Source of the DNA: Flavobacteriales bacterium
GTDB taxonomy: Bacteria; Bacteroidota; Bacteroidia; NS11-12g; UBA955
Direction: 5' to 3'
Assembly: GCA_947487055.1 (NCBI GenBank)
Contig: CANKVN010000013.1
Span: forward strand, 1 to 37,429
DNA length: 37,429 bases
Program-made: the position numbers and the translations under genes
The notes under the pieces: model-generated
What the model was told of the DNA's origin: nothing
The model's database searches: none
Seen by the model: only the letters and a program-made list of their open reading frames with translations
In this document: in pieces, positions 1 through 37,429 of the stretch
How the letters are laid out: each line of letters starts with the position of its first letter
Position numbering within the stretch: position 1 is the stretch's first letter

Positions 1-63
1 TTCCCAAAAGAAGAAACCAGCATGAACAACGTTTCTTCCTAGGTTGGCTATTTTCACGAAGGA

Positions 64-1305
64 TTGCCCCATGGCAAAGGAGAAATGACAAGGCGCTTTT
101 CCAGTGGCGAAACGGATATGACGGAATGGACCTATACCGGAGAATGGGTTAACGGGAACAAACAAGGCCAGGGTAAAGAAGTAACTGAGTTCATGATTGG
201 TTTTGAAACCTATGAGGGCCTGTGGTCCAATGGCATGAAGCAAGGCAAAGGGAAACTTATTTCCAGTGGTGAAGGTTATGAATCAACCACCACCGGCACC
301 TGGAATGAAGATAAAATGGTGGGTTATGGCGAGTCCTTATCAGAATTCATAAACCCCGAGGATGGCTCAGTGGAGAGATCAACGTACAAAGGACAATTTG
401 CCAACGATTCAAGAAATGGTCAGGGTACGGAGGTGTCCAGTACCGGAACCTACACCGGAAACTGGACAGATGGTTCAAAAAATGGTTTGGGCAAAATGGT
501 TTACAAGGACGGAAGAATATACGAGGGTCAATGGGCGGGTTTGCCAAATGGCGATGGAACATTGATTCTGGCGAATAAATCGGTCCAGAAGGGTAAGTTT
601 ATCAACGGAGAATTCCAAAAGCCTTTTGTTGCTAGGCAGGCAGTGATAGGAAGCCAGGTTTGGATGGCGGAGAACCTAACCGTAACCAAGTTTAGAAACG
701 GCGACGATATTCCGGAAGTAACAACAAAAGATGAATGGTACAACTATGCAGCTGAAGGTAAACCTGCATTTTGTTATGTAAACAATGATCCCGCTAACAA
801 AGCACAGTATGGTATTTTGTATAATTACTATGCCATGGCCGATAAAAGGGGGTTAGCCCCTGAGGGTTGGCGTATTCCAAGCCATGTAGATTTCCAGAAT
901 TTACAGGTACAGTTAGAGGTTAATATCAAAAACCTGGAACAGAAAATTCAAACCAAAAGGGCCGAAGGAATTGATGTATACGATTTGAACAAACAGCTGG
1001 AAAAAATGAAAAAAGAATGTTCTATTGAGTTGGCTGGAAGCAAACTAAAAGCACGCAGTGGTTGGAAGAATTGCCAAGGTTCGGATGTTTATGGATTCGC
1101 AGCAAGACCCACAGCCACGCGCGATGATTTGGGGCGATTTAGCCTACCTAATGAATTCACGGAGACGGCTCAATTCTGGACCAATAGTTATATGACGAAT
1201 GATAATACAATGGGAGTGTCATATGAAATTAGTTGGAGAGGGGCCTTGGACCAGGTTTCATTTACCCGAAAAATTGAAGGTCTGCCTGTTCGTTGCATCA
1301 AGTAA
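64..1305 (+). CDS. MORN-repeat protein with C-terminal FISUMP-like domain (5' end uncertain)
   Basis: The N-terminal ~185 residues are MORN-type repeats, with recurring Y-x-G-x-W/F-x-N/D-G-x-x-x-G-x-G units such as YTGEWVNGNKQGQG and YEGQWAGLPNGDG. From about residue 190 the sequence matches the Fibrobacter succinogenes major paralogous (FISUMP) domain: IGSQVWMAENL, then YNYYA, then EGWRIPSH, ending GLPVRCIK. A highly charged helical stretch (about residues 280-325) sits inside this domain where the family is usually compact. MORN repeats bind lipids or proteins; FISUMP domains are common in secreted Bacteroidota and Fibrobacter proteins and have no firm function. The TTG at 64 falls inside a MORN unit that continues 5' (VGYFHEG) to an in-frame TAG at 40-42. 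The real gene therefore probably begins outside the window and is interrupted by a stop, a frameshift or a sequence error. No signal peptide is visible on this fragment. Confidence 0.7.
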   Translation: MPHGKGEMTRRFSSGETDMTEWTYTGEWVNGNKQGQGKEVTEFMIGFETYEGLWSNGMKQGKGKLISSGEGYESTTTGTWNEDKMVGYGESLSEFINPEDGSVERSTYKGQFANDSRNGQGTEVSSTGTYTGNWTDGSKNGLGKMVYKDGRIYEGQWAGLPNGDGTLILANKSVQKGKFINGEFQKPFVARQAVIGSQVWMAENLTVTKFRNGDDIPEVTTKDEWYNYAAEGKPAFCYVNNDPANKAQYGILYNYYAMADKRGLAPEGWRIPSHVDFQNLQVQLEVNIKNLEQKIQTKRAEGIDVYDLNKQLEKMKKECSIELAGSKLKARSGWKNCQGSDVYGFAARPTATRDDLGRFSLPNEFTETAQFWTNSYMTNDNTMGVSYEISWRGALDQVSFTRKIEGLPVRCIK

Positions 1306-1335
1306 TGTTTTGGTGGCAAATACCAGTAAACATTA
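1303..1335 (+). other. Intergenic stem-loop after the MORN/FISUMP gene
   Basis: TAATGTTT (1303-1310, including the stop codon) followed by TGGT (1311-1314) pairs with ACCA (1322-1325) and AAACATTA (1328-1335). This gives 12 paired positions, a 2-nt bulge and a 7-nt loop. No T-tract follows, so it is not a classical intrinsic terminator. It ends 6 nt before the next start codon and could attenuate or protect the transcript; this is inference. Confidence 0.4.
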
Positions 1336-1341
1336 CCAGGA

Positions 1342-1989
1342 ATGTTAATAACCCTAATCAGGCAATTGTTTTACCATTTAAAGGTAGCTTTGACCTGGTT
1401 GGGAGCAACTTCCTATGGCATTAGACGCGGCTATATCCATAGAAAAAGCGTCATTGCTTTTGATGATATTGGCAACCAAGACGAATATCAGCGCGAGGTC
1501 TACATTTTTGCAGCCGATTACATTAAGGAACACAACATCACAGCTGTTTTGGATGTTGGTTGTGGTTCAGCCTATAAACTCCGTAAATACCTGTTTGACG
1601 TTGTAAAAGCAGGGGTGGAGCCGGATACCAGCAACCTGAAGCATCAATTTCCCGGGGAAACCTGGTTCGCGTTTTTAGATTCCGCTTGGAAGCAATTTCC
1701 CGCCCAACTTATCATCTGCGCCGATGTGATTGAACACGTTCCCAACCCGGATGCCTTCATAGCCGATTTACTTGCGCATCAGCATGCGCAGTACTTCATT
1801 TTCAGCACCCCGGACCGTAACCTTGATAATTCGCCCTGGAAATATGGTCCACCCAACAATGAGTCGCATTATCGCGAATGGACGTTTGAAGAATTTGAGG
1901 CATACCTGGGTAAATACGTTCATGTATTGCATCACGAAATCAGCAATGTAGAACAGCGCACGCAATTGGTAGTGGCCAAACGCCGCTAA
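1342..1989 (+). CDS. Class I SAM-dependent methyltransferase
   Basis: A 215-residue protein with the Rossmann-fold methyltransferase signature VLDVGCGSA (about residues 69-77), the SAM-binding glycine loop. A motif II-like acidic position follows (VEPD), and motif IV-like ICADVIEHVPNP lies near residue 125, as in the Methyltransf_11/23 families. The late FSTPDRN segment and EWTFEEFEAYL resemble methyltransferases encoded near glycan or surface-polymer genes. The substrate cannot be inferred. It follows the MORN gene by 36 bp on the same strand. Its stop codon directly abuts the stop codon of the convergent adaptor gene, with no room for a dedicated terminator. The first ~25 residues are hydrophobic/basic (LFYHLKVALTWLGATSYG) and may be an amphipathic membrane-contacting helix. 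Confidence 0.8.
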   Translation: MLITLIRQLFYHLKVALTWLGATSYGIRRGYIHRKSVIAFDDIGNQDEYQREVYIFAADYIKEHNITAVLDVGCGSAYKLRKYLFDVVKAGVEPDTSNLKHQFPGETWFAFLDSAWKQFPAQLIICADVIEHVPNPDAFIADLLAHQHAQYFIFSTPDRNLDNSPWKYGPPNNESHYREWTFEEFEAYLGKYVHVLHHEISNVEQRTQLVVAKRR

Positions 1990-3300
1990 TTACTTCTTCT
2001 CGTAAACCTTGTCTTTGTCGGTTTTTTTCACCTTGTCGCCATCAAACAGCGTTTTTGCAATGGCAATGCCCGGGGCAGATACCACTTCATCGCCTGCTTT
2101 CAATCCATCGGTGATTTCAAAATAATCCAGATCCTGTAGGCCTGTTTTTACCTTCGCCGATTTCAAAACACCGTTGTTGTAGAGTAGCACCCACGTGCCT
2201 TTCTCTTCTTTTTTGTCGGTGTTGTTTTCCACTTTGTCTGCTTTCAGGTTCTTTTTTATGGGATTGCGGGTGGTAACGGCAGATATGGGAACACACAATG
2301 CATTTTTCTTGGAAACGGTTTTGATGTCCACAGTGGCGGTCATCCCGGGACGAAACGGCTGATTGCGGCCCACGCCTAAATCCGCATAGCTTTCGGGCAG
2401 AATCCTCACTTTTACAACGAAGTTGGTTACCTGGTCGGTAAGCAGTTGGGTAGCATTGAATTTGGCGCTGTTGGCGATTTGGGTTACCAATCCCCTGAAA
2501 ACCCTGTCCGGATAAGCGTCTACCTTAATATCAGCACTGTCGCCATTTTTGATGCGCACAATATCGTTCTCATTCACATTCACCTCCACTTCCATGATGT
2601 TCAGGTTGCTGATGCGCATGATTTCGGTTCCGGCCATTTGAGCCGTTCCAACCACACGCTCGCCTTTTTCACTGTTCATTTGGGTTACAATGCCGCTGGC
2701 CGGTGCAAATATGGAGGTTCTTCCAAGGTTCCGTCGACCTTCCTCCAGCCTTGCTGCTGCACTGGCTGCAGTGAATTTGGCCGCAAGCGCGCTTTTGTCG
2801 GCGGATACCACATCGGCTTTTGAAATCTCGTACTGCAAACGTGCCTGGTCCCATTCCTGCTCACTAATTACGCGCTGATCGTGCAATTGTTTTTGCCTTT
2901 TGTAGTTTGCTTCTGCCTGCAAATAGGAAGCTGAAGCCCGGGATTTTTGCGCTTCGCTGCCGGCAATGCCTGCCCGCGCATTATCCAGGTTGGCCGATAA
3001 TTGGCTGATGGTGGTTTCGTATAGTTCGGGATTGATCCTCAAAAGCAGTTGACCTTGCCTTACGCTGTCGCCTTCCTTTACCGCCATGTCAATAATTTCT
3101 CCGCTCACATCCGCACTGATTTTGACTTCGCTTTCCGGCTGGATTTTACCGCTCACACTCACTATTTCCGTTATGGTGCGGCTAAAGGCTTTGTCCGTGG
3201 CTACCCGAACTTCATTGTTTCTGTTGCTGAATACAGCTACCAGTAATAATATCAGCACCACGGTGCCTATTGCAATCCATAGAATTTTCTTTTTCTTCAT
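1990..3300 (-). CDS. Efflux periplasmic adaptor (MacA/HlyD family)
   Basis: A 436-residue membrane-fusion protein. Residues ~5-24 form an N-terminal anchor (ILWIAIGTVVLILLLVAVFS). The first half of a biotinyl-lipoyl domain follows (VSGEIIDMAVKEGDSVRQGQ), then a long alpha-helical hairpin of about residues 90-200 rich in A, E, Q and K. The lipoyl second half comes next (IFAPASGIVTQM), then beta-barrel and membrane-proximal domains with RPGMTATVDIKT. The adaptor links an inner-membrane transporter to a TolC channel in tripartite efflux. It lies 2 bp downstream of the TolC-type gene and is surely co-transcribed with it. The expected partner, a MacB-type ABC or RND pump, is not next to it: the following gene is a convergent methyltransferase. 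It may therefore work with a pump encoded elsewhere. The subfamily call (MacA-like) is moderately sure. Confidence 0.9.
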   Translation of the reverse strand: MKKKKILWIAIGTVVLILLLVAVFSNRNNEVRVATDKAFSRTITEIVSVSGKIQPESEVKISADVSGEIIDMAVKEGDSVRQGQLLLRINPELYETTISQLSANLDNARAGIAGSEAQKSRASASYLQAEANYKRQKQLHDQRVISEQEWDQARLQYEISKADVVSADKSALAAKFTAASAAARLEEGRRNLGRTSIFAPASGIVTQMNSEKGERVVGTAQMAGTEIMRISNLNIMEVEVNVNENDIVRIKNGDSADIKVDAYPDRVFRGLVTQIANSAKFNATQLLTDQVTNFVVKVRILPESYADLGVGRNQPFRPGMTATVDIKTVSKKNALCVPISAVTTRNPIKKNLKADKVENNTDKKEEKGTWVLLYNNGVLKSAKVKTGLQDLDYFEITDGLKAGDEVVSAPGIAIAKTLFDGDKVKKTDKDKVYEKK

Positions 3301-3302
3301 GT

Positions 3303-4721
3303 TTAAAGTGTTAACGGTTTTCCAATGTAAAAGTCTAAAACCATTTTCCTGAAAATATATTCATACCGCACGGAGGTCAGGTTCATGCGGGCAGTCGTTT
3401 CGTTGGTTTGAGCCAATTGAAGCTCATAAACGTTGGATTGCCCTGCCTCGAAACGTTTCTGCACAAAATCCACATTTTTTTTCTGCGATTCCGCGGCTTT
3501 TATCGCTGCCCTGTAACGGTCCAGTGCGGCGGTGAAATTGTTATATGCCAGCACGATTTCGTTGTAAAGGTTTTGGCGAGCACGTTCTGCACCCAGTTTG
3601 GCGCGCTCTTCATCCAGGCTGGCGCGCTGTGTCGCGTACCGTCCTTGCAAGCGTCCATACAAAGGCATCGACATATTGAACCCAACGGATTGACCAAAGT
3701 TGTCTTTAATCTGTTTGTTGAAATCAATTGTTTGCAGTGTGTAATTAATGTTAGGAGCTTCCACAATTTCATTGGTGCCCTGCACCCGCCCGATTGGCTC
3801 AAATCCGCTGAAAGTTGTCGCTGAAACCGTTTTGGCATTGCTGGAATAAACAGTACTTAAGTTTCCGCCAACAGAGAGTGTAGGGAAAAGGCTGCCACGA
3901 GCCACTTTCTTTGCAAAAATGGCCGCCTGATAACGGTAAAATGCAGCTTTCACATCAGGGCGCCTGTTTAGGGCACTGTCAAACAATTCCTGCTGCCCGG
4001 AAGGATAATTTTCCGGCCTGTAATCGCCAATGCTCGGTTTTACAATGTCAAAAGCAATTTCCTGCGAAACACGCAACAACAATTTCAGGTTGGATAATGC
4101 CAACAGCTCCTGGTTGGTAACGTTCGTAAGGGTTACCTGGTCATTGGCAAGCTGCGCCTGCAGGTTCAGTACCTGACCTTCATTGACCACGCCGGCAGCA
4201 TAGAGTTTTTCGGTTCGCTCCAGCTGTGCCATGGTGTTTTTAATGGTTTGCTCCGAAGCTGATTTTAATTCCTTAGCCTGAATAACCTGAAGAAACAAAT
4301 TGGCAACATTGAGCGCGGTATTTTGTTCGGTGTTTTTTAAATCGCTTTCTCCGGCAAGCCACAAATATTTGTTTTGTTTTATTCCATTGCGAACCTGCCC
4401 TCCGCCATATAGCAATATGGAACTTTGCAGCTGAAGGTTGTTGCTGCTAACCGTGGTTTGAACGAATTGGTTGGTAAAGCGGTCAATGCTTCTGCCGGAC
4501 TGGTAAAACTGACCGGCATTGAAGGTAGCATCAGGGGTGAGGCTGGTTCGGCTTTGCTGCCAGTTTTGTGCAGCCTGTTTGGCAGAAACCCCGGCAATTT
4601 TTATATCCAGATTGTTGTTTAAGGCCTGTTCAATACATTGGTCTAAAGTCCAGGTACCTGTTTGTGCAGGCAGGTATTGACACACACACCACAAAGCAAT
4701 AAATACTAACCAGGCTCGCAT
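3303..4721 (-). CDS. TolC-family outer-membrane efflux protein
   Basis: About 472 residues. I choose the ATG at 4721 because it gives a clean signal peptide (MRAWLVFIALWCVCQYLPAQ, cleavage after PAQ); an ATG at 4763 would put hydrophilic residues ahead of it. The mature protein starts with TWTLDQCIEQALNNN, the typical first helix of OEP/TolC proteins. It then shows two long heptad-rich helical repeats, the second including LYNEIVLAYNNFTAALDRYRAA. The family's YELQLAQTNETTARMNL segment is near the C-terminus. TolC proteins form trimeric beta-barrel/alpha-barrel exit ducts for drugs, proteins or lipids. It is the first gene of a two-gene unit with the adaptor. A TATTTTCG element, one base from the Bacteroidota -7 consensus, lies at 4727-4734 on the minus strand, only 5 nt from this start. 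Confidence 0.9.
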   Translation of the reverse strand: MRAWLVFIALWCVCQYLPAQTGTWTLDQCIEQALNNNLDIKIAGVSAKQAAQNWQQSRTSLTPDATFNAGQFYQSGRSIDRFTNQFVQTTVSSNNLQLQSSILLYGGGQVRNGIKQNKYLWLAGESDLKNTEQNTALNVANLFLQVIQAKELKSASEQTIKNTMAQLERTEKLYAAGVVNEGQVLNLQAQLANDQVTLTNVTNQELLALSNLKLLLRVSQEIAFDIVKPSIGDYRPENYPSGQQELFDSALNRRPDVKAAFYRYQAAIFAKKVARGSLFPTLSVGGNLSTVYSSNAKTVSATTFSGFEPIGRVQGTNEIVEAPNINYTLQTIDFNKQIKDNFGQSVGFNMSMPLYGRLQGRYATQRASLDEERAKLGAERARQNLYNEIVLAYNNFTAALDRYRAAIKAAESQKKNVDFVQKRFEAGQSNVYELQLAQTNETTARMNLTSVRYEYIFRKMVLDFYIGKPLTL

Positions 4722-4853
4722 TTCTGCGAAAATAAGGATAAACGCATAATTTTGGTAGTGCAAAAGTCATGCTATTCGAAGAACGTTAGATATTGTGGAT
4801 AAAACATGAACAAAATTTATTTTGATGTTTAAATTCTTTCAACAAAAACCAAT

Positions 4854-4861
4854 TACATTTG
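4854..4861 (+). promoter_or_regulatory. Bacteroidota -7 element for the cobalamin riboswitch/btuB operon
   Basis: TACATTTG matches TAnnTTTG exactly and places the transcription start at about 4866, right at the 5' edge of the riboswitch aptamer. No good -33 TTTG is seen at the usual spacing. Confidence 0.5.
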
Positions 4862-4865
4862 CCCT

Positions 4866-5045
4866 GCGTCTGGTTCTCGAAATTCGTTATTGAATCTAGG
4901 GATGAAAAGGGAACTCCGGTGAAATACCGGGACTGTACCCGCAGCTGTAACTCCAGCCTGTAAAGGCATTCGGTAATCTTAGCCACTGTTGTTGATGTCA
5001 ATGGGAAGGCGCCGGTGAAATGGAGAAGTCAGAAGACCTGCCAGG
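4866..5045 (+). promoter_or_regulatory. Cobalamin (adenosylcobalamin-type) riboswitch
   Basis: Conserved cobalamin-aptamer elements appear in the right order. GGGAACTCCGGTGAAATACC spans about 4910-4930 (the A-G-G-G-A-A/G-G-T-G core), CCCGCAGCTGTAA is at 4938-4950, GCCACTG at 4982-4988, GGGAAGGCGCC at ~5002-5012, and the 3' B12 box variant AGTCAGAAGACCTGCC at 5027-5042. The aptamer binds cobalamin and represses downstream uptake genes when the vitamin is plentiful. The expression platform probably lies between 5046 and the receptor start. That stretch holds short pairings (for example CGCTTT with AAAGCG near 5060-5083 and GGAG with CTCC near 5094-5104), so control may be translational. The aptamer call is firm; the mechanism is inference. 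Confidence 0.93.
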
Positions 5046-5142
5046 AGCAACACAACATTTGCCGCTTTCGGGAAAAAAAAGCGCAATGAATCTGGAGGGT
5101 CTCCCGGCTCATGCTGTTTTTCCGCCTGTGGCATGCAAAACC

Positions 5143-6975
5143 ATGACAGGTTTAACCATTTGCATATCGCTATTTTCAGCCGCGTCGGATTCTTGTCCGG
5201 CCACCGATACTGCATTTGTACTGGGCCGAAGGTGGGAGCAAGCAGCTGTGGGTAAGCATTCACTTGTTTTTCAAAATAAAGGTTTTCAGCGCAATCTGGG
5301 TGGCGAACTGGCTGCTGCAGGGATCTGCATTCGCCAATATGGCATTTCCGGACTTTCAGGAATCAGCCGCCGTGGTGCCGATCCTTCCCAGATTCAGGTT
5401 TTGTGGAATGGTATTGCGTTAAACAGCCCGATGCTCGGAATGGCCGATCTAACCCTGTTGACGGGAGCAAATACAGGTGAAATAACCCTTACCGAAGGTG
5501 GCAGCAGCTCCTTCTATGGTAGCGGAAGCGTTGGTGGAACACTGGCAATTAACCAGTTGCCCCCGGAAAATGCTGGATTCAAAGCCTCATTGTCAGCTCA
5601 ACGAGGCAGTTATGGCCTTCGCAGTTTTTCCGGCAATGCAGCCCTGGCTTCAGGTAGGGCATATTTCAACTGCAGGGCAGCTTTATCACAGGCCGAAAAC
5701 AACTTTGTGTATGCGCTCAATCCGGGGGAGAAACCCCGCTTTACCATGAGTAATGCTTCCACATCGTCTTTTGTTTCAGCCATCAGCGCAGGTTTTAACC
5801 ACAGGAAATGGGAAACGGTTTTGAATGCGGAATGGCAGACCAACCACCGCGCACTTGGAACACCGGCAGGCGGTGGCGCTGGCCTGGGAACGCAGTCAGA
5901 TGCAAATACAAGGCTGGTTTTGTCTACGGTATATAATGCTAAATCGTGGAAATGGGTTCAGCGTGCAGGGTTTATAAGCGATATTATTGCCTTTCAGCAT
6001 CTTGCATATCCAAGTCCTGATACCAGCATTTCAAACAATCGTCAATTGCAGCAGGAATGGCATTTTCCCTGGTTCAAAGCGCAGTTTATTATTGGAAATG
6101 ATCTTAGCTGGCAAAGCGGTAAAACAAAAAATTACCGTCAGGATTATGAAAGGATTTTTCCGGCGCAGTTTATAAACGTTACCAAACGGATCTCCCGTCA
6201 CTTGCTTGCAGCAGGTTTTCGCTGGGAATGGCGCGAAAAAATTCCGGTTGCATCCTTGTCTTCCGAACATGGCCTGGGCGGTTCCTGGACGCTAAAATCA
6301 AGCTTTAGCAACAGTTTCAGACGCCCAACTTTCAACGATTTGTATTGGGCCGAAGGCGGAAACAGCGCTCTTAAAGCAGAGCAAGGCGGCAATGCGGAAT
6401 TTGGCATTCATGCCAAAAAACAGTTCGCCAAAACCCAATGGAAAGCTGCGTTTACAGGGTGGTTGCGGTATCTGATAAATCCCATTATATGGCTTCCGCA
6501 AAATAACCTGTGGCGTGCTTCCAATATGGAGCGTGGCGATTACAAAGGGGTTCAGGTATTTGCATCCGTTTCTAAAACATTGGGTCAAACAAACTGGGAG
6601 TTATATACTTCCGCCGAATATACACATGCTGTTATGCAAGACGCTGCCAGGCAGTATCAGGGTATTTTTATTCCCGCAATTACCGGCGCTTGCCGATTGA
6701 GCATGCGTTTCAAAGGATGGAGTGCTCAGGCAGCTGTTAATGGCCAAAGTGCCCGTTTTATGAGCACCGATAACCAATATTCCTTGCCGGGATATGCGTT
6801 GGTTTCCATGCATGCCGGTAAGGAATTGTTTTTCAATAAATCAGGTTTGGATATTCAATTTGGAGGTGATAACCTGTTGAATGCCGTTTACCAGGTAATG
6901 CCCGGAAGGCCAATGCCGTTGAGGAACATCTGGGTTAAAATTAATATTCAAATATCAAAAAAAAATAAAATATGA
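5143..6975 (+). CDS. btuB: BtuB-like TonB-dependent cobalamin receptor
   Basis: An outer-membrane TonB-dependent receptor of about 610 residues. The plug domain carries ISGLSGISRRGADPSQIQVLWNGI and GGSSSFYGSGSVGGTL, which match plug motifs; the barrel ends with GGDNLLNAVYQVMPGRPMP, typical of BtuB-like and siderophore receptors. There is no N-terminal CarboxypepD_reg-like domain, unlike SusC proteins. The cobalamin riboswitch immediately upstream assigns the substrate. The frame is open from 5020, but an ATG there lies inside the aptamer. The ATG at 5143 gives a short hydrophobic leader (MTGLTICISLFSAASDS); an ATG at 5086 is the alternative. The gene overlaps the next by ATGA (4 bp), so the three uptake genes are translationally coupled. 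Cobalamin is bound outside and moved to the periplasm using TonB energy. Confidence 0.88.
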   Translation: MTGLTICISLFSAASDSCPATDTAFVLGRRWEQAAVGKHSLVFQNKGFQRNLGGELAAAGICIRQYGISGLSGISRRGADPSQIQVLWNGIALNSPMLGMADLTLLTGANTGEITLTEGGSSSFYGSGSVGGTLAINQLPPENAGFKASLSAQRGSYGLRSFSGNAALASGRAYFNCRAALSQAENNFVYALNPGEKPRFTMSNASTSSFVSAISAGFNHRKWETVLNAEWQTNHRALGTPAGGGAGLGTQSDANTRLVLSTVYNAKSWKWVQRAGFISDIIAFQHLAYPSPDTSISNNRQLQQEWHFPWFKAQFIIGNDLSWQSGKTKNYRQDYERIFPAQFINVTKRISRHLLAAGFRWEWREKIPVASLSSEHGLGGSWTLKSSFSNSFRRPTFNDLYWAEGGNSALKAEQGGNAEFGIHAKKQFAKTQWKAAFTGWLRYLINPIIWLPQNNLWRASNMERGDYKGVQVFASVSKTLGQTNWELYTSAEYTHAVMQDAARQYQGIFIPAITGACRLSMRFKGWSAQAAVNGQSARFMSTDNQYSLPGYALVSMHAGKELFFNKSGLDIQFGGDNLLNAVYQVMPGRPMPLRNIWVKINIQISKKNKI

Positions 6976-7958
6976 AAAAAGTTAGAAAATTCGCTGTCAT
7001 AATGCTGTTCGGTAGCATACTTTCCTCTAATGCACAGGTTACGGAAGGTTTTGAAAATGCCATGTTCGATACCGTAAAATTACTGAATGGAAGTGATGGT
7101 GGCCGATTTCATTACTTAAACACCGGTGAAATGACCTTTCCGGTAAGCTGGGATACTGCTTACAAATACTGGGCAAGTGGCTGGGCAATGTCTAAGATAA
7201 TCAATAACAAGGTAGAACCATCCAACTATGCAGAACATTTGTATAGCGCAGCACCTGGCTATGGTGTGGAAAATGGCAATAAGGGTAAAACTTTTATGGT
7301 TGGGCAAAATGGAAGTTTTTTTAATTTACAAAGAAAAGCCCCGGGCGATTTCCCACTGAAAGGTTTTTACGTGAGTAATTCGACCTATGCCTATAACAGC
7401 ATGAAGTTAGGCGATTTTGTTGGCAAAAAGTTTGGAGGTAAAACGGGTAAAGATGAAGATTCTTTTGTACTCATAATTCGATGTTACAAAAAGAGCAGGC
7501 AGATAGACAGTCAGCGTGTGATACTGGCAGATTTTAGGTTTACAGATTCTGCAAAAGACTATATTCTTAATCAGTGGAAGTTTATAACCATTAAAGATGC
7601 CTTTACCGATAGTTTGGCTTTTGAACTGGTTAGCTCTGATGTAGGTCAGTTTGGCATGAATACCCCGGCTTTCTTTGTGCTTGATGGTGTGGAGTTTTTG
7701 GGCTTCAATTCGGTTAGGAATGCGCATGATTTATTCAGTTTATTTCCGGTTCCTGCTAACGATGTATTAAATGTTAAATCAATATCTCCGTTGGTTTCTG
7801 TAAAGGTTTTGGATTATGCCGGTCAGGTTAAATATGCTGCGAGTCTCAATGGATTTACAGGATTTATTCCGACAAATCAGCTACCTCAGGGCTATTATAT
7901 AGTTCAAGTCAACTCCCTTGCAGGCAAATACTCAAGTACAATACAGATAACAAGATAA
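6972..7958 (+). CDS. DUF4465-type protein with T9SS sorting domain, cobalamin-uptake operon
   Basis: A 328-residue protein with a signal peptide (MKKVRKFAVIMLFGSILSSNAQ). Its body resembles DUF4465 proteins, with a WDTAYKYWASGWAMSK-like segment and a late FFVLDGVEFLGFNS strand. Residues ~255-328 form a type A type-IX-secretion C-terminal domain: LFSLFPVPANDVLNVKS, then VKVLDYAGQVKYA, then LPQGYYIVQV and a final ITR. The protein should therefore cross the outer membrane by T9SS and be surface-attached or released. From memory, DUF4465 genes recur beside B12 receptors in Bacteroidota, where surface cobamide-binding proteins (BtuG and BtuH types) help the receptor; a similar capture role here is inference. 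It overlaps btuB by 4 bp and the next gene by 1 bp (TAATG). Confidence 0.8.
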   Translation: MKKVRKFAVIMLFGSILSSNAQVTEGFENAMFDTVKLLNGSDGGRFHYLNTGEMTFPVSWDTAYKYWASGWAMSKIINNKVEPSNYAEHLYSAAPGYGVENGNKGKTFMVGQNGSFFNLQRKAPGDFPLKGFYVSNSTYAYNSMKLGDFVGKKFGGKTGKDEDSFVLIIRCYKKSRQIDSQRVILADFRFTDSAKDYILNQWKFITIKDAFTDSLAFELVSSDVGQFGMNTPAFFVLDGVEFLGFNSVRNAHDLFSLFPVPANDVLNVKSISPLVSVKVLDYAGQVKYAASLNGFTGFIPTNQLPQGYYIVQVNSLAGKYSSTIQITR

Positions 7959-8962
7959 TGCGTCTGTTATCGTTTCTTTTTCTGATTTTGGTTTTTCTTC
8001 CCGGTTGCCGGAAAGAAAAACCACAATCGGTCATATTCAATGCAGGATCTGGCGCGGTGCTGGTTCTCAATGAAGGAAACTTCATGTGGTCCAATTCAGG
8101 TGTGGATTTGTACGATATGGGCTCGGGTAAATTGCTTTCAGATCTATATCAGTCTGTTAATGGAAAGCCTCTCGGCGATGTTTTGCAAAGCGGCAGCATT
8201 ATCAATGGTGACGTTTGGCTGGTGGTAAACAACTCAGGGAAAATTGTGGTGCTGGATAGCCATACACTGAAGGAGAAATATACCATTTCCGGCTTGCGAT
8301 CGCCACGCTATGTTGCCCAGGCGGCAAACCGCATCTGGATTACAGATTTATATTCCGGTAAAGTACAGATTCGGGATGCTACCGGCAAAACACTCCTTCA
8401 TGAAATACCGGTGGGCGTGTGGTCCGAACATTTGGTTAATGACGGAAAGGGAATGTGTGTGGCCGGCTACGACGGATGGATAAGGCGTTACGATACCACG
8501 CAGTTTCAGTTGATGGACAGTTTGTATTTGGGAAAGGGATTGAGATGGATGGTCAAGGATCAGCAGCAATCGCTGTGGGCGCTGGCATCCAACAGCGATA
8601 GTGGTTACTGCCGGCTCCTAAAAGTAGATGCCGCACGAACCGGTAAAAAGCGGTTTGATTTTCCGCTGACTACCTACGCGTCATCACTGGCCATTAGTAA
8701 AAACAAGGACACGGTTTTTTACCTGGCAGATGGCGTTTATGCTATGAATGTGAATGCAGTGTCCTTGCCTCAAACGCCCATTTTAAAGCAGGCAAACAGC
8801 AATTTTTATGCATTGGCTTGCCACCCAAAAACAGGGGTGCTTTTTGTGAGCGATGCCAAAGACTATGTATCCAGAGGGATGGTGCAAATGCTCCACGGAA
8901 ATGGAACCCCGGTTGGGTCCTTCAGTGCCGGAATTATTCCCTCCGGATTTATCTTTTATTAA
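7958..8962 (+). CDS. BtuG-like beta-propeller surface lipoprotein (YncE/DUF5074-like)
   Basis: A 334-residue lipoprotein: MRLLSFLFLILVFLPGC has a lipobox LPGC with Cys17 as the lipidated residue. The body is built of repeated beta-propeller blades, with phrases such as GAVLVLNEGNFMWSNSGVDLYD, KIVVLDSHTLKEKYTISGL and IWITDLYSGKVQIRDATG, as in YncE/YVTN and DUF5074 proteins. BtuG of gut Bacteroides is such a seven-bladed propeller; it binds cobalamin very tightly and caps BtuB. The position here, third gene behind a cobalamin riboswitch, supports a BtuG role. It has no T9SS domain, so it would reach the surface as a lipoprotein, unlike its neighbour. A weak hairpin follows the stop codon. Confidence 0.82.
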   Translation: MRLLSFLFLILVFLPGCRKEKPQSVIFNAGSGAVLVLNEGNFMWSNSGVDLYDMGSGKLLSDLYQSVNGKPLGDVLQSGSIINGDVWLVVNNSGKIVVLDSHTLKEKYTISGLRSPRYVAQAANRIWITDLYSGKVQIRDATGKTLLHEIPVGVWSEHLVNDGKGMCVAGYDGWIRRYDTTQFQLMDSLYLGKGLRWMVKDQQQSLWALASNSDSGYCRLLKVDAARTGKKRFDFPLTTYASSLAISKNKDTVFYLADGVYAMNVNAVSLPQTPILKQANSNFYALACHPKTGVLFVSDAKDYVSRGMVQMLHGNGTPVGSFSAGIIPSGFIFY

Positions 8963-8966
8963 TCAG

Positions 8967-8985
8967 TCAGGCTTTCTCGGCCTGA
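8967..8985 (+). terminator. Weak hairpin at the end of the cobalamin operon
   Basis: TCAGGC (8967-8972) pairs with GCCTGA (8980-8985) around a 7-nt loop, 5 bp after the stop codon. Only a loosely T-rich run follows, so termination efficiency is doubtful. Confidence 0.35.
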
Positions 8986-8991
8986 AAGTTG

Positions 8992-8999
8992 TAATTTTG
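8992..8999 (+). promoter_or_regulatory. Bacteroidota -7 element upstream of the LptF/G-like gene
   Basis: TAATTTTG matches TAnnTTTG and ends 19 nt before the ATG at 9019. It lies just after the hairpin that closes the previous operon, so a new transcript is likely to start here. Confidence 0.45.
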
Positions 9000-9018
9000 A
9001 GGCCATAAGCCGCATCAA

Positions 9019-10584
9019 ATGGCATTTGTGGTAAAGGTTAAATCAACCATAGTGAAACGGGTAGACCTTTTGGTTCTGCGCTCCTTCATCGGGCCATTTT
9101 TGGTTACGTTTGTATTGAGCATGTTCCTTTTCCTCATGCAGTTTTTGTGGAAATACATTGATGAGCTCGTAGGTAAAGGCATTGAGCCATTAATCCTGCT
9201 AAAATTAATTTTCTTTTCCCTGGCAGATCTGGTTCCTATGGCATTGCCGCTAACGGTTATGGTTGCGGGATTAATGACTTTCGGTAACCTGAGCGAAAGT
9301 TTCGAACTGGTAGCCATGAAAGCAAATGGCATTTCCTTGTTTCGCATCCTAAGGCCTGTTTTCTTGCTGATGATTGGCTTAGCTGTCATCAACTTTTTCT
9401 TCATGAATGTTGTTATTCCCAAGGCAAATCTCGAAGCAAAAGCCCTGTTGTGGGATTTGAGGCAGAAAAAGCCTGCATTCAATATCCAGGAAGGCGTTTT
9501 TTACCAGCAAATAGAAGGATTTTCCATTCGTGTGGGCAAAAAGCTCAGCGATAATGAATCTGTGGAAGATGTCCTTATTTATGAGTACAAAAACGATGAG
9601 AGCAAACGCCTGAACGTGGTGCGCGCGGAAAAAGGCAAAATGGTGCTTTCGTCGGACAAAAGAATCTTGTTTTTTACCCTGTATAATGGCGTGCGGTACG
9701 ATGAAATGACCAGCAATCCGGATTATTCCAAAACAGCACCTTTCAACCAGATGCGATTTGATAAGCAGCAAATGGTTATCGATTTAAGCAGCCTGGACCT
9801 CAAATTTACAGAAAGGGATGCATACAAAGGCGATTATCGGTTGATGAATATCTCAGAACTAAACCGTGAACTGGATACAGCCTACCTGAAATTAAATAAG
9901 CAGAAAACGGAAAATGCAGGATATTTGAGCCGCTACATTCACCTGCCCGGTGTTTTGGGCAATAAGCAGCACCCGGAAATTAAAAACACCAGGAGCAGGA
10001 TTGCCAAAATACGAAGTGTGCTTAAGGCTGAGACAAACACGGATAAGGCTTTGCAAAACAATATTATGGCCGGTGCGATTAACAGTTCACGGGGCTTTAA
10101 AGGAACGCTGGATGGATTGATAACCGGCCTGAAATACGAAGAAGAACAAATCGCACCTTACAAGGTGGAATGGCATAAAAAGTTTACCCTGTCTGTGTTG
10201 CTGATTATGTTATTTCTGATTTCTGCTCCACTTGGGGCCATCATACGAAAAGGTGGAATCGGTATGCCATTGGTTATTAGTGTGTTGTTGTTTGTTCTGT
10301 TTTATGCCATCAATTTGGTGGGCGAGAAAATAGGGAAGGAGGGAGTAATGCCCATTTGGGGTGGTATGTGGCTTAGCAGTGCAGTGTTGTTTCCTGTTGG
10401 CGTTTACATTACCCTAAAGGCGGCTTCGGACAGTGCTATTTTGAGTTTGGAAGCGTACCAGAAGTTTTTCAACCGCTTACTGGGTGTTGCTTTTAAGCAA
10501 AAAGATACCGATGCCGCGAAGCTCGCAATTGCATCCCAAATCCGCCGGTTGCTTGGTAAAAAATCAAATCCGCCCGATGCATGA
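9019..10584 (+). CDS. LptF/LptG-family permease (YjgP/YjgQ)
   Basis: A 521-residue inner-membrane protein. Three N-terminal transmembrane segments lie at about residues 25-47, 62-90 and 112-134, including the family motif FGNLSESFELVAMKANGIS in the loop after the second. A large periplasmic beta-jellyroll-like region follows, with a long charged insert near residues 280-375. Three C-terminal transmembrane segments then lie at about 390-465 (SAPLGAIIRKGGIGMP is the typical Lpt motif). LptF and LptG form the membrane part of the LptB2FG ABC transporter that extracts lipopolysaccharide and passes it to LptC. The ~520-residue length exceeds the ~360 of proteobacterial LptG, but enlarged versions are common in Bacteroidota. 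It overlaps the next gene by ATGA (4 bp). Confidence 0.88.
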   Translation: MAFVVKVKSTIVKRVDLLVLRSFIGPFLVTFVLSMFLFLMQFLWKYIDELVGKGIEPLILLKLIFFSLADLVPMALPLTVMVAGLMTFGNLSESFELVAMKANGISLFRILRPVFLLMIGLAVINFFFMNVVIPKANLEAKALLWDLRQKKPAFNIQEGVFYQQIEGFSIRVGKKLSDNESVEDVLIYEYKNDESKRLNVVRAEKGKMVLSSDKRILFFTLYNGVRYDEMTSNPDYSKTAPFNQMRFDKQQMVIDLSSLDLKFTERDAYKGDYRLMNISELNRELDTAYLKLNKQKTENAGYLSRYIHLPGVLGNKQHPEIKNTRSRIAKIRSVLKAETNTDKALQNNIMAGAINSSRGFKGTLDGLITGLKYEEEQIAPYKVEWHKKFTLSVLLIMLFLISAPLGAIIRKGGIGMPLVISVLLFVLFYAINLVGEKIGKEGVMPIWGGMWLSSAVLFPVGVYITLKAASDSAILSLEAYQKFFNRLLGVAFKQKDTDAAKLAIASQIRRLLGKKSNPPDA

Positions 10585-11762
10585 AAATGCTGATTATTGG
10601 TTCGCGTATTCCCTGGCCTTTGCACGATGGTGGAGCCATTGCCACATACCAGATGCTGCAAGGCCTCGCTGAGCTTGGTGCAGAGATTACGTACTTTACT
10701 TTCAATACCCGCAAGCATTTTGTTTCGCCACAGGATATTCAAACCCATTTTCCATTTTGCCGGGTTATTGCCTGTCCGTTAAATGCAAATCCCAATCCGG
10801 TCGGCGCTTTGCTGGCGTTGTTGCAGGGGAAAAACTATAATATCTCCAGGTTCAGTGAGCCTGTTGCCAAATTACAACTGCGTGCGCTGTTGCAAAAAGA
10901 ACAGTTTGATTGGGTCCAACTGGAGGGCCTTTATGCCTCCCCATTCCTGGATGTAATCAAACCGTTTGGAATACGGATTTCCCTGCGTCAGCACAATGCC
11001 GAATTTCAAATATGGGAACGCCTTTCGGCCCAGTCCGCAAATCCTGTCAAGCGCTGGTATTATTCCCTTTTGGCGAAGCAATTAAAGCGCTACGAACAAC
11101 AGGTGCTCAACCAAATCGATGCCCTTATACCCATAACAGCCAATGACGAAGCACTGTTCCGTTCCATGGGAGCCACAGTTCCTGCTTTTGTAGCACCGGT
11201 AGGGCTCCAAATCGGCCCTTCGCCTGCCACGCTTCCTGTTAGTCATGATTGTTTTCATCTGGGCAGCATGGAATGGATGCCAAACGTGGAAGCGGTAAAA
11301 TGGTTAATCAACGAAGTTTGGCCAAAAGTATTGCAAAAGATTCCCAATGCGAAATTGCACCTGGCCGGAAAAGGTATGTTAGCCAATGACTCCAGGTTTT
11401 CCGGTGCCGGCATTGTTGTTCATGGCGAAGTTCAGGACGCGCAGCAGTTTATGAAGTCGCATGGCATCATGCTGGTGCCAGTGTTTTCTGCCGGTGGTAT
11501 CCGGGTGAAAATACTGGAAGGATTTAATGCCGGTATTCCGGTTATCAGCACAAGCGTTGGTGCAGCAGGAATACCCGTGGAAAACCAAAAGCACTTGATA
11601 TTGGCAGATACATCAGTTGAATTTGCCAATGCGATTTGCGCATTAACGGCGGATGAACAACGCAAAAATGAACTCGTACAGCACGCCTATTCCTTTGTTA
11701 AGGATCAGTTCAACGCTATTAAGATTATGCAGGAATTGCTTAGATTTTATCATGATAATTAA
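10581..11762 (+). CDS. Glycosyltransferase, GT-B fold (GT4-like)
   Basis: A 393-residue GT-B enzyme. The N-terminal MKMLIIGSRIPWPLHDGGA is the classical acceptor-side opening, with the GG loop before a helix. The C-terminal domain shows WMPNVEAVKWLINEVWPKV and LHLAGKGM, then the donor-binding region GIRVKILEGFNAGIPVIST, with Glu in the E-x7-type position that contacts the nucleotide sugar. Such enzymes transfer sugars to LPS, exopolysaccharide or glycoproteins. Overlap with the LptF/G-like gene points to envelope polysaccharide assembly, but donor and acceptor are unknown. Close homologues are often annotated as glycosyltransferase family 1/4 or as PEP-CTERM/exopolysaccharide glycosyltransferases. 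No membrane segment is seen, so it should act at the cytoplasmic face. Confidence 0.85.
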   Translation: MKMLIIGSRIPWPLHDGGAIATYQMLQGLAELGAEITYFTFNTRKHFVSPQDIQTHFPFCRVIACPLNANPNPVGALLALLQGKNYNISRFSEPVAKLQLRALLQKEQFDWVQLEGLYASPFLDVIKPFGIRISLRQHNAEFQIWERLSAQSANPVKRWYYSLLAKQLKRYEQQVLNQIDALIPITANDEALFRSMGATVPAFVAPVGLQIGPSPATLPVSHDCFHLGSMEWMPNVEAVKWLINEVWPKVLQKIPNAKLHLAGKGMLANDSRFSGAGIVVHGEVQDAQQFMKSHGIMLVPVFSAGGIRVKILEGFNAGIPVISTSVGAAGIPVENQKHLILADTSVEFANAICALTADEQRKNELVQHAYSFVKDQFNAIKIMQELLRFYHDN

Positions 11763-11795
11763 TTAAGGATTTTTTACGACCTTTGCTAAACTATT

Positions 11796-13352
11796 TTGCA
11801 CTTCATTCATAGAAATATATTGAGGATTTTGCCAATATTGTTGCTTGCTGTTGCCGCTTGTGGTGGGAGAAGTACTACCGCAACGTCGGAAATAGATGAG
11901 GAAGCCATAAAACAGGCAGATTCCGTTGAAAGTACGGTTAAGCTGGTCTGTTCTTCCTGCCACGCCTGGGTTCCGCCTTCCATGTTGGATAAATATACAT
12001 GGAAAGAAAAGGTTTTGCCCGTCATGGCTGCCAAAATGGGTATTTATGAACTGGATGGTGTAGCTTTCTACAGCGAAAAAGACGATCCCAAATTACCCCT
12101 TGGCATTTATCCGGATAAACCAACCATTGAGCCGGAACTCATGCGCAAAATATTCAACTATTTTGATGTAAAAGCCCCCGAAACGATGGAAGCGCAAAAG
12201 CGCAGCGAGCCCCTTGCCCAAGAAACACCCATGTTTGATGTTATGGTGCCATCGGTGAAACAAGCCGGCCCTCCCATGACAACTTTCGTGGAAATTGTTC
12301 CTTCCAGACGTGAGGTTTTGGTTGGTATTTCCGGCGAAACCAATCAGTTTGTGGTGCTTGATAAGGATTTGTCGGCCAAATGGATGACCAATACGCCCAG
12401 TGCGCCTACCTGGTGTGATGTAAGCAATCCTTCCTCTTGGCTGCTTACTTGCATAGGATCCATATTTCCTTCCAATGACAAACAAGGGCAGCTGCTGGAA
12501 ATCAATCCAAACAATAAAGGAACATCAAGCCAAACTAGGTTAACCCAGTTAGCAAGGCCTGTTCAGGCACATAGGATGGGAAATTCAGCAAACCAATACC
12601 TTGTCAATAATTTTGGTCATTTGGTTGGGAATCTATCCATATACCAGAATGGAAGCAATACTCCAAAAATCCTGCGAGATAAGCCTGGTTGCATCCGCTC
12701 ACTGGTTGTGGATTGGAACAAAGATGGCCTTCAGGATGTGGTGGCCTTATTTGCTCAGGGCGTAGAAGGTATTTATCTCTACCTGAACAAGGGCAATGGT
12801 GATTTTCAGGAACAGCTGCTCATGGATTTTTTACCGGTGAATGGCTCATCCTGGTTTGAAATTACCGATTTAAATAAAGATGGCAAACAAGACATCATCT
12901 ACACCTGCGGTGATAACGCCGATTATTCAGTGGTGCTGAAATCATTTCACGGGGTATATGCTTACACCAACAATGGCGACAATACCTTCAAAAAATCCTG
13001 GTTTTATCCCATCAATGGCGCTTATCGTGCCATGTTGAAGGATTTTGATCTGGATGGTGATTTGGATATGGTGGTCATTTCGTTTTTTGCTGATTATATT
13101 CAGCAACCCGAAGAAGCCTTGGTTTATTTTGAAAATAAAGGTAATTTTAACTACAAGCCTTATAAAATCAAAGGATATAACCTTGGCCGCTGGTTAACCA
13201 TGTCGGCTGGAGATGTGGATGGAGATGGCGATGATGATGTGGTTTTGGGCAATTTCAGCCAGGGCCCCCAGAGTTTTATGTCAACCCAGCATGTCAATCA
13301 GTTTTCCTCAGGAACGCCTTTAATCATGCTCGTTAATCGCACAAAAAAATAA
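11796..13352 (+). CDS. Monoheme cytochrome c / FG-GAP (VCBS) repeat lipoprotein
   Basis: About 518 residues. The leader MHFIHRNILRILPILLLAVAAC ends in a lipobox (VAAC, Cys22), so this is a lipoprotein. A c-type heme motif CSSCH follows (Cys52, Cys55, His56), and the short domain runs on through VLPVMAAKMGI, where Met77 or Met81 could be the distal ligand. The rest is a beta-propeller of FG-GAP/VCBS repeats with four calcium-binding-type loops: DWNKDGLQD (~306), DLNKDGKQD (~358), DFDLDGDLD (~414) and DVDGDGDDD (~473). The start is a TTG; another TTG at 11820 would also give a short lipoprotein signal. It is followed 4 bp later by a TMEM220 gene. Its likely place is the outer membrane or periplasm; the redox partner is unknown. 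Confidence 0.8.
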   Translation: MHFIHRNILRILPILLLAVAACGGRSTTATSEIDEEAIKQADSVESTVKLVCSSCHAWVPPSMLDKYTWKEKVLPVMAAKMGIYELDGVAFYSEKDDPKLPLGIYPDKPTIEPELMRKIFNYFDVKAPETMEAQKRSEPLAQETPMFDVMVPSVKQAGPPMTTFVEIVPSRREVLVGISGETNQFVVLDKDLSAKWMTNTPSAPTWCDVSNPSSWLLTCIGSIFPSNDKQGQLLEINPNNKGTSSQTRLTQLARPVQAHRMGNSANQYLVNNFGHLVGNLSIYQNGSNTPKILRDKPGCIRSLVVDWNKDGLQDVVALFAQGVEGIYLYLNKGNGDFQEQLLMDFLPVNGSSWFEITDLNKDGKQDIIYTCGDNADYSVVLKSFHGVYAYTNNGDNTFKKSWFYPINGAYRAMLKDFDLDGDLDMVVISFFADYIQQPEEALVYFENKGNFNYKPYKIKGYNLGRWLTMSAGDVDGDGDDDVVLGNFSQGPQSFMSTQHVNQFSSGTPLIMLVNRTKK

Positions 13353-13356
13353 GGGT

Positions 13357-13683
13357 ATGAAAAAGGTCATTTTTTTATTGCTGTCAGCTGTGTTCCTGTT
13401 TTTTGCAGCCCTCCAGTACAATGATCCTGATGCTGTTTTGTGGTCATTGGTGTACCTTGTCTATGTTGTGTTTTGTCTTTCGGTGGTTTTCAGGCCATTG
13501 AATTCTATCTGGTACATCGTTGGTTTTGTCGCACCTCTTATTGCTGCCGTTTTTCAGTGGCCCAATCACTGGGAGGGTTTTGGCGATACCATGCTGAATG
13601 AAAATACGGAAAGGGCTCGCGAAAGTTCCGGACTTATTATCTGTGGTTTGTCTTCTTTGCTCTGCAAAGCTTTGAAATCCTGA
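13357..13683 (+). CDS. TMEM220-family small membrane protein
   Basis: A 108-residue protein of four hydrophobic segments. It opens MKKVIFLLLSAVFLFFAALQYNDPDAVLW, and the LQYNDPD signature is the hallmark of the TMEM220 family (transmembrane protein 220, found in animals and bacteria, no known biochemistry). Further segments are VYLVYVVFCLSVVF, WYIVGFVAPLIAAVF and GLIICGLSSLL, with an ERARESSGL stretch between the last two that is typical of bacterial members. It starts 4 bp after the cytochrome/FG-GAP lipoprotein, so the two are very probably co-expressed. Confidence 0.8.
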   Translation: MKKVIFLLLSAVFLFFAALQYNDPDAVLWSLVYLVYVVFCLSVVFRPLNSIWYIVGFVAPLIAAVFQWPNHWEGFGDTMLNENTERARESSGLIICGLSSLLCKALKS

Positions 13684-13693
13684 TATTTTAAGT

Positions 13694-13701
13694 TATATTT
13701 G
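13694..13701 (+). promoter_or_regulatory. Bacteroidota -7 element upstream of the ABC exporter
   Basis: TATATTTG fits TAnnTTTG. It covers the TTG at 13699-13701, which argues for a start codon further downstream (13714) for the ABC gene. Confidence 0.4.
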
Positions 13702-13713
13702 TTCAAACAAGTT

Positions 13714-15459
13714 TTGAAGTTGCTGTTACAATACCTAAAGCCCCAGTCGGGTTTGATTTTTTTGGCGTTGCTGCTGGCCGCCATTGCCCAGATTTTTTCT
13801 ATGCTGGACCCATGGGTGGGCCGCAACATCATTGACCGCTACCTGCTCCATCACACACAGTTTTCGCAAAGCGATTTTATCCGTGGTGTCCTATCCTGGT
13901 TGTTGATGGGGATTTCCTTTGCCATGGTGAGCCGCATCGGTAAAAACCTGCAGGATTATTTTATCAATGTAGCCATGCAAAAGGTCGGTGCTGCCCTGTT
14001 TATGGACGGCATCAAACACACCATGGAATTGCCTTTTCAGGTGTTTGAGGATCGCAGAAGCGGTGAGACATTAAACGTTCTGCAAAAGGTGAGGAGCGAC
14101 AGCGAGCGCGTGATGTCGCTTGCGGTTGGTCTGCTATACACCAGTGTGGTTGGCGTTAGTGTTGTTTTTGTGGCAAGTTTCATGGTTCACTGGCTCATTG
14201 CTCCCGCCTTTTTGCTGGCCATGCTGGTGGTGGGTGTTTCCAGCTCCATGCTGAGCAAAAAAATCAAATCCATTCAAAAGAATATTATGGCTGAAACAGG
14301 CGCTTTGGCTGGCACAACCACGGAAAGTTTAAGAAACATAGAATTGGTAAAAAGCCTTGGCCTGATTGGACAGGAAATTAACCGTATCCGTGTCAATACC
14401 ATGAAAATTCTGGGGTTGGAACTGGAGAAGGTGAAAAAGGTAAGAACCTTGGGATTTGTGCAGGGAACCACCGTGAATTTGATGCGAAATCTGTTGCTGC
14501 TGTTTCTGAGCTGGATGGTTTTTAGCGGTCGCATCACCCCGGGTATGTATATCCAGTTTCTGTTTTACACATTTTTTATTTTTAATCCCTTGCAGGAGCT
14601 GGGTACATTCATTCAGGCCTGGCGCGAAGCCCAGGTCAGCCTGGGTCGTTTTAGCGAACTCATGCAAACCCCGGTTGAAACGATTCCGGCCAATCCTACG
14701 CCTTTAGGTTCACTGAAACATGTTGAATTTAATCAGGTTTCATTCCGCCATCAATCTTCAAACAGGGATGCATTGACCAATGTGTCCATCACTTTTAATA
14801 TTGGACAAACCATTGCCATTGTGGGTCCCAGTGGAAGCGGTAAAAGCACCCTGGTGAAATTGCTGGAAGGGTTATATAAGCCGGTTCAGGGGCAATTAAC
14901 CTACAACCACATTCCGGTGGAGCAGGTTCATTTATCCGAACTGCGTGCCCGGTTGGGTGTGGTAAGCCAGGAAAGCCAGTTGTTTAGCGGAACCATACGC
15001 GAAAACCTCTTGTTTGTGAAGCCCGATGCAACGGAATCCGAAATGCTGACTGCGCTTGAAAAAGCGGCGGCTACCAGCTTGCTGACCCGTGCAACCAAAG
15101 GGCTGGATACTGCCATTGGTGAGGGTGGAATTAAGGTTTCCGGAGGCGAAAAACAGCGTATTTCCATTGCGCGTGCCCTGTTGCGCAACCCGGATTTATT
15201 GGTTTTTGATGAGGCTACCAGCGCCCTGGACAGCTTAACTGAAAAAGAAATTACTAATACGATTAAGGAAATCAGCCGCCAGAAAGATAGGATAAATGTG
15301 ATGATAGCGCACCGCCTAAGCACCATTATGCATGCCGATATGATTTACGTACTGGAAAAAGGCAGCATCATCGAACAAGGAACCCACGAAGAACTACTGT
15401 TAACAAAAGGTTTGTATTTCGCCATGTGGCGTCAGCAAATTGGGGAAACAGAAAATTAA
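13714..15459 (+). CDS. MsbA-like ABC exporter (fused permease and ATPase)
   Basis: About 581 residues. An N-terminal six-helix ABC exporter domain (roughly residues 10-300) is followed by the nucleotide-binding domain. Visible motifs are Walker A GPSGSGKST (~371), Q-loop VVSQESQLFSG, signature VSGGEKQR (~475), Walker B LLVFDEATSALDS (~496) and H-loop MIAHRLST (~530). It works as a homodimer or heterodimer and uses ATP to export lipids, lipid-linked glycans, peptides or drugs; context (Lpt-type permease and glycosyltransferase upstream) mildly favours an envelope lipid. I take the TTG at 13714 (MKLLLQYLKPQSG), a typical opening for these exporters; a TTG at 13699 is the longer alternative but overlaps a promoter motif. 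The last 4 bp overlap the convergent acetyltransferase gene. Confidence 0.9.
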   Translation: MKLLLQYLKPQSGLIFLALLLAAIAQIFSMLDPWVGRNIIDRYLLHHTQFSQSDFIRGVLSWLLMGISFAMVSRIGKNLQDYFINVAMQKVGAALFMDGIKHTMELPFQVFEDRRSGETLNVLQKVRSDSERVMSLAVGLLYTSVVGVSVVFVASFMVHWLIAPAFLLAMLVVGVSSSMLSKKIKSIQKNIMAETGALAGTTTESLRNIELVKSLGLIGQEINRIRVNTMKILGLELEKVKKVRTLGFVQGTTVNLMRNLLLLFLSWMVFSGRITPGMYIQFLFYTFFIFNPLQELGTFIQAWREAQVSLGRFSELMQTPVETIPANPTPLGSLKHVEFNQVSFRHQSSNRDALTNVSITFNIGQTIAIVGPSGSGKSTLVKLLEGLYKPVQGQLTYNHIPVEQVHLSELRARLGVVSQESQLFSGTIRENLLFVKPDATESEMLTALEKAAATSLLTRATKGLDTAIGEGGIKVSGGEKQRISIARALLRNPDLLVFDEATSALDSLTEKEITNTIKEISRQKDRINVMIAHRLSTIMHADMIYVLEKGSIIEQGTHEELLLTKGLYFAMWRQQIGETEN

Positions 15460-15875
15460 ACGTGTTTCCACATTTTAAAATGCGGAATTTCACATTCCCA
15501 GAATCTTTCTCCCACTGGCTGAAAACCATGTTTTGCATAAAAGTCAAGCGCATGTTCCTGGGCATGCATGTAGGCATAAGTCCCGGCTTCCAGCTTGCTT
15601 AGACATGCATCTACCAAAGCAGCTCCAACACCTTTTCCCCGGTAAGTATTCAATACAGCAAAGCGTTCCAGCTTGGTGCCGTTTTCTGTTTTTCTGATTC
15701 TTGCTGTTCCGCAAGGCACCCCGTCATACTTTGCCAAAAGATGAATACAGGTTGATTCATGCTCGTCATATTCCTCTGATGGGTCCACTGCTTGTTCGAT
15801 TACAAACACCAATCTGCGGATTTCAAACGCATGTTCCATATCCTTTGCAGTATAAATTGGGCTTACTTCTGTCAT
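15456..15875 (-). CDS. GNAT-family N-acetyltransferase
   Basis: A 139-residue single-domain GNAT enzyme. The acetyl-CoA-binding motif A is clear: [27 protein letters not shown], with the R/Q-x-x-G-x-G/A core at RGKGVGAAL. The C-terminal motif [28 protein letters not shown] is typical of the YjcF/ElaA-like subgroup. Such enzymes transfer acetyl from acetyl-CoA to an amine; the acceptor is unknown. The 3' end overlaps the convergent ABC gene by 4 bp. The 5' end lies 55 bp from the divergent aldolase start, and a TACTTTTG element for this gene lies within that gap. Confidence 0.88.
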
Positions 15876-15881
15876 TTTATG

Positions 15882-15889
15882 TATTTTTG
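15882..15889 (+). promoter_or_regulatory. Bacteroidota -7 element for the aldolase gene
   Basis: TATTTTTG fits TAnnTTTG, with a TTG 25 nt upstream (15857-15859) at an acceptable -33 position. It lies 41 nt before the aldolase ATG. Confidence 0.5.
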
Positions 15890-15902
15890 CCGTGCTTAAT
15901 TA

Positions 15903-15910
15903 CAAAAGTA
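15903..15910 (-). promoter_or_regulatory. Bacteroidota -7 element for the GNAT gene
   Basis: On the minus strand this reads TACTTTTG and ends 27 nt before the GNAT start codon. It lies 13 nt downstream of the opposing aldolase -7 element, so the two start regions overlap and may exclude each other. Confidence 0.45.
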
Positions 15911-15930
15911 CACCAAAATACCCACGTATC

Positions 15931-16989
15931 ATGGCGAATTCAAACATCATATCCCTGCTCGGCAACGATGCCGATAACCTGCTGAACCACACCTGCAACA
16001 CCATTCCAAAGGAGCATATCCACTTGCCCGGTCCTGATTTTGTAGATCGTGTTTTTGCACAAACCAACCGCAGCCCTCAGGTTATGCGCAGCATTCAGCA
16101 GATTTACAATGCCGGTCGCCTTGCAGAAACCGGATACATGAGCATTCTTCCCGTAGATCAGGGCATAGAACACAGTGCAGGGGCTTCTTTTGCTCCCAAT
16201 CCCATTTATTTTGATCCGGAAAACATCATCAAACTGGCCATTGAAGGCGGTTGCAACGCTGTAGCTTCAACCTACGGAGTTCTGGCAGCCAATTCACGCA
16301 AATACGCGCACAAAATTCCTTTCATTGTAAAAATCAACCACAATGAAATTTTGAGTTACCCCAATAAGTTTGATCAGATAATGTATGGGTCTATTCAGGA
16401 AGCCTGGAATATGGGTGCCACAGCAGTTGGTGCAACCATCTATTTCGGCAGTGATGAAAGTGCCCGCCAGATTCAGGAAGTTTCAGCGGCATTTGAAATG
16501 GCCCACGAACTTGGTATGGCTACCATTTTGTGGTGCTACCTCAGAAACAATGGATTTAAAAAAGACGGTATCGATTACCACACAGCAGCCGACTTAACCG
16601 GTCAGGCCAACCACCTGGGTGTTACCATACAGGCCGATATTATCAAGCAAAAATTGCCAACAAACAATGGTGGATATAACGCAATCAATTTTGGCAAAAC
16701 ACACAGCAAGGTTTATTCCGAACTGAGCACCGATCATCCGATTGATCTTTGCCGTTACCAGGTGGCTAACTGCTACATGGGCCGTGCAGGATTGATTAAC
16801 AGCGGCGGTGAAAGTAAGGGTGCCAGCGATATGGCAGAAGCGGTTAGCACAGCAGTTATCAACAAACGTGCAGGTGGTGCCGGATTGATCAGCGGCCGCA
16901 AAGCCTTCCAGAAGCCAATGGGCGAGGGTGTAGCGCTGTTAAATGCGATTCAGGATGTTTATCTTGACAACACAATTACCATTGCATAA
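15931..16989 (+). CDS. fbaB: Class I fructose-bisphosphate aldolase (FbaB/DhnA type)
   Basis: A 352-residue enzyme of the DhnA/FbaB class I aldolase family. It splits fructose-1,6-bisphosphate into dihydroxyacetone phosphate and glyceraldehyde-3-phosphate through a lysine Schiff base, without metal. Diagnostic segments are [19 protein letters not shown] near residue 70, [15 protein letters not shown] and [14 protein letters not shown], followed by AYRMGRAG-like [15 protein letters not shown] near the C-terminus (phosphate-binding loop). The frame is open from 15892, but the ATG at 15931 ([11 protein letters not shown]) is the sensible start, since the upstream residues are unconserved-looking and close to the promoter. 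The enzyme serves glycolysis and gluconeogenesis in the cytoplasm. accD follows 25 bp later on the same strand. Confidence 0.92.
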
Positions 16990-17014
16990 TTTTTTGTCGT
17001 AAAATTGCCCTAGA

Positions 17015-17926
17015 ATGACGGAGTACGACGAGGACGAATTTTCAAGTGAAGGTACCAAATGGTATCAGCGCAGATTATCGGGTATCCTCACCAAAACAAA
17101 AGATAAGAAGTCCACTCCTGACGGGCTATGGGAAAAATGTGCCCGTTGCAAGGCCATTGTACCCAGTAAAGACTGGATAAACAACCACTATGTTTGTCCC
17201 CAATGTCAATACCATGATCGTATAGGCTCTGAAGAGTACTTTGAAATTTTGTTTGATAAGGGAAAATACACGGAAATAGCAGCCAATCTTACCAGTGGAG
17301 ATCCGCTAGAATTTAGCGATTCAGCTCCATACAAGGACCGCATCAAGGTAGCACGCAAAAAAACTGGCTTAAACGATGCTGTACGAACCGCTGTTGGTAA
17401 AATCAACGACCAGAAAATTGTGATTTCCTGCATGGATTTTGCTTTTATTGGTGGTAGTATGGGGAGTGTGGTTGGAGAAAAGATTGCCCGTGGAATTGAT
17501 CATGCCCTTGCGAATAAAATTCCTTTCCTCATGATTTCAAAAAGTGGAGGTGCTCGCATGATGGAGGCCGCATTCAGCTTGATGCAAATGGCCAAAACCA
17601 GCGCAAAACTGGCGTTGCTGCACAAAGCAGGAATTCCCTACATTTCATTGATGACCAATCCCACAACTGGCGGGGTAACGGCATCTTTTGCCATGCTTGG
17701 AGATTTCAACATTGCCGAACCCGAAGCCCTTATTGGTTTTGCCGGTCCCCGCGTGATACGCGAAACCATTGGCCGCGATTTGCCAAAGGGTTTTCAAAGC
17801 TCAGAATTTTTGCTGGAGCATGGCTTCCTGGATTTCATAGCACCCCGCACCGAATTAAAAGATACATTAAGCAACCTCCTGAACATGATTTGGGAGAAAA
17901 AACAATCAAAAAAAGAAACAACCTGA
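17015..17926 (+). CDS. accD: Acetyl-CoA carboxylase carboxyltransferase subunit beta
   Basis: A 303-residue protein with the N-terminal four-cysteine zinc ribbon (Cys42, Cys45, Cys61, Cys64) characteristic of AccD, followed by the crotonase-like carboxyltransferase fold. Typical stretches are [41 protein letters not shown] and [20 protein letters not shown] (oxyanion and acetyl-CoA site), then [11 protein letters not shown]. With AccA it transfers the carboxyl group from biotin on AccB to acetyl-CoA, giving malonyl-CoA for fatty-acid synthesis. Length matches the family. gcvH begins 1 bp after its stop codon, so they form one transcript. A TAAAATTG sequence (17000-17007), one base off the -7 consensus, sits just before it. 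Confidence 0.95.
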
Positions 17927-17927
17927 T

Positions 17928-18308
17928 ATGAACTTTCCTGAAAACCTCAAGTACACCAAAGATCACGAGTGGATCAGCGTGGAAGGCGATGTAGCTACCG
18001 TAGGAGTAACCGATTTTGCCCAGTCTGAACTGGGTGACATTGTATTCGTTGACATTTCAACCGGGGGGCAAACCATCAACCAGCACGAAGTGTTTGGAAC
18101 CGTGGAAGCGGTTAAAACCGTTAGTGATTTGTACATGCCTGTAAGCGGCGAAATCATGGAGGTGAATGACCACTTGTCTAGCACCCCCGAAAGCGTAAAC
18201 AGCGATCCTTATGGAAGTGGCTGGATGGTAAGAATGAGGCTAACCGATGCTTCTCAAGTAGACGCCCTTATGTCTGCTGCCGATTACAAAGCCATGATTG
18301 GGGTGTAA
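17928..18308 (+). CDS. gcvH: Glycine cleavage system H protein
   Basis: A 126-residue lipoyl carrier. It has the family opening [34 protein letters not shown] and the lipoylation site [12 protein letters not shown], with Lys63 as the modified residue. It carries the aminomethyl group between GcvP, GcvT and GcvL during glycine breakdown to CO2, ammonia and methylene-THF. The other gcv genes are not in the window, which is usual in Bacteroidota. Pairing with accD links two cofactor-carrying metabolic modules but may be accidental. A strong intrinsic terminator follows 22 bp after the stop. Confidence 0.96.
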
Positions 18309-18330
18309 CGCCTAACAAACTGAAATGTTA

Positions 18331-18358
18331 AAATCCCGCCAACAAGCGGGATTTTTTT
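18331..18358 (+). terminator. Rho-independent terminator after gcvH
   Basis: AAATCCCGC (18331-18339) pairs with GCGGGATTT (18346-18354) around a 6-nt loop, and the T-run continues to 18358. It closes the aldolase-accD-gcvH transcript. Confidence 0.9.
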
Positions 18359-18418
18359 ATGGCTGTTGGGGCCAAACAACAAAAAATAACCACATTTCAA
18401 GGTGTTTTAGGTTTCTGT

Positions 18419-18434
18419 AGGTCGGAACCGGATT
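18419..18434. repeat. Direct repeat of the tRNA-Cys 3' end (copy 1)
   Basis: AGGTCGGAACCGGATT is identical to 18505-18520, which is the acceptor/T-stem 3' end of tRNA-Cys plus its discriminator base. The two copies are in the same orientation, 86 bp apart from start to start. Similarity stops at once after base 18434, so this is a 3'-end fragment, not a full second tRNA. Confidence 0.75.
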
Positions 18435-18437
18435 GGC

Positions 18438-18462
18438 TGCGCCCATCCTGGAGGGAGGCGCA
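18438..18462. other. GC-rich stem-loop between the tRNA-end repeats
   Basis: TGCGCC (18438-18443) pairs with GGCGCA (18457-18462), and TCC (18446-18448) pairs with GGG (18453-18455, one wobble) closing a TGGA tetraloop. It lies between copy 1 of the tRNA-end repeat and the bidirectional terminator. It may be a further terminator stem (a short A-run follows on the plus strand, so it would not work as an intrinsic terminator in that direction) or a remnant of inserted DNA. Confidence 0.4.
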
Positions 18463-18463
18463 T

Positions 18464-18499
18464 AAAAAAAAGTACCCCGCTATGCGGGGTACTTTTTTT
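18464..18499 (-). terminator. Bidirectional terminator downstream of tRNA-Cys
   Basis: A perfect stem AGTACCCCGC (18471-18480) with GCGGGGTACT (18484-18493) and a TAT loop is flanked by an A-run on the left (18464-18470) and a T-run on the right (to 18499). It terminates in either direction: tRNA-Cys/kdsB from the right and residual gcvH read-through from the left. Confidence 0.9.
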
Positions 18500-18504
18500 G
18501 ATTG

Positions 18505-18520
18505 AGGTCGGAACCGGATT
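18505..18520. repeat. Direct repeat of the tRNA-Cys 3' end (copy 2, within the tRNA)
   Basis: AGGTCGGAACCGGATT here is part of the functional tRNA-Cys (3' half of the T stem, acceptor strand and discriminator). It is the partner of the repeat at 18419-18434. Confidence 0.75.
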
Positions 18521-18575
18521 CGAACCGGTGTAAAAGGTTTTGCAGACCTGTGCCTAGCCGCTCGGCCATCCGACC
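18505..18575 (-). tRNA. tRNA-Cys (anticodon GCA)
   Basis: Read on the minus strand the 71-nt sequence folds as a cloverleaf. The acceptor is GGTCGGA/TCCGACC, the D arm GCC...GGC, the anticodon loop CTGCAAA gives GCA, and the T arm is ACCGG-TTCGAAT-CCGGT. The discriminator base is U73, the known identity element of tRNA-Cys. CCA is not encoded. The lowest pair of the anticodon stem appears mismatched (C-T). It lies 92 bp downstream of kdsB on the same strand. Confidence 0.93.
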
Positions 18576-18667
18576 TTTTCAGGACTGCAAATATACGAAT
18601 TACTTATTCAATTCGTTTAAGTGTTTTTTGATAAATCGCTTTCCGGATGCAGATTTTAGGTGCTTTT

Positions 18668-19396
18668 TTAGGCCTGCCTCAAAAATACCCTTGCATTTTC
18701 CAAATCCTCAGGTGTATCAACTGCCGGACTTTGCCAGTTGGTTTCAGCAACGGCTATATGATAACCATTTTCCAGCCAGCGCAGTTGTTCCAGCTTTTCA
18801 GTTTCTTCCAGCATGCTTGTTGGTAAGGCCGTTATTTGTTGCAGCGCATCTGTTCGGTAGGCATACATCCCCAAGTGCCTGAAATATTGCAATGCTAATG
18901 GGTTTTCTCTGTTAAAGGGTATGCGGCTTCTGCTGAAATACAATGCACGGTTATGGTTGTCGCAAACTACCTTTACGTGATTGGGGTTATCAATTTCCAC
19001 CGGCTCATGCATGGCTTTTTTTAAGGTGGCTATTTGCACATCTTTTTGGGTAAACAAATGCAGCAATGCCTTTATTTGCTCTGGCCTGATAAATGGTTCA
19101 TCGCCTTGCAAATTCACAACAATATCTGCCTCAAACCCAGATTTCTGGTAGGCTTCCCAGCAACGGTCGGTTCCACTGGCATGTGCCGGACTGGTTAAAA
19201 TGGCCTTGCCAAATCCATTTACATGGTTAGCTATACGCTCATCATCTGTAGCTACTGCAATACCGACATTTCCTTCACATGCAGCTGCAATTTCCCATAC
19301 CCTTTGTATCATGCTTATTCCTTCAATATCAGCAAGTGGTTTCCCTGGAAAACGGGTGCTGGCATAGCGTGCAGGAATAAGGATACAGAAGTTCAT
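18668..19396 (-). CDS. kdsB: 3-deoxy-manno-octulosonate cytidylyltransferase
   Basis: A 242-residue enzyme that activates Kdo with CTP to CMP-Kdo for the inner core of lipopolysaccharide. The N-terminal nucleotide-binding motif IPARYASTRFPGKPLADI is diagnostic. Further signatures are ATDDERI, the metal-site stretch VVNLQGDEPFI and SPAHASGTDRCWEA (substrate loop S/T-x-x-H-x-S-G-T-D-R). The length is that of KdsB. A TATTTTCG sequence (19403-19410, minus strand), one base from the -7 consensus and identical to the one before the TolC gene, sits 6 nt before the start. tRNA-Cys follows it and may be co-transcribed. Confidence 0.95.
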   Translation of the reverse strand: MNFCILIPARYASTRFPGKPLADIEGISMIQRVWEIAAACEGNVGIAVATDDERIANHVNGFGKAILTSPAHASGTDRCWEAYQKSGFEADIVVNLQGDEPFIRPEQIKALLHLFTQKDVQIATLKKAMHEPVEIDNPNHVKVVCDNHNRALYFSRSRIPFNRENPLALQYFRHLGMYAYRTDALQQITALPTSMLEETEKLEQLRWLENGYHIAVAETNWQSPAVDTPEDLENARVFLRQA

Positions 19397-19432
19397 ACAG
19401 CGAAAATAACCAATAGCTGCGGCATATCAACC

Positions 19433-20482
19433 TTACAGCCCTAACAGTTTCACCATTTTATGGTAAATAGCGGTGTTTTGGTATACCCCTGAAAATGTTT
19501 CAGAACCTGGGCCAAATGCATATACAGGAACAGGTTCTGCGGTATGATGGCCGGAGCTAAAGTGCATTACAGGCCTGTGGTTTATAGCATCATATCCATG
19601 AAGGGTTAATCCACCGCATTCGTGGTCTGCGGTGATGATAACCAAGGTGTTTTTATCCTGCTTTGCCCAGCGCAAAACTTCGCCTGCCGCCTGGTCAAAA
19701 TCGATGGCTTCGGCAATGGTGTGCGCACTATCATTGTTATGCGCTCCCCAATCTATTTGGCTGCCCTCTACCATTAAAAAAAAGCCTTTTTTGTTTTTGG
19801 ACAGCTGTTTTATGGCATGCCCGCAACCCTGAACCAGGGAAGGTCCGCGAAGTGGAGCAGGCAATGGCTCTTTCAACGTATCGATAAAACAAACTTGGCG
19901 GCTGCCGTTATTGTTTTGCATAGCTGCTAAACCAATGGATACGCTGTATCCGGCTTTCCTTAAAGCAACAGTGTCAAAGTAGGGAAGGCCACCGCCAATA
20001 AGCATGGATGCAGCTTTATTTTTGGTAAGATCAGCAACGATCTCAGGATACATTTTCCTGGAAGGCTGATGCGAATAAAACGATGCCGGGGTGGCATGAG
20101 GCAATTCACAGGTAACCACTGCTCCGGTGCTTTTCCCTTTCCGGAAAGCCAGTTCTGAGATTGTCTCAATTGCAATAGTATCCGGTCCCATACCAATCAT
20201 GCCATTTTTGGTTTTCTGGCCTGTAGAAAAAGCAGTTGCGCCAGCAGCGCTGTCGGTAATATAATCGTCGCTGGAACTGGTAATGCTTAAACCGATGGCT
20301 TCCGCAAATGAATAGATATTTAAATGACCACCCAATGCAGTGTAAGCAGCATATAAATGTACCAGGCCAGTTCCATCACCAATCATGAGGATGATGTTTT
20401 TGGGTTTCCTGGGTTTAATCCGTGATGCCTGAGCCTGTCCGCTCAACAGCAACGCCAACGCAATCAAGACAATTCGCTTCAT
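19433..20482 (-). CDS. Alkaline phosphatase (PhoA family)
   Basis: A 349-residue secreted enzyme with signal peptide MKRIVLIALALLLSGQAQA. The catalytic set of the PhoA family is complete: Asp36 in ILMIGDGTG (metal), Ser78 nucleophile in ITDSAAGATAF, VEGSQIDWGAHNND (metal-binding Glu, Asp, His), ITADHECGG (Asp and His) and SSGHHTAEPVPVYA (His). It hydrolyses phosphate monoesters in the periplasm or outside, releasing phosphate. It is shorter than E. coli PhoA (471) and lacks crown insertions, like many Bacteroidota members. The gap to kdsB is 36 bp; no Pho-box-like sequence was recognised. Confidence 0.92.
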   Translation of the reverse strand: MKRIVLIALALLLSGQAQASRIKPRKPKNIILMIGDGTGLVHLYAAYTALGGHLNIYSFAEAIGLSITSSSDDYITDSAAGATAFSTGQKTKNGMIGMGPDTIAIETISELAFRKGKSTGAVVTCELPHATPASFYSHQPSRKMYPEIVADLTKNKAASMLIGGGLPYFDTVALRKAGYSVSIGLAAMQNNNGSRQVCFIDTLKEPLPAPLRGPSLVQGCGHAIKQLSKNKKGFFLMVEGSQIDWGAHNNDSAHTIAEAIDFDQAAGEVLRWAKQDKNTLVIITADHECGGLTLHGYDAINHRPVMHFSSGHHTAEPVPVYAFGPGSETFSGVYQNTAIYHKMVKLLGL

Positions 20483-20505
20483 GGCACAAAAATCTGTTTG
20501 GTAAG

Positions 20506-21237
20506 TTAAAATATGGTTGCCTTCTGTTTATCCTTTTTGGTAAGGACAGCATATGAACTTGGCTTTATTCCCAAAAAGTAAGGGAACATGCGCAACAAGG
20601 CGTGTTTCAGTTTCAATTTGTAATACCCCATGCGGTTGCTGGCGAAAAGCATTTTAAGCAACTCATCGTCATAGAGGCAGCATTTATCATGCAAAACTTG
20701 AAAAGATTCTGTTTTTAACAGAAAACGGAACAGTGCAGGTGTATAAATATTGATATGACCGTAGGAAAGGAAATGCGAAATCTTGCGGTCTACATAAAAA
20801 GTGAAATCAATGGGGACTTCAAAAATCTGATATTTCGAAACGCGCATAATTTCTCGAAGCAATGTGCGCTCATGCTCAACGTGTTCCATCACATGGGAAC
20901 AAATAACAAGGTCGAAATGCTGATCTGGAAAGGGAATGCTGTAGCCATCAAACACACCAAGGTGCTGTACGTTTTTAATTTGTTTGGACTGTGCAACCTC
21001 AACACCGCTTTCGGAAATGTCAATGCCGTTTAGGTTTTGACAAACATTCCACTCCGACAGCCAGTGAAGAATTGAACCTTCGCCGCAGCCAACTTCAAGC
21101 ACGTTGCCGAATGAAATATTTTTTGCCAATTCCTGTATGTTGCGCGCCTTATTTTTGGCGGCAGCCATGCGCCATGCAACAGATGAAGCTCCGTACTGAC
21201 GCGCATATGATTCTTTTACCTGTGCCGATACCTGCAT
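20506..21237 (-). CDS. Class I SAM-dependent methyltransferase
   Basis: A 243-residue protein with motif I VLEVGCGEGSILHWL (about residues 46-60), motif II-like LNGIDISESGVEVA, and IPFPDQHFDLVICSHVMEHVEHE, the Methyltransf_11 signature around motif IV. The C-terminal half (KISHFLSYGHINIYTPALFRFLLKTESF) resembles methyltransferases that act on glycans or small lipids, but the substrate is unknown. It starts from its own -7 element and is followed 23 bp later by the phosphatase gene, so the two may share a transcript. Confidence 0.82.
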   Translation of the reverse strand: MQVSAQVKESYARQYGASSVAWRMAAAKNKARNIQELAKNISFGNVLEVGCGEGSILHWLSEWNVCQNLNGIDISESGVEVAQSKQIKNVQHLGVFDGYSIPFPDQHFDLVICSHVMEHVEHERTLLREIMRVSKYQIFEVPIDFTFYVDRKISHFLSYGHINIYTPALFRFLLKTESFQVLHDKCCLYDDELLKMLFASNRMGYYKLKLKHALLRMFPYFLGIKPSSYAVLTKKDKQKATIF

Positions 21238-21257
21238 GCCTTGAGGGTTAACGATGG

Positions 21258-21265
21258 CAAAGCTA
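21258..21265 (-). promoter_or_regulatory. Bacteroidota -7 element for the methyltransferase gene
   Basis: Reads TAGCTTTG on the minus strand and ends 20 nt before the start codon. Confidence 0.45.
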
Positions 21266-21331
21266 CCTAAACGGTATCAGTAAACAAAGAAAAGCCCAGA
21301 TCAAACCAAAGCCAATAATCATATTTTGGTG

Positions 21332-21339
21332 TAATTTTG
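21332..21339 (+). promoter_or_regulatory. Bacteroidota -7 element for pruA
   Basis: TAATTTTG ends 11 nt before the ATG of pruA, implying a 5' leader of only about 6 nt. Confidence 0.5.
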
Positions 21340-21350
21340 CAGATAACTAT

Positions 21351-22979
21351 ATGAACGGATTCTTTAAAATTCCATTTCCGGTGAATGAGCCGGTAAACGA
21401 GTATGCTCCAGGAACCAAAGAGCGTGCGGCACTGAAAGATGCTTTGAAACAAGCCAGAAGCCGGGTAGAAGACATTCCCATGTACATTGCCGGCGACGAA
21501 ATCCGTACCGGTAATATCAAAAATATTTTTCCCCCTCACGATCTTCAGCACAAAATAGGCCAATTTCATTATGGCGATAAAAACCATGTTCAACAGGCAA
21601 TAGATGCAGCATTGGCCGCAAAAAACGACTGGGAAATGATGCCCTGGGAACAGCGTGCAGCCATTTTCTTGAAAGCAGCAGAATTGCTGGCAGGTCCATA
21701 CCGCTATGAAATCAATGCCGCCACCATGCTCGCACAAAGCAAGAATGCCTATCAGGCAGAAATTGACGCCGCCTGTGAAATGATTGATTTCCTCCGCTTC
21801 AATGTGCATTATATGGCTGAGCTATACGGAGAGCAGCCCACTGCAAACAGCAAGGGGATTTGGAACAGGCTTGAATACCGTCCTTTGGAAGGTTTTGTTT
21901 TTGCATTAACGCCTTTTAACTTTACTGCCATTGCGGGTAATTTACCTACCAGCGCAGCAATGATGGGAAATGTGGTGGTTTGGAAACCTGCAGATACCCA
22001 GGTATACAGCGCAAATGTTTTGATGAAGGTTTTTCGCGAAGCGGGATTACCGGATGGCGTTATTAACCTGGTTTATGTAAATGGACCTGATGCCGGAGAG
22101 GTGATTTTCAACCACCCGGAATTTGCCGGTGTTCACTTCACAGGAAGTACAGGCGTGTTCAGAACCATTTGGGAAACCATTGGCAGCAATATTGCCAAAT
22201 ACAAAAGCTATCCCCGCATTGTGGGCGAAACAGGTGGAAAGGATTTTATACTCGCACACCCAAGCGCAGATGAAGATGTGCTGGTTGCTGCCATGATCCG
22301 CGGTGCATTTGAGTTTCAGGGACAAAAATGTTCTGCAGCTTCCAGGGTTTATATTCCTCAATCCATTTGGCCTGCTGTAAAAGCCAAATTGGTCAAGGAA
22401 GTGGCAACAATTAAGGTTGGTCCTACGGAGAATTTTGAAAATTTTGTAAATGCAGTTATTGACGAACGTGCATTTGATAAAATCAGCGGATATATAGACA
22501 ATGCCAAAAAAGAAGGACTTGAAATTCTTTGCGGTGGAAACTACGATAAATCCAAAGGATATTTCATAGATCCTACCATCATCATGGCTCCAAATCCCCA
22601 CTACACCACCATGTGTGAGGAGATTTTCGGTCCGGTGCTTACCATTTGGGTATATCAGGACAATGAATGGCCCGGTATTTTCAAAACCATTGACCAAACC
22701 GGAGAATATGCCCTTACCGGTGCTGTAATCGCGCAGGACAGGCAGGCACTTGCTGCTGCAACAACCGCGTTGCGAAATGCTGCTGGCAACTTCTATATCA
22801 ATGATAAGCCAACAGGCGCAGTTGTGGGTCAACAGCCATTTGGCGGAGCCAGGGGTAGCGGAACCAACGACAAAGCAGGCAGTAAAGTAAACCTTTTGCG
22901 TTGGGTAAACCAGCGTACCATCAAGGAAACCTTTGTGCCAGCCAAAGATTATCGCTATTCTTTCCACTCCGAATCCTAA
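21351..22979 (+). CDS. pruA: L-glutamate gamma-semialdehyde dehydrogenase (delta-1-pyrroline-5-carboxylate dehydrogenase)
   Basis: A 542-residue aldehyde dehydrogenase of the P5CDH group. It oxidises glutamate semialdehyde to glutamate with NAD+, the second step of proline breakdown. Visible motifs are FALTPFNFTAIAGNLPT, the NAD-binding VVWKPADTQVYSA and HFTGSTGVFRTIW, the general-base Glu in IVGETGGKDF, and the catalytic Cys327 in GQKCSAASRVYIP. The C-terminal ANFYINDKPTGAVVGQQPFGGARGSGTNDKAG-type region is also present. It is monofunctional, as PutA-type proline dehydrogenase domains are absent. The next gene starts 11 bp after its stop. Confidence 0.95.
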   Translation: MNGFFKIPFPVNEPVNEYAPGTKERAALKDALKQARSRVEDIPMYIAGDEIRTGNIKNIFPPHDLQHKIGQFHYGDKNHVQQAIDAALAAKNDWEMMPWEQRAAIFLKAAELLAGPYRYEINAATMLAQSKNAYQAEIDAACEMIDFLRFNVHYMAELYGEQPTANSKGIWNRLEYRPLEGFVFALTPFNFTAIAGNLPTSAAMMGNVVVWKPADTQVYSANVLMKVFREAGLPDGVINLVYVNGPDAGEVIFNHPEFAGVHFTGSTGVFRTIWETIGSNIAKYKSYPRIVGETGGKDFILAHPSADEDVLVAAMIRGAFEFQGQKCSAASRVYIPQSIWPAVKAKLVKEVATIKVGPTENFENFVNAVIDERAFDKISGYIDNAKKEGLEILCGGNYDKSKGYFIDPTIIMAPNPHYTTMCEEIFGPVLTIWVYQDNEWPGIFKTIDQTGEYALTGAVIAQDRQALAAATTALRNAAGNFYINDKPTGAVVGQQPFGGARGSGTNDKAGSKVNLLRWVNQRTIKETFVPAKDYRYSFHSES

Positions 22980-22990
22980 CAGGCAGCCCG

Positions 22991-23839
22991 TTGCGATTGC
23001 TGAATAAGCCCCTGTTCTGGTTTTGTTTGCTTGCAGGTTATTGCATTCCCGCATCTGCTCAGCTATACCTGAATTCGGAATATCGCTTTGGAATTGATAA
23101 ACAACAGGCAGGAACACAACAACGATTGTTTAATGGGCTGTTGCTGTTGGAAGACAAGCCCTACACACTCAGTGGGTTGTCTTTTTCTGCCGGTTATTTT
23201 CATCAGCCGGATAGCCTTCAATTGGCCTGGACCGCTGGATGCACCTACAGCAGCCGCGTTTCGGGAGCAATGCTGAAATCATTGGACTCTGGCAATAACG
23301 GTTTAGCGGCATACAGCACCTTGCAACATCAATATCTTTCGGCAGACCTGGGGGTGGTTTTTCATTTTCAGCTTAATAAACTGAAAACCAGAACAGCCAT
23401 GGGTATTGCTATTCCGGTATACATGAATGGAAGTGAAAAAACCATCTGGAACTGGCAAGGCGATCAGGGTTATGAGCTTCGTGATATCCGCTACAGGCAG
23501 GGGTTTGGCTTCCAAGCCTCACAGGATTTTTGCATTCACGCCGGTTCCCGTACTTTATTGCATGCAGGTGTTGGGCTTGGTTGGATTTCTGCCATGCGGA
23601 AATCAAAAACACTAAACAGAATTTCAAGCAACAAAGGCATAAATGCGAATTTGGTATATACAAAACCGGCCGATCGCACCACTAACTATCTTACCCTGAA
23701 AGAAACAGAGGCCAATGGCAGGATTAATGATCCTGCTTTAGCCGGTTTTGATTCCGGTAAACCGGCAGAAAGCATAAGCTATCCGGAACCAATGGCATAC
23801 GTTTCCATGAAGTTGGGAATAACCTGGTTGATTAAATAA
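22991..23839 (+). CDS. Predicted outer-membrane beta-barrel protein, unknown function
   Basis: About 282 residues. The frame is open from 22901 inside pruA, but the TTG at 22991 gives a proper signal peptide, MRLLNKPLFWFCLLAGYCIPASAQ, with cleavage after SAQ, so I use it. The mature part alternates hydrophobic and polar residues in strand-like runs, for example LSGLSFSAGYFHQPD, TAMGIAIPVYMNGS and LLHAGVGLGWISAMR. It ends with YVSMKLGITWLIK, a terminal strand with an aromatic near the end, typical of 8-12-stranded barrels. No specific family was recognised. It probably shares the pruA transcript. Confidence 0.65.
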   Translation: MRLLNKPLFWFCLLAGYCIPASAQLYLNSEYRFGIDKQQAGTQQRLFNGLLLLEDKPYTLSGLSFSAGYFHQPDSLQLAWTAGCTYSSRVSGAMLKSLDSGNNGLAAYSTLQHQYLSADLGVVFHFQLNKLKTRTAMGIAIPVYMNGSEKTIWNWQGDQGYELRDIRYRQGFGFQASQDFCIHAGSRTLLHAGVGLGWISAMRKSKTLNRISSNKGINANLVYTKPADRTTNYLTLKETEANGRINDPALAGFDSGKPAESISYPEPMAYVSMKLGITWLIK

Positions 23840-23982
23840 ATAACCATTAGCAATCGCTATGCGGTATTCTTACTTGCAGCCCCCAATGTGTTCATGACAT
23901 TTGCCTGGTGGTCGTGACCCTTTTTTAGGTTCAAATCCTGAACTGGCTATATCTGGTCGCATTTGGTTCTGTTTAGTATGCC

Positions 23983-24828
23983 TTAACCTACTACAGCAAA
24001 AGGCTTGTTTAGCATGCCGGAAAGGACCTTGGCGGTTGCGTTCTTGTATGGTTTTCCTTCAAATTCTCCTATCCATTGAATTCCCTTTACCGCATTGGTG
24101 GTGAAAATTTCATCAGCGGCATTGAGGGAAATAGCTGTGATTGGCTGTTCACGGGTATTGTAACCATAAGCGGTGGCCAATTGCAGCACAACCTTACGCA
24201 TAACGCCATCAACACAATATTCCGATAGGGGCGGAGTATTGATAAATTCGCCACTTACCGTAAAAATATTGCTGGACACGGTTTCGGCAATCCTGCCGCT
24301 GTCGTTGACCAAAGCGCAATCGTCCCAGCCATGTTTTTTGGCATACATGCCGGCCATTACATAGGTGTTGGCGCTGGTGGTTTTTAAGGTGCTGGTGAAA
24401 TTGGCATTTTTGCTGAGTTCTTTGTAAATGCCCAGCCGCAGTCCATCTTCATTGAGCGGATATCCGGCTCCGTCGCAGGGTTTTATTTCAACAACAACTT
24501 GGGTGCTCTCATTTTCCGGTGTGTATAGACCTTCGCCTTCACGCAAAAAAGTGCACCGCACATTGGCGTGGTTCTGTTGCTGTTTTATCAGTATTTCATG
24601 AATTTGTGCAGACAATGATTGCAAATCAAAGGTTGGTGGCAACGTCATGTTCAGCAGCATGGCCGATTTTTGGATTCTTAACATGTGCAATTCCGCATGC
24701 TGAATTTGTTGCATGCTGTATTTCATGCTTTCAAAAAATCCATCTCCATAACGATATACCCTGGATTGAAGGCTTATGGCTGGTTCAAGGCCATTGTTTT
24801 CTGCTCCGTTAAAAATAAAAAAACCCAT
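23983..24828 (-). CDS. Class IV PLP aminotransferase (aminodeoxychorismate lyase/BCAT-like)
   Basis: A 281-residue fold-type IV PLP enzyme. It begins FIFNGAENNGLEPAISLQSRVYRYGDGFFESMKY (the YGDGxFET-like motif). It carries the Schiff-base lysine region LKTTSANTYVMAG, the ALVNDSGRIAETVSSNIFTVSG cofactor-binding loop, and ITAISLNAADEIFTTNAVKGIQWI near the end. Family members are 4-amino-4-deoxychorismate lyase (PabC, folate synthesis), branched-chain or D-amino-acid aminotransferase. A true ilvE lies elsewhere in this window, so PabC or a related role is more likely, but no pabA/pabB is adjacent. It is last in the etf operon, 3 bp after the lipocalin-like gene. Confidence 0.82.
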   Translation of the reverse strand: MGFFIFNGAENNGLEPAISLQSRVYRYGDGFFESMKYSMQQIQHAELHMLRIQKSAMLLNMTLPPTFDLQSLSAQIHEILIKQQQNHANVRCTFLREGEGLYTPENESTQVVVEIKPCDGAGYPLNEDGLRLGIYKELSKNANFTSTLKTTSANTYVMAGMYAKKHGWDDCALVNDSGRIAETVSSNIFTVSGEFINTPPLSEYCVDGVMRKVVLQLATAYGYNTREQPITAISLNAADEIFTTNAVKGIQWIGEFEGKPYKNATAKVLSGMLNKPFAVVG

Positions 24829-24831
24829 GAA

Positions 24832-25248
24832 TTACTTTTTCAGGTAGTGAAAATAGGTATTTCCTTCCCGAATTACCAAACTATCAGCCAAGTTCATTAT
24901 GTGAAAAACCCTTACTTGTTTGCTGACGTTATATGAAAACGCCAGCGCTTTCCGGTATGGTGAACTGTCTGCAGGGACGGAGATAAGTTTAACTTTACCA
25001 TAAAGATCCTTATTCAGGGACAAGATCCTGTAATTGAAAATATGTTTCTTTAGATTAAGCAGCATGGTATCCTGGTCAGACCGTTTCAAGATATTTTTTC
25101 CATGCTTGTAAATGGCGGTATAACGCCAGGTACCATTTAGGTTGTTGGTTTTAAATGATGGTTTAGGAGCCGCAGCAATCAAAAAGAAACAGGCAAAACA
25201 GGAAAAGACAATCCCGCTCCAATTATTTTTTTCTTTTGTTAATTTCAT
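24832..25248 (-). CDS. Small lipocalin-like exported protein, unknown function
   Basis: About 138 residues from the ATG at 25248 (the frame is open to 25344). The N-terminus MKLTKEKNNWSGIVFSCFACFFLIAAAPKPS has a basic start and a hydrophobic core like a signal peptide or anchor. The next segment LNGTWRYTAIYKHGKN has the G-x-W of lipocalin-like domains at the first strand, followed by alternating strands (HIFNYRILSLNKDLYGKVKLI, ALAFSYNV, SLVIREGNTYFHYLKK). No family beyond this is recognised. The start overlaps the end of the DUF151 gene by 26 bp, and it lies 3 bp before the aminotransferase, so it is embedded in the operon. Confidence 0.6.
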   Translation of the reverse strand: MKLTKEKNNWSGIVFSCFACFFLIAAAPKPSFKTNNLNGTWRYTAIYKHGKNILKRSDQDTMLLNLKKHIFNYRILSLNKDLYGKVKLISVPADSSPYRKALAFSYNVSKQVRVFHIMNLADSLVIREGNTYFHYLKK

Positions 25249-25825
25249 CCCTGATTTTGGCTGCCCTGGTGTAGTCTTCATCACGAATGGCTTCTTCCAG
25301 CATAAGCTCCAGTTCCTGATCGGATTGGTTATCCAGCCCTGCATGTGATTTGGAGCCGGGGATCAGTTCTTCATGGGCCATTCTTCCCGGGCTTTCAATC
25401 GGCTCTGCCTCAGATTCGTCTCCATCATAGGATGCTTCATCCATGATTTTAGCGGTTACAAAAACCGGACATTTAAATTTGCTTGCTAGGGCAATGGCAT
25501 CGCTGGTGCGGCTATCCAGTTCAAACTCTTCAAAACCACGTTTGCAGCGAATTTTAGAGAAAAAGATTCCTTCCTGCAAATCTGTAATCATTACTTCTAT
25601 CGCTTCCACCTCCAGGGCTTGCATGGCTTGCACAAATAAATCGTGGGTGAGTGGCCTGCTGGGTTTCATGCCTTCCAGTTCCATGGCAATGGCCTGCGCC
25701 TCGAATGCCCCTATCAGAACAGGAAGTTTTCTGGAACCGTTTTTTTCTCCCAAAACAAGCGTGTATGCGCCATGGGAGTGAGCGGGAACAATGGAAACAA
25801 TATCTAAGGCAATTCTCTCGCTCAT
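25223..25825 (-). CDS. Bifunctional nuclease-family protein (DUF151) with UVR motif
   Basis: About 200 residues from the ATG at 25825 (MSERIALDIVSIVPAHSHGAY). Residues ~1-130 are the DUF151/bifunctional nuclease domain: YTLVLGEKNGSRKLPVLIGAFEAQAIAMELEG, then RPLTHDLF and VMITDLQEGIFFSKI, then LDSRTSDAIALA, the most conserved stretch. An acidic linker follows. The last ~40 residues are a UvrB/UvrC-type motif, LELMLEEAIRDEDYTRAAKIRDEINKRKK, a helical hairpin for protein contact. Plant and thermophile homologues show RNase and DNase activity; the role in Bacteroidota is unclear. It follows etfA by 10 bp. The longer frame to 25897 lies inside etfA and was not used. Confidence 0.87.
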   Translation of the reverse strand: MSERIALDIVSIVPAHSHGAYTLVLGEKNGSRKLPVLIGAFEAQAIAMELEGMKPSRPLTHDLFVQAMQALEVEAIEVMITDLQEGIFFSKIRCKRGFEEFELDSRTSDAIALASKFKCPVFVTAKIMDEASYDGDESEAEPIESPGRMAHEELIPGSKSHAGLDNQSDQELELMLEEAIRDEDYTRAAKIRDEINKRKK

Positions 25826-25835
25826 CTTTATGTTT

Positions 25836-26798
25836 TTATTGGGCAGTTGCCGATTTTGCAGCCTGAATGAGTTTTGGCAATACGTCAAAAGCGTCACCTA
25901 CAATGCCATAATCTGCGGCTTTGAAAAATGGTGCTTCAGGGTCTTTATTGATTACCACAATGACCTTGCTGCTGCTTACGCCAGCCAAATGCTGGATTGC
26001 TCCGCTAATGCCAATGGCAATGTATAAGTTTGGTTTAATGGTAATGCCTGTTTGTCCTACGTGCTCGCTGTGTGGCCTCCAGTGCATATCGCTCACCGGT
26101 TTAGAACAAGCGGTAGCAGCACCAATGGCATTGGCCAAATCTTCTATCATAACCCAATTTTCAGGGCCTTTCATGCCGCGTCCGGCAGAAACAACGATTT
26201 CAGCCTCTGTCAATGGAATTTTTCCAGTGATGCGGTTTGTTTCTTTAATGGTCGTTTTGGATGCTGCAATTCCGTCTGCTGCAAATGCGCTTACGGCAGC
26301 TGTTCCTGCATGTTGCTTAATCTCTACGGAGTTTGGTGTGATGGCCAATAGCTTTACGGGCGCATTCAATCCAACATAAGCAAAGGCTTTTCCACTAAAT
26401 ACACCCCTTTTAACCAAGAACTGATCTCCGATTTCCGGATAATCTACCACGTTGCTCGCCATGCCTGCTCCAAGCAAAACGGCTACGCGGCCTGCTATGC
26501 TCTTGCCACTGTAGGTGTTGGAAATGATGATTACCGAACCTGAATGTGCTTTACAAACCGACGCAAATGCAGCGGCATATGCTTCCGGGCTGAATTGAGC
26601 AAAAGCAGCATCGTGAAGGGTTACAACCTCATCTGCGCCATAGTTGCCCAAAGATTCCGGATTGCCTGCATTTCCAATACTTACAGCAACAACCTTGCTG
26701 CCAAGTTTGGTTGCTACTTCTTTTCCATAGGAAACGGCCTCTAACGAGGATTTTTTATACTGGTTGTCGCTGGTTTCTGCAAAAACTATAACTGACAT
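25836..26798 (-). CDS. etfA: Electron transfer flavoprotein subunit alpha
   Basis: A 320-residue EtfA. The N-terminal domain is Rossmann-like (VIVFAETSDNQYKKSSLEAVSYGKEVA). The C-terminal FAD domain shows VSAGRGMKGPENW, then HVGQTGITIKPNLYIAIGISGAIQHLAG, and KVIVVINKDPEAPFFKAADYGIVGD, which are the diagnostic FAD-binding motifs. With EtfB it takes electrons from acyl-CoA and other dehydrogenases and passes them to ETF:quinone oxidoreductase. It starts 8 bp after etfB. Confidence 0.96.
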   Translation of the reverse strand: MSVIVFAETSDNQYKKSSLEAVSYGKEVATKLGSKVVAVSIGNAGNPESLGNYGADEVVTLHDAAFAQFSPEAYAAAFASVCKAHSGSVIIISNTYSGKSIAGRVAVLLGAGMASNVVDYPEIGDQFLVKRGVFSGKAFAYVGLNAPVKLLAITPNSVEIKQHAGTAAVSAFAADGIAASKTTIKETNRITGKIPLTEAEIVVSAGRGMKGPENWVMIEDLANAIGAATACSKPVSDMHWRPHSEHVGQTGITIKPNLYIAIGISGAIQHLAGVSSSKVIVVINKDPEAPFFKAADYGIVGDAFDVLPKLIQAAKSATAQ

Positions 26799-26806
26799 GG
26801 TGTTGC

Positions 26807-27547
26807 TTAATTGATTACTTTGGCTTCGTTTCTTAACAAATTTATGAGTTCTTCGGGCGCATCTGCACTGATCATTCTCACTCCCTGCTTGGGCTGTGGA
26901 AGTTCAAATCGCTGATAGCTGGAATGGTTGGTCACGGAGATTGGTTCCACCACGGCCAAAGGTTTGGTCCTTGCTGCCATAATTCCGCGCATATTGGGGA
27001 TTCTGGGTTCGCACAAATCTTTTTGAGCACTGGCTACGAAAGGCAATGAAGAAGATACCGTTTCGCGGCCTCCGTCAATGTCCCTCTCTATGGTTGCTGT
27101 GTTTCCGGAAACTTCCAGTTGGGTAATCACATTGATACTTGGGATGTCCAGCATCGCACCCAGCAATCCGCAAACAGCACCGCCATTGTAGTCAATGCTT
27201 TCACGACCAGTTAGGATAAAATCAAATCCTTTATCCTTTGCATATGAAGCTACCTGTTCTGCAACAAATTGTGCATCTGTAGCTGCCGCATTGATTCGGA
27301 CAGCATCGGTAGCACCCATACTCAACGCTTTCCTGATGGCAGGTTCAGCGTCGGCAAGACCAACGTGTAAAATGGTTACAGTTCCTCCAACAGGGTCGGC
27401 TATATCCAAAGCTTTGGTTAATGCCAGTTCATCGTAAGGATTCATGATAAATTGAACCCCTGCCGTGTTGAACTCCGTATTGTTGTTGTTAAACGTAATT
27501 TTTGTGGTAGTGTCAGGCACTACGCTCATGCAAACCAGAACTTTCAT
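26807..27547 (-). CDS. etfB: Electron transfer flavoprotein subunit beta
   Basis: About 246 residues from the ATG at 27547 (MKVLVCMSVVPDTTTKITF); the longer frame to 27571 would start upstream of the -7 element. It has the EtfB opening (K-I-x-V-x-V-K-x-V-P-D-like), then IMNPYDELALTKALDI, which binds AMP. DFILTGRESIDYNGGAVCGLLGAMLDIPSI and RDIDGGRETVSSSLPFV are further EtfB signatures. It is the first gene of a compact five-gene minus-strand operon (etfB-etfA-DUF151-lipocalin-like-aminotransferase), and has a consensus -7 element just upstream. Confidence 0.96.
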   Translation of the reverse strand: MKVLVCMSVVPDTTTKITFNNNNTEFNTAGVQFIMNPYDELALTKALDIADPVGGTVTILHVGLADAEPAIRKALSMGATDAVRINAAATDAQFVAEQVASYAKDKGFDFILTGRESIDYNGGAVCGLLGAMLDIPSINVITQLEVSGNTATIERDIDGGRETVSSSLPFVASAQKDLCEPRIPNMRGIMAARTKPLAVVEPISVTNHSSYQRFELPQPKQGVRMISADAPEELINLLRNEAKVIN

Positions 27548-27568
27548 AGGTGTCCTTGAAAAGAGTTG

Positions 27569-27576
27569 CAAAAGTA
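27569..27576 (-). promoter_or_regulatory. Bacteroidota -7 element for the etf operon
   Basis: Reads TACTTTTG on the minus strand and ends 21 nt before the etfB start codon. Confidence 0.5.
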
Positions 27577-27694
27577 AGCAATTTGTTATGTATTTTTTGT
27601 TTGATATTTGGCCTCATTTTTCTTCAAAAGCAAAATTTCAAGGGGATAACATATACCATCCAACGCCCCATATTTAACCATGGTTTTGAATCAA

Positions 27695-27739
27695 GGAAAT
27701 TGGGTATTGTTGATCCAATAACCTGTTCAACCCAATTCC
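27695..27739. repeat. Intergenic inverted repeat (possible operator or RNA hairpin)
   Basis: AATTGGGT (27698-27705) is complementary to ACCCAATT (27730-27737), extended by GG/CC across one bulged A. A nested TATTG/CAATA stem (27705-27709 and 27716-27720) lies inside. There is no T-run after it. It is far from both start codons, so an operator for a regulator or a structured leader is possible. Confidence 0.4.
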
Positions 27740-27963
27740 ATTATTTTAGATTGAATGTTAATATCCTACAGCTTTATGGCTTGTTTTCTATTTTGCTGTT
27801 AATGAAGTGATTTGTTATGCTGATTTATTCATTATTAAGGATGGATGAATATTGAATGAATGCGTTAATCAGCTTGTGTGGTGAAGAAACCTTATCCAAT
27901 TTCTTTTTGCCGCCTTCCACGGTTGTGAATAACTAATGGGGTGGCATTTGCTGCTCCCAAACG

Positions 27964-27971
27964 TAGTTTTG
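27964..27971 (+). promoter_or_regulatory. Bacteroidota -7 element for the Mpl-type ligase gene
   Basis: TAGTTTTG ends 15 nt before the ATG at 27987; the nearest upstream TTTG (27947-27950) is closer than the usual -33 spacing. Confidence 0.45.
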
Positions 27972-27986
27972 GTGTGCTTATAGAGC

Positions 27987-29342
27987 ATGGAAGCAGAAAA
28001 AAAACACTATCATGTCATTGCCATAGGCGGGGCAGTGATGCACAATATGGCATTGGAGTTACAGGCCCATGGCCATGAGGTTACCGGAAGCGACGATGAG
28101 ATTTTCGATCCGGCCAAAACCCGCCTGGCTAATGCTGGGTTGTTGCCGGGCGCCTTGGGCTGGTTCCCCGAAAAAATTCATGCCGGTTTGGATGCCGTAA
28201 TTCTGGGAATGCATGCTCGTTCAGACAATCCGGAACTTATCCGGGCGCAGACCTTGGGTATTCCCATTTATTCATTTCCGGAATTTGTTTATGAGCATGC
28301 TAAACATAAGCAGCGTATTGTAATTGGAGGGAGCCACGGAAAAACAACTTCAACAGCAATATTGATGCACGTATTGAAAAACTGTGGCCTGGAATTTGAC
28401 TATCTGGTGGGTTCCCAGTTGGCTGGTTTTGACCGCATGGTTAAGCTGTCCGGTGCGCCTTTAATCGTGATTGAAGGCGATGAATATTTGACTTCTGCGC
28501 TGCACCCTGTCCCCAAATTTCATGTATACAAGCCCCATCTAGCCATGATTACAGGCGTTTCCTGGGATCACATCAATGTGTTTCCTACGTTTGATAATTA
28601 CGTGAAGCAGTTTGAAATCTTTCTGGATACCCTGGAGCCTGATGCAAAGTGGTTTTGGTATGCCGGAGACGATGTGCTTCAAGGGCTGGCGCAACAATCC
28701 AAAAGTATTGGGCAATCATATAAGGAGCCTAATTGGACACCTACAGAAAATGGGACCGACGTTGAAGTTGACGGGAAAACCTACAACTTGCATATTTTCG
28801 GAAGACATAATTTACAAAATGCTGCCGGAGTAGCCTTGCTGGCAAAGGATTTGGGGATTAATCAAGATGCATTCTGGTCTGCGATGCAATCTTTTCAGGG
28901 CACTGCAAAACGCTTGGAAAGAATCATCAATACGAAGGATTTGGTAGTGTTTCGAGATTTCGCGCATGCCCCGAGCAAAGTGAAGGCAACCGTGCAAGCG
29001 GTTAGGGAACAATTTCCCAACGATAACCTGATTGCGGTATTTGAACTTCATACCTACAGCAGCCTGCAACCCGATTTTTTGCCCGGATATGCGGGTACGC
29101 TGTCTCCTGCGGATAAAGCCCTCGTTCTGTATGATCCGCATGTGTTTGCGCTGAAAAAAATGCCTTTGCCTGCGCCTGGCGCAATTGCAACTGCGATAGG
29201 CGACTGCGAAGAATTTAAAGAAGCAGAACTGCTAAAGGAGGCCGTACAAAAAGCATGGGATCATGGAAGGAAAAATATCCTGCTGTTGATGAGCAGCGGA
29301 AACCTTGGAGGCATTACCCCAAGTGAATTTATCAAGGCCTAA
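27987..29342 (+). CDS. mpl: Mur-ligase family protein, Mpl-type (UDP-MurNAc:peptide ligase)
   Basis: A 451-residue Mur ligase. The N-terminal Rossmann domain (HVIAIGGAVMHNMALELQAHGHEVTGSDDEIFDP) binds the UDP-sugar. The ATP P-loop is GGSHGKTTSTAIL at residues ~113-125, with central-domain stretches VIEGDEYLTSAL and MITGVSWDHINVFPTFDNYVKQF. The C-terminal domain carries VFRDFAHAPSKVKATVQAVREQFP and LLMSSGNLGG. Mpl joins the recovered tripeptide L-Ala-gamma-D-Glu-meso-DAP to UDP-MurNAc in peptidoglycan recycling. MurC is the close relative; the EGDEY stretch and HAPSK signature favour Mpl. The 3' end overlaps the convergent GH3 gene by 11 bp. Confidence 0.85.
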   Translation: MEAEKKHYHVIAIGGAVMHNMALELQAHGHEVTGSDDEIFDPAKTRLANAGLLPGALGWFPEKIHAGLDAVILGMHARSDNPELIRAQTLGIPIYSFPEFVYEHAKHKQRIVIGGSHGKTTSTAILMHVLKNCGLEFDYLVGSQLAGFDRMVKLSGAPLIVIEGDEYLTSALHPVPKFHVYKPHLAMITGVSWDHINVFPTFDNYVKQFEIFLDTLEPDAKWFWYAGDDVLQGLAQQSKSIGQSYKEPNWTPTENGTDVEVDGKTYNLHIFGRHNLQNAAGVALLAKDLGINQDAFWSAMQSFQGTAKRLERIINTKDLVVFRDFAHAPSKVKATVQAVREQFPNDNLIAVFELHTYSSLQPDFLPGYAGTLSPADKALVLYDPHVFALKKMPLPAPGAIATAIGDCEEFKEAELLKEAVQKAWDHGRKNILLLMSSGNLGGITPSEFIKA

Positions 29343-32223
29343 GCGCCTTATAAACGATTTCAATTGCCTTGGTCCGGACATTTTCCTGAATCAATTTCTT
29401 GTTGGCCTCATCAGGATAAGTTCGGTTGCTTAGGAATATGAAAATAAGGTCGTTTTTGGGATCAGCCCATGCCCAGTTGCCCGTGAATCCTGAATGCCCG
29501 AATAGCAGGGGAGGGACCACCTCCGAAACATTGGCCTTTCCCTGTGTGAGCCCATTGGGCTTGTCGAAACCAAGACCGCGGTGTGTGCCTTTTTGGGCTG
29601 TTACAAACAAGGCAACTGTCTCCTGCTTGAAATATTGTTTTCCATCCAATGTTCCGCCATTGTTGAGCATTTGCATGATTTTTCCAAGTTCATGCGCGTT
29701 GGAAAATAATCCGGCATGGCCGGCCACACCGCCCAGCATGGCCGCTGCAGGATCATGAACAAATCCTTGAATTTTTTGATGCCTGAAATAGCCGTCGTAT
29801 GCACTTGGTGCTATTTCGTTGTTGTAGAATTTACGGCTTGGGTTGAACAGGGTTCGCTTAAGACGCATCGGCTCATAAAAATATGTTTGGGCATATTGGT
29901 CTACCCGCATTCCGGACAGGCGTTCTACAATTTTACCCAGCAAAATAAATCCAAGATCGCTGTATACAAATTCGCCTTTTTTCTTCAGCTCGGATTGCAT
30001 TATCTGTTGCCAGATAGTATCACGGTAACTGCCGCGCATCCATAAATCAGCAGCAACCTGAACCTGGTGGGTTGTGTCCTGTTTTGGGGCAAATAAGCCC
30101 TGCACGTTCACGGCATTTTTATAAAAAGGGATGAATGGCTGAAGGCCACTGCTGTGGGTCAATAGCTGCCGGATGGTTAATTTGGCTTTATTGGTTTTAT
30201 TCAATTCAGGCAAATAGGTGTGCAAATGCGCATCCAACTTTATTTGTTTGGTTTCGTAAAGCTTCATCACACAAAGTGTGGTTGCCGCAGCCTTGGTGAT
30301 GGAAGCAATATCGTAAAGGTCTGTCAGTTGCACCGTTTTTGAGGAATCATATTCGAAACGACCGTATGCCCGCAAATAGGCTATTTGGCCATCTTTCATC
30401 ACCATCAGTTGCCCACCGGGCATTGCTTTTTGTGAAACATAATGGGATAGCAAACTATCGAGGGATGGACTGAAGTTTTGGCTAAATCCTAATTTTAGTG
30501 GGGAAACAGCTTTGTAATTCGGAATGTTTGCTGCTGTTTGAATGCCAAATCCTGCAGCCATGCCGTTGTTTATTCCAACGGGCAAATGTCCACTAGCCGG
30601 TGTTCGTCCGAAAATCATGTTGGCTGCTCGCTCCTGGTAATCCTTACCATCTTCGTAGGCCACAATACTGCAAGGCACAAAATCAATTTTAGCAAGCAAA
30701 TAGGGGCTGCCAAACACAACAATCATCGTTTGGTTGGAAAGCGACGCTGTTTTAATGAGTTGCAAAACCGGCTCCGGGAGTTCATTGCGGTTTTTACCCC
30801 ACAGCGGTTGGTCATGGATGCTGATGATAATCCGCTCGTGCCTGCACATTGCAGAATCCAGAATGCGGTTGAGGAAGGTGTTAGAACTATCCCTGTGCAA
30901 GTAATACGGGGTTATTCGGTGGTGCTTGGATAGGGCCGCTTCAAATGGATATGTGCTGTTCTTGCCAATGGCCAGCCAGGCTGTTTTTACCTTGGTGTTT
31001 GGGGTGAGTGGCAGCCATGAATATTTGTCCTGGCTAACCGTAATCGCTTCTTCCGCAGAGGTAAGCGTATTGTTCAAATCCTGCATCAAATTTGCCGTCA
31101 CAATCGGCTGGTACCGTGCAAGTCCGGAAAGGGCTTTAAAATAGAGGATTTTGTGCACACGCATACTCAGTTCAGCGCTGTCTATTTCGCCTGATTTAAC
31201 CATGGCTTCAATCAAATCGATGGCCTTGGGAACATTTTCTGGAAAAAGCAAAATATCATTTCCCGCCAATGCCGCTTTGGCTTCAGCATAACCCGGTCCA
31301 TAAATCGCCGAAACGCCTTTCATGTTTAGTGCGTCGGTAATGATAAGGCCCTGATAGTTAAGTGTTCGCTTCAGCAAATCTGTTACAATGGGTTTGGAAA
31401 GGCTGGCCGGAGTATTGCGGGCTGTGTCCAGTGCGGGAACTGCCAGATGTCCTATCATAATACTACCAACCCCGGCAGTAATGAGTTGTTTGAACGGCTT
31501 AAGTTCAATTTCGTTTAGCCTGGGTAAATCTGCAGAAATGGTTGGTAATGAGGTGTGGCTATCGCTTTCACTATCGCCATGTCCTGGAAAATGCTTGGCA
31601 CAGGCTATGATTCCAGATTCCTGCATGCCATTGCTCATCAGGGTTGCATACCTGCTTACCAATTCCGGTGATTCTCCAAAACTTCTGAATCCTATGATAG
31701 GATTGGATGCATTGGTGTTGATGTCGGCTACTGGTGAAAAATTGATGTGAATGCCCATGCGCTTGCATTGCAAACCCATTCGCCTGCCGGTTTCGTGCAC
31801 CAGTTGTTCATCACCGGTTGCCCCTAGCGTCATCTGAAACGGAAATTTATCCAGCATTTTGTGCCGCATGGCCAGACCCCATTCACCATCGATGGAAACC
31901 AACAGCGGAATGTCTGAAATTTGCTGGTAATAATTGGTTTGATAAGCCTGCTTGAGGGGATGGCCCTGGAAAAAACACAATCCCCCAATTCCGTATTGAA
32001 GAATCAGTTTTTCTACATCATTAACATGGTCCGCGCCCTTGTTGCTCCAGGCCGCCACCATCATCATTTGGCCAATTTGTTGCCGCAGCGAAAGCTTTTT
32101 AACGATACTGTCTGCCCATCGCTTTTCGCTTGGATGGTTTGCCATAGGGAAATACTGCGCAGCAGTTCGCTGTTGGTATATTAAAACCATTGCAACAATA
32201 CAGATTCGTTTGGCAACCGACAT
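29332..32223 (-). CDS. Fusion of GH3 beta-N-acetylglucosaminidase and serine beta-lactamase-like hydrolase
   Basis: About 963 residues from the ATG at 32223, which gives signal peptide MSVAKRICIVAMVLIYQQRTAAQ. The first part is a GH3/NagZ-like domain: VSIDGEWGLAMRH, NFSPVADINTNASNPIIGFRSFG, the catalytic-loop stretch KHFPGHGDSESDSHTSLP (~210) and nucleophile region LIITDALNMKGV (Asp near 295). A GH3 C-terminal-like region follows. The last ~370 residues are a beta-lactamase/PBP4-type serine hydrolase: catalytic S-x-x-K in YDIASITKAAATT (~640), Y-x-N-like YSDLGF and HSGFTG. Such fusions occur across Bacteroidota and probably trim peptidoglycan fragments in the periplasm. The convergent neighbour is a muropeptide-recycling ligase. 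The GH3 His/Asp set and serine set look intact, so both halves may be active. Confidence 0.88.
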   Translation of the reverse strand: MSVAKRICIVAMVLIYQQRTAAQYFPMANHPSEKRWADSIVKKLSLRQQIGQMMMVAAWSNKGADHVNDVEKLILQYGIGGLCFFQGHPLKQAYQTNYYQQISDIPLLVSIDGEWGLAMRHKMLDKFPFQMTLGATGDEQLVHETGRRMGLQCKRMGIHINFSPVADINTNASNPIIGFRSFGESPELVSRYATLMSNGMQESGIIACAKHFPGHGDSESDSHTSLPTISADLPRLNEIELKPFKQLITAGVGSIMIGHLAVPALDTARNTPASLSKPIVTDLLKRTLNYQGLIITDALNMKGVSAIYGPGYAEAKAALAGNDILLFPENVPKAIDLIEAMVKSGEIDSAELSMRVHKILYFKALSGLARYQPIVTANLMQDLNNTLTSAEEAITVSQDKYSWLPLTPNTKVKTAWLAIGKNSTYPFEAALSKHHRITPYYLHRDSSNTFLNRILDSAMCRHERIIISIHDQPLWGKNRNELPEPVLQLIKTASLSNQTMIVVFGSPYLLAKIDFVPCSIVAYEDGKDYQERAANMIFGRTPASGHLPVGINNGMAAGFGIQTAANIPNYKAVSPLKLGFSQNFSPSLDSLLSHYVSQKAMPGGQLMVMKDGQIAYLRAYGRFEYDSSKTVQLTDLYDIASITKAAATTLCVMKLYETKQIKLDAHLHTYLPELNKTNKAKLTIRQLLTHSSGLQPFIPFYKNAVNVQGLFAPKQDTTHQVQVAADLWMRGSYRDTIWQQIMQSELKKKGEFVYSDLGFILLGKIVERLSGMRVDQYAQTYFYEPMRLKRTLFNPSRKFYNNEIAPSAYDGYFRHQKIQGFVHDPAAAMLGGVAGHAGLFSNAHELGKIMQMLNNGGTLDGKQYFKQETVALFVTAQKGTHRGLGFDKPNGLTQGKANVSEVVPPLLFGHSGFTGNWAWADPKNDLIFIFLSNRTYPDEANKKLIQENVRTKAIEIVYKALRP

Positions 32224-32233
32224 AGTTCTTTGG

Positions 32234-32241
32234 CAAAGGTA
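32234..32241 (-). promoter_or_regulatory. Bacteroidota -7 element for the GH3-hydrolase fusion
   Basis: Reads TACCTTTG on the minus strand and ends 10 nt before the chosen ATG at 32223. It also supports that start over the upstream ATG at 32250. Confidence 0.5.
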
Positions 32242-32341
32242 AATCACCACCTTGCGTAATACAATTTTATTGGGGCCTTATTATGACCATTGTAATATCT
32301 TTCTTTGCTATGAAATGTGGTTTTTTTGTTGTATTTTTAAA

Positions 32342-32349
32342 TACTTTTG
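32342..32349 (+). promoter_or_regulatory. Bacteroidota -7 element for the sigma-factor operon
   Basis: TACTTTTG ends 78 nt before the sigma-factor ATG, a longer leader than for other genes here. It lies in a T-rich stretch, and no clear autoregulatory -35/-10 pair of ECF type was identified. Confidence 0.4.
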
Positions 32350-32427
32350 AAGTTTCGGGCAACGAATGAAAAGCTGGATTTGTCAAACAAGTCTGAAAGG
32401 TAATGCGCTCAATGCCCTTTTTGTGTT

Positions 32428-32958
32428 ATGACGGAACAACAGTTGGTCGATGGATGTATACGGGAAGTCCGGGAATGCCAGGAGAGGCTGTGGACCCTCT
32501 ATGCATCAAAGTTGTTGTCGGTGAGCATCCGCTATTGTCAAAACAGGGAAGATGCCGAGGATGTAGTCATGGAGTCGTTTGTTAAAATATTCGATCATAT
32601 CAGCAGCTTTCGCAACCAAAGCAGTTTGGAAACATGGATGCGGAGGATTGTGGTGAATACAAGCATCAATAAAATACGGTCCCGCAAATACACAGAATCG
32701 ATAGATAACGAGGCCATTCAAATTGGATACGTAGACAAAGGATTCGATTCCATGGATGCCAAAGAATTGATGAAAATGCTTGAATCACTGCCCGTGGGAT
32801 ACAGAACGGTATTTAACCTTTTTGCAGTTGAAGGATATTCACACAAAGAGATTGCGGAGGTTATGGGGATTGATGAAGGTACAAGCAGAAGCCAATTGGC
32901 CAAGGCCAGAAAAGCGTTGCAAGAAATGATAGAAAAGAAAGGAGTTATACAATTATGA
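32428..32958 (+). CDS. ECF-like RNA polymerase sigma-70 factor
   Basis: A 176-residue sigma factor. Region 2 is LWTLYASKLLSVSIRYCQNREDAEDVVMESFVKIFDHISSFRNQSSLETWMRRIVVNTSINKIR (residues ~25-90), with the D-A-E-D-V-V-x-E-x-F core. Region 4 is LPVGYRTVFNLFAVEGYSHKEIAEVMGIDEGTSRSQLAKARKALQEM, with the helix-turn-helix around SHKEIAEVMGIDEGTSRSQLAKAR. It lacks regions 1 and 3, as ECF factors do. The next gene overlaps it by ATGA (4 bp) and encodes a membrane-anchored protein, likely its regulator. The stimulus is unknown; envelope state is the obvious guess. Confidence 0.93.
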   Translation: MTEQQLVDGCIREVRECQERLWTLYASKLLSVSIRYCQNREDAEDVVMESFVKIFDHISSFRNQSSLETWMRRIVVNTSINKIRSRKYTESIDNEAIQIGYVDKGFDSMDAKELMKMLESLPVGYRTVFNLFAVEGYSHKEIAEVMGIDEGTSRSQLAKARKALQEMIEKKGVIQL

Positions 32959-34250
32959 TCAATCCGGATCAATACTTTAAAGATAAATTATACCAACACG
33001 AGCTTCCACTCAGCCCTGCAATGAGTTTCGATGCCGTGATGGAAAGACGCAAGAAAAAAAAGCGTGGCTTTTTCTGGTTTTCATTAAGCAGTGTGCTGGT
33101 TTTGCTGGTGAGCATGACCGCTGCTGCCATGGGCTGGCAGCAAAAAGCAGCTTCGACCAAAGTGCAGCCCGCACAAGAATATGCGAAAACCGGCAAGCCT
33201 TCCATAAACAAATCATCCATTGATGAATCCCGTGAAATTGAATCGTCAACATCTGCCTCACCATTAACTTCCGGCGGCATCTCAATAGCATCCGGTGAGA
33301 ATACCTACACACAAAATGCAACCGGACTTCAAATAAACCCTGCTGCATCATTCGTTAATTCAGGCAGCCTTGATAATTCTGGCATAATTGCCTCCAATGA
33401 GCTTCCTGTATTGCTGGAAGACAATACAATCCCGGATGCCACGGTTTCAGATATTTCTTGGATGAATTGGCTGAAAGGCAGGGGTATTTTTCATGAAAGT
33501 GAATTTATTATCGAACCCACCACCGGAGAGGTGATTCCAGATTTTTTACCCTACAATCCACCCAGGAAAACCCCATTCAGGCCCATGTTTGAACTGAATG
33601 CAGCAACAGCCGGAAACGGATATAAATATTTCCGTGAGAGTAAGGATATTACCGTTGCCGGCAACCACCGCTTTTCGCAGTACCAGGCCATGATGCTTTT
33701 CGATATGGGCCGCGGGCTCACCATCGGTACAGGTTTGGGTTATCTGGAAAGTGTAGGTGTAGGCAAAGCCTTGATTTCCAACTGGAAAGAGCAAATTACA
33801 ATTGATACCCATGTATTGGTAATTCGCTGGCCAAGTAAGCCAAAACGTACTGTTACGGTTTATGATACAACCAGCCAAATGGTGCGACAAACCCTAGGTG
33901 CTAACATAACCTACCGATTGAACAAGTTATCGCTTCCTTTGGGTATTAGATACCAATTGGGATACGGCCGCAACCTGATTCGGATTTCTGCCACCGCCAT
34001 GCCCGGAATTGTTACCGTTAGCACCGGAAAGAATTTTAACAGGGATGCCGTACAATCCATGGACCTGATAAAAAAGCATGCTCTCAGCCTGGATGCGCGT
34101 TTTGGAGCAGGATTTTATTACCAGATATCGCCCAAAACAGCAGTGGTTGCAGAGCCCATGATTCAATTTCAGTCCATTTCAGGAAAAAACTGGCAGCCTT
34201 ACAACCGCTGGGGGTTGGGTTTTGGATTGGGTGTGGTGCTAAAGCCTTAA
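32955..34250 (+). CDS. TM-anchored beta-barrel-like protein, candidate anti-sigma partner
   Basis: A 431-residue protein. Residues ~1-37 are polar and end in a basic cluster (MERRKKKKRG). Residues ~38-60 form one transmembrane helix (FFWFSLSSVLVLLVSMTAAAMG). Residues ~60-190 are a low-complexity Ser/Asn/Ile-rich linker, then comes a strand-rich C-terminal region of about residues 200-431. Strands such as YQAMMLFDMGRGLTIGTGLGYL, NITYRLNKLSLPLGIRYQLGYG and WGLGFGLGVVLKP look like an outer-membrane barrel ending in a terminal strand. This layout (short cytoplasmic N-terminus, TM, linker, barrel) recurs behind sigma factors in Bacteroidota, so the N-terminus is a good candidate for binding the sigma factor; inference only. 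No zinc-anti-sigma HxxxCxxC motif is present. Translationally coupled to the sigma gene. Confidence 0.7.
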   Translation: MINPDQYFKDKLYQHELPLSPAMSFDAVMERRKKKKRGFFWFSLSSVLVLLVSMTAAAMGWQQKAASTKVQPAQEYAKTGKPSINKSSIDESREIESSTSASPLTSGGISIASGENTYTQNATGLQINPAASFVNSGSLDNSGIIASNELPVLLEDNTIPDATVSDISWMNWLKGRGIFHESEFIIEPTTGEVIPDFLPYNPPRKTPFRPMFELNAATAGNGYKYFRESKDITVAGNHRFSQYQAMMLFDMGRGLTIGTGLGYLESVGVGKALISNWKEQITIDTHVLVIRWPSKPKRTVTVYDTTSQMVRQTLGANITYRLNKLSLPLGIRYQLGYGRNLIRISATAMPGIVTVSTGKNFNRDAVQSMDLIKKHALSLDARFGAGFYYQISPKTAVVAEPMIQFQSISGKNWQPYNRWGLGFGLGVVLKP

Positions 34251-34255
34251 CGTTT

Positions 34256-35311
34256 TTATAGGACTTCAATCCACCCAAACTGATCCGGCAATAAACCGTG
34301 CCTTAGGCCGTTCATCTTTTCCCGAAGCATGTTGGAAACATCCTGATTGCCGCTCTTCATCACATCAAAGTAGTTGCCCTGATGCGAGAAACCTTCAATG
34401 TTTATAAGCGTAGCGGCAGTTCCTGTAATAAACAATTCCTTCAATGTGCCGTCAGTGGCTTGCTGCTTTAACTCAGATACCGAAAGCGGTTTCTCTGATA
34501 CGGTATAACGGGAGTGTTTCAACAACTGGATAACACTGTCCCGGGTAATTCCCGCAAGCATGGTGTCGTGCAGCTCAGGGGTGATGATTCCATTTTCGGT
34601 AACAGCAAAAAAGTTGGTGGTGCCGGTTTCTTCTACTAGGGTATGGGTGATTGGGTCGGTCCAAAGCACTTGGTCAAAACCTTCGGCCTGTGCAAGTTTG
34701 GTTGGATACATGGCCCCGCCGTAGTTGCCTGCACATTTGGTAAATCCAACACCGCCCGGCGCTGCTCTGCTGTATTTTTCCTCCACCTTTATCCGCAATG
34801 GCTTGGAATAGTAGGGGCCTACCGGGCAGGTGAAAATAGCAAAACAATATTTCTCAGAAGGTTTTACACCAATGAAATCATCCGTTGCGAACATAAATGG
34901 CCTGATATACAATGCGCTTCCATCAGAACCGGGAACCCAGTTGCGGTCTATGTTCAATAATGCCAAAAGCCCTTCCATGAACAACGATTCCGGAATTTCG
35001 GGCATCACCATCCGGTCGGCCGACTGGTTAAGACGCCTCCAGTTGTCCCTAGGCCTGAAAAGCAATACCTTTTCCTCATGCCTGAAGGCTTTCATTCCTT
35101 CAAATATAGATTGCCCATAATGGATTGCACTTGTGGCTGGGCTTAATGATAAATTTCCGTAGGGTATAATGCGTGGATTGGTCCAGGTTTGACCATCCCA
35201 GTCTGCCAAAAACATGTGGTCAGAGAATATCTTTCCGAAGCCAATGTTGTTGAAATCTACTTCTTGAATTCTACTATTCGCTGAGAGTTGCGTTGTAATA
35301 TTGTGGGACAT
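34256..35311 (-). CDS. ilvE: Branched-chain amino acid aminotransferase
   Basis: A 351-residue class IV PLP aminotransferase of the BCAT group II type. It contains PATSAIHYGQSIFEGMKAFR (substrate loop), ALYIRPFMFATDDFIGV, the Schiff-base lysine area GGVGFTKCAGNYGGAMYPTKLAQAEGFDQVLW, and VEETGTTNFFAV. Near the C-terminus are LAGITRDSVIQLL and ELFITGTAATL. It interconverts leucine, isoleucine and valine with their 2-oxo acids using glutamate. It is longer than the class IV enzyme at 24 kb and has the full BCAT signature. Its stop lies 5 bp from the convergent sigma-operon gene. Its -7 element leaves only about 4 nt of leader. Confidence 0.95.
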   Translation of the reverse strand: MSHNITTQLSANSRIQEVDFNNIGFGKIFSDHMFLADWDGQTWTNPRIIPYGNLSLSPATSAIHYGQSIFEGMKAFRHEEKVLLFRPRDNWRRLNQSADRMVMPEIPESLFMEGLLALLNIDRNWVPGSDGSALYIRPFMFATDDFIGVKPSEKYCFAIFTCPVGPYYSKPLRIKVEEKYSRAAPGGVGFTKCAGNYGGAMYPTKLAQAEGFDQVLWTDPITHTLVEETGTTNFFAVTENGIITPELHDTMLAGITRDSVIQLLKHSRYTVSEKPLSVSELKQQATDGTLKELFITGTAATLINIEGFSHQGNYFDVMKSGNQDVSNMLREKMNGLRHGLLPDQFGWIEVL

Positions 35312-35319
35312 TTCAAACG

Positions 35320-35327
35320 CAAAAGTA
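35320..35327 (-). promoter_or_regulatory. Bacteroidota -7 element for ilvE
   Basis: Reads TACTTTTG on the minus strand and ends 8 nt before the ilvE ATG, so the mRNA is nearly leaderless. Confidence 0.5.
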
Positions 35328-35333
35328 ATTCAA

Positions 35334-35870
35334 ATGGATAATCAACCTAATATATCCGGCATGGTTGTGGAAAATCCACAAGAATTGGGCATGATATACC
35401 CCGATAAGCTCTTTTTAATGCCGAATGAAGTGCATGCAGACTCCGCGACTGTTGCTGATGAGGTTGTTTTGCCCAAGGAGCCTGCTCCCCAGGTACAGTA
35501 TCGTAAAATTGTTTTTTTGCTGGATGAACAGTTAACCATAGATGCCGGTACAACCGATATTACCGGGTTGTTGGGTAAAATGCTTTCCGTTGCCCTTCTG
35601 GAAGGTAAGGTACCTACCATGGCAGACGCACAGATTGTGGATACCCGTCAAAATCCGGATTTTAAATGGTCCGAATTGTCGGATAATGTTAAAAAGATAA
35701 TTGTGTTTTCAGACCAGCCATTAGACAATGCCGAATTGCCCAATGGGTTTCATATTCGTGAAGTTGAAAATAAAGTAGTTTTTCAGGCACCTTCAATCCC
35801 CAAAATCATGCAGGATATGGCCATGAAAAAGCAATTTGCGCAGGAATTAAAGGCTTATTTTATTAGCTAA
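35334..35870 (+). CDS. Conserved-looking small cytoplasmic protein; possible PolIII psi-like fold
   Basis: A 178-residue protein from the ATG at 35334 (a TTG at 35301 overlaps ilvE and is less likely). No signal peptide or TM. An N-terminal segment (GMIYPDKLFLMPNEV) is followed by a flexible, acidic/Pro-rich linker. Then comes an alpha/beta part: strand YRKIVFLLDE, helix DITGLLGKMLSVALLEG, strand AQIVDT, strand KKIIVFSDQPLDN, strand KVVFQAPSIPKIMQDM and a terminal helix KKQFAQELKAYF. This order (strand, helix that may pass material on a small Rossmann-like core, 'APSIPKIMQD' near the end, amphipathic C-terminal helix) recalls DNA polymerase III psi (HolD), whose end reads similarly (ASPALTDL, then a short helix). 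I could not align it rigorously, so treat it as unknown. It is divergent from ilvE, 22 bp apart. Confidence 0.6.
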   Translation: MDNQPNISGMVVENPQELGMIYPDKLFLMPNEVHADSATVADEVVLPKEPAPQVQYRKIVFLLDEQLTIDAGTTDITGLLGKMLSVALLEGKVPTMADAQIVDTRQNPDFKWSELSDNVKKIIVFSDQPLDNAELPNGFHIREVENKVVFQAPSIPKIMQDMAMKKQFAQELKAYFIS

Positions 35871-35958
35871 TTATTTCATAATGTATTGAAATACTTTTAA
35901 ATAGGAATTTACTTCTATCATTAAGTATTTTTTATCGATTATTATTAGGTTTTTTTAT

Positions 35959-35966
35959 TATTTTTG
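35959..35966 (+). promoter_or_regulatory. Bacteroidota -7 element for the terminal surface-protein gene
   Basis: TATTTTTG ends only 5 nt before the ATG at 35972, so the transcript would start at or next to the start codon. It is embedded in an AT-rich stretch. Confidence 0.45.
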
Positions 35967-35971
35967 TTGTA

Positions 35972-37429
35972 ATGAGGCAATTTTACCAACTTTTGGCAGT
36001 GCTTTCTTTGAGCGTTTTGTCCCTGTTCTCCGATAATGCACTCAAGGCCGACCACGTTATGGGTGCTGATATGGGTTATCAGTGTCTGGGCAATGGCAAA
36101 TACAAACTGATAATCAAATTTTATCGGGATTGTCGCGGAGCCTCAGCACCGCCAAGCTGGAGTTTGTTGAGTTGGTATGCCGGAAATAATGGCGGACAGG
36201 GCACCGGCAGAACATCGCTTTCGTTAACCCGCATTGGTATTCGTGATATCACACCAAGATGCTCCACGGCGAGTAGTCCTTGTAGTCCCCAAAATACCAG
36301 CTACACAGGCGATGGTGTTGAAGAACATACCTACGAAACCACCATCGATATTAGCAAAGCCCCGTTTTCTACATCCGGGCTGGGCTCTACTTATTGCGAA
36401 CTTACCTTTGCCTATAACCAGTGCTGCCGAAACGCAGCCATTACCACTGGTGCTACCTGGGCTGATTTTTGGACCACCGCCACAATCAATATTTGCAACC
36501 TGAATAAAAGTAAAAACAAGTGTAATACTACACCAATATTTACGAATGTGCCGGTGGCATATGCCTGTTGTAACCAAACCTATTATTTCAACAATGGAGC
36601 TCTGGATAGTGTGGATTATGATTCATTATCCTACAAAATGGCACCTGCGCTTGCCGGAGTTCCCAGCACTTCAGTTCCTTATAAAAGCCCGTTTTCTTTC
36701 AAATATCCTGTAACTCCCTATTGTATCCCACCCGGCAAAGTGGATTGTGTTCCCAACACGAGCACCAAGCCACCCCGTGGATTTTTTCTGGATACCGGTA
36801 ACGGGGACTTTGTTTTTACACCAACCAAATGTGATGAGGTAGCAGTGCTTGTGTTGGAAGTGATAGAATGGCGCAAGGATACTACCGGTAAATGGGTTTG
36901 GGTAGGTAAAACCCGCCGTGATATGCAAATTGTGGTTAAGGACGATTGTGGTTATAACAAATCCCCCACAATTGAGGGACCCACAACCAATAAGGTCTGC
37001 GAAGGCGACAAAATTTGTTTCAAAATAGATGGTAAGGACGAAACGTTTACCCCGAATCAAACCATTCCGGATACGGTTCAGCTGAAGTGGAACCGCGGTA
37101 TTCCCGGAGGTACCTTCACCATACTGAACCCGAAAGACCGTGAAAAAACAGCAGAGTTCTGTTGGCAAACCAAGGTAGGCCAAGCCAGTGATGTTGCCTA
37201 TTCCTTCACTGTTACCGCCACCGATGACCATTGCCCAAAACCATCCCAAGCTGTTCGTGGTTTCAAGGTAAGGGTAAACCCCCGCGCCTACAGCACCCGC
37301 AAATACACCATACTAAAATGTGGACGCTTTGCCTGGGAAGGCAGTGTTCCTGCGGGTTTTAAAGGTATCCCCACCTACAGATGGAGCCTGCGCGATAGCC
37401 TTGGCAGCAAAGAACTGTTCTACAGCACC
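35972..37429 (+). CDS. Large secreted/surface protein, 3' end beyond the window (partial)
   Basis: An uninterrupted frame of 486 codons runs from the ATG at 35972 to the last base, so the gene continues outside. The leader MRQFYQLLAVLSLSVLSLFS is a signal peptide with cleavage likely near the NALKADH segment. The mature start ADHVMGADMGYQCLGNGKYKL, then IIKFYRDCRG, matches a recurrent opening of large Sphingobacteriales-type extracellular proteins. Those usually end in a gliding-motility-associated type B T9SS domain, though the end is not visible here. Cysteines are frequent (PRCSTASSPCSP, YNQCCRNAA, AYACCNQTYY), suggesting disulphides in an extracellular location. Later parts (GPTTNKVCEGDKICFKIDGKD) resemble PKD/Ig-like repeat units. 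Likely an adhesin or cell-surface scaffold; function not established. Confidence 0.8.
   Translation, partial: MRQFYQLLAVLSLSVLSLFSDNALKADHVMGADMGYQCLGNGKYKLIIKFYRDCRGASAPPSWSLLSWYAGNNGGQGTGRTSLSLTRIGIRDITPRCSTASSPCSPQNTSYTGDGVEEHTYETTIDISKAPFSTSGLGSTYCELTFAYNQCCRNAAITTGATWADFWTTATINICNLNKSKNKCNTTPIFTNVPVAYACCNQTYYFNNGALDSVDYDSLSYKMAPALAGVPSTSVPYKSPFSFKYPVTPYCIPPGKVDCVPNTSTKPPRGFFLDTGNGDFVFTPTKCDEVAVLVLEVIEWRKDTTGKWVWVGKTRRDMQIVVKDDCGYNKSPTIEGPTTNKVCEGDKICFKIDGKDETFTPNQTIPDTVQLKWNRGIPGGTFTILNPKDREKTAEFCWQTKVGQASDVAYSFTVTATDDHCPKPSQAVRGFKVRVNPRAYSTRKYTILKCGRFAWEGSVPAGFKGIPTYRWSLRDSLGSKELFYST

Follow-up and report, generated by a model that had tools for sequence, protein, structure and literature searches.

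The locus at positions 4,854–8,962 of the analysed DNA is very probably a standard Bacteroidota B12-scavenging operon, in which a BtuJ-like protein delivered by the T9SS picks up extracellular B12 and passes it to a BtuB–BtuG system. The DNA, hereafter the window, is the 37,429-nucleotide stretch covering positions 1–37,429 of the forward strand of contig CANKVN010000013.1 from a Flavobacteriales bacterium (GCA_947487055.1), and all features given below lie on its + strand. This reading is preferred because a riboswitch and the fitting domains are present, a single structural model contains both a BtuJ fold and a T9SS C-terminal domain (CTD) fold, eight members of the DUF4465 family bind B12 in vitro, the features recur among related loci (71/81 and 38/81), and the host carries T9SS genes. 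Three points stand against it: the replacement of the HI-loop tyrosine by phenylalanine, a frameshift in SprA, and a receptor that scores far below the BtuB cut-off. Gene content, gene order, domains, predicted folds, the PorU, PorV and SprA genes and the conservation of the arrangement were all computed here; from these we infer that the DUF4465 protein binds B12, is secreted and hands B12 over, and that it is either retained at the surface or released.

The operon begins with a cobalamin riboswitch aptamer at 4854–5059 that matches the full-length RF00174 model (1–189) with 98.2 bits (gathering score 31.5), is kept in three close relatives, and is the sole cobalamin riboswitch detected across the host's own genome. 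Three genes follow, encoding in turn a BtuB-like receptor, a DUF4465 protein whose C-terminus is a sorting domain of T9SS type A, and a propeller lipoprotein resembling BtuG. Read from the sequence, the first two genes overlap by 4 bp (ATGA, 6972–6975) and the second and third by 1 bp (TAATG around 7958); these four elements and both overlaps, as described in an earlier note on this DNA, were confirmed by RF00174, Pfam and NCBIfam profiles, phmmer and the sequence itself. Between the aptamer and btuB (5060–5142), a short hairpin-like stretch of the CGCTTTCGGGAAAAAAAGCG type is conserved in four relatives and is a possible expression platform. Folding of 5000–5150 was no better than that of shuffled sequences (z 0.42), and scans for sigma-70 promoters and terminators gave signals no greater than in shuffles. 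We make no claim of terminator or ribosome-site control, despite the conservation after the aptamer.

The receptor (5143–6975) has the barrel and plug of a TonB-dependent protein, with PF00593 (50 bits) and PF07715 (32 bits) both above cut-off. Its top NCBIfam model is the vitamin B12 receptor TIGR01779 (E 4e-21, residues 78–621), but its 75 bits fall far short of the equivalog cut-off of 599.7, and for this reason it is named only BtuB-like. The reading frame offers alternative starts at 5020, which is the first in-frame ATG, and at 5086. The start at 5020 falls within the riboswitch and is unconserved, and was rejected; ATG 5143 is favoured because an ATGAC start followed by a signal-peptide-like stretch is kept in three close relatives.

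At the other end of the operon, the BtuG-like beta-propeller lipoprotein (7958–8962) is homologous over its full length to BtuG structures (phmmer E 7e-40 to 8bmx, residues 2–332 of 334) and matches PF16819 with 40 bits. Its lipobox FLPGC is followed by RKEKP, which places K, E and K at positions +3, +4 and +5 of CRKEK. This is a partial match to the Capnocytophaga surface-lipoprotein export signal C-X-K-(D/E)2 (PMC5080379), in which the residues at +3 and +4 fit and the K at +5 does not. Among lipobox-bearing BtuG-like relatives, 51/83 have K at +3 and 61/83 have D or E at +4.

The protein encoded between these two (6972–7958, 328 aa) is assembled from three parts. A Sec-type signal peptide (MKKVRKFAVIMLFGSILSSNA, residues 1–21, 6972–7034) ends in SNA-Q and contains no lipobox cysteine by pattern search; Q22 is almost invariant among relatives. 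The DUF4465 domain (residues ~22–246, 7035–7709) scores 103.1 bits against PF14717 (cut-off 25), and in an AlphaFold2 model with a mean pLDDT of 87 it adopts an augmented jelly-roll that matches BtuJ1 9qpm (Z 25.2, 205 residues, rmsd 2.1) and D5EK51 9hmu (Z 24.3), whereas other folds reach a Z of about 9 or less. A profile built from its relatives picks up 9hmu, 9qpm, 9fct, 4jqr, 4e9k and 9i2l. The third part, residues 253–327 (7728–7952), had been read in the earlier note as a T9SS domain, subject to a T9SS profile search; it is recovered by PF18962 at 30.5 bits (cut-off 27) and by TIGR04183 "T9SS type A" at 24.9 bits (cut-off 23). Because these scores only slightly exceed the two curated cut-offs, the region was probed further: it is conserved in relatives, and its predicted fold matches the CTDs of mirolase (8qb1, Z 10.7), RemA (8gl6, Z 10.6) and NucA (8glk, Z 10.4). 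A putative capture protein with a T9SS sorting domain and without a lipobox does therefore sit beside a BtuG-like lipoprotein in a B12-uptake operon, as had been supposed. The counterpart then suggested, BtuH, is incorrect; the literature (PMC12751083, PMC13398666) and the Z of about 25 to BtuJ1 identify the family as BtuJ. BtuH structures were absent among the fold matches listed, an absence that in itself proves nothing. The DUF4465 protein is BtuJ-like and is predicted to bind B12.

Two entries used to classify this family need a gloss: IPR026444 we take to be the T9SS sorting domain, equivalent to PF18962/TIGR04183, and IPR013424 is presumably the PEP-CTERM signal. Both are termed C-terminal extracellular targeting motifs in PMC12751083. 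Section 8 of that 2025 paper tallies 824 DUF4465 proteins, with IPR026444 in 229, IPR013424 in 88, lipoprotein signals in 275 and periplasmic signals in 170; as given there, these signals never co-occur in one sequence, and the family is proposed to be chiefly extracellular. The earlier statement that no study of this variant was known is accordingly out of date. DUF4465 genes are also frequently co-located with TonB receptors and PF16819 propellers (PMC13398666). The eight proteins that bind B12 in vitro are BtuJ1, BtuJ2 and six divergent members (PMC12751083, PMC13398666). One tested B12 binder, "Fluta" (F2I9N3, from Fluviicola taffensis), may belong to the T9SS type. A literature search for T9SS together with B12-binding cargo returned no paper testing export and nothing past the PMC12751083 tally, so the T9SS form is known already, if only as counts, and apparently no cell-based test of it has been made.

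Among 295 genomes surveyed from the same class, DUF4465 occurs in 81, and the loci of 81 DUF4465 proteins were read, the window included. The sorting domain is present in 71/81 proteins by Pfam and in the same number by NCBIfam, and a cobalamin riboswitch (RF00174) precedes the DUF4465 gene on its own strand in 71/81 loci, which bears out the suspected association of the family with B12 riboswitches. The order riboswitch–BtuB–DUF4465–BtuG, found in 38/81 loci (some of the remainder being truncated by contig ends), is the commonest sampled, and the notion that mixing a T9SS-exported protein with a lipoprotein is unusual does not hold. Since this is the usual arrangement among relatives and the export route was already counted in the 2025 survey, we regard the window locus as ordinary. 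In a separate scan, loci with DUF4465 and the sorting domain came from Flavobacteriales, Chitinophagales, Saprospiraceae, Cytophagales and Bacteroidales records. Environmental metagenome-assembled genomes supply the closest of these, which from their isolate names are taken to be lake bacteria.

The survey also contained proteins of other layouts. Nine loci (L035, L036, L038, L039, L040, L042, L090, L091 and L100) encode proteins with two tandem DUF4465 domains followed by one T9SS sorting domain, a composition that suggests two B12 sites per secreted molecule. Long additional N- or C-terminal regions occur in the DUF4465 proteins of L089, L096, L103 and L104.

A route for B12 can be proposed from these parts. 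At low cellular B12 the riboswitch should permit expression, and the BtuB-like receptor and BtuG-like lipoprotein would together make up the uptake core of the outer membrane. After crossing the inner membrane by Sec, the DUF4465 protein would be exported through SprA by its C-terminal domain, shuttled by PorV and probably trimmed by PorU, and would then bind B12 outside the cell and pass it to BtuG–BtuB. The host's own genome encodes one FecCD permease and a MetH activation domain, and profile searches of it gave no match to CbiC, which suggests, short of proof, that de novo B12 synthesis is absent; taken together these features would fit a B12 scavenger, again without proving it. The MetH activation domain lies in a 656-aa frame (G000:C8:40120–40938), compared with 1230 aa in G270, and a genome of the same genus (G163) has the B12 operon and no MetH activation-domain match.

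Where the mature protein would end up is a separate question within this scheme, as T9SS cargo can be either anchored through A-LPS or released (PMC10202324). Release in soluble form, which would make it a freely diffusing B12 binder and a public good akin to a cobalophore, is possible if somewhat unlikely. It would suit the missing lipobox, the release of some T9SS cargo following PorU cleavage (PMC10202324), and the precedent of B. thetaiotaomicron BtuJ, which, on vesicles, already works at a distance from the cell (PMC12751083). Against it, anchoring by PorU via A-LPS is the common fate of type A cargo in P. gingivalis (PMC10202324), the host's own genome has PorU and PorV, and a freely diffusing binder would presumably lose B12 in dilute water unless hand-over were very efficient.

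A broader version of this idea, which we consider unlikely, is that T9SS-exported BtuJ proteins of non-gut Bacteroidota could be released, diffusible B12 carriers (protein cobalophores), the lipid anchor of gut Bacteroides BtuJ being the version used where the T9SS is missing. SprA was found in 68/70 genomes searched, nearly all of which have DUF4465. The only two SprA-less genomes of the sample, both from one genus, belong to the small number that encode a lipobox form of DUF4465 protein. Another genome (G251) has SprA, yet also has the lipobox form, so the coincidence of SprA absence with lipobox DUF4465 appears as a pattern of few cases and not as a strict rule. A tree of DUF4465 domains labelled by anchor requires a minimum of two switches between the lipid and T9SS states, and four by parsimony. 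We claim no direction for these changes, since the tree is weak in its deep branches and includes several long lipoprotein rows.

Returning to the preferred reading, one difficulty lies in the HI loop. The tyrosine of this loop (BtuJ1 Tyr245) contacts B12 and is described as universal or 97% retained (PMC12751083, PMC13398666). Profile alignment to 9fct sets MNTPAFF in the window protein against MNTPSYF in BtuJ1, so that the typical, though not profile-defining, NTPxY motif reads NTPAF and Phe234 (7671–7673) occupies the tyrosine position; the aromatic ring is retained and the hydrogen bond donor is lost. This substitution weakens the case for B12 binding. When 90 sampled DUF4465 domains, that of the window among them, are aligned by HMM, the column contains F in 44, Y in 44, S in 1 and Q in 1, and all four lipobox domains have Tyr. 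As 44/90 of these profile-defined domains carry Phe, the residue does not exclude membership of the family. It could be argued that the protein has lost tight B12 binding, and now binds B12 weakly or prefers another corrinoid, since Phe cannot donate the hydrogen bond of a residue described as so widely kept. We consider this improbable: Phe is found in nearly half of the sampled domains and most sampled loci are B12-riboswitch operons, the ring is preserved, N230, T231, Y139 and Y141 are retained, and many B12 contacts are made by the main chain (PMC12751083).

Another difficulty concerns the secretion machinery. PorU (1043 bits) and PorV (425 bits) are intact in the host's own genome, which also has 77 sorting-domain matches; SprA is present with 1972 + 247 bits, split by one frameshift in the draft assembly into two overlapping frames (L114, G000:C1:14500–25500, around locus 2642–2754). 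In a genome of the same genus, the SprA frames are open on either side of a contig break and the frameshift is absent from the corresponding place, which makes an assembly error likely. That the T9SS tail is a dead remnant in a host whose T9SS was broken through SprA, as the two frames might be taken to mean, is very improbable given the 77 retained sorting domains, the intact PorU and PorV and the same-genus genome without the frameshift, and given also how often draft assemblies contain single-base errors.

Competition for B12 helps to shape microbial communities, and studies of its capture at the outer membrane have mostly used gut Bacteroides and their lipoproteins. Across the sampled class, the BtuJ-like protein is usually a putative T9SS cargo encoded in a B12-riboswitch operon, and the survey makes surface-bound versus released B12 capture a testable question. 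The claim of a "universal" B12-contacting tyrosine needs correction, as about half of the sampled domains differ.

The closest known systems are BtuJ1 and BtuJ2 of Bacteroides thetaiotaomicron (PDB 9FCT, 9I2L, 9QPM), which the window protein resembles in fold (Z 25.2 and 21.5) and in family profile, and which are likewise encoded in a B12-riboswitch operon with BtuB and BtuG. In contrast to BtuJ1 and BtuJ2, which are lipoproteins on vesicles, the window protein lacks the lipobox of the gut Bacteroides form, has a T9SS sorting domain, and carries Phe in place of Tyr245. The T9SS-type DUF4465 proteins of PMC12751083 (229/824) have the same pair of domains and no known difference from the window protein; section 8 presents them in a tally without location tests. 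The BtuB–BtuG complexes of gut Bacteroides (PMC10404256; 8BMX and others) also pair a TonB-dependent receptor with a propeller lipoprotein in a riboswitch-led locus; the window differs from them in its divergent receptor, which is under the equivalog cut-off, in the lack of BtuH from the operon, and in the BtuJ-like gene placed between btuB and btuG. BtuH, like BtuJ, is encoded in Bacteroides B12 loci and binds B12 at the cell surface, but it is reported to form a class separate from BtuJ/DUF4465 (PMC8941943, PMC12751083).
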